Source: Quadrisphaera sp. DSM 44207 (GTDB lineage Bacteria; Actinomycetota; Actinomycetes; Actinomycetales; Quadrisphaeraceae). Taken from it: a stretch of DNA of 64,000 nt. Position numbers and translations under genes: made by a program. How positions within the stretch are numbered: the first letter of the stretch is position 1; each line of letters opens with the position of its first letter. Positions 1 to 64,000 of the stretch are shown piece after piece. The notes under the pieces were generated by a model. The model had not been told where the DNA came from. It saw only the letters and a program-made list of their open reading frames with translations, and did not search any database. Location: NCBI RefSeq assembly GCF_900101335.1, contig NZ_FNKA01000002.1, forward strand, positions 682,001 to 746,000, read 5' to 3'.

Positions 1-152
1 CCGCGCAGCAGGAGCAGGCGCACCTCGTCCGGCCCGTCGCCGGGGGCGCCGGCGAGCACGAGCACGCGGGCGCCGCGGCGGTGCCAGAGGCCGTCCTCGC
101 CCCGGGTCCACTCGCGCCAGTAGGGCGCCTCCTGCGCCGGGTCCTCGCTCAC
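1..152 (-). CDS. NUDIX-family hydrolase, N-terminal fragment
   Basis: Only the first 50 or so codons are present; the gene runs off the left edge. It starts at GTG 152-150, which overlaps the stop of the next upstream gene by GTGA, so translation is probably coupled. The visible N-terminus (SEDPAQEAPYWREW, then a Leu/Val-rich strand) contains no Nudix box; that would lie outside the window. The NUDIX call rests on position: in mycobacteria and many actinobacteria a NUDIX hydrolase follows pimA in this cluster (the Rv2609c position). Moderate confidence in the family, high that a gene starts here. Confidence 0.55.
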   Translation of the reverse strand, partial: MSEDPAQEAPYWREWTRGEDGLWHRRGARVLVLAGAPGDGPDEVRLLLLR

Positions 153-745
153 GTCCCGCTCCCCCGCTCGTTCCCCGGCCCGTCCCGCCCGGGCCCGTCC
201 TGGTCCGCCGCGTCGAGGGCGGGCGGCTCGTCGTCGATCTCGAACGTGCGCGGCAGCGGCGCCCGCCCGGCCAGGCGGGCCCACCGCACCACCCGCGAGC
301 TGCGCACCGCCCGCGTCTGCGTGACGGCGTCGTTGTGGAAGCGCCGCGCCAGCACCGCGCGCGAGCACGCCGCCGACAGGTCGGCCAGCAGGCCCCGCCC
401 TCCCGGGTCGGCGCGCAGCGCCCGCACCGCCGGCGGCGACAGCGCCGCGCGCAGGGCGCGGGAGAGGTCGGACTCCGCGGCCTCGCGCTCCGCGTCGCCG
501 TCCGCGGCCACGGCCTCGGCGGCGGCGCTGGCGAGGAGCAGGGAGGTGGCGGGGTCGAGCGCCCGCGAGACCGCCAGCTGCTCGGCGGCGCCCGCCCGGC
601 GCAGCAGCTGCGCGTCGAGGGCCGCGCGGCTGGTCTCCACCCGGTGGTGGAGCCGGTCGAGGCGGGCGGCGTAGGCGGTCAGGGCCCAGGCCAGGACGGC
701 GAGCACCGCCAGGACGACGAGGGTCGCGACGGCCGTGGGGCTCAC
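149..745 (-). CDS. LemA-like membrane protein of the PIM cluster
   Basis: A 198-residue protein with one N-terminal membrane segment (about residues 4-24), followed by a helical region rich in Ala, Leu and Arg. The pattern of an N-terminal anchor, a long helix containing AALDAQLLRR, and a later ARRFHNDAV motif resembles the LemA fold, where a corresponding ARRYYNDAV motif is usual. The tail (last 30 residues) is acidic and disordered. The GTG start overlaps the pimA stop by GTGA, and its own stop overlaps the next GTG, so it is embedded in the PIM operon. Function is unknown; a membrane-associated accessory role in the envelope is only an inference. Confidence 0.7.
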   Translation of the reverse strand: MSPTAVATLVVLAVLAVLAWALTAYAARLDRLHHRVETSRAALDAQLLRRAGAAEQLAVSRALDPATSLLLASAAAEAVAADGDAEREAAESDLSRALRAALSPPAVRALRADPGGRGLLADLSAACSRAVLARRFHNDAVTQTRAVRSSRVVRWARLAGRAPLPRTFEIDDEPPALDAADQDGPGRDGPGNERGSGT

Positions 746-1965
746 GGGCCGAGCCAGCGCGAGAGCAGCCGGTGGGCCAGCGGGTCCTCGCGCACCCCGG
801 CCCGCGCCCCGGCGCGCGCGGCCGGTGCCGCCGCGCCCGCGCCCGTACCCGTGCCCGCCCCCGTGCCCGCCACCGTCTCGTAGACGGCGAGGACCTCCTC
901 GGCCACGCGCGACCAGTCGTAGCGGCGCACGGCCGCGGACGCGGCCGCGACCAGGGCGCGCCGGCGCGGGACGTCGTCGAGGAGCTCGAGCACCGCGCGG
1001 GCGAGGCCGCGGGGGTCCCCCACGGGCGCGAGCGCGCCGAGGCGCCCGCCGTCCAGGACCCGCCCGAAGGACGGCAGCGCGCTCGCGACGACCGCCGTGC
1101 CCGCGCTCATCGCCTCCAGGAGCACGATGCCGAAGCTCTCCCCGGCCGTCTGCGGGGCGACGTAGGCGTCGACGGAGGACAGCAGCGCCGCCTTGTCCGC
1201 GTCGGAGACGGGGCCGAGCAGCTCCAGGGCGTCCGCGTGCTCCCCGGCGAGCGCCCGCGCCTGCTCCGGGTCCCCCCGCCCGGCCACGAGCAGGCGCAGC
1301 CCCGGACGCGCCGCCCGCAGCGCGGGCAGGGCGGCGGCGAGGACGGCGAAGCCCTTGCGGGGCTCCTCCAGGCGGCCGAGGAAGGCGAGCGTGGGCGCCG
1401 CCGGCGTGCCCTGCCACGACGGGCGCGGGCGGGCGCGGGCGAAGGCGTCGACGTCCACGCCGTTGGGGATCACCACGGCGTCGCCGCCCAGGTGCTCGAC
1501 GAGGGTGCGCCGGGCGTCCTCGCTGACGGCGATGCGGGCGCTGACCTTCTCCAGGCTCGGCAGCACGAGGGGGGAGGCCGCCTGCAGAGCGCGCGAGCGC
1601 AGCTGGGAGGTGTGGAAGGTCGCCACGAGCGGGCCCTCGGCCGCCCACAGGGCCAGCAGGGCGGCGCTGGGGGTGATCGGCTCGTGCAGGTGCAGGACGT
1701 CGAAGCCGCCCTCGGCGAGCCACCGGCGCACCCGCAGGGCGGTGACCGGCCCGAACGTCAGGCGCGCGACCGAGCCGTTGTACGGAACGGCGACCGCGCG
1801 CCCCGCCGGGGCCACGTACGGGGGCACCGGGGTCTCCTCGTCCGCCGGCGCGAGGACGGAGACGTCGTGGCCGCGGGCGATGAGGTGCTCGGCCAGGTCG
1901 CGCACGTGCCCCTGCACGCCCCCCGGCACGTCGAAGGAGTAGGGGCAGACGACGCCGATCCTCAC
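742..1965 (-). CDS. pimA: Phosphatidylinositol alpha-mannosyltransferase PimA
   Basis: A 407-residue GT-B glycosyltransferase of family GT4. PimA transfers mannose from GDP-mannose to position 2 of phosphatidyl-myo-inositol at the inner face of the membrane, the first mannosylation in PIM synthesis. The N-terminus has the Gly-rich loop GGVQGHV (residues 15-21), and the C-terminal Rossmann half has the EX7E motif in GESFGIVLLEAMSAG (around residue 276). Length fits the family (about 380-400). It starts at GTG 1965, 7 nt downstream of the acyltransferase stop. Position between the acyltransferase and the LemA-like gene makes PimA much more likely than a generic glycosyltransferase. Confidence 0.92.
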   Translation of the reverse strand: MRIGVVCPYSFDVPGGVQGHVRDLAEHLIARGHDVSVLAPADEETPVPPYVAPAGRAVAVPYNGSVARLTFGPVTALRVRRWLAEGGFDVLHLHEPITPSAALLALWAAEGPLVATFHTSQLRSRALQAASPLVLPSLEKVSARIAVSEDARRTLVEHLGGDAVVIPNGVDVDAFARARPRPSWQGTPAAPTLAFLGRLEEPRKGFAVLAAALPALRAARPGLRLLVAGRGDPEQARALAGEHADALELLGPVSDADKAALLSSVDAYVAPQTAGESFGIVLLEAMSAGTAVVASALPSFGRVLDGGRLGALAPVGDPRGLARAVLELLDDVPRRRALVAAASAAVRRYDWSRVAEEVLAVYETVAGTGAGTGTGAGAAAPAARAGARAGVREDPLAHRLLSRWLGP

Positions 1966-1972
1966 GGCGACC

Positions 1973-2911
1973 TCACGACGCGGCCCGGCGGTCGGCGTCG
2001 AAGACCCGCTGGAGGACGTGCCAGTCCTGCGGGTGCTCCCGGATCGCCTCCGAGAGGACGTCGACGCACGCCTGCGTCATGGCCGCCACCTGCGTGGCGC
2101 GGCCGCCCTCGGCGGTGCGCTCGGGCACGGGCACGGCCGGGTGGACGACCAGGTGCAGCCCCCAGCGGGCGGGCGCGCCGCGCGGCAGCCGCTCGTAGGA
2201 GCACGTGACCGGGTGCAGCGGCGCGCCCGTGGCCAGGGCGAGGGCGGCGGGCCCGCCCGCGGCGCGCGCGGGCTCGCCGAGCAGGCGCACCGGCACGCCG
2301 GTGCCGGTGAGGTCGCGGTCGGCCAGCAGGGCGACGACGCCGCCGGAGCGCACCGCGCGCAGCAGCGCGCCGAACGTCCCGCCGCCGGTCAGGGGCAGCA
2401 CCGTGATGCCCAGGCGGCGGCGGAAGTCGACGAAGGCGTCGAACAGCTGCGCGGGCTCCAGCCGCTCGGCCACCGTGGTCACCGGCGCGACGTGCTGGGC
2501 GCCCCAGGCGCCCAGGTGGTCCCAGTTGCCCAGGTGCCCGAGGAAGGCCACCGCGCCGCGCCCCTCGGCCACCGCCCGCTGCAGCGGCTCCGCGCCCTCG
2601 GCGCGCACCGTGGCCGAGACCTGCGCCGGCGACCACGACGGCAGCCGGAACGCGTCGCACCAGTACCGCAGGTACGAGCGCATGCCGGCGCGGGACAGCG
2701 CCCGCAGCTGCACCTGGTCCGCCTCCGGGCGCGCCCGGGCGAGGTTGGCCTCCAGGCGCCGCACGCCGCGCCCGCGCCGCAGCCAGGCGGCGTCCGCGGC
2801 CAGGGCGAAGCAGCCGTGGGCCAGCCCCGCCGGCAGCAGCCGGACCCCGCGCCAGGCGGCGAGGTGCGCCGCCGCGCCCAGCCGCGCCGCGCTGCGCCGT
2901 GCCACGCTCAC
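1973..2911 (-). CDS. Phosphatidylinositol mannoside acyltransferase (PatA-type)
   Basis: A 312-residue member of the LpxL/HtrB-like lysophospholipid acyltransferases. In mycobacteria the corresponding enzyme acylates the mannose added by PimA, at the cytosolic membrane face. The HX4D catalytic motif is visible as HLGNWD near residue 124, and a downstream block with LADRDLTGTGVPV fits the acceptor-binding part of the family. The GTG start at 2911 overlaps the pgsA1 stop by GTGA. An upstream ORF extension in the same frame is a shadow of pgsA1. The context pgsA1-acyltransferase-pimA is the classic PIM operon. Confidence 0.9.
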   Translation of the reverse strand: MSVARRSAARLGAAAHLAAWRGVRLLPAGLAHGCFALAADAAWLRRGRGVRRLEANLARARPEADQVQLRALSRAGMRSYLRYWCDAFRLPSWSPAQVSATVRAEGAEPLQRAVAEGRGAVAFLGHLGNWDHLGAWGAQHVAPVTTVAERLEPAQLFDAFVDFRRRLGITVLPLTGGGTFGALLRAVRSGGVVALLADRDLTGTGVPVRLLGEPARAAGGPAALALATGAPLHPVTCSYERLPRGAPARWGLHLVVHPAVPVPERTAEGGRATQVAAMTQACVDVLSEAIREHPQDWHVLQRVFDADRRAAS

Positions 2912-3525
2912 CCGCTCGCGCCGGCCAGCACCTGCCGGCGCACCAGGAGCACCCGCTGCGCGACCGTGACGAGGCTGGCGACCGCCAGCAGCGCCAGGAC
3001 CGCCGTCAGCACCGCGCGCGGCACGCCGAGGCCGACGCAGGCGGTGGCGACCAGCACCGCCACGAGCCGGTCGGCGCGCTCGGCGATGCCCACGTCGGCG
3101 CGCACCCCGACGCCCTCGGCGCGCGCCCGGGCGTAGGGGACGATCGCGCCCAGGGCCAGGCAGGCGAGCGCGAGGACGGCGGTGGGCCGGTGCTGGCCGC
3201 CGCCGGTGAACCACAGCACCAGGCCGCCGAAGACGGCCGCGTCCCCGAAGCGGTCGAGGGTGGAGTCGAGGAAGGCGCCCCACGCGCTGGAGCGCCCCGC
3301 CGTGCGCGCCATGATGCCGTCGACGGCGTCGGAGAACACGAACGCCGTGATGACGAGGGTGCCCGCCAGCAGGTGGCCGGCCGGGTAGAGCAGCAGCGCC
3401 CCGGCGACGACGCCGAGGGTCCCCACGAGGGTCACGGCGTCCGGGCTGACGCCCAGGCGCAGCAGGACGGCGGCGACCGGGCTGAGCAGACGGGTCAGCG
3501 GCGCGCGCGCGAAGCGGTTGAGCAT
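2908..3525 (-). CDS. pgsA1: CDP-alcohol phosphatidyltransferase, phosphatidylinositol phosphate synthase
   Basis: A 205-residue polytopic membrane protein with the CDP-alcohol phosphatidyltransferase signature D66-x2-D69-G-x2-A-R, then G83-x3-D87-x3-D91. In actinobacteria the enzyme at this locus joins CDP-diacylglycerol and inositol-1-phosphate to give phosphatidylinositol phosphate, the precursor of the PIMs made by its neighbours. Five or six hydrophobic helices are apparent. It starts at ATG 3525; a TAGGCT hexamer lies about 10 nt before the ATG on the minus strand, a candidate -10 for a very short leader. It is probably the first gene of the pgsA1-acyltransferase-pimA-LemA-NUDIX operon. 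Confidence 0.9.
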   Translation of the reverse strand: MLNRFARAPLTRLLSPVAAVLLRLGVSPDAVTLVGTLGVVAGALLLYPAGHLLAGTLVITAFVFSDAVDGIMARTAGRSSAWGAFLDSTLDRFGDAAVFGGLVLWFTGGGQHRPTAVLALACLALGAIVPYARARAEGVGVRADVGIAERADRLVAVLVATACVGLGVPRAVLTAVLALLAVASLVTVAQRVLLVRRQVLAGASG

Positions 3526-3567
3526 GGCGCGCGGCAGCCTATCCGTGCGGCCGGTGCGGCCCCGTCC

Positions 3568-3969
3568 TCACGGCCCGCCCGCGCCGCGCGCGGGTCCTCC
3601 GCCGCGGTCGGGGCCGCCGCTGCGCAGGAGCGCCGAGACCCGCTGCCGGGTGACGCCGAACAGGGCGGCGATCCGGTCCATCGTCAGGCCCTCCGCGTGC
3701 AGGGCCCGGGCCTCCTCCCGCCGCCACCGGCTGCCCGTCTCCGACAGGCGCGCGGTGATCGAGGTCAGCAGCTCCACGATGAGGGGCCGGCCCTCGGCCG
3801 GGACGATCTGCGCGTACGAGCGGCCGGCCTCGCGCTCGGCCCGCAGGTGCCCGGCGCGCACGAGGATCTCCTCGGCGTCGGCGATGCTGGCGCGCACCGC
3901 CCGGCACAGCGCGTCCAGGCTCTCGAGCGCGACGTCGCGCTCCCCGTCCTGCGCCTGCTGCTCCGCCAC
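3568..3969 (-). CDS. Small helix-turn-helix protein
   Basis: A 133-residue protein whose C-terminal third (residues 94-116, LTMDRIAALFGVTRQRVSAL) reads as a helix-turn-helix, with the look of sigma region 4 or of a Trp-repressor-like HTH. The N-terminal part is a helical region with no recognisable domain. I chose GTG 3967-3969 because AGGAGG lies 6-7 nt upstream, although the frame is open further. The last 17 residues are Gly/Pro/Arg-rich. It stands alone, 42 nt downstream of and convergent in orientation with nothing; the gene before it on the minus strand is the VOC gene beyond a plus-strand block. Role: probable DNA-binding regulator, target unknown. Confidence 0.7.
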   Translation of the reverse strand: MAEQQAQDGERDVALESLDALCRAVRASIADAEEILVRAGHLRAEREAGRSYAQIVPAEGRPLIVELLTSITARLSETGSRWRREEARALHAEGLTMDRIAALFGVTRQRVSALLRSGGPDRGGGPARGAGGP

Positions 3970-4091
3970 CGCGCCTCCTGCGCTCCCTGGCCCGCTGCGG
4001 GCCGTCCGCGGGCCGTCCGCGAGGAGGAGAGCCAAGCACGACAACGGCCGTTGCGGCGACAGCGGTTGCCCCGTGGGGAACGCCCGCCCCG

Positions 4092-4157
4092 GGGCCCGCA
4101 CAGGGCCCGCACGGAGCCCGCACGGGGCCCGCGCAGGGCCCGCGCAGGGCCCGCGCA
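4092..4157. repeat. 11-bp tandem repeat, six copies
   Basis: Six back-to-back copies of an 11-bp unit close to GGGCCCGCRCA fill the gap between the HTH gene and the FkbM gene. The last three copies are identical. The period is near one helical turn. No gene is visible in the 3970-4198 gap apart from this and the promoter hexamer next to 4199. Confidence 0.85.
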
Positions 4158-4186
4158 GAGCCTGGGGCGGGCAGGGGCGCCGCCGC

Positions 4187-4192
4187 TATCCT
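4187..4192 (+). promoter_or_regulatory. Candidate -10 hexamer of a leaderless promoter
   Basis: TATCCT sits exactly 6 nt before the GTG at 4199, so the transcript would begin at the start codon. No Shine-Dalgarno is present. The same geometry recurs at many genes in this window (see the leaderless finding). No convincing -35 can be named in the GC-rich repeat upstream. Confidence 0.55.
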
Positions 4193-4198
4193 CGCGCG

Positions 4199-5248
4199 GT
4201 GACCCTCCAGGGCAGCGCGACCGAGGCCGGTGCCGACTTCCGCAGCAGCACCCGCAGCCGCCGCCAGACCTGGTTCGGCGCCAAGCGCTTCGTCAAGGCG
4301 GCCGTCAGCGTCCCCGGCGTCAACCGGGTGGTGCGCCGCGCCGTCCCGCTGGTGCGGCCCGGAGCGAGGCCCGAGCGCCTGCCCGTGCCCCTGACCGTGC
4401 GCCGGGTGACGGCGCGCATGGCCGGCGTCGAGTTCGTCATGCTCGGCCCCTCCCGCGACGTCGTCGCCAAGGAGCTGCACTGGGGCGGGGGCCGGCGCCC
4501 GGGGGCGGCGGACCAGCTGGCCCTCGACGTCTTCGCCGCCCTGGCGCGCGACGCCGACACCGTCCTGGACGTCGGCGCCTACACGGGCGTGTTCTCGCTG
4601 CTCGGCGCGCGCGTGGCACCGGCCGCCGACGTGCACGCCTTCGAGGTCGTGCCCGGCAACGCCGCGGCGGCGCAGGCCAACGTCGTCGCCAACGACCTGC
4701 TGCGCAGCATCACCGTGCACGTGGCCGCCGTCGGCGCGGTCGGCGCGGACGGCGGCGCGGTGGTCGTGCCCACCGGCCGCGGCGGCTCGGCGCTGCCGGA
4801 CTACTGGTCGACCGCGATGCACTTCGAGCGCGGCGTGCACGTGCCCGTGCGCTCGCTGGACTCCCTCCTGCCGCAGCTGGACCCGCAGGGGCGGGGGCGG
4901 CGCGCGGTGGTCAAGGTGGACGTCGAGGGCGCCGAGGACGCCGTCCTGCTGGGCGGGCGCGAGCTGCTGCGCCGCTGGCGCCCCGACGTCCTGTGCGAGC
5001 TGCTGCCCGCGCAGGCCAAGGTGCCCGCCGTCCTGCAGGCCCTCGACGGCCTGGGGTACCGGTGGTTCCTCGTGCAGGACGCCGAGCTCGTCGAGCACCC
5101 CGTCCCCCGCGGCGACGAGCGGTTCCGCGACTGGCTGCTCACCCCGCGCACCGACGAGCAGCTGCGCGCGGCGGGCGTGCCGGCGCGGGCGCTGCCCGCC
5201 CGTCCGTCGTCGCCCGCGGCGGCGCCCGCGGAGCCGCCGCGTCCGTGA
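4199..5248 (+). CDS. FkbM-family SAM-dependent methyltransferase
   Basis: A 349-residue protein with a class I methyltransferase core of the FkbM type. The SAM-binding motif I is VLDVGAYTG (residues 122-130), followed by the acidic strand HAFEVVPGN and the conserved FkbM block VVKVDVEGAED near residue 240. FkbM proteins usually methylate oxygen atoms of sugars or polyketides; the substrate here is unknown. The N-terminal 100 residues are basic and the last 25 are Pro/Ala-rich. The GTG start is supported by a TATCCT hexamer 6 nt upstream (leaderless pattern). It is followed after 10 nt by the HTTM pair, suggesting one unit. Glycolipid modification would suit the PIM neighbourhood but is inference. 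Confidence 0.85.
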   Translation: MTLQGSATEAGADFRSSTRSRRQTWFGAKRFVKAAVSVPGVNRVVRRAVPLVRPGARPERLPVPLTVRRVTARMAGVEFVMLGPSRDVVAKELHWGGGRRPGAADQLALDVFAALARDADTVLDVGAYTGVFSLLGARVAPAADVHAFEVVPGNAAAAQANVVANDLLRSITVHVAAVGAVGADGGAVVVPTGRGGSALPDYWSTAMHFERGVHVPVRSLDSLLPQLDPQGRGRRAVVKVDVEGAEDAVLLGGRELLRRWRPDVLCELLPAQAKVPAVLQALDGLGYRWFLVQDAELVEHPVPRGDERFRDWLLTPRTDEQLRAAGVPARALPARPSSPAAAPAEPPRP

Positions 5249-5258
5249 CACTGGTGCC

Positions 5259-5834
5259 GTGGTGACCACCGGCGGGGCTGCCCGCCTCCTGCGGCCCCCG
5301 CCGGACCGGGCGCCCGCCGCGCCCGTGCGCCTGACCCGCGCGGGGCGGGCCCGGCGCCTGGTGGTCCTCGCCGTCCTCGGGGCCGGCTGCCTCGCCGGCA
5401 GCCTGGTCGGGGACGACCACTGGTGGCCGCTCGGCCCGTGGCGGATGTACTCCACCTCCAGCGCGCCCACCGGCGAGGTGCGGGTGTTCGCGCTGCAGGC
5501 GACCACGGCGCCCGCCCCCGCCGCGGCGGCGTCCGCCGGCGGGGACGTCGCGTGGCGCGACACGTCCCTGGGGCTGGCGAACGCGGGCCTGAACCGCGCC
5601 GAGCTGGAGGGCCGCGCGGAGCTGGTGACCTCCGACCCCGCCGTCCTCGGCACGCTCGCGCAGGCCCACGCGCGCCTGCACCCGGACGACGCGCCGTGGA
5701 CGGGCGTGCGGCTGCTGCGCCGCGCCACGGTGCTCCAGGACCGCCGCCCGACGGGCGAGGTGCGCGAGGAGGTCCTCGCGGAGTGGACCGCCGACGGCGG
5801 CGGGCGCCTGGTCGCGCAGGAGGAAGCCCCGTGA
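5259..5834 (+). CDS. Membrane-anchored partner of the HTTM protein
   Basis: A 191-residue protein with a basic N-terminus, one membrane segment (about residues 33-50) and an outside domain that begins with the striking aromatic block WWPLGPWRMYS (residues 55-65). I know no named family for it; proteins encoded beside bacterial HTTM genes can carry similar aromatic Pro/Met/Tyr blocks after the anchor, and SdpA beside SdpB in Bacillus is a loose analogy of architecture. GTG 5259 is preceded by GACACT at 6 nt; GTG 5262 is also possible. Its stop overlaps the GTG of the HTTM gene (GTGA), so the two proteins are probably made together in equal amounts. Confidence 0.7.
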   Translation: MVTTGGAARLLRPPPDRAPAAPVRLTRAGRARRLVVLAVLGAGCLAGSLVGDDHWWPLGPWRMYSTSSAPTGEVRVFALQATTAPAPAAAASAGGDVAWRDTSLGLANAGLNRAELEGRAELVTSDPAVLGTLAQAHARLHPDDAPWTGVRLLRRATVLQDRRPTGEVREEVLAEWTADGGGRLVAQEEAP

Positions 5835-6754
5835 GCGCCCGGGCGCCGGCGCCCGCGGCGGACCCCGCGGCCGCGGGGCGCGGCGGGCTCGCGGGCCGAC
5901 TGTCGCGGTGGCTGTTCGAGGAGGCCCCGCTGGCGCGCGTGGCCCTGCTTCGGCTGGTGGTCTACGCCTTCGTCGTCGTCGACGTCCTGCACCTGCACGC
6001 CGACGGGCGCCACCACGGCGCCGCGGACCCGGTCTGGTACACCCCCCTGGTCGTCGGGGAGGTGCTGCACCTGCCGGCGGCGACGGTGCTGCTCGCCGAG
6101 GGCCTGCGCTGGGGCAGCGCGCTGCTCGCGCTCGCGGCGATGAGCGGGCGCGCCCCGCGGCTGCTCGGGTGGGCGACGGCCGTGTGCTGGTCGTGGTTCC
6201 AGTACGTCTCCTTCTCCTACGGCAAGGTCGACCACGACCGCGCCGACTTCCTCGTCGCGCTGTTCCTCCTGCCGACCGCGGGCCTGGCGCACCTGTCCGA
6301 CGCCCGGCGCAGCCAGGCCGCCGGCTTCGCGCTGCGCGCGGTGCAGCTGATGGCGATCGCGACGTACTTCCTCTCCGCCGTCGCCAAGGTGCGCTTCGGC
6401 GGCTGGGAGTGGGTCAACAGCGCGACCATCGCCCGCGCGGTGGTGCGCCGGGGCGCCGAGTGGGTGCAGTGGACCCTCGAGGTGCCGTGGACGCTGCACG
6501 CCCTGCAGTGGGTGCTGTTCACGGCCGAGCTGACGGCGCCGGTGATCTTCCTGCTCTCCGAGCGGTGGCGCCGCCGCGCCGTGGGCGCGTGGTTCGCCTT
6601 CCACGCCGCCACCTACGCCGGCATCGGCATCGCCTTCTGGCCCCACCTGGTGATGATGCTGGCGTTCCTGCCGCTGGAGCAGTACCGCGACCGCCTCCTC
6701 GAGCGCTGGCGCCGCCGGCGCGGGCGCTCGCGCGCCCCGGCGGCGCCCGGCTGA
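5831..6754 (+). CDS. HTTM-domain (vitamin K-dependent gamma-carboxylase-like) membrane protein
   Basis: A 307-residue polytopic protein with the HTTM (horizontally transferred transmembrane) pattern: a first helix after LARVALLRLVVY, a helix pair around SYGKVDHDRADF, and the YFLSAVAKVRFGGWEW segment (K186). That segment matches the region of the eukaryotic gamma-glutamyl carboxylase where the catalytic lysine lies. Bacterial HTTM proteins include SdpB, needed to mature a peptide toxin, but most are uncharacterised. Translation is coupled to the anchored partner upstream by GTGA overlap. The arginine-rich C-terminus should face the cytoplasm. The assignment to HTTM is good; activity is unknown. 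Confidence 0.8.
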   Translation: MSARAPAPAADPAAAGRGGLAGRLSRWLFEEAPLARVALLRLVVYAFVVVDVLHLHADGRHHGAADPVWYTPLVVGEVLHLPAATVLLAEGLRWGSALLALAAMSGRAPRLLGWATAVCWSWFQYVSFSYGKVDHDRADFLVALFLLPTAGLAHLSDARRSQAAGFALRAVQLMAIATYFLSAVAKVRFGGWEWVNSATIARAVVRRGAEWVQWTLEVPWTLHALQWVLFTAELTAPVIFLLSERWRRRAVGAWFAFHAATYAGIGIAFWPHLVMMLAFLPLEQYRDRLLERWRRRRGRSRAPAAPG

Positions 6755-6790
6755 GCCCGCCCCGCCCGGGACGGCGCCCCGCCGGGCCGG

Positions 6791-6845
6791 TCAGGGCCGG
6801 TCAGGGCCGATCGGGGCCGGTCAGGGCCGGTCAGGGCCGGTCAGG
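6791..6845. repeat. 10-bp tandem repeat, 5.5 copies
   Basis: Five full copies and a half copy of TCAGGGCCGG run in perfect register between the convergent HTTM and VOC genes. The last copy supplies the stop codon of the VOC gene (TCA read as TGA on the minus strand). One copy carries TCGGGG instead of TCAGGG. Confidence 0.9.
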
Positions 6846-7254
6846 CGCTGCGGGTGCCGAGGCAGAACTCGTTGCCCTTAGGATCGGCCATCACGGCCCA
6901 GCGGCTGCCGTGCTCGTCGTGCTCCCCCAGGTGGCGCGCCCCCAGCCCGACGAGGCGGCGCACCTCCTGCTCGACCTCGTCCCAGCTGCCCAGGTGCAGG
7001 TCCAGGTGCAGCCGGTTCTTCGCCGTCTTCGGCTCCGGCACGCGCTGGGCGAGCAGCCGGGGCCCCGCGCCGGCCGGGTCGACGGCCGCGGCGAAGAGGC
7101 GGCCGCTGCTGGCGGGGTCGATCCCCGCCGCCTCCAGCTCCGCCCGCGCGGCCTCCGGCAGCGGCTCGGGCTCGTAGCCGAGGGCCGCGCACCAGAAGGC
7201 GACCAGCCGTTGAGGGTCCTGCGCGTCGAAGGACAGCTGCACGCTGCGGGCCAC
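6841..7254 (-). CDS. VOC-family (glyoxalase-like) protein
   Basis: A 137-residue single-domain protein of the vicinal oxygen chelate superfamily. It opens with the typical VQLSFDAQDPQRLVAFWCAALGY and has the metal-region strand NRLHLDLHLG and the closing block WAVMADPKGNEFCLG. Such proteins bind a divalent metal and include dioxygenases, glyoxalases and antibiotic-resistance proteins; this subgroup (DUF-like VOC with DPEGNEFC ending) is mostly uncharacterised. GTG start at 7254 with AGGAGG a few nt upstream. Its stop lies inside a 10-bp tandem repeat. Confidence 0.85.
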   Translation of the reverse strand: MARSVQLSFDAQDPQRLVAFWCAALGYEPEPLPEAARAELEAAGIDPASSGRLFAAAVDPAGAGPRLLAQRVPEPKTAKNRLHLDLHLGSWDEVEQEVRRLVGLGARHLGEHDEHGSRWAVMADPKGNEFCLGTRSA

Positions 7255-7338
7255 GTCGCCTCCTGGGCTGCTCGCCGACCGGTCCGCGCGCCGGGCGGGG
7301 CCCTGGTGCCGGCCCGGGCGCGGGAGGAGGATCGTGCC

Positions 7339-7722
7339 ATGGCCGGCGCTCCCGCCCGCCGGCGCTCGCGCCGCCGGGCGCTGCCCCTGGCGTGGCTGCT
7401 GGCGGCCACGGCCCTGGGGGTGCTCGGGTGGCTGCTCTCCGCCGTCTCCGACCGGCCGCAGGAGCGTTCGGCGGGCGCCGTGCTGCTGGGGGCCGCGCTC
7501 GTCGCCGTCCTCGTGGCCGGCGCTCCTCCCGCGGCACCGCGGGCGCGGGCGACGTCGCTCGGCGCCAGCGCGCTGGTGCTGCTCGCCGGGGCCGCAGCCG
7601 CCGTCGCGGTGCTGGCCGGCCCCGCCGGCGCGGGCGACGTGGCGCTGGTGCTCGGCGTGCCCGCGGCCTGCGCCCTCGCCACCGCCTGGCTGGCCCTGCG
7701 CGAGCGGCCCCCGGGCCGCTGA
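7339..7722 (+). CDS. Small four-helix membrane protein
   Basis: A 127-residue protein with an arginine-rich start and four hydrophobic stretches (about residues 15-33, 42-60, 70-92 and 97-118), ending in an Arg/Pro tail. I recognise no family. ATG 7339 is chosen because GGAGGAGG lies about 9 nt upstream. It is divergent from the VOC gene and convergent with the HIT gene, so it is probably transcribed alone. Described only as a conserved-looking membrane protein. Confidence 0.65.
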   Translation: MAGAPARRRSRRRALPLAWLLAATALGVLGWLLSAVSDRPQERSAGAVLLGAALVAVLVAGAPPAAPRARATSLGASALVLLAGAAAAVAVLAGPAGAGDVALVLGVPAACALATAWLALRERPPGR

Positions 7723-7775
7723 GGCCCGCCCGGAGCTCAGCGGGGGTGCAGCCCGGCAGCCGGCCGGGGCGTCGG

Positions 7776-7805
7776 CCGGGGCTCAGCCGGGGCTCAGCCG
7801 GGGCT
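7776..7805. repeat. 11-bp tandem repeat at the HIT gene end
   Basis: Two full copies and most of a third of CCGGGGCTCAG sit between the convergent membrane-protein and HIT genes. One copy provides the HIT stop codon at 7794-7796. Confidence 0.75.
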
Positions 7806-8393
7806 CGTCGTCCCCGGCTCGCCGGAGTCCGCCCACGCCGCCGCCAGGCGCCGGCGCGCGTCGTCCAGCAGCTCGGGCAGCGCCTTGGTGCGGGCGATGA
7901 TGGGCAGGAAGTTGCCGTCGCCGCCCCACCGGGGCACGACGTGCTGGTGCAGGTGCGCGGCGATGCCCGCACCGCCGACCGCGCCCTGGTTCATGCCCAG
8001 GTTGAAGCCCTGGGGGCGCGAGGACGCCGCCAGCACGCGCAGCGAGGACTGCGTCATCGTCGCGACCTCGACCGTCTCCTGCGGCGTGAGGTCCGCGTAC
8101 GCGGCCACGTGCCGGTAGGGGCAGACGAGCAGGTGGCCGGAGTTGTAGGGGTAGAGGTTGAGGACGACGTACGCCAGCTCGCCGCGGGCCACGACCAGCG
8201 ACTCGGCGTCGGGCCTGGTGGGGGCGCGGCAGAACGGGCACTGGTCGCCGGCGTCCTCGTCCACCGGCTTGTCCTGCCCGGAGAGGTAGGCCATCCGGTG
8301 CGGGGTCCACAGCCGCTGGTAGCCGTCCGGGACGCCGGCGAGGTCCTCCACGCCCTCGGCGGCCTGCTCGGCGGCCTGCTCGGGGGCGCTCAC
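7794..8393 (-). CDS. HIT-family hydrolase (diadenosine polyphosphate phosphorylase-like)
   Basis: A 199-residue histidine-triad protein. The motif H-x-H-x-H is present as [10 protein letters not shown] near residue 145, and a Cys pair in DQCPFCRA near residue 60 resembles the zinc-binding part of this actinobacterial branch. HIT proteins hydrolyse or phosphorolyse nucleoside phosphates; the mycobacterial orthologue at this spot (Rv2613c position) is an Ap4A phosphorylase, so that activity is the best guess. The GTG start overlaps the thrS stop by GTGA. In other actinobacteria the gene is followed directly by pgsA1; here a block of about 4 kb lies between. Confidence 0.88.
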
Positions 8394-10402
8394 ACCTGCA
8401 CCCGCTCGCGCACCGCCTCCACGATGCGCTGCACCGCTTCGTCGATCGGCACGCCGTTGTCCTGGGTGCCGTCGCGGTAGCGGAAGGAGACGGCGTCCTC
8501 CTCCACGTCCTCGCCGCCGGCGATGAGCACGAAGGGCACCTTCGCCTTCGCGTGGGTGCGGATCTTCTTCGGCATCCGGTCGTCGGAGTCGTCGACCTCC
8601 ACCCGCACGCCGTGCTCGCGCAGCCGCGCGGCCACCGCGTGCAGGTGGGGTGCGAAGTCCTCGGCCACCGGCACGCCGACGACCTGCACCGGTGCCAGCC
8701 ACGGCGGCATCGCTCCCGCGTAGTGCTCGAGGAGGACGCCGAAGAAGCGCTCGATGGACCCGAACAGCGCCCGGTGGATCATCACGGGCCGCTGGCGGGA
8801 GCCGTCGGCCGCGGTGTACTCGAGCCCGAAGCGCTCGGGCAGGTTGAAGTCCAGCTGGATCGTGGACATCTGCCACGTGCGCCCGATCGCGTCGCGCGCC
8901 TGCACCGAGATCTTCGGCCCGTAGAACGCCGCGCCACCGGGGTCGGGCACCAGCTCCAGGCCGGAGGCCTCGGCGACCGCGGCCAGGGTGGCGGTCGCCT
9001 CCTCCCACGCCTCCTCGGAGCCGACGGACTTCTCGGGGTCGCGCGTGGACAGCTCCAGGTGGAAGTCGTCCAGCCCGTAGTCGCGCAGCAGGTCGAGCAC
9101 GAACCGCAGCAGCGAGGCCAGCTCGTCGCGCATCTGCTCGCGGGTGCAGTAGATGTGCGCGTCGTCCTGGGTGAAGCCCCGCGCCCGGGTCAGGCCGTGC
9201 ACGACGCCGGACTTCTCGTACCGGTAGACCGTGCCGAACTCGAACAGCCGCAGCGGCAGCTCGCGGTAGGAGCGCCCGCGGGCGGCGAAGACGAGGTTGT
9301 GCATGGGGCAGTTCATCGGCTTGAGGTAGTAGTCCTGCCCCGGCCGGACCGGCGCGCCCCGCTCGTCGAGGACGGCGTCCAGGTGCATCGGGGGGTACAT
9401 GCCCTCCGCGTACCAGTCCAGGTGCCCGGAGGTCTGGAACAGCTGCGCCTTGGTGATGTGCGGGGTGTAGACGAACTCGTACCCGGCCTCCTCGTGGCGG
9501 CGGCGGGAGTAGTCCTCCATCTCCCGCCGGATCACGCCGCCCCGGGGGTGGAAGACGGGCAGGCCCGAGCCGATCTCGTCGGGGAAGGAGAACAGGTCCA
9601 GCTCCGCGCCCAGGCGCCGGTGGTCGCGCCGCTCGGCCTCGGCCAGGCGCTCGGTGTGGGCGCGCAGCTCCTCCTTGCTCGGCCAGGCCGTGCCGTAGAC
9701 GCGCTGCAGCTGCCGGTTGGCCTGGTCCCCGCGCCAGTAGGCGGCCGCGGTGCGGGTGAGCGCGAAGCCGTTGCCGAGCAGGCGGGTGCTCGGCACGTGC
9801 GGGCCGCGGCACAGGTCCTTCCAGGCGACGGTGCCGTCGCGGCGCACGTTGTCGTAGATCGTCAGCTCGCCCGCGCCGACCTCCACGGAGGCGCCCTCGG
9901 CGGCGTCCGCGCCGCTCCCGGCCGAGCCCTTCAGCCCGATCAGCTCGAGCTTGTACGGCTCGGCGGCCAGCTCGGCGCGGGCCTCCTCGTCGGAGACCGC
10001 GCGGCGGCGGAAGGCCTGCCCCTCCTTGACGATGCGCTGCATCGCCCTCTCGAGGGCCTTGACGTCCTCGGGCGTGAAGGGGGTCTCGACGTCGAAGTCG
10101 TAGTAGAACCCGTCGCGCACCGGCGGGCCGATGCCCAGGCGCGCGTCCGGGTGCAGCTCCTGCACGGCCTGCGCGAGCACGTGGGCGGTGGAGTGGCGCA
10201 GCACGTCGAGGCCGTCCGGGGAGCCGACCGCCACGGCCTCGACGACGTCGCCGTCGGCCAGCTCGGTCGCCAGGTCGCGCAGCTGCCCCCCGACGCGGGC
10301 GACGACCACGGCGCGGTCGGAGGCGTACAGGTCGGCGGCCGTGGTGCCCGGCTCGACCGCCCGCTGCTCGCCGTCGACGGTCACGTGGAGCTGGGCTGGC
10401 AC
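8390..10402 (-). CDS. thrS: Threonyl-tRNA synthetase
   Basis: A 670-residue class II aminoacyl-tRNA synthetase that charges tRNA-Thr in the cytoplasm. In order: an N-terminal TGS domain (about 1-65), the second editing domain with the HSTAHVLAQ histidine motif (near residue 70), the catalytic core with motif 2 in the [22 protein letters not shown] region, and the C-terminal anticodon-binding domain (about last 100). Length is normal for the family. The GTG start at 10402 is preceded by GGAGG. A TAGCAT -10-like hexamer lies on the minus strand at 10496-10491, giving a leader of roughly 80 nt. No T-box is visible. Confidence 0.97.
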
Positions 10403-10558
10403 GGAGGTCCTCCGGACTGCGGGCTGCGGGCGGGCTGGGCGGGGGATGCGGGGGTGCGGGCGCCGCGAGGGGGTGCGGCGGGCGTCGGGAATGCTACCGA
10501 CCGGCGCGCACGGCCCCGCCGGGATTCCCGGGCCCGGCAGGTCCGGGGGCTCGGGGCC

Positions 10559-11164
10559 TCAGCCGAGCAGCACGGCGTCGTCGCCGGTGCGCACCCGCCC
10601 GGGGACGACGACGTCGGCGTAGATCCCCAGGCAGCGGCGCGGGGTGCGGGTCAGGAGCAGCTCTGCCTCGCCGACGCGCAGGCGCGCCCCCTCCCAGCCG
10701 CGCTCGGCGCCGGGGCGCACCGCGGGCTCCCCCGGCGCGTCCAGGGCGAGCACGACGTTGGCGCGGGTGCCCGGGTCGCACCCGGTGGGGGCGTCGGGTG
10801 CGAGGGCGGCGCCGGCGCTGATGACGTGCACCGCCGCACCCTCGCGGTGCGGTCCGCCCCCGGCCGCGGAGTCCCGCACCGACACCGGCCGCCCGGCGAG
10901 CGCGGACAGCGCGGCGCCCAGGTCCGCGCCGCCGCGCCGGACGCCGTCCACGACCGCGACCAGGCCGTCGCGCCCGACCTCCGCGCGCACCCCGGCCAGG
11001 GAGGGCAGCTGCTTGCCGGTCAGCACCTGGCCCCCGGCGTCCACGACCTCCCAGCGGCGGTCGCCGACGAGTCCGCCGGCGTCCAACACCGCCTCGGCCG
11101 GCTGCTCCCCCGCCGCCGACCGCAGCGGGAAGCGCCGCAGCACCGAGACCGTCCCCACGCGCAC
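10559..11164 (-). CDS. MOSC-domain protein
   Basis: A 201-residue protein with an N-terminal beta-barrel part (RVGTVSVLRRFPLRSAAGE) and a C-terminal MOSC sulfur-carrier domain ending in TRTPRRCLGIYADVVVPG. Residue C in RRCLGIYA is the probable persulfide cysteine. MOSC proteins move sulfur to metal-sulfur centres, often linked to molybdenum cofactor; specific role unknown. The GTG start at 11164 has CACACT 6 nt upstream on the minus strand, the leaderless pattern. It sits alone between thrS and the Val tRNA. Confidence 0.85.
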   Translation of the reverse strand: MRVGTVSVLRRFPLRSAAGEQPAEAVLDAGGLVGDRRWEVVDAGGQVLTGKQLPSLAGVRAEVGRDGLVAVVDGVRRGGADLGAALSALAGRPVSVRDSAAGGGPHREGAAVHVISAGAALAPDAPTGCDPGTRANVVLALDAPGEPAVRPGAERGWEGARLRVGEAELLLTRTPRRCLGIYADVVVPGRVRTGDDAVLLG

Positions 11165-11258
11165 CGCGCCAGTGTGCCGCCGGTGCGCCCCGCCGGCGCA
11201 GGGGCCCGGAACGCCGACGGGGACGGCCCCGGAGCGGGACCGTCCCCGTCGGGCGCGG

Positions 11259-11330
11259 TGGGCGATACTGGGTTCGAACCAGTGACCTCCTCGGTGTGAA
11301 CGAGGCGCTCTACCACTGAGCCAATCGCCC
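11259..11330 (-). tRNA. tRNA-Val (anticodon CAC)
   Basis: A 72-nt cloverleaf on the minus strand. Acceptor arms GGGCGAT and ATCGCCC pair fully; the anticodon loop reads TTCACAC within a CTCG stem, giving CAC; the T-loop is GGTTCGAACC. Discriminator base A; no encoded CCA. A second Val tRNA (GAC) with the same acceptor sequence lies at 12556. Confidence 0.97.
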
Positions 11331-11362
11331 GGCTGCGGGCACGACCATACCGGACGCGCGGC

Positions 11363-11830
11363 TCATCCCTCGACTCCCTCGACGCCGGGCAGGGCCGCCA
11401 GGCGGTCGCTCAGGGCGTCCGGGAGCAGCGGCGGCACGCCCGCCAGCACCAGCCCTGCGTAGGCGGCGCCGACCACGGCGGCCAGCACGGCCGCCCCACC
11501 CGCCCAGCGCAGCCACACCGGCCTCGCGCCGGCCCAGGCGCTGAGCGCGTGCAGGCGGAGCCTCGCGCGGTCGAGCAGGCGCCGGGCCCAGGGGAACTCG
11601 CTCGCGAGCACCGCGAGGCCGGCGAGCACCAGCGGGACGCCACCGGGGCCGGGCAGCGGCCCGCTGAGCAGGCCGAGGAGGACCAGCGCGCCGCCGCTGA
11701 CGGCGATGGCGGCGCGGTACAGGCGGTGCGTGCGGGGGTCGGCGCGCACGCGGCGGCGCAGCCTCCGCAGAGGCTCCGGCCCGACGGGTGGCGCCGCCGC
11801 CGGCGCCGCTCCCGGCGAGGGTCCCTCCAC
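11363..11830 (-). CDS. PGPGW-family (TIGR02611-like) membrane protein
   Basis: A 155-residue membrane protein with two hydrophobic regions: one holding the conserved GPLPGPGGVPLVLAGLAVL block (about residues 56-75), typical of the PGPGW family, followed by FPWARRLLD, and a second helix near residues 112-132. The family is widespread in actinobacteria and has no established function. GTG at 11830 is supported by TAGCCT 6 nt upstream on the minus strand (leaderless). It lies between the Val tRNA and the divergent ssgA-like gene. Confidence 0.8.
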   Translation of the reverse strand: MEGPSPGAAPAAAPPVGPEPLRRLRRRVRADPRTHRLYRAAIAVSGGALVLLGLLSGPLPGPGGVPLVLAGLAVLASEFPWARRLLDRARLRLHALSAWAGARPVWLRWAGGAAVLAAVVGAAYAGLVLAGVPPLLPDALSDRLAALPGVEGVEG

Positions 11831-11962
11831 GCCCCCAGGCTACGGCGGGTGCCCGCCCGATCGAGGGCGCGCGCGTTTGGCCCGTGACAGGGTGGGGAAC
11901 TGACGCCTTCGACCGACCCGTCGGGTCGGGGACGTCGCCGTCCGCACCGCAGGAGGTCCCCC

Positions 11963-12385
11963 GTGCCCAGCCCCAACGCACACGTCGACGCCGAGGTCGA
12001 ACTCAGGCTCGTCGTGCCCGAGGCCGGCAAGGTGCCGGTCGCGGTGGACCTGGGGTACGGCACCCACGACCCGTTCGCCGTCACGGCCGCCTTCCGCGGC
12101 GACGGCGGCACGATCGAGTGGGTCTTCGCGCGCGACCTGCTGCGCGAGGGCCTGCGCCGCCCCACCGGCGAGGGCGACGTGCAGGTGTGGCCCGGCGAGG
12201 CCGACGGGCGCGCGGTGCTGCTCGTGTCGCTGACCTCCCCCGAGGGGCACGCCGTCCTCGAGGCCGACGCCGACGACGTGCGCGGCTTCCTCGACCGCAC
12301 CCACGCCCTGGTGCCGCCCGGCGCCGAGAGCCGCTACGTGCACCTGGACGCCGAGCTGGCCGGCATCCTCGGCCGCGCCGCCTGA
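11963..12385 (+). CDS. SsgA-family (SALP) cell division/sporulation protein
   Basis: A 140-residue protein of the SsgA-like family found only in actinobacteria with complex morphology. Family hallmarks are the start with ELRLVVPEAGKVPVAVDLGYGTHDPFAV, then VEWVFARDLL-like IEWVFARDLLREGL, and the ending YVHLDAELAGIL. SsgA-like proteins position division septa and control cell-wall remodelling in sporulating species; in non-filamentous members such as SsgB-only genera the role is in division-site selection. GTG 11963 has AGGAGG 6 nt upstream. A strong hairpin terminator follows. Which SALP subgroup it belongs to cannot be read here. Confidence 0.92.
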   Translation: MPSPNAHVDAEVELRLVVPEAGKVPVAVDLGYGTHDPFAVTAAFRGDGGTIEWVFARDLLREGLRRPTGEGDVQVWPGEADGRAVLLVSLTSPEGHAVLEADADDVRGFLDRTHALVPPGAESRYVHLDAELAGILGRAA

Positions 12386-12414
12386 GCGGCGCCCGCCCTG
12401 CGGTCTTCGCGACC

Positions 12415-12458
12415 CGCGCCAGGGCCCGGCAGCCGGGAGGCTGCCGGGCCCTGGCGCG
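12415..12458. terminator. Strong hairpin terminator after the ssgA-like gene
   Basis: A perfect 19-bp stem (arms 12415-12433 and 12440-12458) closes a 6-nt loop CGGGAG. There is no U-run, as is common in very GC-rich genomes. It ends the ssgA-like gene and lies ahead of the convergent tRNA block, so it may work in both directions. Confidence 0.85.
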
Positions 12459-12555
12459 TGCGGGGCGCGTGCGGGGGGCGTCCGAGCGCGACGCCAGCAG
12501 GGCGGGCGCGACGACACGAGGCCGGCCTCCGCGAGGAGACCGGCCTCCGTGCTGG

Positions 12556-12627
12556 TGGGCGATACTGGGTTCGAACCAGTGACCTCTTCCGTGTCAAGGA
12601 AGCGCGCTACCACTGCGCCAATCGCCC
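12556..12627 (-). tRNA. tRNA-Val (anticodon GAC)
   Basis: A 72-nt cloverleaf on the minus strand with the same acceptor (GGGCGAT/ATCGCCC) and T-arm as the CAC tRNA at 11259. The anticodon loop reads TTGACAC between CTTCC and GGAAG, giving GAC. It is the last of three tRNAs read in the order Gly-Cys-Val. Confidence 0.97.
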
Positions 12628-12643
12628 GGTGGTGGTGCGAGCG

Positions 12644-12714
12644 AGGTGGAGACGGGATTCGAACCCGTGTAGACGGCTTTGCAGGCCGTTGCCTCGCCTC
12701 TCGGCCACTCCACC
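12644..12714 (-). tRNA. tRNA-Cys (anticodon GCA)
   Basis: A 71-nt cloverleaf on the minus strand. Acceptor GGTGGAG pairs with CTCCACC; the anticodon loop CTGCAAA gives GCA; T-loop GGTTCGAATCC. Discriminator U, the identity base typical of tRNA-Cys. Confidence 0.96.
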
Positions 12715-12745
12715 GAGATGAACGACCCCCGGGGTGGTGCATCCG

Positions 12746-12818
12746 AGCGGACGACGGGATTCGAACCCGCGACCCTCACCTTGGCAAGGTGATGCTCTAC
12801 CAACTGAGCCACGTCCGC
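12746..12818 (-). tRNA. tRNA-Gly (anticodon GCC)
   Basis: A 73-nt cloverleaf on the minus strand. Acceptor GCGGACG pairs with CGTCCGC; the anticodon loop TTGCCAA gives GCC. It is the first tRNA of the Gly-Cys-Val cluster; the 5' flank faces the divergent aminotransferase gene. Confidence 0.97.
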
Positions 12819-12917
12819 GTGCGACCGGCCGCCACGAGATGCCGTGCGCGGGCCCTGCCGACGTCCCAGACTGTACTGGCCCCCGCCGCCGCGCGTCCAA
12901 CCGCCCCAGGAGCCGCC

Positions 12918-13811
12918 GTGTCCTCCGCCCCCGCGCCCTCCGCACGCCGCCCGGGCGCCGCCGTGCCGGCGGCGGTGTGGGTGGACGGCGCGCTGGTCCC
13001 CGACGGGCACCCCGCGGTGCACGCCCTCGACCACGGCCTGGTCGTCGGCGACGGCGTCTTCGAGACGTGCAAGGTCGTCGACGGCAGGCCCTTCGCGCTC
13101 ACCCTCCACCTGCGCCGCCTGGAGCGCTCGGCCGCGGGCCTGGGCCTGGCGGCGCCGGAGGAGGACGTCGTCCGGGCGGCCGTGCGGGAGGTGCTCGCGG
13201 CGCTGGGGCCCGCGGCGGCGTCCGCGCGCCTGCGCATCACCGCCACCTCCGGGCCGGGGCCGCTGGGGTCCGAGCGCGTCCCCGGTGCGGGCACCCTCGT
13301 CGTGGCGGCGGCGCCGCTGTCGCCGTGGCCGGCGGGGGCGCGCGCCGTGACGGTGCCGTGGACCCGCAACGAGCGGTCCGCCGTCGCGGGGCTGAAGACG
13401 ACGTCCTACGCGGAGAACGTCGTGGCCCTGGCGCGGGCCCGCGAGCGCGGGGCGTCCGAGGCGCTGCTGGCGAACACGCGCGGGCAGCTGTGCGAGGGCA
13501 CGGGCAGCAACGTCGTCGTCGCGGTCGGCGACGAGCTGCTGACGCCGCCGCTGGCCTCGGGGTGCCTGGCCGGCACGTCGCGCCTGCTGCTGCTGCGCTG
13601 GGCGGCGCAGGAGGGGCTGCCGGTGCGGGAGGCGGACCTGCCGTACGAGGAGCTCGGGCGCGCGCCGGAGGTGCTGCTGACCTCCTCCACGCGCGACGTC
13701 CAGCCGCTGGCGGCCGTCGACGACCGGCCGCTGACCACGAGCGCGCTGGGGCGGGCGGCCGTGGAGCTGTTCGCGCGCCGCGCCGCGCAGGACGACGACC
13801 CGCAGCCCTGA
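12918..13811 (+). CDS. Class IV aminotransferase, aminodeoxychorismate lyase-like
   Basis: A 297-residue PLP enzyme of fold type IV. The catalytic lysine is K160 in GLKTTSYAENVVAL, and the PLP-phosphate region is CEGTGSNVVV followed by the late TSSTRDVQPL block. The family includes 4-amino-4-deoxychorismate lyase (folate pathway), branched-chain and D-amino acid aminotransferases. Length and the TSSTRDVQPL ending favour the PabC-like lyase, but substrate cannot be fixed from sequence. GTG 12918 has AGGAG 6 nt upstream. It faces away from the tRNA cluster and is followed by glgX after 92 nt. Confidence 0.82.
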   Translation: MSSAPAPSARRPGAAVPAAVWVDGALVPDGHPAVHALDHGLVVGDGVFETCKVVDGRPFALTLHLRRLERSAAGLGLAAPEEDVVRAAVREVLAALGPAAASARLRITATSGPGPLGSERVPGAGTLVVAAAPLSPWPAGARAVTVPWTRNERSAVAGLKTTSYAENVVALARARERGASEALLANTRGQLCEGTGSNVVVAVGDELLTPPLASGCLAGTSRLLLLRWAAQEGLPVREADLPYEELGRAPEVLLTSSTRDVQPLAAVDDRPLTTSALGRAAVELFARRAAQDDDPQP

Positions 13812-13903
13812 GGCGGCGGCCCCGGGGCGCCGCGCCCGGGTGCGCGCGCGGTGCGCCGCTCCGTCAGGATGGCTCGCGCACCTCCCACCCCTGAGGAAGA
13901 CCC

Positions 13904-16020
<2,117 letters not shown>

Positions 16021-16024
<4 letters not shown>

Positions 16025-18534
16025 ACGCCCACGGCCACGCGCACGGCCACGCGCACGACCCGCGCCACCGGCCCGCGCCCGGCAGGCCGCAGCCGGTGTC
16101 GACCTACCGCCTGCAGATCCGCTCCGAGTTCGGCTTCGGGGCCGCCGCGGACGTCGTGGACCACCTGCACGGCCTCGGCGTCACCCACGCCTACCTCTCC
16201 CCGGTCCTGGCCCCGGCGCCCGGGTCCGCGCACGGCTACGACGTCGTGGACCACTCGCGGCTGAACCCCGAGGCCGGCGGGCGGGAGGCGTTCGACGCCC
16301 TGGTGGCGCGCCTGCACGAGCGGCGGATGGGCGCCGTCGCCGACGTCGTGCCCAACCACATGGCGGTGCCGACACCGGCCACCCTCAACGCCGCGCTGTG
16401 GTCGGTGCTGCGCGACGGGCCCGACTCCCCCTTCGGGCGCTGGTTCGACGTCGACTGGTCCGGGGAGGACCACGCGCTGCTCATGCCGGTGCTCGGCGCG
16501 CGCATCGGCCAGGTGCTCGCCTCCGGCGAGCTGCGGCTGGACGGCTCGGGCCCCGAGCCGCTGCTGCGCTACTACGACCACGTCTTCCCGGTGCGCCCGG
16601 GCACGGAGTCGCTGCCCCTGGCGGAGCTGGTGGACCGCCAGTTCTACCGCCTGGCGCACTGGCGGGTGGCGGACGAGGAGCTGAACTACCGGCGCTTCTT
16701 CGACGTCGACACCCTGGCCGCGATCCGCGTGGAGGACCCGGAGGTCTTCGACGCCACCCACGCGCTGCTGCTCGAGCTCGTGGCGGTCGGCCAGCTGGAC
16801 GGGCTGCGCATCGACCACCCGGACGGCCTGGCCGACCCGCGCGGGTACCTGCGGCGCCTGCACGAGCGCACCGGCGGCGTGTGGGTCGTCGTGGAGAAGA
16901 TCCTCGAGGGCGACGAGGACCTGCCCCCGGACTGGCCGTGCGCCGGCACGACCGGCTACGACGCCCTGCTGCGCGTCGGGGGGCTGTTCGTCGACCCCGC
17001 CGGGGCGGCGCCGCTGTCGGCGTTCTGGGCCGAGACGACGGGCGATCCCCGCGGCTTCGCGGCGGTGGTCGAGCAGGCGAAGCGCGAGGTCGTCGAGCAC
17101 GGCCTGTACGCCGAGGTGCACCGCCTCACCGAGCTGCTGCGCCAGATCACCCACGCCGACGTCCGCCTGCGCGACCACACCGAGCGGGGGCTGCGCGAGT
17201 GCGTCGTGGAGCTGCTCGTCGCCTTCGACCGCTACCGCGCCTACGTCGTGCCGGGCGAGGCGGCGCCCGCGGTGTCCGTCGAGGCGGTCGACCACGCGGT
17301 GGCCGTCGCGCGCTCCCACCTGCCGGCCGAGCGCTGGGACACCCTGGACGCCGTCCGCGACCTGCTGCTGGGCCTGGAGGCCGGCAGCGCCGGGCGCACC
17401 ACCGACGCCCAGCGCGCGGAGCTGGTCGTCCGCTTCCAGCAGACCTGCGGGCCCGTGATGGCCAAGGGCGTGGAGGACACGGCCTTCTACCGCTGGTTCC
17501 GGCTGTCCTCCCTCGACGAGGTCGGCGGCGACCCGGACCACTTCGGCGTCGCGCCGGAGGAGTTCCACGCGTACTCGAGCTCCCGGGCGCACTCCTGGCC
17601 GGTGGCGATGACGACGCTGTCCACGCACGACACCAAGCGCAGCGAGGACGTGCGGGCCCGCCTGGCCGTGCTCTCGGAGCTGCCGGGCGAGTGGGCGCAG
17701 GCGGTGCGCTCGTGGCGCGAGGCGGCCGCCGAGCACCGGGCGGCGGAGCTGGACGGCGCGACGGAGCAGCTGGTCTGGCAGACGCTGGTCGGCACGTGGG
17801 GCTCCGCGGAGGACGGGAAGGGCCCGATCAGCGCCGAGCGGCTCGTCGGGTACCTGGAGAAGGCCGTGCGGGAGGCGAAGGTGCACACCACCTGGACCTC
17901 CCAGGACCGGGTCTACGAGGACGCCGTGCGCTCCTTCGCCACCGGGGTGCTCTCCGACGCGCGGGTGCTCGACGCCGTGGGGGCCTTCTGCGAGCGCATC
18001 GCCGAGCCCGTGCGGGCGGGCGTGCTCGGGCAGAAGCTCGTGCAGCTGTGCATGCCGGGCGTGCCGGACGTCTACCAGGGCTCCGAGCTGGTCGACCTGT
18101 CGCTGGTGGACCCGGACAACCGGCGTCCCGTGGACTACGCCGACCGGCGCGCGCGCCTGGCCCGCCTGGACTCCGGAGCGCGCCCGAGCGACCTGTCGGA
18201 CGAGAAGCTGCTCGTCACCTCCCGCGCGCTGCGGCTGCGCCGAGACGCCCCGGAGTGGTTCGTCGGCGAGGACGCCGCGTACGCCGCGGTGCCGACGTCC
18301 ACGGGCAACGCGGTCGCCTTCGCGCGCGGCGACGCCGGCGGGCCGGGCGCCGTGGTGGTCGCCACGCGCCTGGCGGTGTCGCTGGAGCGCCTCGGCGGGT
18401 GGGGCGGGCACACCGTCGCCGTGCCCGAGGGCAGCTGGCGCGACCTGCTGACCGGCGCCGAGGTGCGCGGCGGCGGAGTGCGCCTGGCGGACCTGCTGCA
18501 CGCGCTGCCCGTGGCGCTGCTGGTGCGGGCGTGA
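16021..18534 (+). CDS. treY: Maltooligosyl trehalose synthase TreY
   Basis: An 837-residue GH13 enzyme that turns the reducing-end alpha-1,4 bond of a malto-oligosaccharide into an alpha-1,1 bond. Catalytic residues read as D265 (LDGLRIDHPDGL), E292 (VVEKIL) and D537 (LSTHDTKRSED). The N-terminus carries an unusual His-rich repeat (HGHAHGHAH, encoded by a 12-bp repeat) before the family start at VSTYRLQIRSEFGF. The GTG start overlaps the glgX stop, and the stop overlaps the next GTG; both junctions are GTGA. It acts before TreZ, whose gene follows after one inserted gene. Confidence 0.96.
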
Positions 18535-19136
18535 GCGCGCCGGGCGGGCCCGCGCCGGAGCACGGCCCCGTGGTGTCGAGCCGGGAGCTGCGCCGCCGGG
18601 TCGGGCAGCTGCTGCGCGGCCCGCGGCCGCTGCCGATCGTGCAGGCGGGCGACCCGGTGCTGCGCCGGGTCGCCCAGCCCTACGACGGCGAGCTGTCCCC
18701 CGAGCTGCTGGGCGACCTCGTGGCCGCCCTGCGCGCGACCATGCACGCCGCCCCGGGCGTGGGGCTGGCCGCCCCGCAGGTCGGCCTCGGCCTGGCCCTG
18801 GCGGTCGTCGAGGACGAGCGCGGGGACGACGACGACCCCCGCGAGCGGTACGAGCTGCCGTTCCGGGTGCTCGTCAACCCGCGCTACGAGGTGCAGGGCG
18901 AGCAGCGCGTCGCCTTCCCCGAGGGGTGCCTGAGCGTGCGCGGGTACGAGGCGGTCGTCGCCCGCCCGCGCTCGATCCGCCTGACCGGGCAGGACGAGAC
19001 CGGCCGCGCCCTCGACGAGGTCCTCACCGGCTGGCCGGCGCGCATCGTCCAGCACGAGACGGACCACCTGAACGGCGCGCTGTACCTGGACCGCGCGGAC
19101 CTGCGGACGCTGACCGCGACCGGCACGGTGTCCTGA
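18531..19136 (+). CDS. def: Peptide deformylase inside the trehalose operon
   Basis: A 201-residue Fe/Zn metalloprotease that removes the formyl group from the initiator methionine. All three family motifs are present: GVGLAAPQVG (76-85), EGCLS with metal ligand C133, and QHETDHLNG with H175 and H179 (E176 catalytic). The N-terminal 30 residues are an extension relative to short forms, as in other actinobacterial deformylases. The GTG start overlaps the treY stop and the stop overlaps the treZ ATG by one base (TGATG), so it is translated as part of the treY-treZ unit. Whether it is the main or an accessory deformylase cannot be told. Confidence 0.95.
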   Translation: MSAPGGPAPEHGPVVSSRELRRRVGQLLRGPRPLPIVQAGDPVLRRVAQPYDGELSPELLGDLVAALRATMHAAPGVGLAAPQVGLGLALAVVEDERGDDDDPRERYELPFRVLVNPRYEVQGEQRVAFPEGCLSVRGYEAVVARPRSIRLTGQDETGRALDEVLTGWPARIVQHETDHLNGALYLDRADLRTLTATGTVS

Positions 19137-20914
19137 TGCACGCCTTCACCGTCTGGGCCCCCGCGGCCTCCCGCGTCGACCTCGACGTCCACCTGAGCAC
19201 CGGCGACCCGGGAGCGGACCCGCAGGTGCGCACCGCGCCGATGGAGCGCGGCGAGGGCGGCTGGTGGCGCCTGGAGGTCCCGGACGCCGGGCACGGCACC
19301 GACTACGCGTTCCGCCTCGACGGCGGCGACCCGCTGCCCGACCCGCGCAGCGCCTGGCAGCCGCACGACGTGCACGGGCCCAGCCGCCTCTTCGACGCCT
19401 CTCGGCACGCGTGGTCGGACGGCGCCTGGGCGGGGCGGGACGCGCGCGGCGCCGTCGTCTACGAGCTGCACGTGGGCACCTTCACGCCCGAGGGCACCCT
19501 GGCCGCCGCCCGCGCCCGCCTGGACCACCTCGTCGACCTCGGCGTCGAGGTGGTCGAGCTCATGCCCGTGGCCGCCTTCCCCGGGCGGTGGGGCTGGGGC
19601 TACGACGGGGTGGACCTGTACGCCGTGCACGACCCCTACGGCGGGCCGGCGGCGCTGCAGTCCTTCGTCGACGACGCGCACGCGCGCGGCCTGGCCGTCG
19701 CCCTCGACGTCGTCTACAACCACCTCGGCCCGTCCGGGAACCACCTGCACGCCTTCGGCCCGTACTTCACCGACAAGCACTCCACGCCCTGGGGGCAGGC
19801 GGTCAACCTCGACGACACCGGCTCGCACGAGGTGCGCCGGTTCCTCGTCGACAACGCGCTGCGCTGGTTCCGCGACTTCCACGTCGACGCGCTGCGCCTG
19901 GACGCCGTCCACGCCCTCGTCGACACCTCCCCCACGCACCTGCTGGCGCAGCTGTCCACCGAGGTCGCGCAGCTCTCCCGCGAGCTGGGCCGCCCGCTGT
20001 CGCTGATCGCCGAGAGCGACCTGAACGACCCGAGGACGGTCGAGCCCGTCGAGGCGGGCGGGTGCGGGATGACGGCGCAGTGGGCCGACGACGTCCACCA
20101 CGCGCTGCACGCGCTGCTCACCGGCGAGCGCCAGGGGTACTACGCCGACTTCGGGAGCCTGTCGGGAATGGCGAGGACCCTGCAGGAGGTGTTCCTGCAC
20201 GCCGGGACGTACTCGTCGTTCCGGGGCGAGGTGTGGGGCGCGCCGGTGGACCGCGCCCGCCACCGCGGCGGGGCCTTCGTCGTCTGCAGCACCGACCACG
20301 ACCAGGTGGGCAACCGCGCCACCGGCGACCGGCCCAGCGCCACCCTGGACGACGGGCAGCTGGCGGTCGCCGCGGCGCTGGTGCTGACGAGCCCCTTCAC
20401 GCCGATGGTGTTCATGGGCGAGGAGTGGGGCGCGCGCACGCCGTGGCAGTTCTTCACCGACCACGACCCCGAGCTCGGCAAGCTCGTCAGCGAGGGCCGG
20501 CGGCGGGAGTTCGCCGAGCACGGGTGGGACGCCGAGGAGGTGCCGGACCCGCAGGCGGAGTCCACGCGCGACGCGTCCGTGCTCGACTGGTCCGAGCCCG
20601 GCTCGCAGCGCGGGGCGCGCCTGCTGGCCTGGCACCGGGACCTGACGGCGCTGCGCCGGGCCGAGGCGGACCTGCGCGACGACCGGCTCGACCGGGTCTC
20701 GGTCGCGCACGCCGAGGACGCATCGGACTCCCCGTGGCTGGTCGTGGTGCGCGGGGGCCTGCGGGTGGTAGTCAACCTCGCGGCGTCCGAGCAGGCGGTG
20801 CCGGTGGCGGGCCTGGGCGCGGGCGGGCGGGTGCTGCTGGCCTGGGACGGCGCCGCCGTCGCCGAGGGGTCGGTGACCCTGCCGGGCCACGCGGTGGCCG
20901 TCGTGCGCGCCTGA
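19136..20914 (+). CDS. treZ: Maltooligosyl trehalose trehalohydrolase TreZ
   Basis: A 592-residue GH13 enzyme that releases trehalose from maltooligosyl trehalose made by TreY. It has the N-terminal beta-sandwich (FTVWAPAASRVDL), the barrel with D256 (LRLDAVHAL), E293 (LIAESDL) and D387 (STDHDQVGN), and the substrate-binding motif around FMGEEWGA. Length is normal. ATG 19136 overlaps the def stop by one base. It closes the glgX-treY-def-treZ operon; a long hairpin begins 30 nt after the stop. Confidence 0.96.
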   Translation: MHAFTVWAPAASRVDLDVHLSTGDPGADPQVRTAPMERGEGGWWRLEVPDAGHGTDYAFRLDGGDPLPDPRSAWQPHDVHGPSRLFDASRHAWSDGAWAGRDARGAVVYELHVGTFTPEGTLAAARARLDHLVDLGVEVVELMPVAAFPGRWGWGYDGVDLYAVHDPYGGPAALQSFVDDAHARGLAVALDVVYNHLGPSGNHLHAFGPYFTDKHSTPWGQAVNLDDTGSHEVRRFLVDNALRWFRDFHVDALRLDAVHALVDTSPTHLLAQLSTEVAQLSRELGRPLSLIAESDLNDPRTVEPVEAGGCGMTAQWADDVHHALHALLTGERQGYYADFGSLSGMARTLQEVFLHAGTYSSFRGEVWGAPVDRARHRGGAFVVCSTDHDQVGNRATGDRPSATLDDGQLAVAAALVLTSPFTPMVFMGEEWGARTPWQFFTDHDPELGKLVSEGRRREFAEHGWDAEEVPDPQAESTRDASVLDWSEPGSQRGARLLAWHRDLTALRRAEADLRDDRLDRVSVAHAEDASDSPWLVVVRGGLRVVVNLAASEQAVPVAGLGAGGRVLLAWDGAAVAEGSVTLPGHAVAVVRA

Positions 20915-20943
20915 GCGGCGGCCCCTCGGGCGCCAGGGCGCCG

Positions 20944-21000
20944 CGAGGTGTCACGAGCGGGGCTCTGGCAGGCGCTCAGAGCCCCGCTCGTGACACCTCG
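20944..21000. terminator. Long perfect hairpin, left flank of the DUF559 gene
   Basis: Arms 20944-20966 and 20978-21000 form a perfect 23-bp stem with an 11-nt loop; the arm begins CGAGGTGTCACGAGCGGGG. It can terminate the trehalose operon. A second hairpin with the same arm sequence, the same loop length and only a few differences lies at 21961-22015, right after the next gene, so this is a repeat family and not a chance terminator. Confidence 0.85.
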
Positions 21001-21056
21001 GTGCGGCCTGTGGACGGCGTCGGCGCGCTCCCGTCGCCGGGCAGCAGTCTGCCGGG

Positions 21057-21962
21057 GTGCCGCCGCCCCGTCCCCTGCCGCTCGAGCTGCGAGGCCGCCC
21101 GTTCACGGTGCTGGAGGCCCTGCAGCTCGGGATGACCCGAGACCAGCTGCGCGGGCCCCACCTGCGAGCACCGCACCGCGGCGTGCGGGTGCCCGCCGCC
21201 CTGCCGGACACCCTCCGCGTGCGGTGCGCAGCGGCTCGTCTGGTGCTGCCCGAGGCCGCCGCGGTCAGCGGGCCCACGGGCGTCGCGCTGTGGGGCCTGC
21301 CGCAGCCGCTGGGAGCCCCGGACGTCCTCGAGGGACCGCTGCACGTCGTCGTGCCGCCGCCGCGGCGCGCGCCGCGCCTGCCGGACGTCGAGGCGGCGCA
21401 GTCGCGGTTCGCTCCGAGCAGGCTGACCCGCAGGGGCCTGCCCGTGCTCCACCCGGTGCACCTCTGGTGCGACCTGGCACCGGACCTCCCGCTCGACGAC
21501 GCCGTCGCGCTGGGGGACGCCGTGCGCCGCAGGTGGGCGCGTGCTGAGGCCTTGACCGAGGCCGTGCGCTCCCGCGAGGGGCAGCGGGGCGCCGAGCAGC
21601 TGCGCCGCGTGCTGGCCCTCGTGCGCCATCCGGTCGACTCGGCGATGGAGACCCTGGCCCGCCTGCAGCTCACCCGCGCCGGGCTGCCAGAGCCGGTGTG
21701 CGGGCGCGACGTCGTGGTGGACGGCGCGTGGGTCGCGCGGCCGGACCTCAGCTGGCCCGAGGTGCGCGTCGCGGTCGAGCACGACGGGGACCACCACCGC
21801 ACCGACCCCCACCAGTGGCGCAGCGACGTGCGGCGCAAGCAGCTGCTCGAGGCGTGCGGGTGGCGCGTCGTGGTCCTGACGGCCGACGACCTGCTGCGCC
21901 GTCCCGAGCAGACCGCGGCCCTGGTCGCCAGCGCGCTGCGCGAGCGCGGGCTGCGCTGGTGA
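21057..21962 (+). CDS. DUF559 endonuclease-like protein with AbiEi-like N-terminus
   Basis: A 301-residue protein. The C-terminal part (about 205-295) reads as a DUF559/Vsr-like PD-(D/E)XK nuclease fold: a Glu in SAMETLARLQL, then RPDLSWPEVRVAVEHDG with the acidic pair, and DHHRTD, followed by the RVVVLTADDLL strand. The N-terminal half resembles the winged-helix and linker of AbiEi-type antitoxin-domain proteins (RDQLRGPHLRAPHRGVRVP). Such genes occur in several copies in many actinobacteria and have no proven role. No toxin partner is adjacent. GTG 21057 has CAGTCT 6 nt upstream (leaderless). Its stop codon lies inside the right-hand hairpin, and a near-identical hairpin lies upstream. Confidence 0.78.
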   Translation: MPPPRPLPLELRGRPFTVLEALQLGMTRDQLRGPHLRAPHRGVRVPAALPDTLRVRCAAARLVLPEAAAVSGPTGVALWGLPQPLGAPDVLEGPLHVVVPPPRRAPRLPDVEAAQSRFAPSRLTRRGLPVLHPVHLWCDLAPDLPLDDAVALGDAVRRRWARAEALTEAVRSREGQRGAEQLRRVLALVRHPVDSAMETLARLQLTRAGLPEPVCGRDVVVDGAWVARPDLSWPEVRVAVEHDGDHHRTDPHQWRSDVRRKQLLEACGWRVVVLTADDLLRRPEQTAALVASALRERGLRW

Positions 21963-22015
21963 GGTGTCACGGGTGGGGCTCCAGCAGGGCACCGGAGCCC
22001 CGGTCGTGACACCTC
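21961..22015. terminator. Long hairpin, right flank of the DUF559 gene
   Basis: Arms 21961-21982 and 21994-22015 form a 22-bp stem with three central mismatches and an 11-nt loop. Both ends read GAGGTGTCACG, as in the hairpin at 20944. It overlaps the stop codon of the DUF559 gene and separates it from the convergent zapE. Confidence 0.85.
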
Positions 22016-22065
22016 ACCGCGAACGCCGACCGCTGCCGCGCGCTGACCGGCCGGACGGCGGCGCG

Positions 22066-23124
22066 TCAGGGGGTGGGGGCGCCCTCGCGGGCCAGCGCGG
22101 TCAGGCGCGAGACCGCCCGGTAGTACTTCTTGCGGTAGCCGCCGCGCAGCAGCTCCGCGGGGAAGAGCCGGTCCAGCGGGACGCCGCTGGTGACGAGCGG
22201 CAGGTCGCGGTCGTACATGCGGTCGGCGAGGACGACGACGCGCAGGGCCACGCTCTGGTCCGCGACCGGCGCGACGCCGCGCCAGTGCACCGCGCGCACC
22301 CCGTCGAGCAGCGCGCCGTACCGGCTGGGGTGCACGGCGGCCAGGTGCGCGGTCAGCGCGGGGAAGTCGTCGAGGACGGCGCCCTCGCCCGCGGCGGCCG
22401 CGCGCTCGGCGACGGCGGCGTCGTCCAGGGGCGGCGGCGGGTCGGGCAGTCCGCGGTGGCGGTAGTCCTGCCCGTCGACGCGCACGACGTCGAACTGCTC
22501 GGAGACCGCCTGGATCTCGCGCAGGAAGTCGTCCGCGGCGAAGCGGCCCTCGCCGAGGGCCTCGGGCAGGGTGTTGGAGGTGGCGGCCAGGTGCGTGCCG
22601 GCGTCCGCCAGCTCGCGCAGCAGGCGGGCCATGAGCACCGTGTCGCCCGGGTCGTCGAGCTCGAACTCGTCGATGCACACGAGCCGGTGGCGCGAGAGCG
22701 CCTCGACGGCCGGGCGGAAGCCCAGGGCGCCGACGAGGTTGGTGTACTCCACGAACGTGCCGAAGGCGCCCGTGCGGCCCGGCTGCGCGGCGACCGCGTG
22801 CCACAGGGAGGCGAGCAGGTGCGTCTTGCCGACGCCGAACCCGCCGTCGAGGTACACGCCCGCGCGGCCGGCCGGCGCGCTGGAGCGGCGCCCGCCGAAC
22901 AGGGCCCGCAGGCCGCCGCCGCGCCCGGCGCCGTCGCCGGCCACCCGCCCGGCGAGGCCCCGCAGCGCCTGCACGGCCGCCGCCTGGGACGGCTGCGCCG
23001 GGTCGGGCCGGTAGCTGTCGAAGGAGACCCCGGCGAAGTGCGGCGGCGGCACGAGGTCGGCCAGCAGCCGCTGCGCGTCGGGGCGGGGGTCGCGGTCCAC
23101 CAGGTGCTGCACGGAGCCGCTCAC
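22066..23124 (-). CDS. zapE: AFG1-like ATPase / cell division protein ZapE
   Basis: A 352-residue P-loop ATPase of the AFG1/LACE1 family. Walker A is GGFGVGKTH (around residues 94-102) and Walker B LVCIDEFEL (D152, E153); the family ending GYRKKYYRAVSRL is present. In E. coli ZapE acts at the Z-ring during late division; in actinobacteria the role is not established. The stretch DGAGRGGGLRALFGG before Walker A is a low-complexity insert. GTG 23124 is preceded on the minus strand by TAGGCT at 8 nt. It is convergent with the DUF559 gene and divergent from the rhodanese unit. Confidence 0.9.
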   Translation of the reverse strand: MSGSVQHLVDRDPRPDAQRLLADLVPPPHFAGVSFDSYRPDPAQPSQAAAVQALRGLAGRVAGDGAGRGGGLRALFGGRRSSAPAGRAGVYLDGGFGVGKTHLLASLWHAVAAQPGRTGAFGTFVEYTNLVGALGFRPAVEALSRHRLVCIDEFELDDPGDTVLMARLLRELADAGTHLAATSNTLPEALGEGRFAADDFLREIQAVSEQFDVVRVDGQDYRHRGLPDPPPPLDDAAVAERAAAAGEGAVLDDFPALTAHLAAVHPSRYGALLDGVRAVHWRGVAPVADQSVALRVVVLADRMYDRDLPLVTSGVPLDRLFPAELLRGGYRKKYYRAVSRLTALAREGAPTP

Positions 23125-23194
23125 GGAGGTCGAGCCTAGGTCAGCCCTCGCGGCGCGGCGGCGCGCGGGGGCGTGCTCTAGGGTCGCCACCACC

Positions 23195-23269
23195 ATGGCG
23201 GGCCACTTCCACGCAGCGCGGCGGCGACACGTCGACCTGCGGCGCACCGCCGGCGGCTCCTGTCCCTGA
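23195..23269 (+). CDS. Short leader peptide of the actinobacterial sulfur-gene type
   Basis: A 24-codon reading frame starting at ATG 23195 that ends [15 protein letters not shown] and stops at TGA 23269. The RRH-(I/V)-DL-x-R-x-A-x-x-x-C core is the pattern of the short leader peptides found ahead of sulfur-assimilation and sulfur-transfer genes in many actinobacteria, where a cysteine codon near the end is thought to sense Cys-tRNA supply and control the downstream operon by attenuation. The single Cys codon is third from the end including the stop. It lies 116 nt upstream of the rhodanese-sufE pair, which fits. CCACC precedes the ATG; no strong Shine-Dalgarno. A GC-rich segment at about 23318-23338 can form a hairpin before the rhodanese RBS. 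Confidence 0.75.
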
Positions 23270-23385
23270 GCCGTCCCCGAGCGGCGCCCGCCGCACCCCG
23301 ACGCCGCCGCGCTCCCGGGCCGGCGGCCCCGGACGACCGCAGCACTGCCCGGAACGACCGCGCCCCCGCCCGTGTTGGAGGAACC

Positions 23386-24285
23386 ATGCCGCTGCCCCTG
23401 GACGACGACCCCCGCTTCGCCGGCTACGCCCACCCCGAGCGCCTCGTCAGCACCGAGTGGCTCGCGCGCCACCTCGGCTCCGACGGCCTGGCCGTCGTCG
23501 AGAGCGACGAGGACGTGCTGCTGTACGAGACCGGGCACGTCCCGACCGCCGTCAAGGTCGACTGGCACACCGACCTCAACGACCCCGTCACGCGCGACTA
23601 CGTCGACGGCGAGGGCTTCGCGGCGCTGATGTCCTCGCGCGGCGTCTCCCGCGACGACACCGTGGTGATCTACGGCGACAAGAACAACTGGTGGGCCGCC
23701 TACGCCCTGTGGGTGTTCACCCTCTTCGGCCACGAGGACGTGCGCCTCCTCGACGGCGGCCGCGCCCGCTGGGAGGCCGAGGGGAGGGAGATGACGAGGG
23801 AGGTCCCCTCCCCCGCCCCGAGCGAGTACCCGGTGGTCCAGCGCGACGACTCCTCCGTGCGGGCCTTCCGGGACGACGTCCTCGCCTCCCTCGGCGGGCA
23901 GCTGGTCGACGTCCGCTCCCCCGAGGAGTACTCGGGCCAGCGCACCACGGCGCCGGCCTACCCGGAGGAGGGCGCCCTGCGCGCCGGGCACATCCCCACG
24001 GCGCAGAGCGTGCCGTGGGGCCGGGCCGTGGCCGAGGACGGCGGCTTCCGCCCCCGCGAGGAGCTGGAGGCGATCTACCAGGGCGAGAAGGGCCTCGAGC
24101 CGTCGGCGCCCACCATCGCCTACTGCCGCATCGGCGAGCGCTCCAGCCACACGTGGTTCGCGCTGAAGTACCTGCTCGGCTTCGACGACGTGCGCAACTA
24201 CGACGGCTCCTGGACGGAGTGGGGCAGCCTCGTGCGCGTGCCGATCGCGACCGGCCCGGAGCCGGGCAGCGCCCCCGGCCGCTGA
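23386..24285 (+). CDS. Thiosulfate/3-mercaptopyruvate sulfurtransferase (rhodanese, SseA/CysA type)
   Basis: A 299-residue protein made of two rhodanese domains; the C-terminal one carries the active loop Y-C247[10 protein letters not shown]. The enzyme passes sulfane sulfur from thiosulfate or mercaptopyruvate to thiophilic acceptors. The CRIGERS loop is the form common in the actinobacterial SseA/CysA2-like branch. ATG 23386 has GGAGG 8 nt upstream. It is followed after 82 nt by sufE and preceded by a Cys-containing leader peptide, so regulation by cysteine supply is likely. Confidence 0.93.
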
Positions 24286-24367
24286 GGAGGCCGCCGGCGC
24301 ACCCCGGCGGCTCCCACCGCACCGGGGCCCCGCGGCGGCCGCGGCCGGCGGGTGCACACTGGGCGGC

Positions 24368-24841
24368 ATGAGCCAGACCTCCACCGGTGGCGGCCCCTCG
24401 ACCGACGGGCTGCCACCGGCGCTGGCGGAGATCGTCGAGGACTTCACCTGCGTCGGCGAGCGCGAGCGGCTGCAGCTGCTGCTGGAGTTCAGCGAGGAGC
24501 TGCCGCCGCTGCCGCAGCGGTACGCCGACCACCCGGAGCTGCTCGAGCCGGTGCCCGAGTGCCAGTCGCCGGTCTTCCTCGTCACCGAGGTCGGGGACGA
24601 CGCGGCGTCGACGGTCCGCCTGTTCTTCTCCGCCCCGCGCGAGGCGCCGACCACCCGCGGCTTCGCCGGCATCCTGCGCGAGGGCCTGGACGGCCTGCCC
24701 GCGGCGCAGCTGCTCGCCACCCCGGACGACGTCAGCGCGCGCCTGGGCCTGGAGCGCGCCGTCAGCCCGCTGCGGCTGCGCGGCATGGCCGGCATGCTCG
24801 GGCGCATCAAGCGCCAGGTGCGCGAGCGCACCGGCGCCTGA
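24368..24841 (+). CDS. sufE: SufE-family sulfur acceptor
   Basis: A 157-residue SufE-like protein. The acceptor cysteine is C65 in the loop PECQSPVFLV, and the fold-closing TTRGFAGILREGLDG block is present. SufE takes persulfide sulfur from a cysteine desulfurase for Fe-S assembly; in actinobacteria a sseA-sufE pair is common and the partner may be the rhodanese. ATG 24368 has CACACT 7 nt upstream, so it may also have its own leaderless promoter. Confidence 0.92.
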   Translation: MSQTSTGGGPSTDGLPPALAEIVEDFTCVGERERLQLLLEFSEELPPLPQRYADHPELLEPVPECQSPVFLVTEVGDDAASTVRLFFSAPREAPTTRGFAGILREGLDGLPAAQLLATPDDVSARLGLERAVSPLRLRGMAGMLGRIKRQVRERTGA

Positions 24842-24874
24842 GCCGGCGTGCCGGTCCTGGGGTTGGATGGGCGC

Positions 24875-25081
24875 GTGCAGGAGCGCCGGGAGCAGCAGCG
24901 CCAGAACTGGAACCGCAACTACCCGTGGCTGTTCGTCGCCGCGGGCCTGCTCTTCGCGTGGTCGTCCTTCACCCAGCGCGGGGAGGTCGCGTTCTGGCCG
25001 CTGACCGTGCTGGTGGGCCTGGGCGTCGCCGCCTACGGCGGCTACCGGGTGCGCGAGCAGCGGCAGCCGCCGCGGCGCTAG
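24875..25081 (+). CDS. Small two-helix membrane protein
   Basis: A 68-residue protein with a charged N-terminus (QERREQQRQNWNRN) and two membrane segments (about residues 18-34 and 40-57 of this start), ending Arg/Pro-rich. No family recognised. GTG 24875 is preferred because TTGGAT lies 6 nt upstream, matching the leaderless pattern seen elsewhere; GTG 24848, in the same frame, would add nine residues. Confidence 0.6.
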   Translation: MQERREQQRQNWNRNYPWLFVAAGLLFAWSSFTQRGEVAFWPLTVLVGLGVAAYGGYRVREQRQPPRR

Positions 25082-25130
25082 GTGCCGCCCGTCCGCGGGC
25101 CCGTCGTCCCACGTCCTCAGGAGGTCAGCC

Positions 25131-25730
25131 GTGGTCAGCAGGGTGTTCCAGGGGCGGCGCGGGCGCGACCCGCGGCTGCCCCCCGGCCAGTACGACGTCG
25201 GCTCGTCCTTCCCCGTGCTCACCGCGGAGGCGACGCCCGACGTGCGCACGCAGACGTGGAGCTTCCGCGTCGACGGCTCCGTGCGCGCGCCGCGCAGCTG
25301 GACCTGGGACGAGCTGCGCGCCCTGCCCGAGGAGACCTGGCAGGGCGACATCCACTGCGTGACGACGTGGTCGAAGCTGGGCACGTCGTTCACGGGCGTC
25401 AGCCTCGACGTCCTGCTGGACGCCGTGGACGTCGCGCCGTCCGCCGCGCACGCGCTCGCCTGGTCGGTCAGCGGCTACACGACGAACCTGCCGCTGGAGG
25501 ACGTCACCGGCGGGCGGGCGTGGCTGGTGTGGGCCCACGAGGGGGAGCCGCTGAGCGCCGACCACGGCGGTCCCGTGCGCCTGCTCGTGCCGCACCTGTA
25601 CTTCTGGAAGAGCGCCAAGTGGGTCGGCGGGCTGCGCGTGCTGGACGCCGACTCCCCCGGCTTCTGGGAGACCCGCGGCTACCACCACCGCGGCGACCCG
25701 TGGCGCGAGCAGCGCTACGACGGTGACTGA
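25131..25730 (+). CDS. Molybdopterin-dependent oxidoreductase, sulfite oxidase family
   Basis: A 199-residue oxidoreductase molybdopterin-binding domain. The cysteine that would coordinate molybdenum is C76 in GDIHCVTTWS, and the strands GYTTNLPLEDV and VPHLYFWKSAKWVGGL are typical of the family. Length matches single-domain YedY-like/sulfite oxidase-like proteins without a heme or dimerisation domain, and no signal peptide is seen, so it should be cytoplasmic. GTG 25131 follows AGGAGG. It overlaps or abuts the flavin reductase gene, its likely electron partner. Confidence 0.92.
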   Translation: MVSRVFQGRRGRDPRLPPGQYDVGSSFPVLTAEATPDVRTQTWSFRVDGSVRAPRSWTWDELRALPEETWQGDIHCVTTWSKLGTSFTGVSLDVLLDAVDVAPSAAHALAWSVSGYTTNLPLEDVTGGRAWLVWAHEGEPLSADHGGPVRLLVPHLYFWKSAKWVGGLRVLDADSPGFWETRGYHHRGDPWREQRYDGD

Positions 25731-26535
25731 CGGGCTCCCGGCGCTCCCGGCACTCCCGGCGCTCCCGGCGCTCCCAGCGCTCCCGGGCCTGCCGGAGCTG
25801 CCGGCGATGAGCGGCCCCGCCCTGCGGCAGCCGCCCGTCGGCGGCGCGCGGCGCCCGTGGCAGCACTGCCGGGTCGTGGCCGTGCGCCCGGAGACCCCGC
25901 ACGCGCGCACCCTGCGCCTCGCCCTGCCGGTGTGGAACCCGCACGCGCCCGGCCAGCACTACGTCGTGCGGCTCACGGCCCCCGACGGCTACCGCGCCGA
26001 GCGCTCCTACAGCGTCGCCAGCCCACCCGAGGACGCCGGTCACATCGAGCTGACCGTCGAGCGCCTCGCCGACGGGGAGGTCTCCCCCCACCTGCACGAC
26101 GCGGTCGAGGTCGGCGACGAGCTGGAGGTGCGCGGCCCCTTCGGCGGCTGGTTCGTCTGGGACGGCGCGCGCCCCGCCGTCCTCGTCGGCGGCGGCTCGG
26201 GCGTGGTCCCGCTCATGGCGATGCTGCGCTCCCGGCGCGCCCGCGGCCTGGGCGTGCCGCTGCGGATGGTCGTCTCCGCCCGCAGCCTGGAGGACCTGCT
26301 CTACCGCGACGAGTACGGCGAAGAGACCACCGTGGTGCTCACGCGCGCCGTGCCCGCGGGGTGGCCGCGACCGCCCGGGCGCCTGAGCGCCGCGGACCTC
26401 GCGCTGGCCCTGCTGCCCGGCGCCACGGTGTACGTGTGCGGGTCCGCCGGCTTCGCGGGCACCGCCGAGCGGCTGCTGGCCGGCCTCGGCGTCGCGCCCG
26501 GCGACGTCCGCGTGGAGCGGTTCGGGCCCTCCTAG
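25723..26535 (+). CDS. FAD/NAD(P)-binding ferredoxin reductase-type protein
   Basis: A reductase with the FAD-binding motif RSYSVASP (near residue 93 from this start) and the NAD(P) site GGGSGVVPLMAML (near 155), ending in the conserved VYVCGSAGF and VRVERFGPS. It probably supplies electrons to, or takes them from, the molybdopterin protein just upstream. Two starts are possible: GTG 25723 (270 residues, overlapping the upstream stop by 8 nt), which makes a Leu-Pro-Ala repeat at the N-terminus, or ATG 25807 (242 residues), which leaves the repeat untranslated. The ATG start gives the usual family length. Confidence 0.88.
   Translation: MTDGLPALPALPALPALPALPGLPELPAMSGPALRQPPVGGARRPWQHCRVVAVRPETPHARTLRLALPVWNPHAPGQHYVVRLTAPDGYRAERSYSVASPPEDAGHIELTVERLADGEVSPHLHDAVEVGDELEVRGPFGGWFVWDGARPAVLVGGGSGVVPLMAMLRSRRARGLGVPLRMVVSARSLEDLLYRDEYGEETTVVLTRAVPAGWPRPPGRLSAADLALALLPGATVYVCGSAGFAGTAERLLAGLGVAPGDVRVERFGPS
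25735..25806. repeat. 9-bp tandem repeat at the reductase start
   Basis: Eight 9-bp units based on CTCCCGGCG; the first five differ by at most one base and the last three are degenerate. The unit length keeps the reading frame and would encode (Leu-Pro-Ala)n. The repeat ends exactly at ATG 25807. Copy number could vary between strains. Confidence 0.88.
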
Positions 26536-26563
26536 GCCGGCTGGCCCTGCTGGGGCCGGCCGC

Positions 26564-27757
26564 TCACAGGTGGTCGAGCAGGAACCGCGCGACCTCGCGC
26601 TCCCACCGGTCCGGGTCGACGTTCCACTCCTTGCAGTGCCGGGCGCCCGGCACCGCGACGTGGCGCACGAGCTCCGGGCGCGCCTGCGCCAGGCGGCGGG
26701 AGGGACCCGCGGGCACGTACTCGTCGTCGTCGCTGTGCACGATCAGCAGCGGCACGGCGAGCTCCTCGGCGCGGGCCACCCAGTCCAGGCGCCGCAGGTC
26801 CACCGGCTCGAGCACGCCCACGAGGGCCCGCGCCAGCGGGGAGGCCAGCAGCGCCGAGCCGTAGCGGCCCACCGGCAGGGGCAGGCGGTTGAGCTTGGCG
26901 TGGTGGTCGAGCACGGAGCGCCAGTCGACCACCGGCCCGTCGAGGACGACGGCGCGCACCCGGTCCGCCGTCCACGAGCGCGCCAGGTGCTGCAGCGCGA
27001 TGGCGCCGCCCATCGACCAGCCGAAGAGGACGACCTCCCGGGCCCCGGCGTCCACGGCGTGCAGCACGGCCGCCTCGACGTCCTGCCACTCGGCGTGGCC
27101 CAGGGCGTAGCGCCCGTCCGGGCTCGCCGGCGCCTCGACGTCGTTGCGGTACGCGGGCACGAGCGCGGGCACCCCGAGGCGGTGCAGCAGCGGCACGGCG
27201 CGCAGGCACTCCGCGCGCGTCGCGCCCCGCCCGTGCACCAGCACGCCCCACACCTCGCTGGCGCCCTGGCCCCGCGGCGCGGGGACGAACCACGCGGGCA
27301 GGTCCCCCACCTGCGAGCGGACGACGACGTCCTCGTGCTCCAGGCCGAGGGCGGAGGCCGGGTCCCCGGCGTAGTACCAGCTGTTCCACCGCGCCGGCCC
27401 CGGCCGCAGGACGCCCTCGTCGACCCCGAGGAGCTCGCGGGTGACCGTGCCCGCCGCCTCATCGCGCTCCAGCACGGCGCCGAGGCGGGCGTGGCCGGTG
27501 CCGCCGGCCAGCCAGATCCCGTACCGCCCGGGCGCGGCGGTCTCCTCGCTCGCGCGCAGCACCACGGCGCCCTCGCGCACGGCGAGCACCTCGACGTCGT
27601 CGGGACGCTCGCGCGGCGGGGTGACGACGGCCCGCGCGAAACGGGCCGCCAGGCCGGAGCCCACGGCCGCCGCGGCCAGGCCCACGGCTCCTCCGACGAC
27701 GGCCCCGCGGGCTGCGGCGGTGGCCAGGGCGCGCCGGCCGGGAGGGAGGAGAGGCAT
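26564..27757 (-). CDS. Alpha/beta hydrolase with membrane anchor
   Basis: A 397-residue protein with an N-terminal hydrophobic segment (about 14-40) and an alpha/beta hydrolase domain. The nucleophile elbow is GWSMGG (Ser near 248), the oxyanion-side motif VHGRG precedes it, and acid and histidine candidates are HSDDDEYVP and GARHCKEW. Prolyl oligopeptidase-like or lysophospholipase-like activity is plausible; substrate unknown. ATG 27757 has CAGGAT 6 nt upstream on the minus strand (leaderless). It is convergent with the flavin reductase gene. Confidence 0.85.
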   Translation of the reverse strand: MPLLPPGRRALATAAARGAVVGGAVGLAAAAVGSGLAARFARAVVTPPRERPDDVEVLAVREGAVVLRASEETAAPGRYGIWLAGGTGHARLGAVLERDEAAGTVTRELLGVDEGVLRPGPARWNSWYYAGDPASALGLEHEDVVVRSQVGDLPAWFVPAPRGQGASEVWGVLVHGRGATRAECLRAVPLLHRLGVPALVPAYRNDVEAPASPDGRYALGHAEWQDVEAAVLHAVDAGAREVVLFGWSMGGAIALQHLARSWTADRVRAVVLDGPVVDWRSVLDHHAKLNRLPLPVGRYGSALLASPLARALVGVLEPVDLRRLDWVARAEELAVPLLIVHSDDDEYVPAGPSRRLAQARPELVRHVAVPGARHCKEWNVDPDRWEREVARFLLDHL

Positions 27758-27999
27758 GGCCCGATCCTGCCAGCGCGCGCGCCGGGGTGCCGGACCGCCC
27801 CGGCGGGCGCGCCCGCACCACCGCGGCCCGTGCGCCCGTGCCGATCCCGCACGACCCGCCGCAGCGCCGGACGATCCCGACCGCGCCCGGTCTACTGCTG
27901 CCAGCAGGCTCCCGGTCCCCGGGGAGGAGCCGCGACGCTGCCGGGCCCGGTCCTCGCAGCACGGGGCCGCAGGACCCCCCGGGGAGGAGGAGCGACGAG

Positions 28000-28413
28000 A
28001 TGAGCCAGGACCAGGAGGCCGCCCCGCAGCCGGTCCCGCCCGACGACCCCGAGCGCGACCTCGCCGTCGCCCGCCCGGACGCCGACCACGGCCTGACCCA
28101 CATCGGGCTGGCGGGAGACACCCACACGGTCCTCCTGCTCACGGGCGAGCAGACCGGCGGGCGCTACACCCTCATCGACATGCACGTCCCGTCCGGCGCG
28201 CCGCACCGCTTCACCAACGCCTCTCGCCAGCCGGCGCGGCTGCTGTGCGTGTGCACGCCCCCCGGGCAGGAGCGCTTCCTCGCGGAGGTCGGCGTCCCCG
28301 TCGACGGCCGGACGACGCCGCCGCCCGTGCTCGACGCCGACCAGCGGGCGGCGTTCCTGCGCCGTGCGCAGGAGCTGGCTCCGCGCTACCGCACGGAGCT
28401 CCTCGGACCCTGA
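28000..28413 (+). CDS. Cupin-type protein lacking its central barrel
   Basis: A 137-residue protein. The N-terminal strand block TVLLLTGEQTGGRYTLIDMHVP and the C-terminal block APHRFTNASRQPARLLCVCTPPG match the two ends of a known single-domain cupin family that normally spans about 45 more residues between them, including the two His and the Glu of the metal site. Here MHVPSG runs straight into APHRFTN. ATG 28000 follows GGAGGAGG at good distance, so it is well set up for translation. It may be a degenerate gene, or a reduced protein with no metal. The join is in frame and no stop interrupts it. Confidence 0.65.
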   Translation: MSQDQEAAPQPVPPDDPERDLAVARPDADHGLTHIGLAGDTHTVLLLTGEQTGGRYTLIDMHVPSGAPHRFTNASRQPARLLCVCTPPGQERFLAEVGVPVDGRTTPPPVLDADQRAAFLRRAQELAPRYRTELLGP

Positions 28414-28538
28414 GGCTCGGGCGGACCCGGCGCCGGCCGCGGGACAGGCGCTCGACCAGCCGCTCGCACAGGTCGAGGAGGAACGGGACGTCGCGGCACC
28501 CTCGACACCGGGCACCGTGTGACCGAGGGCACCCCCTG

Positions 28539-28570
28539 TTGACAGATCACGCAGCAGGCACTGACAGTTA
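28539..28570 (+). promoter_or_regulatory. Candidate promoter with consensus -35
   Basis: A perfect TTGACA (28539-28544) is followed 18 nt later by GACAGT (28563-28568), a weak -10. It would drive the LuxR-like gene at 28693 with a leader of about 115 nt. The rest of the 28414-28692 gap shows no gene or clear structure. Confidence 0.4.
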
Positions 28571-28692
28571 GCGCACGTCACCGATCACCGGGCACTCGGC
28601 CCGGGGTGGCCTACAGGGTCCAGACCAGGGCTCACACCGACCGCGCCACGTCCTCGACCTGCCGTCGAGACGAGCCGCCGAGGGGGAGCGCT

Positions 28693-29610
28693 GTGCTTGC
28701 CGACCTGCCGCGTCCTGTGGGACTGAAGCCCGCCACCGACCGAGAGCGGACCCGCCCGTCCGCCGCGCGGCTGCCCGCGCGCCCCGAACCCCGCCTCGGC
28801 GACCGGGTCGGCCTGGCTCCCCCGGCCCCCGCGCCGCGCGGCGCGTCCGGCGCACCCGCCTCCTCCGCCCCGCACGACGGACGGGCGGTGGCGGTGCGGG
28901 TCGTCGGGATGAACCCGGTCGCGGCGCACGGCCTGCGGGCCGCGCTGGAGCGGCAGTCGGGCACCTCCGTGCAGCTGCTGCGGGGCCCGGTCCAGCTCGC
29001 CGCGGAGCTGTACGACGCCGAGCACCCCGCTCAGCACGCCGACCGCCCCGCCGGCCGCACCGAGCACGCCGACCGCGCCGACGGCGCCGACCGCGCCGAC
29101 GGCCGGCCGCCCGCCGGCGCGCGAGGGGCCGCTCCGGCGCCGCGCCACCTCGTCATCTGCCCGCAGGAGCTCGTGGGCGCCGTGACGAAGGTGCTGGAGG
29201 GCCACCACGGCCCGGTGCCCGTGGTGGCGCTGCTCCCCGACACCACCGCGAGCACCTACGCCGGCGCCGTGCGAGCCGGAGCGCGCGCGGCGGTGCACGT
29301 CGGCGCGCCCCTGTCCGAGCTGCTCGCCGTGGTGCGCGCCGCCGCCCGCGGCCTGACCGTCCTGCCCGCAGCGGTGGCGCGCGCGCTGTGCGGGCCGTCC
29401 AGCGGCGTCGTCCGGATCGAGCTCGCGCCGGAGGAGCAGCACTGGCTGGTCCAGCTGGCGCAGGGCGTGACCGTGGCCGACCTCGCAGCGCGCAGCAGCC
29501 GGTCCGAGCGGGAGATGTACCGCCTGCTCAGCCGCTGCTACCGGCACCTGGGGACCAGCACGCGCACCGAGGCGCTCCTGGTGGCCCAGCGCGCCGGCCT
29601 CCTCGAGTGA
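28693..29610 (+). CDS. LuxR-type regulator with a degenerate receiver domain
   Basis: A 305-residue protein. Residues of the central region follow the receiver fold (VRVVGMNPVAAHGLRAAL at its start, VVALLPDTTASTYAGAVRAGARAAVHVG later), but the phosphorylation strand reads HLVICPQEL with no Asp, and the usual late Lys is missing. A His/Asp/Arg/Ala-rich linker (about 115-135) interrupts the domain. The last 60 residues are a LuxR-like HTH (EEQHWLVQLAQGVTVADLAA). It should act without phosphorylation, as an orphan regulator; target unknown. GTG 28693 has GGGGGAG upstream; the frame is open further upstream without an RBS. Confidence 0.72.
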   Translation: MLADLPRPVGLKPATDRERTRPSAARLPARPEPRLGDRVGLAPPAPAPRGASGAPASSAPHDGRAVAVRVVGMNPVAAHGLRAALERQSGTSVQLLRGPVQLAAELYDAEHPAQHADRPAGRTEHADRADGADRADGRPPAGARGAAPAPRHLVICPQELVGAVTKVLEGHHGPVPVVALLPDTTASTYAGAVRAGARAAVHVGAPLSELLAVVRAAARGLTVLPAAVARALCGPSSGVVRIELAPEEQHWLVQLAQGVTVADLAARSSRSEREMYRLLSRCYRHLGTSTRTEALLVAQRAGLLE

Positions 29611-29655
29611 GGCCCTTCGAGGCGGCGCTCGGGGACGACGCGTCCTGAGCGCCGG

Positions 29656-31708
<2,053 letters not shown>

Positions 31709-31712
<4 letters not shown>

Positions 31713-33904
31713 CCTCCGCACCTCCCTCCGCCCGCACCCGCACCGCACCGAGCACGACCGCCGGCCCGCCCGCCGCGCTCGGCACCACCGAGAAGAGGCC
31801 CGTCCCGCCCACCGCGCCGCCGACCGCGGACGCCGGCCTGCCCTTCCCGCTCGGCGCCACGCCGCTGCAGGGCGGCACGAACGTCGCCGTGTACTCCGAG
31901 ACGGCGGAGGCCGTCGAGGTGGCCCTGTTCGACGCGGTCGGCACCGAGACGCGCGTGGCGCTGCCCGAGCGCACCGGGCACGTCTTCCACGGCTTCCTGC
32001 CGGGCGTCGGCGTCGGGCAGCGGTACGGGCTGCGCGTGCACGGGCCGTGGGACCCGGCGAACGGGCTGCGGCACAACGCGGCCAAGCTGCTGCTGGACCC
32101 GCACGCGACGGCCGTCGAGGGCGGGGTGTCCTGGGGCGAGGACGTCTTCGGCCACCACTTCGACGACCCGACCCGGCGCAACGACGCGGACTCCGCGGCG
32201 TCGATGCCCCGCTGCGTCGTCGCCGACCGCTCCTTCGACTGGGGCGACGACGCGCCGCCGCGCACGCCGCTGTCGGAGACGGTCGTCTACGAGACGCACG
32301 TGAAGGGCCTGACGAAGCGCCACCCCGACGTCCCGGAGGAGCTGCGCGGCACCTACGCCGGCCTGGCCCACCCCGCGGTCACGCAGCACCTGACCGACCT
32401 GGGGGTGACCGCCGTCGAGCTGCTGCCGGTGCACCAGTTCGTCCAGGACTCCCACCTGCTGGAGAAGGGCCTGCGCAACTACTGGGGCTACAACTCCATC
32501 GGCTTCCTCGCCCCGCACGGGGAGTACAGCTCCGCGGGCGACGGCGGGCAGCAGGTCGCCGAGTTCAAGGCCATGGTCAAGGCGCTGCACGCCGCGGGCC
32601 TGGAGGTGATCCTCGACGTGGTGTTCAACCACACCGCCGAGGGCAACCACCTGGGGCCGACGCTGTCCCTGAGGGGCATCGACAACGGCTCCTACTACCG
32701 CCTGGTCGGGGAGGACCGCCAGCACTACTTCGACACCACCGGCACGGGCAACAGCCTGAACGTCGGCCACCCCGCCGCCCTGCACCTGATCATGGACTCG
32801 CTGCGCTACTGGGTGACCGAGATGCACGTCGACGGCTTCCGCTTCGACCTGGCCACGACCCTGACCCGCCAGGGCGGTGACATGGACGTGCACAGCGCCT
32901 TCCTCGACCTCGTGCACCAGGACCCGGTGCTGGCGCCCGTGAAGATGATCGCCGAACCGTGGGACACCGCCGGCTACCAGGTCGGCGGCTTCCCGGCCCG
33001 CTGGTCGGAGTGGAACGGGAAGTACCGCGACGGCGTGCGCGACTTCTGGCGCGGCGCCGAGGGCTCGCTCGGCGAGCTTGCGCTGCGGATGACGGGCAGC
33101 CCCGACGTCTACGAGCGCGGCGGGCGCGACCCGGTGGCCAGCGTCAACTTCGTCACCGCCCACGACGGGTTCAGCCTCGCCGACCTCACCGCCTTCGACG
33201 AGAAGCACAACGAGGCCAACGGCGAGGGCGGCGCGGACGGCGAGAGCGACAACCGCTCGTGGAACTGCGGCGCCGAGGGGCCCAGCGACGACCCGGCCGT
33301 GTGCGCGCTGCGCGACCGGCAGCGGCGCAACCTCCTCGCCACGCTGCTGCTCTCGGCCGGGGTGCCGATGCTCCTCGGCGGCGACGAGATCGCCCGCACC
33401 CAGGGCGGCAACAACAACGCCTACTGCCACGACGACGAGGTCTCCTGGTACGACTGGGAGGGCGCCGACGCCGACCTGCTGGCCTTCACGCGCGAGCTGA
33501 TCGCGCTGCGCAAGGCGCACCCGGCGCTGCACCCGCGCCACTACCTGCCCGCGCCCGACGACGCCGACGAGGACGCCGACGGCGCGATCGTCATGCGCCG
33601 CGCCGACGGGCCGCGGATGACGGACGCCGACTGGGGCGACGCCGTGAGCAAGGCCCTCGCCGTCCACCTGACCGGGCCGGCGGGCGACGGCGGCGCGGAC
33701 GAGCTGCTCGTGCTCCTGAACGCCTCGGAGGGCGCGGTGGAGTTCGGCACCCCGGCCGAGCCGCGGCGCGGCAAGAAGCGCGTCAAGCGCTGGGAGCTGC
33801 TGCTGAGCACCGACCCGGAGCAGCACCTGCGGCGCCCCCTGGCACCCGGGGCGACGGTGCTCGTGCGCGACCGGTCCCTGACGGTGCTGCGCCGAACGGG
33901 GTGA
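31709..33904 (+). CDS. glgX: Glycogen debranching enzyme GlgX (second copy)
   Basis: A 731-residue GH13 isoamylase-type enzyme. It shares the VDGFRFDLAT, MIAEPWD and NFVTAHDGF catalytic blocks and the HNEANGEGGADGESDNRSWN block with the GlgX at 13904. It differs by a Thr/Pro/Ala-rich N-terminal extension of about 45 residues and by an insertion with DDADEDADGAIV near the C-terminus. GTG 31709 overlaps the stop of the MarR gene by GTGA, so it is translated together with the regulator. No trehalose gene is adjacent to this copy, which suggests it serves glycogen turnover under separate control. Confidence 0.94.
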
Positions 33905-33977
33905 ACCGCTCCCCCGCCCGGCGGTCCGCGCCGCCGGGCGGGGGTCGTGCGGGAGAGCCCGCGGCCAGGATGGCCGC

Positions 33978-35054
33978 GTGCGCCTGCCCGTCCTGCCTCC
34001 CGTCGCGCCGATGCTGGCGAGGCCCGTGCCGCAGGTGCCCGCACCGGACGCCGTCGCCGGCGGGCTGGTGTACGAGCCGAAGTGGGACGGGTTCCGCTGC
34101 ATCGTCTTCCGCGACGGCGACGAGGTGGTCCTCGGCAGCCGCGGCGAGCGCCCGCTGACGCGGTACTTCCCCGAGCTCGTGGAGCAGGTGCTGCAGCACG
34201 CGCCGCCGCGGTGCGTGGTCGACGGGGAGGTCGTGCTGCGCCGCGGTCAGCCGGGCGCGGAGCGGCTGGACTGGGAGGCCCTGGCGCAGCGGATCCACCC
34301 GGCCGGCTCGCGGGTGCGCCTGCTGGCCGAGCGGACGCCGGTCTCCTTCGTCGCCTTCGACCTGCTCGCCCTGGGCGAGGAGGACCTGCAGCTGCGCCCG
34401 TTCGCCGAGCGGCGCGCCCGGCTGGAGGACGTGCTGGACCACGACCGCGACCACGGCCGGCTGCACCTGACGCGGGTGACCGCCGACGCCGAGGAGGCCC
34501 GGCGGTGGCTGGAGGCCTTCGAGGGCGCCGGCCTGGACGGCGTGGTGGCCAAGCCGCTCGCGGCCCCGTACGCGCCGGGCAGGCGGGTGGTGCTCAAGGT
34601 CAAGCACGCGCGCACCGCCGACGTCGTGGCCGTCGGCTACCGGGTGCACAAGAGCGGGCGCGGCGTCGGGTCGCTGCTGCTCGGCCTGCACGACGACGCG
34701 GGGCAGCTGCGCCAGGTCGGGGCGGTCTCGGCGTTCACCACGGCCGTCCGCGCGCAGCTGGAGGAGCAGCTGGCCCCGCTCGTGGCGCGCGACGAGGGCG
34801 GTGAGGTCGTGCGCGGGGTCGGGGAGAGGAACCGGTTCGCCGCCGCGGACAAGGACACCTCGTGGGTGGTGCTGCGCCCGGAGCTGGTGCTCGAGGTGCG
34901 CTACGACCAGATGGAGGGCGACCGGTTCCGGCACGTGGCGCAGTTCGGGCGCTGGCGCCCGGACCGCGACCCCGCCTCGTGCACCTTCGGGCAGCTCGAG
35001 GTGCCGGTGGCCTACGACCTCGACGCCGTGCTCACGGGCTCCTCCGGGCGCTGA
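33978..35054 (+). CDS. ligC: ATP-dependent DNA ligase, LigC type
   Basis: A 358-residue ATP-dependent ligase. The adenylated lysine is K35 in motif I EPKWDGFR, followed by RGERPLTRYFPE, the VDGEVV motif, FVAFDLLALG, and LDGVVAKP and VVLKVKH as motifs IV and V; a short OB-fold domain ends the protein. LigC-type ligases take part in non-replicative repair, including base excision repair, in mycobacteria. No Ku or LigD gene is nearby. GTG 33978 has CAGGAT 6 nt upstream (leaderless). Confidence 0.93.
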   Translation: MRLPVLPPVAPMLARPVPQVPAPDAVAGGLVYEPKWDGFRCIVFRDGDEVVLGSRGERPLTRYFPELVEQVLQHAPPRCVVDGEVVLRRGQPGAERLDWEALAQRIHPAGSRVRLLAERTPVSFVAFDLLALGEEDLQLRPFAERRARLEDVLDHDRDHGRLHLTRVTADAEEARRWLEAFEGAGLDGVVAKPLAAPYAPGRRVVLKVKHARTADVVAVGYRVHKSGRGVGSLLLGLHDDAGQLRQVGAVSAFTTAVRAQLEEQLAPLVARDEGGEVVRGVGERNRFAAADKDTSWVVLRPELVLEVRYDQMEGDRFRHVAQFGRWRPDRDPASCTFGQLEVPVAYDLDAVLTGSSGR

Positions 35055-35116
35055 GCCGACGCCGCGCGCCGGCGCCGTGCCCGAGCCGCGGGTGCCGGCC
35101 CGGTAGCCTCGCCGCC

Positions 35117-35605
35117 GTGCCCGAGCCGCGCGAGACCGTCGTCCTGCTCACCGAGGAGCCCGTGCAGGCCGCCGACGCCGAGCGGATCATCGCGCTGCAC
35201 GAGGGCGAGGACCTCCTCTACCGCGTGCTCGTGCCCACGGACACCGAGCGCAACCTGCTCGCCGAGGTCGTCGACCGGCTCAGCCTGGGCCAGCTGCGCC
35301 AGGCCCTGGACGCCGTGCGCGGGCCCGATCCGCAGCGGGCGCGGGCGCAGGCGCAGGAGGTGCTCGACGCGACGCTGTTCTCGCTGCGCGAGCGCGGCCG
35401 GGACGCCGACGGCGCCCTGACCGCCGACGACCCGCTGCCGGCGCTGGAGCAGGCCGTGCGGGGGCACGGCGCCCGCGAGGTCGTGGTCGTCACGCGCCCG
35501 CGGGCCCTGGAGGACACCTTCCACCGCGACTGGGCGTCGCGGGCCCGCGAGGAGCTCGGCGTGCCGGTGCTGCACCTGTACGGCGGGACGACGTTCCTCG
35601 GCTGA
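35117..35605 (+). CDS. Conserved hypothetical protein, Rossmann-like
   Basis: A 162-residue cytosolic protein. Alternating strands such as ETVVLLTEEPV, DLLYRVLVPTD and EVVVVTRPRAL, with a final VPVLHLYGGTTFL, suggest a small alpha/beta fold like that of universal stress proteins, but no nucleotide-binding motif is clear. GTG 35117 has TAGCCT 7 nt upstream (leaderless). It lies alone between ligC and msrB. Confidence 0.7.
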   Translation: MPEPRETVVLLTEEPVQAADAERIIALHEGEDLLYRVLVPTDTERNLLAEVVDRLSLGQLRQALDAVRGPDPQRARAQAQEVLDATLFSLRERGRDADGALTADDPLPALEQAVRGHGAREVVVVTRPRALEDTFHRDWASRAREELGVPVLHLYGGTTFLG

Positions 35606-35667
35606 GCCGATGCTCCTCGGCCGAGCCGGCGGGGAACGGCGCGCGGCGCACCGGTGTTGACCCCGGC

Positions 35668-36111
35668 ATGAGCACCTCGAGCCTGCCCGGCGAGTCCGGC
35701 ACGCGGTATCCGGTCACCAAGAGCGACACCGAGTGGCGCCAGCAGCTGTCGCGCGCCGAGTACCACGTGCTGCGCGAGGCCGGCACCGAGCGCCCCTACG
35801 TCGGCGAGTACACCGACACCGAGACCGAGGGCGTCTACTCCTGCCGCGCGTGCGGCGCGGAGCTCTTCCGCAGCGACACGAAGTTCCACTCGAACTGCGG
35901 CTGGCCCGCGTTCTGGGCGCCGTCGGCCGACGACCACGTGGAGCTGGTTCCCGACCGCTCGCTCGGCGTGGTGCGCACCGAGGTCCGGTGCGCGTCCTGC
36001 GGCAGCCACCTCGGCCACGTCTTCGAGGGCGAGGGCTTCCCCACACCGACCGACCAGCGGTACTGCATCAACTCCGTCAGCCTGCGTCTGGATCCCACCA
36101 CCAGCTCCTGA
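35668..36111 (+). CDS. msrB: Peptide-methionine (R)-S-oxide reductase
   Basis: A 147-residue MsrB that reduces the R form of methionine sulfoxide in proteins. Zinc ligands are the pairs C59-x2-C62 and C108-x2-C111; the catalytic cysteine is C133 in RYCINS. The GWPAFWAP block is intact. ATG 35668 is used; no clear Shine-Dalgarno. It is read in the same direction as the GNAT gene 22 nt later. Confidence 0.95.
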   Translation: MSTSSLPGESGTRYPVTKSDTEWRQQLSRAEYHVLREAGTERPYVGEYTDTETEGVYSCRACGAELFRSDTKFHSNCGWPAFWAPSADDHVELVPDRSLGVVRTEVRCASCGSHLGHVFEGEGFPTPTDQRYCINSVSLRLDPTTSS

Positions 36112-36133
36112 GCCGACCGGCGAGGATGCGCGG

Positions 36134-36601
36134 GTGAGCACTCCTGCCGCGCCCGCCGTCCGCCGCGCCGCCTGGCGCGACCTCGACCCGCAGCTGGCGT
36201 ACGCGATCGCCCGGCTGCGGGTCGACGTGTTCGTGGTCGAGCAGGCGTGCCCCTACCCCGAGCTGGACGGGCGCGACCTGGAGCCGGACGCCGAGCACTG
36301 CTGGGTCCCCGGCGGCGGGCTGGCGGTCGGCGCGTACCTGCGGGTGCTGGCCGACGGCGACGGCGACGGCGCGCGCCGCGTCGGGCGGGTCGTCACGGCT
36401 GCCCCCGCGCGCGGGCAGGGCCTGGCGGGGGCGCTGATGGGCGACGTCCTGGCCCGGCACGGGCGCGCGCCGCTGGTGCTGGACGCCCAGGCGCACCTGG
36501 AGCACTGGTACGCCCGCTGGGGCTTCGCGCCGTCCGGGCCGGGTTTCCTCGAGGACGGCATCCCGCACGTGCCGATGCGCCGCTTCCCCACCCCGCCGTG
36601 A
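36134..36601 (+). CDS. ElaA-like GNAT acetyltransferase
   Basis: A 155-residue GNAT-fold protein of the ElaA type. It opens with the family's AIARLRVDVFVVEQACPYPELDGRD and has the acetyl-CoA loop RVVTAAPARGQGLAGALM, then HLEHWYARWGF. Substrate unknown. GTG 36134 has GAGGAT 6 nt upstream (leaderless). Its stop codon TGA falls within a short element also found inside and after dhaM. Confidence 0.88.
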   Translation: MSTPAAPAVRRAAWRDLDPQLAYAIARLRVDVFVVEQACPYPELDGRDLEPDAEHCWVPGGGLAVGAYLRVLADGDGDGARRVGRVVTAAPARGQGLAGALMGDVLARHGRAPLVLDAQAHLEHWYARWGFAPSGPGFLEDGIPHVPMRRFPTPP

Positions 36602-36624
36602 TCGTGTGGGTCAGGCCGGCGGGG
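36586..36624. repeat. GNAT-end copy of the CCGTGATC element, with hairpin
   Basis: CCCCACCCCGCCGTGATCGTG (36586-36606) minus its first base is matched with one difference at 58241-58260. The segment can fold: CCCCGCCG (36591-36598) pairs with CGGCGGGG (36617-36624), loop 18 nt. It lies between the convergent GNAT and AGE genes and contains both stop codons or abuts them. Confidence 0.65.
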
Positions 36625-37885
36625 ACGGCGCGGACGCGTCGCGCAGGGCCGCCGGGAGCATCGGGGTCAGCGGCAGCTGCGGCACCAGGCACGCCTGCAC
36701 GGCGTGGTAGACGTCCGGCTTGCCCGACCAGGTGCCCGTCGCCGGGCGCCCTCGCGCGTCCAGCTCGTGGCGCCAGGAGCCCTTCTCGCGGTCGACGAAG
36801 AGCCGCTCGGCATGGTCCCACCACTCCTCGTAGCGGTCGGCGTAGGCCGGCTCCCCCGTCGCGGCGTACATCGCGGCCGCGGCCGCGATGCCCTCGGTGA
36901 CCACCCAGTGCATGCGGGCCGTCACCACCGGGGCGCCGTCGAAGTCCGTGGTGTAGACGAACCCCTCGTGCCCGTCGGCGCGCCAGCCCTCCCGCACGGC
37001 GGTGTCGAACAGCGCCACCGCGTCGTCGAGCAGCCACACCGGTGCGCCGGCGCCGAGGGAGGCCCGCAGGTGCAGGCACAGGCGCGACCACTCCAGCAGG
37101 TGCCCGGTGGTCACCCCGTACGGGCGGAAGGGGTGGGCCCGATCGTCGCTGTTGTAGTCCGGCAGCGGGTTCCAGCCGGCGTCGAAGTGCTCCGGCAGCC
37201 GCCACCCGGCCTCCCGGGCGAAGCCGTGCACGACGCGCTCGGCGATCCGCAGCGCCCGCGCCCGCCACTGCTCGCGGCCGGTGACGTCGGCGGCGGTGAG
37301 CATCGCCTCGACGCCGTGCATGTTGGCGTTGACCCCGCGGTAGGGGTCCAGCGCCGAGAAGGCGCGGTCCCACTCCTCGACGAGCATCCCGTCGTCCTCG
37401 CGCCAGAACCGCCGCTCGAGCACGCCGAGGGCGTCGTCGAGCAGCTCGGGCGCGCCGGGGCGTCCGGCGGCGGTGGCGCTGGCCGCGGCCAGGACGACGA
37501 ACGCGTGCGCGTACGCGCCCTTGGTCAGGTCGCTGGCGGGGTCCTCCAGGCCGGTCGGGCCGAGCGCGCCGAACCAGCCGCCGTGCTCGCCGTCGCGCAG
37601 CCGCCCGCTCAGCGCCGCGACGCCGGCGTCGGCGAGCGCGCCGTCCCCGGGCCGGCCCAGCAGGTGGCCGAGGGAGAACACGTGCGTCATCCGTGCGGTC
37701 ACGTACGCGTGCACCGGCTGGTCCAGCTGCGGCCGGCCCTCGTCGTCCAGGAGCGCGAAGCCGCCGTCGGGGTGCACCGCGCCGGCGGCGAAGCCCAGCA
37801 GCCGGTCGACCTCGCCGCGCAGCCGCTCGGCGTCCGGAACGGGCGGCTGCGGGAGCCGCAGCGGCCCTCCGCCCGGCGCGCTCAC
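36611..37885 (-). CDS. N-acylglucosamine 2-epimerase (AGE) family enzyme
   Basis: A 424-residue (alpha/alpha)6-barrel enzyme of the AGE superfamily, which interconverts sugars at C2 or aldose and ketose (N-acylglucosamine epimerase, cellobiose epimerase, mannose or sulfoquinovose isomerase). Blocks rich in His and aromatic residues fit the active site: [38 protein letters not shown] and [11 protein letters not shown]. The last two resemble mannose isomerase/YihS-like members. Substrate not decidable. The GTG start overlaps the hemQ stop by GTGA; why an epimerase is coupled to heme synthesis is unclear. Confidence 0.88.
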
Positions 37886-38622
37886 GGCAGGGCGTCGACG
37901 AGCTCGGCCAGCGGCACGCGCCGCCCGGTGAAGAAGGGCAGCTCCTCGCGCACGTGGCGGCGGGCCTCGGTGTTCCGCAGGTCGCGCATGAGGTCGACGA
38001 TGCGGTGCAGCTCGTCGGCCTCGAACGCGAGCAGCCACTCGTAGTCGCCGAGCGCGAACGCGGAGACGGTGTTCGCGCGCACGTCCGGATAAGGCATGGC
38101 GGCCATGCCGTGGTCCTTGAGCATCGTGCGCCGCTCGTCCTCGGGCAGCAGGTACCACTCGTAGGATCGCACGAACGGGTACACGTTCAGGTAGCGGCGC
38201 GGCTCCTCCCCGGCCATGAACGCCGGGACGTGGCGGGCGTTGAACTCGGCCTGGCGGTGCACCCCGACCGAGGACCACACGGGCTTCAGCACCCGCCCGA
38301 GCGCGGTGCGGCGCAGGCGCCGGTAGGCCTCCTGCACCACCTCCACGGACGGCGCGTGCCACCACACCATCACGTCCGCGTCGGCGCGCATGCCGGAGGT
38401 GTCGTACAGCCCCCGCACCTGCAGGTCGCGCGCACCGAGCCCGGCGAGCAGCGCCTCGACCTCGGCCGCGACCGCGGCGCGGTCGGCGCCGGGGCCCAGC
38501 TCGCCGTCGAGGGCGAACACCGACCACATCGTGTAGCGGATGGTCTGGTTGATCTCGGCGTGCGTGCGGGTGGCCGGCTTCTCGGCGGTGCCCGCCCGCT
38601 CCTGCTCGGGAGCCTGCGTCAT
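37882..38622 (-). CDS. hemQ: Coproheme decarboxylase HemQ (ChdC)
   Basis: A 246-residue protein of the chlorite dismutase family, actinobacterial HemQ type. It makes heme b from coproheme by two oxidative decarboxylations. The start [14 protein letters not shown], the [14 protein letters not shown]-like [14 protein letters not shown] block and the proximal-heme histidine in [13 protein letters not shown] (about residue 170) mark the family. The chlorite dismutase catalytic arginine is not expected in this branch. ATG 38622 has GAGGAT 6 nt upstream on the minus strand, so it has its own leaderless promoter downstream of hemY. Confidence 0.95.
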
Positions 38623-38707
38623 GGCCCCATCCTCGCGCGCGCGGCGCCCGCGCTCACCCCGGGGCCGCGCGGTGCGCCCGCGGCGCCCGCGGCCCGCACC
38701 GCCGGGC

Positions 38708-40180
38708 TCAGGCGGCCAGGTGCGCGAGCACCCGCTCGGCGGCGAGCCCGGCGGAGGCGATGCACGCGGGCACGCCGACGCCGTCGTAGGCGGCGCCGGC
38801 CACGGCCAGGCCGGGGCGGGCGGCCACGGCGGCGCGCACGGCCTCCACCCGCCCGACGTGGCCGACGAGGTACTGCGGCAGCGCGTCGTCCCAGCGGGTG
38901 ACGGCTGCGGCCAGCGGCCGCAGCGGCACGCCGAGCACCTCCTGCGCGTCGGCGGCCGCCGCGGCCAGCAGCTGCTCGTCGGAGCGCGCCAGGACGCCGT
39001 CGTCGCCGTACCGGCCGACCGACAGCCGCAGCACGCTGCGCCCTCCGGCGGCCTGCGCGACCCAGGCCCACTTGGCGCTGGAGAACGTCATCGCCTTCAC
39101 GAGGCGGCCCTCCACGGGCGGGACGAGCACCCCGGACAGCGGGCCGGGCGCACCCTCGATCGCGACCGCGTCCAGCGCGCCGGGGGGCAGCACCAGCGTG
39201 CACAGCGCCAGGCTCGCCGTGGGCACGCCGCTCAGGGCGGCCGCGGCCTCGGGCACGGGGCCGGCCAGCAGCGCGGACGCCGCGGGCGGGGGCAGGGCCA
39301 CCACGACGGCGTCGGCGAGGAGCTCCTCCTCCGCGCGGCCGGGAGGCGCTCCGCGCAGGCGCCAGGCGCCGCCGGCGGGGACGAGCTCGCGCACGGGCGC
39401 GCCCAGGCGCAGCGCGACGCCGGCGCGCGGCAGCGCGGCGGTCAGCGCCTCCGCCAGGCGCCCGACGCCGCCGCGCACGCCGGCGAAGACGGCGCCGCCG
39501 GCGGCCGTGCCGGCGCCGCTGCCCAGCCCGCCGCCGCCGTCCGGGTCGCCTCCGGCCGGGGGCGCCGAGCCCCCGGTGAGCACGGGCCGGGCGTCGCGGG
39601 CGGCCGGCCACAGGGCGGGCGCGGTCGCGCGCAGCGACAGCAGGTCGGCGCGCCCGGCGTAGACGCCGCCGAGGAGGGGGTCGACCAGCCGCTGCGCGAC
39701 CGCCGGGCCGAACCGGTGCGCGACCCACGCGCCGACGGCCGCGTCGTCGTCCACGGGCGGGCCGGGCACCTCGCAGCGGGCCCGCTCGACCTCGCCGGCG
39801 TCCAGCAGGCCGCGCAGGGCGTCGGCCTCGCGCGGCACCCCCATCACGGTGCCGGGCGGCACCGGGTGCAGCGCGCCGCGCGAGGCGACGGCGGCGCGCG
39901 CGGTGGCGGGGGCCACGAGGTCCCCGCTCAGGCCCACCTCGGCGGCCAGGCGCACCGCCTCCGTGCGGCGCGCCAGCAGCGCCTCCGCGCCGCCGTCCAC
40001 CACGACGGCGCTCGCGCCGGCGCCCACCCGCACGCGCTGCAGCGCCCCTCCGGTGCGCCCGCTCGCCTCCAGCAGCACCACGCGGCGGCGCCCGGGCGCG
40101 CTGGCCAGGCGCCAGGCGGCGGCCAGGCCGCTGATCCCGGCGCCGACGACCGCGACGACGGGCTCGGCCGGCGCCGTCAT
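38708..40180 (-). CDS. hemY: Coproporphyrinogen III oxidase HemY/CgoX
   Basis: A 490-residue FAD enzyme of the protoporphyrinogen oxidase family. The Rossmann motif GAGISG is at residues 13-18, followed by [12 protein letters not shown]; the C-terminal FAD block is [17 protein letters not shown]-like ([15 protein letters not shown]). With HemQ next door, the substrate should be coproporphyrinogen, as in the actinobacterial/Firmicute pathway. A Gly-rich insert (about residues 200-225) looks disordered. The ATG overlaps the hemE stop by ATGA. Confidence 0.94.
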
Positions 40181-41304
40181 CCCGCTCGCCGCTCCGCCGG
40201 TGCTCCCACCGCGGACCCGGCCGAGCCGGCGCTCGCCTCGTGCACGAGCTCGACCACGCGCGCGAGGACGTCGGGGTCGGTGGTCGGCAGCACGCCGTGG
40301 CCGAGGTTGAACACGTGGCCGGGCGCCTGCGCACCGCTCGCGAGCACGTCGCGCACGGCGGCCCGCACGACCGGCCAGGGGGCGAAGACGAGCGCGGGGT
40401 CGAGGTTGCCCTGCACCGCGCGCGACGGGCCGATCCGGCGGGAGGCCTCGGCCAGCGGCACCCGGAAGTCCACGCCGACGACGTCCGCGCCGGCCTCCCC
40501 CATCGCGCGCAGCAGCTCCCCCGTGCCGACCCCGAAGTGGATGCGGGGGACGCCGAGGTCCGCGACGCCCTCGAGCACGGCGCGGGAGGAGGGCTGGACG
40601 AACCGCTCGTAGTCGGCCAGCGGCAGCGCTCCGGCCCACGAGTCGAACAGCTGCAGCGCGCTCGCGCCGGCCTGCGCCTGCACCCGCAGGAAGGTCGTCG
40701 TCACCTGCACCAGGCGCGCCATGAGCGCCGCCCACAGGCCCGGGTCGCCGTGCATGAGCGCCTTGGTGCGCTCGTGGTTGCGGCTGGGCCCGCCCTCGAC
40801 GAGGTAGCTGGCCAGGGTGAACGGCGCGCCGGCGAAGCCGATCAGGGGCGTGGCGCCCAGCTCGGCGACCAGCATCCGCACCGCGGCGGCCACGGGCTCC
40901 ACCTGCGCCGGGTCCAGCAGCGGCAGGGCCTCGACGTCGGCCGCGGTGCGCACGGGCGAGGCCACGACCGGCCCGACGCCGGGCACGATGTCGAGGTCGA
41001 CGCCGGCGGCCTGCAGCGGCACGACGATGTCGGAGTAGAGGATCGCCGCGTCGACGCCGTAGCGGCGCACCGGCTGCAGGGTGATCTCCGTGACGAGCTC
41101 GGGGCGCCGGCAGGCCTCGAGCATGGCCACGCCCTCGCGCACCGCGCGGTACTCCGGCAGCGAGCGGCCCGCCTGGCGCATGAACCACACCGGGGTGTGC
41201 GGCACCGGCAGGCGCCGGCACGCGCGCACCAGGGGCGAGTCGGCGGCGGAGGGCGCGGGGCGCTCGGCCGGAGGAGCCGGGGGGGCCGGTGCGGCGTCGG
41301 ACAC
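40177..41304 (-). CDS. hemE: Uroporphyrinogen decarboxylase
   Basis: A 375-residue enzyme that decarboxylates the four acetate side chains of uroporphyrinogen III to give coproporphyrinogen III. The signature [13 protein letters not shown] (arginines near 43-47) and YSDIVVP with the catalytic D92 are intact, as is the late GLDF-type VGVDFRVP strand. The N-terminal 20 residues are Ala/Pro-rich. GTG 41304 has GAGGAT 6 nt upstream on the minus strand (leaderless). First gene of hemE-hemY; hemQ follows 85 nt later. Confidence 0.96.
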
Positions 41305-41333
41305 CCCCCGATCCTCCCAGGCCGGCCGGCAGC

Positions 41334-41378
41334 GACCAGCGCCGCCCCGACCAGCGCCGCCCCGACCAGCGCCGCTCG
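41334..41378. repeat. 15-bp tandem repeat, three copies
   Basis: Three units of GACCAGCGCCGCCCC lie in the gap between the divergent hemE and DUF3000 genes; the third differs at two positions. It lies just upstream of the hemE -10 hexamer. Confidence 0.88.
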
Positions 41379-41468
41379 GGCCAGCAGCACGGTCGCGGCC
41401 CGGCGCGGCGCGCCGACGTGCGTGCGCCGGCGGGCTCCCGGGGCGGAGCGTGCGAGAGGATGTGCGGC

Positions 41469-42044
41469 GTGGAGCTGCTGGACGTCCCCGCCGACGCACC
41501 ACCGGTGTTCCTCGCCATGCTGGCGGACCTGCGCGCCGCGCCGCTGCGCACCGACGTCCTCGTGGAGCAGGTGCCCGCCCCCCGGCGCCTCGCGCCGTCC
41601 GCGGTGGCGCTGTCCGCGGACGTCGTCGCCGGCGGCGAGGACGTCGCCAGCGGCCGCTTCGTGCTGCTGCACGACCCGCTCGGCCAGGACGGCTGGGAGG
41701 GCACCGTGCGCGTGGTGACGCTCGCCCGCGCCGCGCTGGAGGCGGAGCTGGCCACCGACCCCCTCCTCGGCCGGGCCGGCTGGTCGTGGCTGGAGGAGGC
41801 CCTGGCCAGCCGCGGCGTGCGCGCTGGCGCCCTGTCCGGGACGGTCACGCGCGTGGTCTCGGAGAGCTTCGCGGGCCTGGCCGAGCGCCCCGCCAGCGTC
41901 GAGGTCGAGGTCCGCGGGTCCTGGACCCCGCCCCCGGACGACGTCGGCACCTCCCTGCAGGCGTGGGCGGACGTGATGTGCGCGGCCGGCGGCCTGCCGC
42001 CCCTGCCGTCCGGCGTGGTCGCCTTCCCCCCGCGGGGGCGCTGA
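41469..42044 (+). CDS. DUF3000-family protein
   Basis: A 191-residue protein of the actinobacterial DUF3000 family, which has no known function and is usually encoded between hemE and RNase D, as here. Typical blocks are [23 protein letters not shown], and VEVRGSWTP with [26 protein letters not shown] 41469 is chosen because GAGGAT lies 7 nt upstream (leaderless); ATG 41460 in the same frame would add three residues. Confidence 0.85.
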
Positions 42045-42091
42045 GCCCCGCCCTCCCGCCTCCCGCCCTCCCGCCTCCCGCGCCTGATCGG

Positions 42092-42117
42092 TCAAGGTCG
42101 GCGCGCACGAGCCGATA
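42092..42117 (+). promoter_or_regulatory. Sigma-28 (FliA/WhiG)-type promoter
   Basis: TCAA, 15 nt, then GCCGATA matches the flagellar/sporulation sigma-28 consensus TAAA-N15-GCCGATAA closely (-35 at 42092-42095, -10 at 42111-42117). It is 53 nt upstream of the start of the LuxR-type gene at 42170. No other match was noticed in the window, so this gene would belong to a motility or differentiation regulon encoded elsewhere. Confidence 0.65.
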
Positions 42118-42169
42118 CCTCCTGCGGACGGTGCCCAGGACGGGCGCCGCGAGGAAGCGGAGGCTCAGG

Positions 42170-42778
42170 ATGAGCACGGTCGTGGAGAGGGGTGCCGTGC
42201 GTGCGGCGCCGGCGCCGCGGGGACGGCGCAGCACCGCCCTGGTCGCGGTGCAGACCCTGGCGGCGCGCGAGATCGCCGTCCGGGTGCTGCGGGCGCTCGG
42301 CACGAGCGAGGTCCTCGCGGCCAGCACGGTGCTCGAGGCCCGCCGCGCGGCCGCCGCCCACACCGGGGACGCGTGCGTCGTCGAGGCGGGCCTGCAGGAC
42401 GGCGCGGGGATCTCCCTGGTGCGCGACCTGCGCGCGGCCGGCTGGTCGCCGGCCGTGGTGGTCTCGACCACCGAGGACCCGTGGATGGTGCGCGCGGCCC
42501 TGGCCGCCGGCGTGCGCTGCTTCGTCTCCACGCCGGCCTCCGGCACCGTCGCGCCCGTGCTGCCCTCGACGCCGGAGGGGCTGCAGAACCTCTCCGGCCG
42601 CGAGGTCGAGGTGCTCCAGCTCGTCGCCGACGGGCAGTCCAACCGCGAGGTCGGCGACGCCCTGGGCCTGTCCGCGCTGACGGTCAAGAGCCACCTGGCC
42701 CGCATCGCGCGCAAGCTGGGCACCGGCGACCGCGCGGAGATGGTGCTCGTCTGCCTGCGGGCCGGCGTCATCTCCTGA
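42170..42778 (+). CDS. LuxR-type response regulator with Glu in place of the phospho-Asp
   Basis: A 202-residue protein with a receiver-like domain (about 25-130) and a canonical LuxR HTH (LSGREVEVLQLVADGQSNREV to the end). At the strand that should end in the phosphorylated Asp it reads ACVVEAGLQDGAG, with Glu at that place, and the late Lys is replaced (RCFVSTPAS). Glu can mimic phospho-Asp, so the protein may be always active and set by its expression level. ATG 42170 has GGAGG about 9 nt upstream. The sigma-28-type promoter ahead suggests control by motility or development. It sits between DUF3000 and RNase D, where neighbours are usually housekeeping. Confidence 0.85.
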   Translation: MSTVVERGAVRAAPAPRGRRSTALVAVQTLAAREIAVRVLRALGTSEVLAASTVLEARRAAAAHTGDACVVEAGLQDGAGISLVRDLRAAGWSPAVVVSTTEDPWMVRAALAAGVRCFVSTPASGTVAPVLPSTPEGLQNLSGREVEVLQLVADGQSNREVGDALGLSALTVKSHLARIARKLGTGDRAEMVLVCLRAGVIS

Positions 42779-42822
42779 CGCGGTGCCGCGCCCGCTCGCG
42801 CGGGGCGGCTACGGTTCCGGGC

Positions 42823-44064
42823 GTGAGCAGCGCACCGGTGGAGGAGCCCTCGCAGGCCCCGGAGGGCCCCGAGCCGGTGCTGCTCAGCGCGCCCCGCGAC
42901 GGCCTCCCGCCGCTGACGGACACCCCGGAGGCGCTCGCGCGGAACGCGGCCGCCCTGGCCGCGGGCACCGGACCGGTGGCGGTCGACGCCGAGCGGGCCT
43001 CGGGGTACCGCTACGGGCAGGACGCCTACCTGGTGCAGCTGCGCCGCGCCGGCGTCGGCACCCTGCTCGTCGACCCGGTCGCCCTGCCGGACCTGTCCGC
43101 GCTGCGCGAGGCCCTCGGGGACGCCGAGTGGGTGCTCCACGCGGCCTCCCAGGACCTGCCCTGCCTGGCCGCGGTGGGCCTGGCGCCCGGTGGGAAGCTG
43201 TTCGACACCGAGCTGGGTGCGCGCGTCGCCGGCTACGAGCGCGTGGGCCTGGCCGCCGTCGTCGAGCGCCTGCTCGGCATGACGCTGGCCAAGGAGCACT
43301 CCGCGGTCGACTGGTCGACCCGCCCCCTGCCCGAGCCGTGGCTGGTCTACGCCGCCCTCGACGTCGAGGTGCTGCTGGAGCTGCGGGACGCGCTCGCCGC
43401 CGACCTGGCGCGCCAGGGCAAGCTGGAGTGGGCCCGCCAGGAGTTCGCCGCCGTGCGCAACGCCCCGGCGCCCGCCCCGCGCACGGACCCGTGGCGCCGC
43501 GTCTCCGGCCTGCACGCGGTGCGCGGGCGGCGCGCCCTGGCCGCGGTGCGCGAGCTGTGGCTCGCCCGCGACGAGCTCGCCCGCCGGCGCGACGTCGCCC
43601 CCGGCCGGGTGCTGCCCGACCGCGCCGTCGTCGCCGCCGCCCAGGCCATGCCGACCACGCCGGGGGCCCTCGCCGCGCTGCCGGTCTTCTCCGGCCCCGC
43701 CAACCGCCGGCAGGCCGACCGCTGGCTGTCGGCGCTGGACCGCGCCCGGGCGCTGCCGGAGTCCCAGCTGCCGGCGCCCGCCCCGCCGGGTGACGGCCCG
43801 CCCCCGCCGCGGGCGTGGAAGGACAAGGACCCCGCCGCGGCCGAGCGCCTGGCGCGGGCGCGCGCCGCAGTGGCCGCCGTCGCCGAGGCGCACGCGGTGC
43901 CGGTGGAGAACCTCCTCTCCCCCGACCTGCTGCGTCGGCTGTGCTGGAGCCCGCCCTCGCCCGCCGGCCCGCGGGAGGTCTCCGACGCGCTCGCCGCGGC
44001 CGGTGCCCGGCCGTGGCAGCGGGAGCTGGTCGGCGACGCCCTGGCCGACGCGCTCTCCGGCTGA
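42823..44064 (+). CDS. rnd: Ribonuclease D
   Basis: A 413-residue 3'-5' exoribonuclease of the DEDD family that trims tRNA and other RNA ends. D55 and E57 (VAVDAERASGYRY), the Asp in HAASQDLPCL and the Asp in YAALDVEVLLEL form the DEDD set; an HRDC domain follows (about 225-300) and a second helical domain closes the protein. A Pro-rich linker (APAPPGDGPPPPRAW) separates them. GTG 42823 has TACGGT 7 nt upstream (leaderless). In related genomes a thiolase-fadB pair usually follows; here efeUOB does. Confidence 0.93.
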   Translation: MSSAPVEEPSQAPEGPEPVLLSAPRDGLPPLTDTPEALARNAAALAAGTGPVAVDAERASGYRYGQDAYLVQLRRAGVGTLLVDPVALPDLSALREALGDAEWVLHAASQDLPCLAAVGLAPGGKLFDTELGARVAGYERVGLAAVVERLLGMTLAKEHSAVDWSTRPLPEPWLVYAALDVEVLLELRDALAADLARQGKLEWARQEFAAVRNAPAPAPRTDPWRRVSGLHAVRGRRALAAVRELWLARDELARRRDVAPGRVLPDRAVVAAAQAMPTTPGALAALPVFSGPANRRQADRWLSALDRARALPESQLPAPAPPGDGPPPPRAWKDKDPAAAERLARARAAVAAVAEAHAVPVENLLSPDLLRRLCWSPPSPAGPREVSDALAAAGARPWQRELVGDALADALSG

Positions 44065-44129
44065 CGGCCACCGGCGCCCCGCCCGGTGGGCGCCGGTGGG
44101 CGCAGCCGCGCCCCGGTGTCTTCCACAGG

Positions 44130-44148
44130 TGAGGTGAGCCTCACCACA
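44130..44148 (+). promoter_or_regulatory. DtxR/IdeR-like iron box 1
   Basis: TGAGGTGAGCCTCACCACA agrees with 14 of 19 positions of the IdeR consensus TTAGGTTAGCCTAACCTAA by eye. It lies 87 nt upstream of efeU. Confidence 0.65.
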
Positions 44149-44169
44149 CCTGTTCCCCCGGCCGATCCG

Positions 44170-44188
44170 GCAGGTTAGCCTCGCCTCA
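44170..44188 (+). promoter_or_regulatory. DtxR/IdeR-like iron box 2
   Basis: GCAGGTTAGCCTCGCCTCA also agrees with 14 of 19 positions of the IdeR consensus, with the core TTAGCCT intact. Two boxes 40 bp apart in front of an iron importer strongly suggest repression by iron-loaded DtxR/IdeR. Confidence 0.7.
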
Positions 44189-44234
44189 CTCCGTCGGGCC
44201 GTCCGGGCGCCGGCGCTGCGCGAGGGGACACGGC

Positions 44235-45101
44235 GTGATCGCCAACCTGCTGATCGGCCTGCGCGAGGGCCTGGAGGCGACGATCGTCGTCAGCATCCTC
44301 ATCGCCTTCCTCGTCAAGACCGGACGGCGCGACCGGCTGCGCCCGCTGTGGGCCGGCGTGGCCGCCGCGGTGCTGCTGGCCCTCGGGGTCGGCGGCGGCC
44401 TCACCCTCGCCTCCAAGGTGCTCACCTTCGAGGCGCAGGAGCTCCTCGGCGGGATCCTGTCCGTCGTGGCGGTCGTCTTCGTCACGTGGATGGTCTTCTG
44501 GATGAAGGGCGCCGCGCGGCACCTGCGCTCCGACCTCGACGCGCGGATGCGCACGGGGGTGGAGCTGGGCGCCACCGCGGTCGCGGTCACCGCCTTCCTC
44601 GCCGTCGGGCGCGAGGGCATGGAGACCGCGTTCTTCCTCTACGCCGCCGTGCAGGCCACCGGCCAGACGTGGCAGCCGCTCGTGGGTGCCACCGCCGGCC
44701 TGGCCCTGGCCGTCGCGCTCGGCTGGCTGCTGTACCGGCAGGCCGTCCGCATCGACCTGCGCCGCTTCTTCACCTGGACCGGGGCCGCGCTCGTCGTCGT
44801 CGCCGGCGGCGTGCTGGCCTACGGCGTGCACGACCTGCAGGAGGCCGGCGTGCTGCCGGGGCTGCACTCCCTCGCCTTCGACGTCAGCGAGCAGGTGCCG
44901 CCCACCAGCTGGTACGGGGTGCTGCTGAAGGGGACCCTGAACTTCTCCCCCGCCACCACGTGGCTGGAGGCCGCCGCGTGGGTCGCCTACGTCGTCCCCG
45001 TCCTGGCCCTCTACCTGCGCCCGGCGCGGCCCGCGGCCGTGGTCCCCGCGGCGGGCGCGTCGTCCGACCCCGCGGCCGCGCCGTCCCGCGCCGCCGCCTG
45101 A
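44235..45101 (+). CDS. efeU: EfeU iron permease (FTR1 family)
   Basis: A 288-residue membrane permease with seven hydrophobic segments. The two REXXE iron-binding motifs are present: REGLE at residues 10-14 and REGME near 125-129. EfeU moves iron across the membrane after oxidation by EfeB, with EfeO as the outside binding partner. GTG 44235 has GAGGGG upstream. It is the first gene of efeUOB; two iron boxes lie upstream. The Ala/Pro-rich C-terminal tail is outside the domain. Confidence 0.95.
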   Translation: MIANLLIGLREGLEATIVVSILIAFLVKTGRRDRLRPLWAGVAAAVLLALGVGGGLTLASKVLTFEAQELLGGILSVVAVVFVTWMVFWMKGAARHLRSDLDARMRTGVELGATAVAVTAFLAVGREGMETAFFLYAAVQATGQTWQPLVGATAGLALAVALGWLLYRQAVRIDLRRFFTWTGAALVVVAGGVLAYGVHDLQEAGVLPGLHSLAFDVSEQVPPTSWYGVLLKGTLNFSPATTWLEAAAWVAYVVPVLALYLRPARPAAVVPAAGASSDPAAAPSRAAA

Positions 45102-45102
45102 A

Positions 45103-45162
45103 CCGTCCGAGCCCTCCCGAACCGCCCGAGCCCTCCCGACCCCGCCCGATCCCTCCCGACCC
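45103..45162. repeat. 20-bp tandem repeat between efeU and efeO
   Basis: Three units close to CGCCCGAGCCCTCCCGACCC directly follow the efeU stop and end 11 nt before the efeO start. They make up almost the whole gap. No open frame is suggested. Confidence 0.85.
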
Positions 45163-45173
45163 CTGGAGCTCCC

Positions 45174-46340
45174 GTGCGCACCCGCGCCCTGACCCCCGCC
45201 CTCGCCCTGCCCCTGCTGGGGCTGGCGTCGCTGACCGCGTGCACCGACGCGCCCACCGCGAGCAGCACCGCCGCTCAGGGCGGCGCGCAGGGCGGCACGC
45301 AGGACGGCGCGGTCGCCGTGGAGGCGACGGACTCCTCCTGCGACGTCTCGCGCACCGACCTCGAGAGCGGCATCACCACCTTCGCGATCAGCAACGGCGG
45401 CTCCGACGTCACCGAGGTGTACGTGTACGCGCCGGGCGACCGGATCGTCACCGAGAAGGAGAACATCGGCCCCGGCACGAGCTACGACCTCACCGTCGAC
45501 CTCCCCGAGGGCGAGTACCAGGTGGCGTGCAAGCCGGGCATGGTCGGCGACGGCATCCGCGAGGACATCACCGTCACCCCGGCCGCCGGGGCGGAGCAGG
45601 CCGACCCGGCCGCCGAGGCCGCCGTCACGGCCTACCGGACCTACGTCCAGCAGCAGGCCGACGCCGGCGTGCCGCTGGTGCAGCAGCTGCGCGACGCCGT
45701 GGCCGCCGGGGACCGCGAGCGCGCGATGGCCCTGTACGCCCCCTCGCGCGTGCCGTGGGAGTCCATCGAGCCGGTCGCGGAGAGCTTCGGGGACCTGGAC
45801 CCGCGCATCGACGCCCGGGAGGCCGACCTGCTCGAGGGCGAGGAGCTCACCGGCTGGCACCGGATCGAGAAGGCGCTGTGGACCGGGGAGGACCTGGCCC
45901 CGATGACCGCGGTCGCCGACCAGCTGCTCCTCGACGTCCAGGAGCTCGCCCAGCGCACCCCGAACGCGGCCCTGACGCCGACCTCGATCGGCAACGGCGC
46001 CAAGGAGCTGCTCGACGAGGTCGCCACCGGCAAGATCACCGGCGAGGAGGAGGCGTTCAGCCACACCGACCTCGTCGACTTCGAGGCCAACGTCCGCGGC
46101 GCCCAGCAGGCGTTCGAGGCGCTGCGCCCCGTCGTCGCCGAGACCGACCCCGAGCTGGTGACCGCGCTGGACGCCGAGTTCGCCGACGTCCTGGCCGCCC
46201 TGGACCCCTACCGCACCCCCGACGGCTTCGTCTCCTACGACACCGTGACCGAGGAGCAGCGCCGAGAGCTCGCCCGCGTCGTCGACGCCCTCTCCGAGCC
46301 GCTGTCCCGCCTCGGAGCGGCGGCCGCCGGCCAGGCGTGA
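45174..46340 (+). CDS. efeO: EfeO iron-binding lipoprotein
   Basis: A 388-residue lipoprotein: signal peptide with lipobox LTAC (C23), a cupredoxin-like domain (about 45-145, with Cys in CDVSRT and VACKPGM), then an M75 peptidase-like domain with the HxxE metal motif H229-R-I-E232 in GWHRIEKALW. It binds iron outside the membrane for EfeU. Length fits full EfeO with both domains. GTG 45174 has GGAG upstream; the stop overlaps the efeB GTG by GTGA. Confidence 0.95.
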   Translation: MRTRALTPALALPLLGLASLTACTDAPTASSTAAQGGAQGGTQDGAVAVEATDSSCDVSRTDLESGITTFAISNGGSDVTEVYVYAPGDRIVTEKENIGPGTSYDLTVDLPEGEYQVACKPGMVGDGIREDITVTPAAGAEQADPAAEAAVTAYRTYVQQQADAGVPLVQQLRDAVAAGDRERAMALYAPSRVPWESIEPVAESFGDLDPRIDAREADLLEGEELTGWHRIEKALWTGEDLAPMTAVADQLLLDVQELAQRTPNAALTPTSIGNGAKELLDEVATGKITGEEEAFSHTDLVDFEANVRGAQQAFEALRPVVAETDPELVTALDAEFADVLAALDPYRTPDGFVSYDTVTEEQRRELARVVDALSEPLSRLGAAAAGQA

Positions 46341-47581
46341 GCGGCATGAGCGGTCCGGGCGGCCTCTCCCGCCGGTCCCTGTTCGCCGCGCTCGGCACGG
46401 GCGCGGCCGGGGCGGGGCTCATCGGCGCCGGCGCCGCGGCGGCGGCCGCCGCCCGGGAGGGCGACGGCCGCGACGACGTCGTGCCGTTCCACGGCGAGCA
46501 CCAGGCCGGCATCGCCACGAGCGTGCAGGGGCACCTGCACTTCGCGGCCTTCGACGTCCTCGCCGAGGACCGCGCCGAGCTGGCCGGGCTGCTGCGGGAC
46601 TGGACGCGGGCCGCCGTCGCCCTGTGCGCCGGGCGGGAGGTCGGCGAGGGCGGGGCCGCGGGCGGCTCGCCGTCGGCGCCGCCCTCGGACACCGGGGAGG
46701 CGCAGGGCCTGGGCGCCTCGCGCCTGACCCTGACCGTCGGGTTCGGCCCCTCGCTCTTCGACGACCGCTTCGGGCTGGGCGAGCGGCGTCCCGAGGCGCT
46801 CGTGGAGCTGCCCGCCTTCCGCGGCGACGCCCTGGAGGAGGCCCGCTGCGGCGGCGACCTGGCCGTGCAGGCGTGCGCCGACGACCCGCAGGTCGCCGTC
46901 CACGCGATCCGCACCCTGACCCGCCTGGCCGCCGGGCGCGCCGCGGTGCGGTGGGCGCAGCTCGGCTACGGCCGCGCGGCCTCCGTCGACCCCGACCAGC
47001 CCACGCCGCGCAACCTCTTCGGGTTCAAGGACGGCACGGCCAACCCCGCCGGCAGCGACGCGGCGGCCCTGGACGAGCACGTGTGGGTCGCCGCGCAGGA
47101 CGCCGGCGACGAGGCGCGGGCGTGGATGACGGGCGGCAGCTACCTCGTCGCCCGCCGGGTCGCGATGCGCATCGAGACGTGGGACCGCGCGCCGCTGGCC
47201 GAGCAGGAGGCCTTCGTCGGTCGCACCAAGGGCGAGGGCGCTCCCCTGGGCGGCACCGCCGAGCACGAGGCGTTCGACCCGGCCACCCTGCCGGCCTCCT
47301 CGCACGTGCGACTGGCGCACCCCTCCCGCCACGGGGGGGCGCGGATGCTGCGGCGCGGGTTCAGCTACACCGGCGGCACCGACGGCTACGGCCACCTCGA
47401 CGCCGGGCTGTTCTTCCTCGCCTACCAGCGCGACGTGCGCCGCGCGTTCGTGCCCGTGCAGACCGCGCTGGCCGAGGCCGACGCCCTGGGCGAGTACCTG
47501 GTGCACACCGGCTCGGGCGTGTGGGCCGTGCCGCCCGGGGTGCGCGAGGGCGGGTGGTGGGGCGAGACGCTCCTGGCCTGA
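46337..47581 (+). CDS. efeB: EfeB, Tat-exported DyP-type peroxidase
   Basis: A 414-residue heme peroxidase of the DyP family. The Tat signal has the twin arginines R12-R13 in SRRSLFAALG followed by a long Ala/Gly core. The DyP motif is GFKDGTANP with catalytic D232. A histidine in HVRLAHPSRHGG is a heme-ligand candidate. EfeB oxidises ferrous iron, or takes iron from heme, for uptake by EfeUO. Start GTG 46337 overlaps the efeO stop; ATG 46346 is also in frame. A disordered stretch (around 110-125, Gly/Ser/Pro) interrupts the N-terminal domain. Confidence 0.95.
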   Translation: MSGMSGPGGLSRRSLFAALGTGAAGAGLIGAGAAAAAAAREGDGRDDVVPFHGEHQAGIATSVQGHLHFAAFDVLAEDRAELAGLLRDWTRAAVALCAGREVGEGGAAGGSPSAPPSDTGEAQGLGASRLTLTVGFGPSLFDDRFGLGERRPEALVELPAFRGDALEEARCGGDLAVQACADDPQVAVHAIRTLTRLAAGRAAVRWAQLGYGRAASVDPDQPTPRNLFGFKDGTANPAGSDAAALDEHVWVAAQDAGDEARAWMTGGSYLVARRVAMRIETWDRAPLAEQEAFVGRTKGEGAPLGGTAEHEAFDPATLPASSHVRLAHPSRHGGARMLRRGFSYTGGTDGYGHLDAGLFFLAYQRDVRRAFVPVQTALAEADALGEYLVHTGSGVWAVPPGVREGGWWGETLLA

Positions 47582-47627
47582 CCGCGTGCCGCCGCGGCCC
47601 TCCGCCGCCGCACCGGCACCGTCCAGG

Positions 47628-47675
47628 CGGTACCGCCGGTACTGCGCACCGCGGGTACTGTGCACCGCGGGTACC
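47628..47675. repeat. Three 16-bp direct repeats, operator-like
   Basis: Three units at exact 16-bp spacing each hold ACCGCSGGTACY (starts 47632, 47648, 47664), which contains the small inverted repeat ACC-N3-GGT. They lie between the efeB stop and the fadB-like start, ending 28 nt before the GTG at 47704. This is the layout of a multi-site operator; the regulator is unknown. Confidence 0.7.
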
Positions 47676-47703
47676 CCCACGATGACGAGGAGGGCACGAG
47701 CGC

Positions 47704-49899
47704 GTGACCGGTCCCACTCCCCCAGCGAGCACTCCCGCCCGCGGCGCGCAGGACGCCGCGCACCCGGAGGACCTCCTCGACCCGGCCGGCGCCGAGCGGG
47801 TCACCCGCTTCCCCTGGCGGCAGGTCGCCCTGCCCGGCGGCGCCGGCGCGATGGCCCTGATCACCATGGACAACGGCACCGGGGGCGCCAAGCCGGCCAC
47901 GCTGGGCCCCGCGGGCCTGCTGGAGCTGCGCGCGACCCTCGACGAGGTCGAGGCCCTGGTCGCCGAGGGGTCCGTCGCAGCCGTCGGGATCACCGGCGTC
48001 GGCAGCGCGTTCGCCGCCGGGGCGGACCTGGGGCACGTCGTGCGCATCAGCACCCGGCCGCAGGCGCTCGGCGTCGCCCGCCACGGGCACGACTCGCTGC
48101 GCCGCCTCGGCGAGCTCGGCGCGCCCTCCTTCGCGTTCGTCAACGGCACGGCGCTGGGCGGGGGCCTGGAGGTCGCGCTGCACTGCACGCACCGCACCGC
48201 CGCGGCGGGCGCGCGCCCGCTGGGCCTGCCCGAGATCGCACTGGGCCTGGTGCCCGGGTGGGGCGGCACCCACCTGCTGCCGGGCCTCGTCGGCATCCCG
48301 ACGGCGCTGCGCTGGGTGGTCGGCGATCCCCTGGCCGGCGGGCGCACGAGCACGGCGGAGCGGGCCCTGGCCGACGGCGTCGTGGACGTCGTCCTGGACC
48401 CGGCGCGCTTCCTCGAGGAGTCCATCGCCTGGGCCGCCCGCGTGCTCACCGGCGAGGTGGTGGTCGAGCGCCCGCAGGTCGACCGCGACGCCGCCGCGTG
48501 GGACGGCGCGATCGCCGCCGCCCGCGCGCAGCTGGACGCCCGCCTGCACGGCGCCGCCCCGGCCCCCTACCGCGCGCTGGACCTCCTCGCCCGCGCCCGC
48601 ACCGACGACCGCGAGGCCGGGTTCGCCGCCGAGGACGACGCCCTCGCCGAGCTGGTCGTGAGCGAGGAGTTCCGCGCCGGCGCGTACTCCTTCGACCTCG
48701 TCCAGCGCCGCGCCAAGCGGCCCGCCGGCGCCCCGGACGCCTCCCTCGCGCGCCCGGTCAGGCGGGTCGGCGTCGTCGGCGCCGGCCTCATGGCCAGCCA
48801 GCTGGCGCTGCTGTTCGCCCGCCGCCTCGGCGTGCCGGTGGTGATGACCGACCTGGACGCCGAGCGGGTCGCCCGCGGCCTCGCCTGGGTCCACGGCCAG
48901 GTCGACGAGCTGGCCGCCGGGGGCGGGGTCAGCGCCGACGCCGCGACCGGGCTCAAGGGCCTGGTGACCGGCACGACGTCGTACCAGGAGGCGTTCGCCG
49001 GCGCCGACATCGTGATCGAGGCCGTCTTCGAGGAGATGGGCGTCAAGCAGCAGGTCCTCACCGCCCTCGAGCAGGTCGTTCCCGACGAGTGCGTGCTGGC
49101 CACCAACACCTCCTCCCTGTCGGTGACGGCGATGGCGAGCGTCCTGCGCCGCCCGGAGCGGATGGTCGGCTTCCACGTCTTCAACCCGGTCGCGAGGATG
49201 CCGCTCGTCGAGGTCGTCCGCACCGCCGGCGAGGCCGGCCGGCCCGGCACGGACGACGCCGTGCTCGCCACCGCCTTCGCGCTCGGCAGGCAGCTCGGCA
49301 AGTCGTGCGTGCTGGTCCGCGACGCCCCGGCGTTCGTCGTCAACCGGCTGCTGCTGCGGCTCATAGGCGAGGTGCTCGCGGCGGTGGACGAGGGCACCCC
49401 GCCCGAGGTCGCCGACGCGGCGACGGACCCGCTCGGCCTGCCCATGAGCCCGTTCGCCCTCCTCGGCCTCGTCGGCCCACCGGTGGCCCTGCACGTCGCG
49501 CGGACCCTGCACGAGGCCTTCCCGGACCGCTTCGGGGTCTCGGGCACCCTGCAGCGGATCGTCGAGGCCGGCCTGCCGGGCGTCTGGGCGCCCGACGCGC
49601 GCGGACGCCGCGTGCTGGCCCCCGAGACGGCCGCCGTCCTCCAGCTCGGGGACCACCCGTCCACGGCCGAGCAGGTGCGCGAGCGGGCCCTGGCGGCCCT
49701 GGCGCGAGAGGTGCGGCTGATGCTCGACGAGGGCGTCGTGGCCGAGCCGCAGGACGTCGACCTGTGCATGCTCCTCGGCGCCGGGTGGCCGTTCCACCTC
49801 GGCGGCATCACTCCCCACCTGGACCGCACGGGGGTCTCGCAGCGCGCCACCGGCGCCCGGTTCCTGCCGCCCGGGGTGGCCTCGCTGCCAGCGCCCTGA
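47704..49899 (+). CDS. Bifunctional enoyl-CoA hydratase / 3-hydroxyacyl-CoA dehydrogenase (FadB/FadJ type)
   Basis: A 731-residue fatty acid beta-oxidation multienzyme. The N-terminal crotonase domain (to about 310) has the oxyanion block FVNGTALGGGLEVAL and the acidic PEIALGLVPGWGGT. The NAD-binding domain has GVVGAGLMASQLA near residue 358 and the dehydrogenase motif GFHVFNPV with its catalytic His; the C-terminal domain follows. A thiolase gene normally stands just upstream in actinobacteria, but here the neighbour is efeB and no thiolase is in the window. GTG 47704 has GAGGAGGG at about 10-15 nt. Confidence 0.92.
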   Translation: MTGPTPPASTPARGAQDAAHPEDLLDPAGAERVTRFPWRQVALPGGAGAMALITMDNGTGGAKPATLGPAGLLELRATLDEVEALVAEGSVAAVGITGVGSAFAAGADLGHVVRISTRPQALGVARHGHDSLRRLGELGAPSFAFVNGTALGGGLEVALHCTHRTAAAGARPLGLPEIALGLVPGWGGTHLLPGLVGIPTALRWVVGDPLAGGRTSTAERALADGVVDVVLDPARFLEESIAWAARVLTGEVVVERPQVDRDAAAWDGAIAAARAQLDARLHGAAPAPYRALDLLARARTDDREAGFAAEDDALAELVVSEEFRAGAYSFDLVQRRAKRPAGAPDASLARPVRRVGVVGAGLMASQLALLFARRLGVPVVMTDLDAERVARGLAWVHGQVDELAAGGGVSADAATGLKGLVTGTTSYQEAFAGADIVIEAVFEEMGVKQQVLTALEQVVPDECVLATNTSSLSVTAMASVLRRPERMVGFHVFNPVARMPLVEVVRTAGEAGRPGTDDAVLATAFALGRQLGKSCVLVRDAPAFVVNRLLLRLIGEVLAAVDEGTPPEVADAATDPLGLPMSPFALLGLVGPPVALHVARTLHEAFPDRFGVSGTLQRIVEAGLPGVWAPDARGRRVLAPETAAVLQLGDHPSTAEQVRERALAALAREVRLMLDEGVVAEPQDVDLCMLLGAGWPFHLGGITPHLDRTGVSQRATGARFLPPGVASLPAP

Positions 49900-49902
49900 G
49901 GC

Positions 49903-49942
49903 CCGGGTGACCGGGTGGCCAGGTGGCCGGGTCGCCGGGTGG
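49903..49942. repeat. Short degenerate CCGGGTGG repeats
   Basis: About five imperfect 8-9-bp units of CCGGGTGG-type sequence follow the fadB-like stop. The rest of the gap to 50011 shows nothing clear. Confidence 0.5.
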
Positions 49943-50011
49943 TGTCCTGGTCGGTGCTCGTCCTGTCCGGCGTCCTCGAGGCCGTGCGAGGCTCCGCGGC
50001 TGCGGACGCGC

Positions 50012-50479
50012 TCAGCCGCTCGGGTCCTGCAGGACGGCGAAGAAGTGCTCGAGCACGGCGTCGTCCTCGTAGCCGAGCGGCAGGGTCCTGGTGTCCTGGT
50101 GCGTGAACCAGGCGAACCCCCGGCCCTCGGTGACGACGAGGTCCTCGACCACGAGGTCCTGGCGCGTCCAGAAGGTGTGCTCGTAGCCGTAGGAGCGCTG
50201 CCGGGCGCACAGCAGCAGCAGGTCCGAGGGGGCGAGGAACAGCTGCAGCTCTTCCGCCAGCTCCCGCAGGGCGCAGTCACGCGGTGCCTCCGCCTGCTCC
50301 AGGTGGCCGCCGGGGATGGCCCAGGTGTTCGGGTAGGCGATGCCGGGAGCGTCGTCGCGGTGCTGCAGGAGGACCTCGTCACGGCTGGAGAGGATGATCA
50401 CCTGTACGCCGACCGAGCCGCGTCCCGGCGTCCGCGCGGTCGGCCCCTCGCCGCCCGCGCCGGCACCAGCGGCGCTCAT
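50012..50479 (-). CDS. NUDIX hydrolase
   Basis: A 155-residue Nudix protein. The Nudix box reads GGHLEQAEAPRDCALRELAE followed by E-L, matching GX5EX7REUXEE with Leu in place of the final conserved Gly. It would hydrolyse a nucleoside diphosphate linked to another moiety. The ATG overlaps the stop of the DeoR gene by ATGA, so both come from one mRNA. A pairing with a DeoR regulator and a sugar-type transporter hints at a nucleotide-sugar or nucleoside substrate, as inference. Confidence 0.9.
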   Translation of the reverse strand: MSAAGAGAGGEGPTARTPGRGSVGVQVIILSSRDEVLLQHRDDAPGIAYPNTWAIPGGHLEQAEAPRDCALRELAEELQLFLAPSDLLLLCARQRSYGYEHTFWTRQDLVVEDLVVTEGRGFAWFTHQDTRTLPLGYEDDAVLEHFFAVLQDPSG

Positions 50480-51240
50480 GCGGCGGTGTCGGCTCGGAGC
50501 ACCCGCAGGCCTGCGAGGTCGTCGAGGTCGCTCGCGGTGGCCGGCTCGTCGGTGACGACGGCGTACAGGGTGTCCAGCGGGGCGATCAGGTGCGGCAGGA
50601 TGCGGGCGTGCTTGGTGCGGTCGGCGAGCACGACGCCGCGGTCGGCCGCGGCGAGCATGGCGCGCTTGACCGCGGCGTCGCGGTCGGTGACCGAGGTGGC
50701 TCCGGCGGTCCGGTGCAGGGCGCAGGTGCCCAGGAAGGCCCAGTCCGCCCGGCGGGAGCCCAGGGCGTGCAGGGCGGTGGACCCGGTCAGGTAGCGCGAG
50801 CGGGCGTCCCAGTCCCCGCCGGTCAGGCTCAGCTCGACGTCGGGATCGGCGTCGAAGACGGCGGCGACGTCCAGCGAGCTGGTCAGCACGGTGAGCGGTC
50901 GGGCGCGCAGGTGACGGGCCAGGGCGAGCACGGTGGAGCCGGCGTCCAGGACCACCGACTGCCCCGGCGCCACGAGCCCGGCGGCCAGGGCGCCGATGGC
51001 GGCCTTGGCGTCGGCCTCGACGCCCTCCCGCTCGCGCCAGCCCAGGCGGGCGGTGTCCGGAGCCAGCGCGCCGCCGTGGGTCTTGTGCACCACCCCGCGA
51101 GAGGCCAGGGCGCGCAGGTCCCGGCGGATGGTGTCCTCGGAGACCGCCAGGGCCACCGCCAGGTCGGCGACGGCAGCGCGGCCGTGCTCGGCCACCTGAC
51201 GGGCGATCCGCTCCTGCCGCTCGTGCGCGAACACGATCAC
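50476..51240 (-). CDS. DeoR-family transcriptional regulator
   Basis: A 254-residue regulator with the N-terminal DeoR HTH (HERQERIARQVAEHGRAAVADL, then SEDTIRRDLRALASRGVVHKTHGGA) and a C-terminal sugar-phosphate sensing domain with VVLDAGSTVLALARHL and VLADRTKHA. Such proteins repress catabolic genes until a phosphorylated sugar binds. GTG 51240 follows AGGAGG at 4 nt; TACAGT on the minus strand (51274-51269) is a candidate -10. It is divergent from the MFS gene with only 37 nt between, so it probably controls both. Confidence 0.92.
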   Translation of the reverse strand: MIVFAHERQERIARQVAEHGRAAVADLAVALAVSEDTIRRDLRALASRGVVHKTHGGALAPDTARLGWREREGVEADAKAAIGALAAGLVAPGQSVVLDAGSTVLALARHLRARPLTVLTSSLDVAAVFDADPDVELSLTGGDWDARSRYLTGSTALHALGSRRADWAFLGTCALHRTAGATSVTDRDAAVKRAMLAAADRGVVLADRTKHARILPHLIAPLDTLYAVVTDEPATASDLDDLAGLRVLRADTAA

Positions 51241-51277
51241 CGTCCTCCTGCGTGCCAGATCATGCTTGACTGTACCG

Positions 51278-52525
51278 ATGCGCGCCGACGTTCCCGCCAC
51301 TCCTGCCGAGATAACGGCGAAATCGGTGTCTTCGTCACCGGATCGTGCAGGCTCGCGGCTGCGGGTGACGCTCGGCGGCGCGGTCGCGTTCTTCCTGCTG
51401 GGGCTGCTGGTCGCCTCCTACGGCCCGCTGCTGCCGCAGGTGCAGGAGGACTTCGGCGTCTCCTCCTCCAGCGCGGGCCTGCTCCTCGGCGCCCACGCCG
51501 CCGGAGGGGTGGTGGGCATCCTCCTCGCCGGGCTGGGGGGCGCGCGGCTGCCCGTGCGGTGGCGCCTGCTCGTCGCAGCCCTGGTGGTGGTGGCCGGATG
51601 CACCGGAGCAGCCCTCGCCCCGACCTGGCCGGTCCTGCTGACGTGCGTGGTCCTGGCGGGGTCGGGCTGGGGCGGCTTCGAGCTCGACGTCAACGTCCTG
51701 TTCGCCAGCACCCGCGGCACCCGCAGCGCCGCCGTGCTCACCCTGGTCAGCGCCGCCTTCGGGCTCGGCGCCGTGCTGGCGCCCGCCGCGGTCGCCGTCG
51801 GCGCGGGCCGCACGAGCGTCCTGCTCGCCAGCGCTGCCGTCGCCGCCCTCACGATCCCGCTCCTGGCCACCGCACCGGACTCCGCACGCCCGGACACCGC
51901 CCCTGGGGGCCACCGCGCGGACCGGACCAGCGGGCCAGCGCGCCGTGCGCACCTGACCGGCGTGCAGCTGGGCCTCACCGCGGTGCTGGTGGTCTACGTG
52001 GGCGCCGAGGCCGGGGTGGCGGGGTGGATGAGCACGCACCTCGTCCACGCCGCGGGCGCGGGCGCGGGCGGCGCGGCCGCCGTCACCTCCAGCTTCTGGA
52101 TCGCCTTCACCCTCGGGCGCCTGCTCGCCGCACCGATCAGCCTGCGCCTGGCGCCCGCACCGCTGCTGCTGGCCAGCCTGCTGCTCGCCGGCGCCGGCCT
52201 GGTGCTCGCCTCCACCGGCTCCGCGGTCAGGACCGGCTACGTCCTGACCGGCCTGTTCCTCGCGCCCGTCTTCCCCACCGCCTTCGCCTGGCTCGCGGCT
52301 CGAGGTCCCCTCGCTCCCGGCGCCGGGGCCCTGGTCCTCGCCGCCGCCAGCGCCGGTCCGGTGCTCACCGCCCCCGTCATCGGCGCGAGCCACGACACCT
52401 GGGGTCCTTCGGCCATCCCCGCCACGCTGCTCGCCGTGGTCCTCCTCGACGCCGCCGTCGTCCTGGGCCTGGCGTCCCGGACGCGGCACCGCCCCGCCGC
52501 CGAGCCGGCGACCAGGACCGCCTGA
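51278..52525 (+). CDS. MFS transporter, fucose permease-like
   Basis: A 415-residue protein with 12 hydrophobic segments in two halves joined by a charged loop (about 205-225, RPDTAPGGHRADRTSG). The first half starts FFLLGLLVASYGPLLPQVQEDFGVSSSSAGLLLG, as in sugar or fucose permease-like MFS members. Substrate is not decidable; the DeoR regulator next door suggests a sugar or nucleoside. Start uncertain: ATG 51278, TTG 51266 or GTG 51327 are in frame, and TTGACT at 51266 could be a -35 if the true start is downstream. Confidence 0.85.
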   Translation: MRADVPATPAEITAKSVSSSPDRAGSRLRVTLGGAVAFFLLGLLVASYGPLLPQVQEDFGVSSSSAGLLLGAHAAGGVVGILLAGLGGARLPVRWRLLVAALVVVAGCTGAALAPTWPVLLTCVVLAGSGWGGFELDVNVLFASTRGTRSAAVLTLVSAAFGLGAVLAPAAVAVGAGRTSVLLASAAVAALTIPLLATAPDSARPDTAPGGHRADRTSGPARRAHLTGVQLGLTAVLVVYVGAEAGVAGWMSTHLVHAAGAGAGGAAAVTSSFWIAFTLGRLLAAPISLRLAPAPLLLASLLLAGAGLVLASTGSAVRTGYVLTGLFLAPVFPTAFAWLAARGPLAPGAGALVLAAASAGPVLTAPVIGASHDTWGPSAIPATLLAVVLLDAAVVLGLASRTRHRPAAEPATRTA

Positions 52526-52685
52526 GCTGGTGCTCGCGGGATCGTGGTCCCGTCGTTCCCGCGCTGACCCGCCCCGCTGCGTGGACGTCGCGTGGTGTCA
52601 CGCACAGTGACGGTGCGCCCCACTCGGCCCCGCCGGCACCGCACTAGGCGTGACCCCGGCGCCATCGGTCACTACCGTCCGTGAC

Positions 52686-53648
52686 ATGACCGCGGACCCC
52701 GACCTCGCGCTGCGGCAGGCCGTGCTGGCCGTCGCCGTCCTGGACGACGTGGACCTGAACCCAGCGGGCGCCGGGATCGTCGTCGCGGGAGCCGTTCCGG
52801 TGCGGCTGTCCTGGGAGGCCGTGCGCGCCGTCGTCGCCGGGCACGCGCCCGGCTCGCCCGCCGCCCGCGCCCGCCTGCGCGCGTGGCTGCGCCAGCACCG
52901 CGCCGTCGCCGACCTCGGCGCCGGGGCGGCCGGCGCGCTGCTCGCCGGCGCCCGCGCGGTGGGCCAGCCCGTGGACGGCGCGCTGCACCCGGGCTCCGCG
53001 TGGGTGCGCGAGCGGGTGCGCGGCGGCGCCCTGGAGGTGGGCCTGGGCGCCCTGGACCTGCTGCCCGGCGAGGACGAGCCCGCGCCGCTGTGGCCGGACG
53101 TCGCCGCGGCCGCCGGCCTCGACGCCGACGCGGCGTGGCAGCGGGCGGTGGAGCACCGCGCCCGGATGGCGGAGCTCGCGGTGGCGCGCCTGGCGCGCGA
53201 CGCCCACCTGGCCGCGGGCCTGCCTCCGGCCGGGCCCGACGGGCCGCGGGCCCGGCCGCTCGTGCTGCGCCCGGTCGGGGGCGTCGACGTGCCGGCCCTG
53301 CTCGCGGCCCCGGTGCTGCGCGCCCACCTGGCCGCCGGGGACGGCACGGGCCTGCGCGCGGTGGCCGTGCCCGTGCGCACCCGCGGCTGGGTGGACCCGG
53401 CGCGCGTGGACCCCGCGTTCGCCGGCGCCGCGTGGTCGGCCAGCGACGTGGAGCAGCGCGCGTTCCCCCGCCCACTGCTCGTGACGGCCGAGGAGGTCGC
53501 GGTGGCCGGGCGGCCGGCCCAGCCGGGTCAGCCCCGGTGGCCGGGGACCGGCTCCCCCGCCACGGGGGCGGCGTCCAGGCCCGCGACCCGCGCGGCGACG
53601 TCGCGGGCGACGTCCTGGCCCGTCAGGCCCACGGAGGCCAGCACCTGA
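52686..53648 (+). CDS. Hypothetical protein overlapping the dxs 3' end
   Basis: A 320-residue protein rich in Ala, Arg, Val and Leu with a long helical N-terminal region ([18 protein letters not shown]) and no recognised domain; soluble by appearance. ATG 52686 has TACCGT 7 nt upstream (leaderless). The frame runs 121 bp into the 3' end of dxs on the other strand. The part inside dxs (about the last 40 residues, Ser/Thr/Arg/Pro-rich) looks like an antisense shadow, so the ancestral end was probably near 53528 and the stop may have been lost. Confidence 0.65.
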
Positions 53649-55447
53649 CCCTGGCTGCCGTGGGGCAGGAACCTCGCGGGCAGGCCGACCACGTGCACGG
53701 GCACGACCACCTCGGCGTCCGCGAGGGCCTGGGCGACCTGGCTGCCGACGCCGCCGGCGCGCACGCCGTCCTCGACCGTGACGACGAGGCGGTGCCCGCG
53801 GGCGAGGTCCACCAGCGCCGGCGCCACCGGCAGCGCCCAGCGCGGGTCGACCACGGTGGCGTCGATGCCCTGGGCGGCCAGGCGCTCGCCGACGTCCAGG
53901 CCGAGGCCCACCATCGAGCCGACCGCGACGACGAGGACGTCGCTGCCCTCGCCGCGGGCGAGCACGTCGACGCCGCCGACGCGCTCGATCGCGTCGACGT
54001 CCGCGGGGACGACGCCCTTGGGGAAGCGCAGCACGGTGGGGGCGTCCTCGACGTCGAGGGCCTCGCCCAGCAGCTCCCGCAGGCGGCGCCCGTCGCGCGG
54101 GGCGGCCAGGCGCAGGCCGGGCACGGCCCCGAGCAGCGCCATGTCCCAGGCGCCGTGGTGGCTGGAGCCGTCCGGGCCCGTGACGCCGGCGCGGTCGAGG
54201 ACGAGCGTGACGCCCGCGCGGTGCATCGCGACGTCCATGACGACCTGGTCGATCGCCCGGTTGAGGAAGGTGGCGTACACGGCGACGACCGGGTGCAGCC
54301 CGGCGAACGCCATGCCGGCGGCGCTGGTGACGGCGTGCTGCTCGGCGATGCCGACGTCGACCACGCGCTCGGGGTGCTCCGCGGCGAAGCGGTCCAGGCC
54401 CACGGGCACGAGCATGGCGGCCGTGAGGGCGACGACGTCCTCGCGGCGGCGCCCGACCTGCACCATCTCGTCGGCGAACAGGGACGTCCACGCGGTGCCC
54501 TCGCCGGGCGCGGCCAGCGACTGGCCCGTCTCGGGGTCGATCACCCCGACGGCGTGGAAGCGGTCGACGTCGTCGGCCTCGGCGGCCGTGAACCCGTTGC
54601 CCTTGCGCGTGAGGGCGTGGACGATCACCGGGCCGCCGAACGCCTTGGCCCGCGCCAGGGCGTGCTCGAGCGCGACGACGTCGTGCCCGTCGACGGGCCC
54701 GACGTACTTCAGGCCCAGGTCCTCGAACAGGCCCTGCGGGGCCACGATGTCCTTCAGGCCCTTCTTCATCCCGTGCAGGGTGTCGTAGGCCAGCCGGCCC
54801 GGCGTCCCCCCGCGCTGCAGGGTGGTCTTGCCCCACTCGAGGAAGCGCTCGTAGCCGCGCGTGGTGCGCAGCGTGGCCAGGTGGTGGGCCATGCCCCCGA
54901 TGGTGGGGGCGTAGGAGCGGCCGTTGTCGTTGACGACGACGACGAGGCGGCAGTCCTGGGCCGTGGCGATGTTGTTCAGGGCCTCCCAGGCCATGCCGCC
55001 GGTCAGGGCGCCGTCGCCGATGACGGCGACGACGTAGCGGTCGTCCTCGCCCTTGAGCATCCGCGCCTTCGCGATCCCGTCCGCCCAGGACAGCGAGGCG
55101 GAGGCGTGGGAGTTCTCCACGACGTCGTGGTCGGACTCGGCGCGCGAGGGGTAGCCCGACAGGCCGCCGCGCTGGCGCAGGCCCGAGAAGTCCTGGCGGC
55201 CGGTGAGCAGCTTGTGCACGTAGGCCTGGTGGCCGGTGTCGAAGACGACCGTGTCGCGCGGGGAGTCGAAGACGCGGTGCAGGGCGATCGTCAGCTCGAC
55301 CACGCCGAGGTTGGGGCCCAGGTGGCCCCCGGTGCGGGAGACCTCGTGCACCAGGAACGAGCGGACCTCCCCCGCGAGCTGGTCCAGCTGCGTCGGGCTC
55401 AGGCGGTCCAGGTCGCGCGGGCTGGTGATCCCGGGCAGCAGCCTCAT
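53528..55447 (-). CDS. dxs: 1-Deoxy-D-xylulose-5-phosphate synthase
   Basis: A 639-residue thiamine diphosphate enzyme that joins pyruvate and glyceraldehyde-3-phosphate, the first step of the non-mevalonate isoprenoid pathway. The ThDP motif begins [16 protein letters not shown] (near residue 143), the His in [12 protein letters not shown] and the transketolase pyrimidine-binding block [16 protein letters not shown] are intact. Length is normal. ATG 55447 has GAGGAACC upstream. Isolated from other isoprenoid genes; downstream it overlaps the end of a convergent hypothetical gene. Confidence 0.97.
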
Positions 55448-55621
55448 CGGGTGGTTCCTCCTCGCACACCCCGGTGACCCGGTCGGGCCCCGTCGAGTCT
55501 AGGTCGGGCGCGCCAGCGCGCGAGCCCGGCGTCCCCGACGCGCTCCCCCCGGCCCCTGGAGAGGCCCCGCGCCGGCCTCCCGCGCCGGCCCCTGCGCCCT
55601 GCGTCTGCGCCCCCGGGCGCC

Positions 55622-56014
55622 TCAGAGCCGGGGGACGTGCCGCCGTCCGCGCAGGGCCTCCTCCAGGAGCCGGACGCCGCGCACCGCCGCCAGCAGGCGC
55701 GCCTGCTCGTGGTCGAGGGCGGTCAGCGCCCGCTCGACCACGCCGGGCGCCACCGCGCCGTCCAGGTCGGCGCGCAGGGTGGCCACGGCGCGCCGGTGCG
55801 CCTGCGCCTGCGCCGCGACGTGGTGGTGCGCCAGGCGGGCCAGCACGACCGGGTGGCGCACCAGCACCGGCTGCGCCCGGTACTCCGGCGGGCACAGGTC
55901 CAGCAGCCAGGACGCCGCGCGGTGCTCCCAGCCCTCGGCGCCCGGCGGCGGCACCGCCGCGGGCCAGCCGGGCGGCCCGGGGCGGCGGCGCCCGCGCCCC
56001 TCGTCGTCGAACAC
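55622..56014 (-). CDS. Hypothetical helical protein downstream of dhaK promoter region
   Basis: A 130-residue protein. After a Gly/Pro/Arg-rich first third it has ASWLLDLCPPEYRAQPVLVRHP and then a helical, His- and Ala-rich half ending in LLEEALRGRR. No family recognised. GTG 56014 has TAGGCT 7 nt upstream on the minus strand (leaderless). It is transcribed toward dxs and lies divergent from dhaK. Confidence 0.65.
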   Translation of the reverse strand: MFDDEGRGRRRPGPPGWPAAVPPPGAEGWEHRAASWLLDLCPPEYRAQPVLVRHPVVLARLAHHHVAAQAQAHRRAVATLRADLDGAVAPGVVERALTALDHEQARLLAAVRGVRLLEEALRGRRHVPRL

Positions 56015-56149
56015 GCGTACGAGCCTAGCGCCGTCCGCGCACCTTGACGGCGCGCTCCCGCGGGCGTAGGCAGGCCCCGCACCCCTCTGCACCCCCTCTG
56101 CACCCCCACGCACTCCCACCGGTACGACGACGTGCTCGAGGAGAGGTCC

Positions 56150-57151
56150 GTGAAGAAGCTCATCAACGACCCCGCCGACGTGGTCGCCGAGTCCCTGCGG
56201 GGGCTGGCGGCCGCCCACCCGGAGCTGAGGGTCGACCACGACTCGAAGGTCGTGGTGCGCGGGGACGCCCCGCGGCCGGGCAAGGTCGGCGTCGTCTCCG
56301 GCGGGGGCAGCGGCCACGAGCCCCTGCACGCCGGCTTCGTGGGCCTCGGCATGCTCGACGCGGCCTGCTGCGGGGAGGTGTTCACCTCCCCCGTGCCCGA
56401 CCAGGTGCTCGCGGCCACGCGGGCCGTGGACGGCGGCGCGGGCGTGCTGCACCTGGTGAAGAACTACACCGGCGACGTGATGAACTTCGAGATGGCCGCC
56501 GAGCTGGCGGCCGCGGAGGCCGGCGCCGAGGTCGTCTCGGTCGTCCTCGACGACGACGTGGCGGTGCAGGACAGCCTCTACACCGCCGGGCGCCGCGGCG
56601 TGGGGGTCACCGTGCTGGTGGAGAAGCTCGCCGGCGCCGCCGCCGAGCAGGGGCGCCCGCTGGCCGAGGTCGCCGAGGTCGCCCGGCGCGCGAACGCCGC
56701 TGGGCGCAGCATGGGGCTGGCGCTGACGTCCTGCACCGTGCCCGCCGCCGGCCGCCCCACCTTCGACCTCGGCGAGGACGAGGTCGAGCTCGGCATCGGC
56801 ATCCACGGCGAGCCGGGCCGCCGGCGGGTGCCGATGGCCCCGGCGCGCGAGCTGGCGCAGGCGCTGGTCGAGCCGGTGCTGGCCGACCTGCCGTTCTCCC
56901 GCGGCGACCGGGTGGTCGCCCTCGTCAACGGCATGGGCGCCACCCCGCTGATCGAGCTGTACCTCGTGCACGCCGAGGTGGACCGCATCCTGCGGGGCGC
57001 CGGCGTCACGCCGGTGCGCGCCCTGGTCGGGAACTACGTCACCTCCCTGGACATGGCCGGCTGCTCGGTGACCCTCCTGCGCGTCGACGACGAGGCGCTC
57101 GACCTCTGGGACGCCCCCGTGCGCACCCCGGCGCTGCGGTGGGGCGCGTGA
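56150..57151 (+). CDS. dhaK: Dihydroxyacetone kinase subunit DhaK
   Basis: A 333-residue substrate-binding subunit of the PTS-type dihydroxyacetone kinase. The histidine that forms the hemiaminal with dihydroxyacetone is H219 in GIGIHGEPG, and the [17 protein letters not shown] start is typical. It works with DhaL and DhaM to make dihydroxyacetone phosphate from phosphoenolpyruvate. GTG 56150 has GGAGAGG upstream. The stop overlaps dhaL by GTGA. No dhaR regulator is nearby. Confidence 0.96.
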
Positions 57152-57813
57152 GCGCCGGCGTGGAGGACCTGCGGGCGTGGCTGCGCGAGCTCGCCGCGCT
57201 CGTCCACGAGCGCGCCGGGGAGCTGACCGACCTCGACCGGGCGATCGGCGACGCCGACCACGGGGCCAACCTGGACCGCGGCCTGCGCGCCGTGGTGGCG
57301 GCCCTGGACGGCGAGGCCGGGTCGGCGGCCACGCCCGCCGCCCTGCTGCGCGCGGTGGGCATGACGCTGGTGAGCAGCGTCGGCGGCGCCAGCGGCCCGC
57401 TGTACGGCACCTTCTTCCTGCGCTTCGGCGCCGCCGCGGGCGAGGCGCAGGAGCTGGACGCCGCCGTCCTGGCCGCGGCCTTCCGCGCCGGCCTGGAAGG
57501 CGTGGTCGCGCGCGGGAAGGCGCAGGTCGGGGACAAGACGATGGTCGACGCCCTGGCTCCCGCCGTCGAGGCGCTGGAGGGCGCGGTCGCGTCCGGGCAG
57601 GACGCCGGCGCGGCGCTGGCGACGGCCGTGGCGGCCGGGGAGCAGGGGCGAGAGAGCACGGTGGCGCTGCAGGCGCGCAAGGGCCGCGCCAGCTACCTGG
57701 GCGAGCGCAGCGCCGGGCACGCCGACCCGGGGGCGACGTCCGCGGTGCTGCTGCTGCGCGCCGCCGCGAGCGCCCTCGGCGGCGCGCAGCAGCCCGGGAC
57801 GGCGCCGGGGTGA
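57148..57813 (+). CDS. dhaL: Dihydroxyacetone kinase ADP-binding subunit DhaL
   Basis: A 221-residue subunit that holds ADP as a bound coenzyme and passes phosphate from DhaM to dihydroxyacetone on DhaK. The magnesium-binding aspartates D30, D35 and D37 ([12 protein letters not shown]) are in the family places. The [17 protein letters not shown] and GDKTMVDAL blocks are intact. GTG start overlaps dhaK, and the stop overlaps dhaM, both as GTGA. Confidence 0.96.
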
Positions 57814-59327
57814 GCGAGCGGGCGGGGGTCGGCCTCGTCGTCGTCTCGCACAGCCGGGCGCTGGCGCAGGCCGCCGTGGACCTCGCGCGCCAGGTCGTGC
57901 CCGGCGACGACGTGGCGCTGGCCGTGGCCGCGGGCCTGGACGACGGCTCCCTCGGCACCGACGCCCTCGCCGTCCAGCGCGCGGTCGAGGAGGTGGACTC
58001 CCCCGCCGGCGTCCTCGTGCTGCTCGACCTCGGCAGCGCCGTGCTCTCCGCCGAGACGGCCCTGGACCTGCTGGCCGACGACGTGCGCGAGCGGGTGCGC
58101 CTGAGCGCCGGCCCCCTCGTCGAGGGGCTGGTGGCGGCGGCCGTCACCGCCAGCACGGGCGCCGGCCTGGACCGCGTGGCCGCCGAGGCGGACGCCGGGC
58201 TGCGCCCCAAGCAGGAGCACCTGGCGCCCTCACCCCCACCCCCACCCCGCCGTGATCATGCAGCTCCCGACCGCGGGGACGAGGAGGACGCCGTCACCGC
58301 GACGCTCGTGGTCGACCTGCCGCACGGGCTGCACGCGCGCCCCGCGGCCCGGCTCGTCGCCGCGCTGGCCGCTCACGACGCCGACGTGCGGGCCCGGGCG
58401 AGCGGGTCCGGCCCGGACGCCGCGTGGGTGCCGGCCACCAGCGCCACCGCGCTCGCCGGGCTGGCGCTGCGCCGCGGCGAGGAGCTGCAGCTGCGCGCCA
58501 CCGGCCCCGGCGCGCAGGCCGCCGTCCGCGCCGGGCTCGAGCTCGCGGCGCGCTCCTTCGACGAGGCGCCCGCCGAGGCCGCCCCCGGCGCGGACGGCGG
58601 TGTCGACGCCGGTGCGGACGCCGGCGCGGGGCCCGTGACCGGCCCGGCGCTGGTGTGGCGGGCGCCGCAGCCCCCGGCCCCGCCCGCCCCGGGCACCCCC
58701 GCGCAGGAGCGGGCGCGCCTGGACGCCGCCGTCGCCGCCGCCACCGAGGACGTCGACCGCTGGCAGCGGTCGGCCGCCGAGCGCGCGCAGCGGGTCGCGG
58801 GAGAGGTCCTGCAGGCCCACCGGGCCCTGCTGGCCGACCCCGCCCTGGTCGGGGCGGCGGTCGCGGCGCTGGCGCGGGGAGGCCCCGCGGAGGAGGCGTG
58901 GTCCGCGGCCGTCGCGGACGCCGCCGCGCGGCTCGCGGGGCTGGCGGACCCCTACCTGCGCGCCCGCGCCGCCGACGTGCGCGCCGTCGGGGAGCTGGTG
59001 CGCTGGCGGCTGGCGGGGCGCGCGCCGCCCGCGCCCGCCCTGGCGCCGGAGCGGACACCGCGGGTTCTCGTGGCGGAGGACCTCTCCCCCGAGGCCGTCG
59101 CGGCGCTGGGGAGCGAGGGCCTGCTGGCCGTCGTCCTGACCGGCGGGGACGCGACGTCCCACGCCGTGCAGGTGCTGCGAGCGAGCGGGGTGCCCGTGGT
59201 CGCCGGCGCCGGCGCCGACCTGCTCCCCCTCCCGGACGGCGCGCCCGTCACCGTGGACGCCGCCGCCGGCACCGCGACCGCCGCTCTCCCGCCCCGGTCC
59301 GGCACCGACCACCGCCCCCCGCGGTGA
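57810..59327 (+). CDS. dhaM: DhaM multiphosphoryl transfer protein (EIIA-HPr-EI)
   Basis: A 505-residue three-domain phosphotransfer protein. An EIIA-mannose-like domain (1-130, H14 in VVVSHSRAL), an HPr domain (about 163-250, H175 in PHGLHARPAARL) and an N-terminal EI domain (about 285-500, phospho-His H451 in GGDATSHAVQVL). The PEP-binding barrel of full EI is absent, as in the E. coli DhaM. It passes phosphate to DhaL. The linker at residues 145-158 contains an element related to terminator-like repeats (58245-58278). A Gly/Ala/Asp-rich linker follows HPr. The stop codon is inside a long hairpin. Confidence 0.95.
   Translation: MSERAGVGLVVVSHSRALAQAAVDLARQVVPGDDVALAVAAGLDDGSLGTDALAVQRAVEEVDSPAGVLVLLDLGSAVLSAETALDLLADDVRERVRLSAGPLVEGLVAAAVTASTGAGLDRVAAEADAGLRPKQEHLAPSPPPPPRRDHAAPDRGDEEDAVTATLVVDLPHGLHARPAARLVAALAAHDADVRARASGSGPDAAWVPATSATALAGLALRRGEELQLRATGPGAQAAVRAGLELAARSFDEAPAEAAPGADGGVDAGADAGAGPVTGPALVWRAPQPPAPPAPGTPAQERARLDAAVAAATEDVDRWQRSAAERAQRVAGEVLQAHRALLADPALVGAAVAALARGGPAEEAWSAAVADAAARLAGLADPYLRARAADVRAVGELVRWRLAGRAPPAPALAPERTPRVLVAEDLSPEAVAALGSEGLLAVVLTGGDATSHAVQVLRASGVPVVAGAGADLLPLPDGAPVTVDAAAGTATAALPPRSGTDHRPPR
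58245..58278. repeat. CCGTGATC element inside the dhaM linker
   Basis: The sequence around GCCGTGATCATGCAGCTCC matches the element at the GNAT end (36586) and the arms of the dhaM terminator hairpin (59319-59370). CCCCGC (58245-58250) can pair with GCGGGG (58273-58278). Here it is read through in frame as Arg-Asp-His-Ala-Ala at the border of the EIIA and HPr domains. Confidence 0.6.
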
Positions 59328-59370
59328 TCGTGCAGTTCCGGCCCGGACCGGAACTGCATGATCACCGCGG
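59319..59370. terminator. Bidirectional hairpin between dhaM and acnA
   Basis: Arms 59319-59341 and 59348-59370 pair over 23 bp with one G-T mismatch and a 6-nt loop. The left arm contains the dhaM stop codon. It separates the convergent dhaM and acnA and belongs to the CCGTGATC repeat family. Confidence 0.88.
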
Positions 59371-59393
59371 AGGGAGAGCGCGACGGGCGGAGC

Positions 59394-62249
<2,856 letters not shown>

Positions 62250-62356
62250 GGTGGTCCTCCCCGTCTGCCCGTCGTCTGCGCTGACCGGCGCGCCCATCCT
62301 CGCGCACCCGGGTCGCGGGCGACGACCCCCCTGGCGCGGGGCCCGTCGTCCGCGAA

Positions 62357-62376
62357 GTATCTCGACGTCAAGATAC
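62357..62376. promoter_or_regulatory. 20-bp palindrome upstream of acnA
   Basis: GTATCTCGACGTCAAGATAC is a palindrome broken by one mismatched pair. On the minus strand it includes TTGACG, which could be the -35 of the acnA promoter, so a bound dimer would block acnA. It lies between acnA and the divergent DUF72 gene. The rest of the gap (62250-62466) shows nothing else clear. Confidence 0.65.
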
Positions 62377-62466
62377 CAGGGGCGGAGCCGCCCGTCACGG
62401 GTCCTCCCGACCGGCCGGCAGGCGCACCGGTGGTCGGCGGGCCGGCCGTGGGCCACGCTGCGGCAC

Positions 62467-63339
62467 GTGGTCGAGGAGCCGGAGGGACCCCGCCCGGGGC
62501 GCGTGCTCGTCGGGCTGTCGGGGTGGGCGTACGCCGGGTGGCGCGGCGCCTTCTACCCCCGCGGGCTGCCGCAGCGCAGCGAGCTGCCCTTCGTCGCGCA
62601 GCGCCTGGGCGCCGTGGAGGTCAACGCCTCCTGCTACCGGCTGCAGCGCCCCGAGACGTATCGCGCCTGGGCGCAGCAGGTGCCCGACGGCTTCGCCCTC
62701 GCCGTCAAGGGCAGCCGCTACATCACCCACCTGAAGCGGCTGGGCGGCGCGGAGGCGGCGCTGGCGAACTTCCTCGCCTCCGGGGTGCTGGCGCTCGGGC
62801 CGAAGCTCGGGCCGCTGCTGTGGCAGCTGCCGCCGACCCTGACCTGGGAGCCGGGCGGGGACCGGGAGCGGGTCGAGGCCTTCCTCGCCGCGCTGCCGCG
62901 CACCACCGCGCAGGCGGCGGTGGTCGCGCAGGGCCACGACGAGCGGCTGGAGGGCCGCGCCCACACGACGACGGACGCCGACCGCCCGCTGCGCCACGCG
63001 GTGGAGGTGCGCCACGACTCCTTCGCCGACCCCTCCTTCGAGGAGGTCCTGGCCGAGCACGGGACGGCGCTCGTGCTCGCCGACACGGCGGGGCGGTGGC
63101 CGGCGCTGCGCGCGCGGACGGCGGACTTCGCCTACCTGCGCCTGCACGGCGACGAGGAGCTGTACGTCAGCGGCTACTCCCAGGAGGCGCTGCGCCGGTG
63201 GGCGGACGTCGTCCGCGAGGAGGCCGCGACCGGCCGGGACGTGCTCGTCTTCTTCGACAACGACGTCGAGGTGCGCGCGCCCTACGACGCGATGGCCCTG
63301 CAGGCCCTCGTCGGCGGGCGCCCCGGGCCCGCCGCCTGA
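62467..63339 (+). CDS. DUF72-family protein
   Basis: A 290-residue TIM-barrel-like protein of the DUF72 (YecE) family. Family features are [19 protein letters not shown] at the start, [38 protein letters not shown] and [21 protein letters not shown] near the end. The function of the family is not known. GTG 62467 has CACGCT 7 nt upstream (leaderless). Confidence 0.92.
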
Positions 63340-63446
63340 CGCGGCGGCCCAGTCGCGTGCCACAGTCGCGCGACCCAGCCGCGTGGCGCCGGCGGCGCGG
63401 GCGCCGCGTGCGCGATGGTGGGGCGCTGTCGACCCCGGAGGACGCC

Positions 63447-63569
63447 GTGGACGCGCTCGCGCTCGTCGCCGCCTACACCCGCTCCAGCGACCGCGGCACC
63501 CGCGCCGCCGCCAGGGAGCGCATGGACCAGCTCCTCGACGAGGCCCACGAGGCGCCCGCGCGGGAGTGA
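63447..63569 (+). CDS. Possible small protein, 40 residues
   Basis: A 40-codon frame starting at GTG 63447 with GGAGG 5 nt upstream, giving a charged helical peptide (VDALALVAAYTRSSDRGTR and more, ending EAPARE). Upstream in-frame GTG 63408 would make 53 residues. No family recognised. The strong ribosome-binding site and helical amphipathic look support it; its shortness keeps confidence moderate. Confidence 0.45.
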   Translation: MDALALVAAYTRSSDRGTRAAARERMDQLLDEAHEAPARE

Positions 63570-63581
63570 GGCCCGCCGGCG

Positions 63582-64000
63582 TCAGCCGGCGGGCACGAGC
63601 CGCGCGACGCACTCGACGTGGTGCGTCTGCGGGAAGAGGTCGAAGGCCCGCAGGCCGTCGAGGACGTAGCCGTGCTCGGCGAAGGTCGCCGTGTCGCGGG
63701 CCAGGGCCGCCGGGTCGCACGCGACGTAGGCCACCGCCCGCGGCGCCAGGGCGGCGACGCGCGCGACGACCTCGCGCTTGGCGCCCGTGCGCGGCGGGTC
63801 GAGCACCACGACGTCGGCGCCGGGCCCGCCCAGCTCCTGCGCGAGCGCGCTCCCGGCCAGAACCCGGTCGACGCGTCCGGGCAGGATCCGCACCTGCTCC
63901 AGGTCGCGCAGGTTGCGCCGGGCGTCGGCGACCGCGCGCTGGTCGGACTCCACGGCCGCGACCCGCCCGCCCGCGCCGACCGCCTGCGCCAGCGCGGCGG
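63582..64000 (-). CDS. TrmA/RumA-family RNA (uracil-C5) methyltransferase, C-terminal part
   Basis: The last 139 codons of a SAM-dependent RNA uridine-5-methyltransferase; the gene continues past the right edge. Motifs are VVLDPPRTG, the catalytic cysteine in YVACDPAALARD and HHVECVARL with the base Glu. An Asp in ESDQRAVADAR is the SAM-ribose contact. Specificity (tRNA U54 or 23S rRNA) needs the N-terminal domain, which lies outside. It ends 12 nt from the small frame upstream. Confidence 0.9.
   Translation of the reverse strand, partial: AALAQAVGAGGRVAAVESDQRAVADARRNLRDLEQVRILPGRVDRVLAGSALAQELGGPGADVVVLDPPRTGAKREVVARVAALAPRAVAYVACDPAALARDTATFAEHGYVLDGLRAFDLFPQTHHVECVARLVPAG

Follow-up and report, generated by a model that had tools for sequence, protein, structure and literature searches.

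An orthologue of the sporulation regulator WhiI is predicted to be expressed from a WhiG/FliA-type promoter in Quadrisphaera

Introduction

The closest described counterpart of the regulator studied here is WhiI of Streptomyces coelicolor and S. venezuelae (SCO6029), whose gene we take to lie between genes for a DUF3000 protein and RNase D. SCO6029 is characterized as an orphan regulator under WhiG that lacks a phosphorylation site (PMC9739842). Its receiver pocket is described as degenerate, without the Lys and with an incomplete Asp pair, and WhiI is not believed to control any genes by itself; in Streptomyces it is the BldM-WhiI heterodimer that is reported to activate late genes (Al-Bassam 2014, PMC4125116). 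WhiG is reported to have flagellar promoter specificity, with the consensus TAAA / GCCGATAA (PMC8325347).

A 2013 survey found BldM and WhiI to be distributed alike, described WhiI as almost exclusive to complex actinomycetes, and reported it as absent from simple motile actinomycetes that contain WhiG (PMC4255298); one Kineococcus was among the organisms surveyed. PMC7472656 lists Kineococcus as motile cocci (Table 3), one described species being non-spore-forming, and Quadrisphaera as non-motile cocci; the genome of Q. granulorum encodes FlhA despite this record.

Here, we analyzed a 64-kb stretch of the 3.2-Mb genome of Quadrisphaera sp. DSM 44207 (the window), in which a receiver-HTH gene had been predicted to follow a sigma-28-type promoter. 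We consider it likely that this gene, whiI, is transcribed from a promoter of the WhiG/FliA family, that its product is a pseudo-receiver whose activity would be set by supply and by pairing with BldM, and that it is probably made together with motile cells. Results that do not fit are counted below against this best explanation.

Results

Sequence and gene context identify the regulator as WhiI

Pfam matches to both neighbors place the gene between DUF3000 and RNase D, as the original prediction had it (Table 1). Counted over loci with enough flanking DNA, DUF3000 lies upstream of whiI at 86 of 105 testable loci and RNase D downstream at 81 of 86, and the Streptomyces whiI loci that we examined have this context as well. 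No sensor kinase adjoins whiI among the nearest genes checked (DUF3000, RNase D, and HemE). Farther downstream, at 44120-44190 of the window, the repeats AGGTGAGGTGAGCCTCACC and AGGTTAGCCTCGCCTCAC stand ahead of a transporter gene at 44235; to us the repeats resemble iron boxes, and the gene presumably encodes an EfeU-like iron transporter.

Table 1. Features of the whiI locus in window coordinates
Feature	Position	Strand	Evidence
DUF3000 gene, ATG 41460 (other starts possible)	41460..42044	+	PF11452, 205.7 bits
Sigma-28/WhiG-type promoter (-35 TCAA, N15, -10 GCCGATA)	42092..42117	+	sequence; conservation
Ribosome-binding site GGAGG ahead of ATG	42159..42163	+	sequence
whiI orthologue, 202 aa (degenerate receiver and NarL/FixJ-type HTH)	42170..42778	+	alignment, Pfam, AlphaFold2
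GerE/LuxR-type HTH, residues 140-193	42587..42748	+	PF00196, 62.9 bits; invariant columns
RNase D-family exonuclease (exo1 and HRDC)	42823..44064	+	PF01612, PF00570

Across 29 genomes (the source genome and 28 relatives), we found 17 orthologues besides the window's, with 51-78% identity; members of this class score at least 98 bits, and other regulators score below 55 bits. The best 80 matches of a GTDB genome scan include Quadrisphaera granulorum (which has the same family code as the source genome), Kineococcus, Kineosporia, Motilibacter, and many Streptomyces, and among these matches the Streptomyces orthologues are 46-48% identical to the window protein. The HTH is the most conserved part of the protein, whereas the Response_reg match is borderline (29.7 bits at the locus and 30.8 in the genome search, with a cut-off of 30.2). 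These matches identify the gene as an orthologue of whiI, which in Streptomyces encodes a sporulation regulator that depends on sigma-WhiG. The two systems have in common the neighbors, a sigma-WhiG-type promoter, a NarL-type HTH, a degenerate pocket without Lys, and a genome that also encodes BldM and WhiG. They differ in the residue at the phospho-site (usually Asp in Streptomyces, Glu in the window protein), in the -35 box (TAAA in Streptomyces, TCAA here), and in the flagellar and chemotaxis genes that the source genome carries on the same promoter type.

The promoter ahead of whiI is conserved

The promoter TCAA-N15-GCCGATA is present where it had been predicted, ahead of the receiver-HTH gene. 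The plus strand there reads TCAAGGTCGGCGCGCACGAGCCGATA, and 52 bases separate its 3' end from the ATG at 42170. The site is the sole exact motif match in the window, and it matches the strict form of the motif. Its boxes, TCAA / GCCGATAC, are each one base apart from the WhiG/FliA/SigD consensus (PMC8325347).

Could this be a chance match ahead of an ordinary orphan regulator? Composition alone predicts about 0.7 exact matches across the genome, which would speak for such a reading. For promoter and pocket counts, we collected 144 whiI loci and retained 106 distinct proteins, excluding fragments or weak matches (L018-L030); this set is different from the 106 whiI genomes described below, the equal number being a coincidence. 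The loose form of the motif, which was composed after some loci had been seen, is found upstream of whiI for 91 of the 106 distinct proteins, compared to an expectation of 5.6 (first-order Markov copies) and 7/106 in coding-DNA controls. For the strict form, the count is 61/106, compared to 0.48 expected (Markov) and 0 in the coding controls. The distance from motif to gene varies across loci while both boxes are retained, and the -35 box follows lineage: the window's relatives have TCAA, Streptomyces has TAAA, and several Frankiales MAGs, among others, have TACA. The loose motif was not found at 15 of the 106 loci, which counts against the best explanation. Conservation across whiI loci at shifting distances indicates that the promoter is real and supports its assignment to the sigma-28/WhiG type.

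The exceptions are also informative. Two genomes of one genus, both 100% complete (G105 and G282; loci L208 and L209), encode whiI and BldM; no WhiG was found in either, and the promoter motif is absent. This loss of the motif without WhiG represents a single evolutionary event in the expected direction. Together with the retention of the motif at 91 loci, it contradicts the chance-match reading, which we now regard as scarcely credible. In the 393-genome sample described below, 6 of the 106 whiI-positive genomes lack WhiG at the line used; 4 of these 6 are fragmented assemblies (100-430 contigs) with the whiI motif present, and they are counted against the best explanation; the other 2 are G105 and G282.

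By eye, the regions upstream of L208 and L209 have another conserved block in common, which could be a housekeeping-type promoter. Separately, we observed two whiI copies in one genus (G329, with L226 and L227; also G273); in G329, the promoter motif stands ahead of only one of the two copies.

The source genome encodes two candidate sigma factors

A promoter of this type presupposes a sigma-28 gene, and the source genome (G000) encodes two proteins of this kind. The first is WhiG (TIGR02479, 277.7 bits with a cut-off of 189.6; C3:642317), whose gene adjoins Mg-chelatase-like (ComM-like), DprA, and recombinase genes, presumably the kind of place typical for whiG. The second is a FliA-like sigma factor (165.8 bits), encoded in the flagellar region about 30 kb from flhA. 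The two fall into separate, well-supported clades of a sigma tree. By sequence, either candidate could read whiI, because WhiG itself is reported to have flagellar promoter specificity (PMC8325347); this counts against the best explanation. With both factors encoded, the claim that the regulator is controlled by transcription gains support, and such control appears likely. The WhiG orthologue is also a point of likeness to the WhiG-RsiG switch, although in Rubrobacter type IV pili and c-di-GMP enzymes are among the reported targets (PMC8325347), compared to flagella, chemotaxis, and whiI as the predicted ones here.

The motif recurs ahead of flagellar and chemotaxis genes

The original prediction had proposed a genome-wide search for the same motif. 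Our search with TCAA-N14..16-SCCGATA revealed five exact sites in the 3.2-Mb genome, compared to 0.74 expected from composition and 0 matches for a reversed-pattern control. These five sites precede whiI, a flagellar rod-protein gene (PF00460; FlgB by eye), cheB, and two genes for methyl-accepting chemotaxis proteins (MCPs). The flagellar region is on contig C1, different from the window's contig. With one mismatch allowed, sites were also found ahead of the genes for flagellin, FlhA, FlgN, and the FliA-like sigma factor. There are 10 such sites in the 50-kb flagellar region (0.8 expected) and 2 in the 64-kb window (0.4 expected); for three of the 10, no ORF is close enough to follow, and for one the only ORF is doubtful, which counts against the best explanation.

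Strict sites are likewise enriched in the flagellar cluster of the source genome (8 versus 0.25 expected, with a following ORF for 4 of the 8) and in that of a genome of the same family, G002 (5 in a 40-kb flagellar region versus 0.15 expected). In G002, four of the five are about 1.1 kb apart, and one of these four stands ahead of a flagellin-like ORF (by eye, not Pfam). We found no excess of strict sites in the flagellar clusters of G013 (1 versus 0.3) and G016 (1 versus 0.55), and the idea that the motif is common to the flagellar clusters of all whiI genomes was rejected. These two genomes, from two other families, have whiI with the loose motif despite motif-poor flagellar clusters, which is counted against the best explanation.

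WhiG and BldM accompany whiI across the class

Does whiI merely track flagella? Within the 29 genomes, FlhA is encoded in 17 of the 18 with whiI and in 5 of the 11 without, whereas WhiG is encoded in 17 of the 18 and in 2 of the 11. The sharper split identifies WhiG as the better partner of whiI, and we rejected the idea that whiI merely tracks flagella.

We extended the comparison to 393 genomes drawn evenly from the class and at least 90% complete. In this sample, whiI is present in 106 genomes, WhiG in 103, and BldM in 107; whiI and WhiG occur together in 100, whiI and BldM in 104, and all three in 98, and 284 genomes have neither whiI nor WhiG. The searches scored the first 7-8 candidates per genome, and presence lists were compiled by hand. 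The WhiG line was set at 240 bits, guided by the sigma tree, and the gap is narrow (weakest counted, 243.6; strongest uncounted, 236.1); at the family cut-off of 189.6 bits, WhiG is present in 119 genomes, in 101 of the 106 with whiI, and in 18 without whiI. One genus (g47) contributes 43 of the 106 whiI genomes, and the remainder are spread over 26 other family codes.

The BldM orthologue of the source genome (G000 C1:760329-760928) is 70% identical to Streptomyces BldM. An SsgA-family gene is found in 15 of the 29 genomes, the source genome included, and all 15 are WhiG and BldM positive. SsgA-family proteins act in Streptomyces sporulation septation. By gene content, then, coccoid relatives possess a set of developmental genes. 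In the window, the SsgA-family domain lies at 12038-12328 on the plus strand (G000:C2:694038-694328; 114.9 bits). In one genus (g3: G002, G005, G008, and G010; L014-L016 and L149-L152), WhiI and BldM are both unusually divergent, with Gln at the WhiI phospho-site in the three that we read and BldM only 49-51% identical to Streptomyces BldM. Such joint divergence would be expected if the two partners had coevolved.

Is WhiI made with motile cells, or does it serve development only? In the latter case, WhiI, BldM, and the SsgA-family protein would run a septation or cell-packaging program, and the promoter would be common to flagellar genes merely as a result of WhiG and FliA recognizing a single consensus. 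The 15 SsgA-positive genomes, all with WhiG and BldM, are consistent with a purely developmental role, as are G013 and G016, in which whiI has the motif and the flagellar cluster does not, and G027, which has WhiG and whiI and no FlhA. However, all five exact sites in the source genome precede whiI or motility and chemotaxis genes, the flagellar region of G002 carries the motif too, and Kineococcus, which has whiI, is described as a motile coccus (PMC7472656 Table 3). We regard a purely developmental role as a real possibility that falls somewhat short of probable, and we retain production of WhiI alongside motile cells as part of the best explanation.

The phospho-site residue drifts after loss of the receiver pocket

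The original prediction held that the phospho-Asp is replaced by Glu and that the late Lys is missing, and the alignment bears this out: the window protein has E72 at the phospho-site, V27-Q28 in place of the Asp pair, and T121 in place of the Lys. It further proposed that Glu72 is a built-in phosphomimic, which would hold the receiver in its active state and make WhiI active once made. In receivers that lack the phospho-Asp, Glu is reported as the residue found there most often and as able to mimic phosphate in many regulators, perhaps acting via a conserved Thr and Lys (PMC12632262). For WhiI, constitutive activity via active-site substitutions has been suggested (PMC12548384).

Our counts point elsewhere. 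The canonical pocket (Asp-Asp, Asp, and Lys) is intact in 18 of the 106 distinct orthologues, all 18 with Asp at the phospho-site. The 88 distinct WhiI with a degenerate pocket have Asp (47), Glu (33), Ala (5), or Gln (3) there. An acidic residue in 80 of these 88 would suit a phosphomimic. Glu is found in 3 of 24 distinct Streptomyces-type rows, with Asp in the other 21, and Kineococcus WhiI has Asp. Homologues that restore Asp, which the prediction itself had named as evidence against it, thus exist in all three groups. On a quick tree with several long branches (88 of the 106 WhiI rows and two BldM rows, rooted on BldM), the pocket changed from canonical to degenerate once, while the phospho-site residue changed at least 14 times (11 when D and E alone are counted), even between Streptomyces species. 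This interchange argues that the residue drifts once the pocket is lost, with acidic residues prevailing. A phosphomimic would be expected to hold its Glu and to keep the Thr and Lys; the window protein has neither the pocket Lys nor the Asp pair, and D, E, A, and Q interchange.

The Glu pseudo-receivers CmrT and AtvR have the same Asp-to-Glu change, but CmrT keeps the Thr and Lys (PMC12548384), whereas the window protein lacks the Lys and both Asp residues. Taken together, the pocket counts and the tree make a phosphomimic improbable. Tian et al. in 2007 reportedly obtained wild-type spores with the D69E variant of S. coelicolor WhiI, which we count against a phosphomimic as well; such spores mean that Glu is tolerated and do not imply that it is inert. 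WhiI may nevertheless be constitutively active on other grounds. By analogy with Streptomyces, WhiI is unlikely to act alone, because Streptomyces WhiI is reported as active only with BldM (PMC4125116).

The canonical set consists of L056, L059, L060, L061, L065, L067, L068, L070, L078, L080, L108, L210, L211, L216, L219, L223, L224, and L225, all 18 of which have an alpha5-like linker. DUF3000 is missing upstream in 17 of the 18, and the loose promoter motif is present in 14. One MAG (L070/G032; best BldM, 107.6 bits) hinted that a canonical pocket might be tied to the absence of BldM. This link was rejected, since the seven class-sample genomes in which we read a canonical WhiI (G044, G049, G081, G109, G204, G259, and G371) have BldM at 175-236 bits.

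Helix alpha5 seems to have been lost with the pocket

In canonical WhiI, 44-45 near-fixed, helix-like residues follow the Lys. Degenerate WhiI have 17-54 variable residues after the Lys position, with 16% proline compared to 7% in the canonical proteins. Modeled with AlphaFold2 (mean pLDDT, 86), the window protein contains beta1-beta5 and no alpha5, and has only a low-confidence linker and a five-residue helix ahead of the HTH. Its closest solved folds are NarL-type regulators such as spr1814, StyR, LiaR, and FixJ (Foldseek TM 0.4-0.5, full length). Alpha5 seems to have been lost at the same step as the canonical pocket. Receivers usually dimerize via alpha4-beta5-alpha5, and thus the modeled loss of alpha5 could offer a structural reason why WhiI would not homodimerize.

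Discussion

Under the explanation that we favor, RNA polymerase with a WhiG/FliA-family sigma factor would transcribe whiI from TCAA-N15-GCCGATA, with a predicted start site. The product would be a pseudo-receiver in which alpha5 is seemingly replaced by a Pro-rich linker and for which ordinary phosphorylation is not expected, the Asp pair and Lys being gone; for this reason, its activity would be set by the amount made and by pairing with BldM. By analogy with the published Streptomyces mechanism, the BldM-WhiI pair would read promoters that are closed to BldM alone. Both partners of that heterodimer (PMC4125116) are encoded here. Glu72 would be a tolerated residue and no switch. Finally, the promoter type common to whiI, flagellar, and chemotaxis genes suggests that WhiI is probably made alongside motile cells in this coccoid family.

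The regulator, its sigma-WhiG promoter, the atypical receiver, and the partnership with BldM are known from Streptomyces. What is new is that a coccoid clade possesses WhiI and has its gene behind the type of promoter that precedes flagellar and chemotaxis genes. By gene content, our data contradict the absence of WhiI from simple motile actinomycetes with WhiG that was reported in the 2013 survey (PMC4255298). In the non-subscription literature searched, WhiI appeared together with Kineococcus or Geodermatophil- only in that survey, and with flagella only in the survey and one Actinoplanes paper; WhiG, motility, and Kineosporia were nowhere joined. The portions of the literature covered made no mention of promoter sharing between whiI and flagellar genes, of the single-step loss of pocket and alpha5, or of a canonical sister group.

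A bolder version of our proposal is tentative, and we think it rather unlikely as a whole: in this coccoid family, WhiI would genuinely belong to the flagellar and chemotaxis regulon, WhiG-WhiI-BldM would link the production of motile cells to the separation or packaging of cells in an arrangement older than its use in Streptomyces sporulation, and the single-step loss of pocket and alpha5 would have made WhiI an obligate partner. Because Kineococcus and the Quadrisphaera family have whiI with its promoter, and the source genome has the same promoter type ahead of flagellar genes, unicellular relatives offer a way to test how the Streptomyces sporulation cascade arose, and the canonical sister orthologues would provide a natural before-and-after series for the passage from a phosphorylated regulator to a pseudo-receiver.
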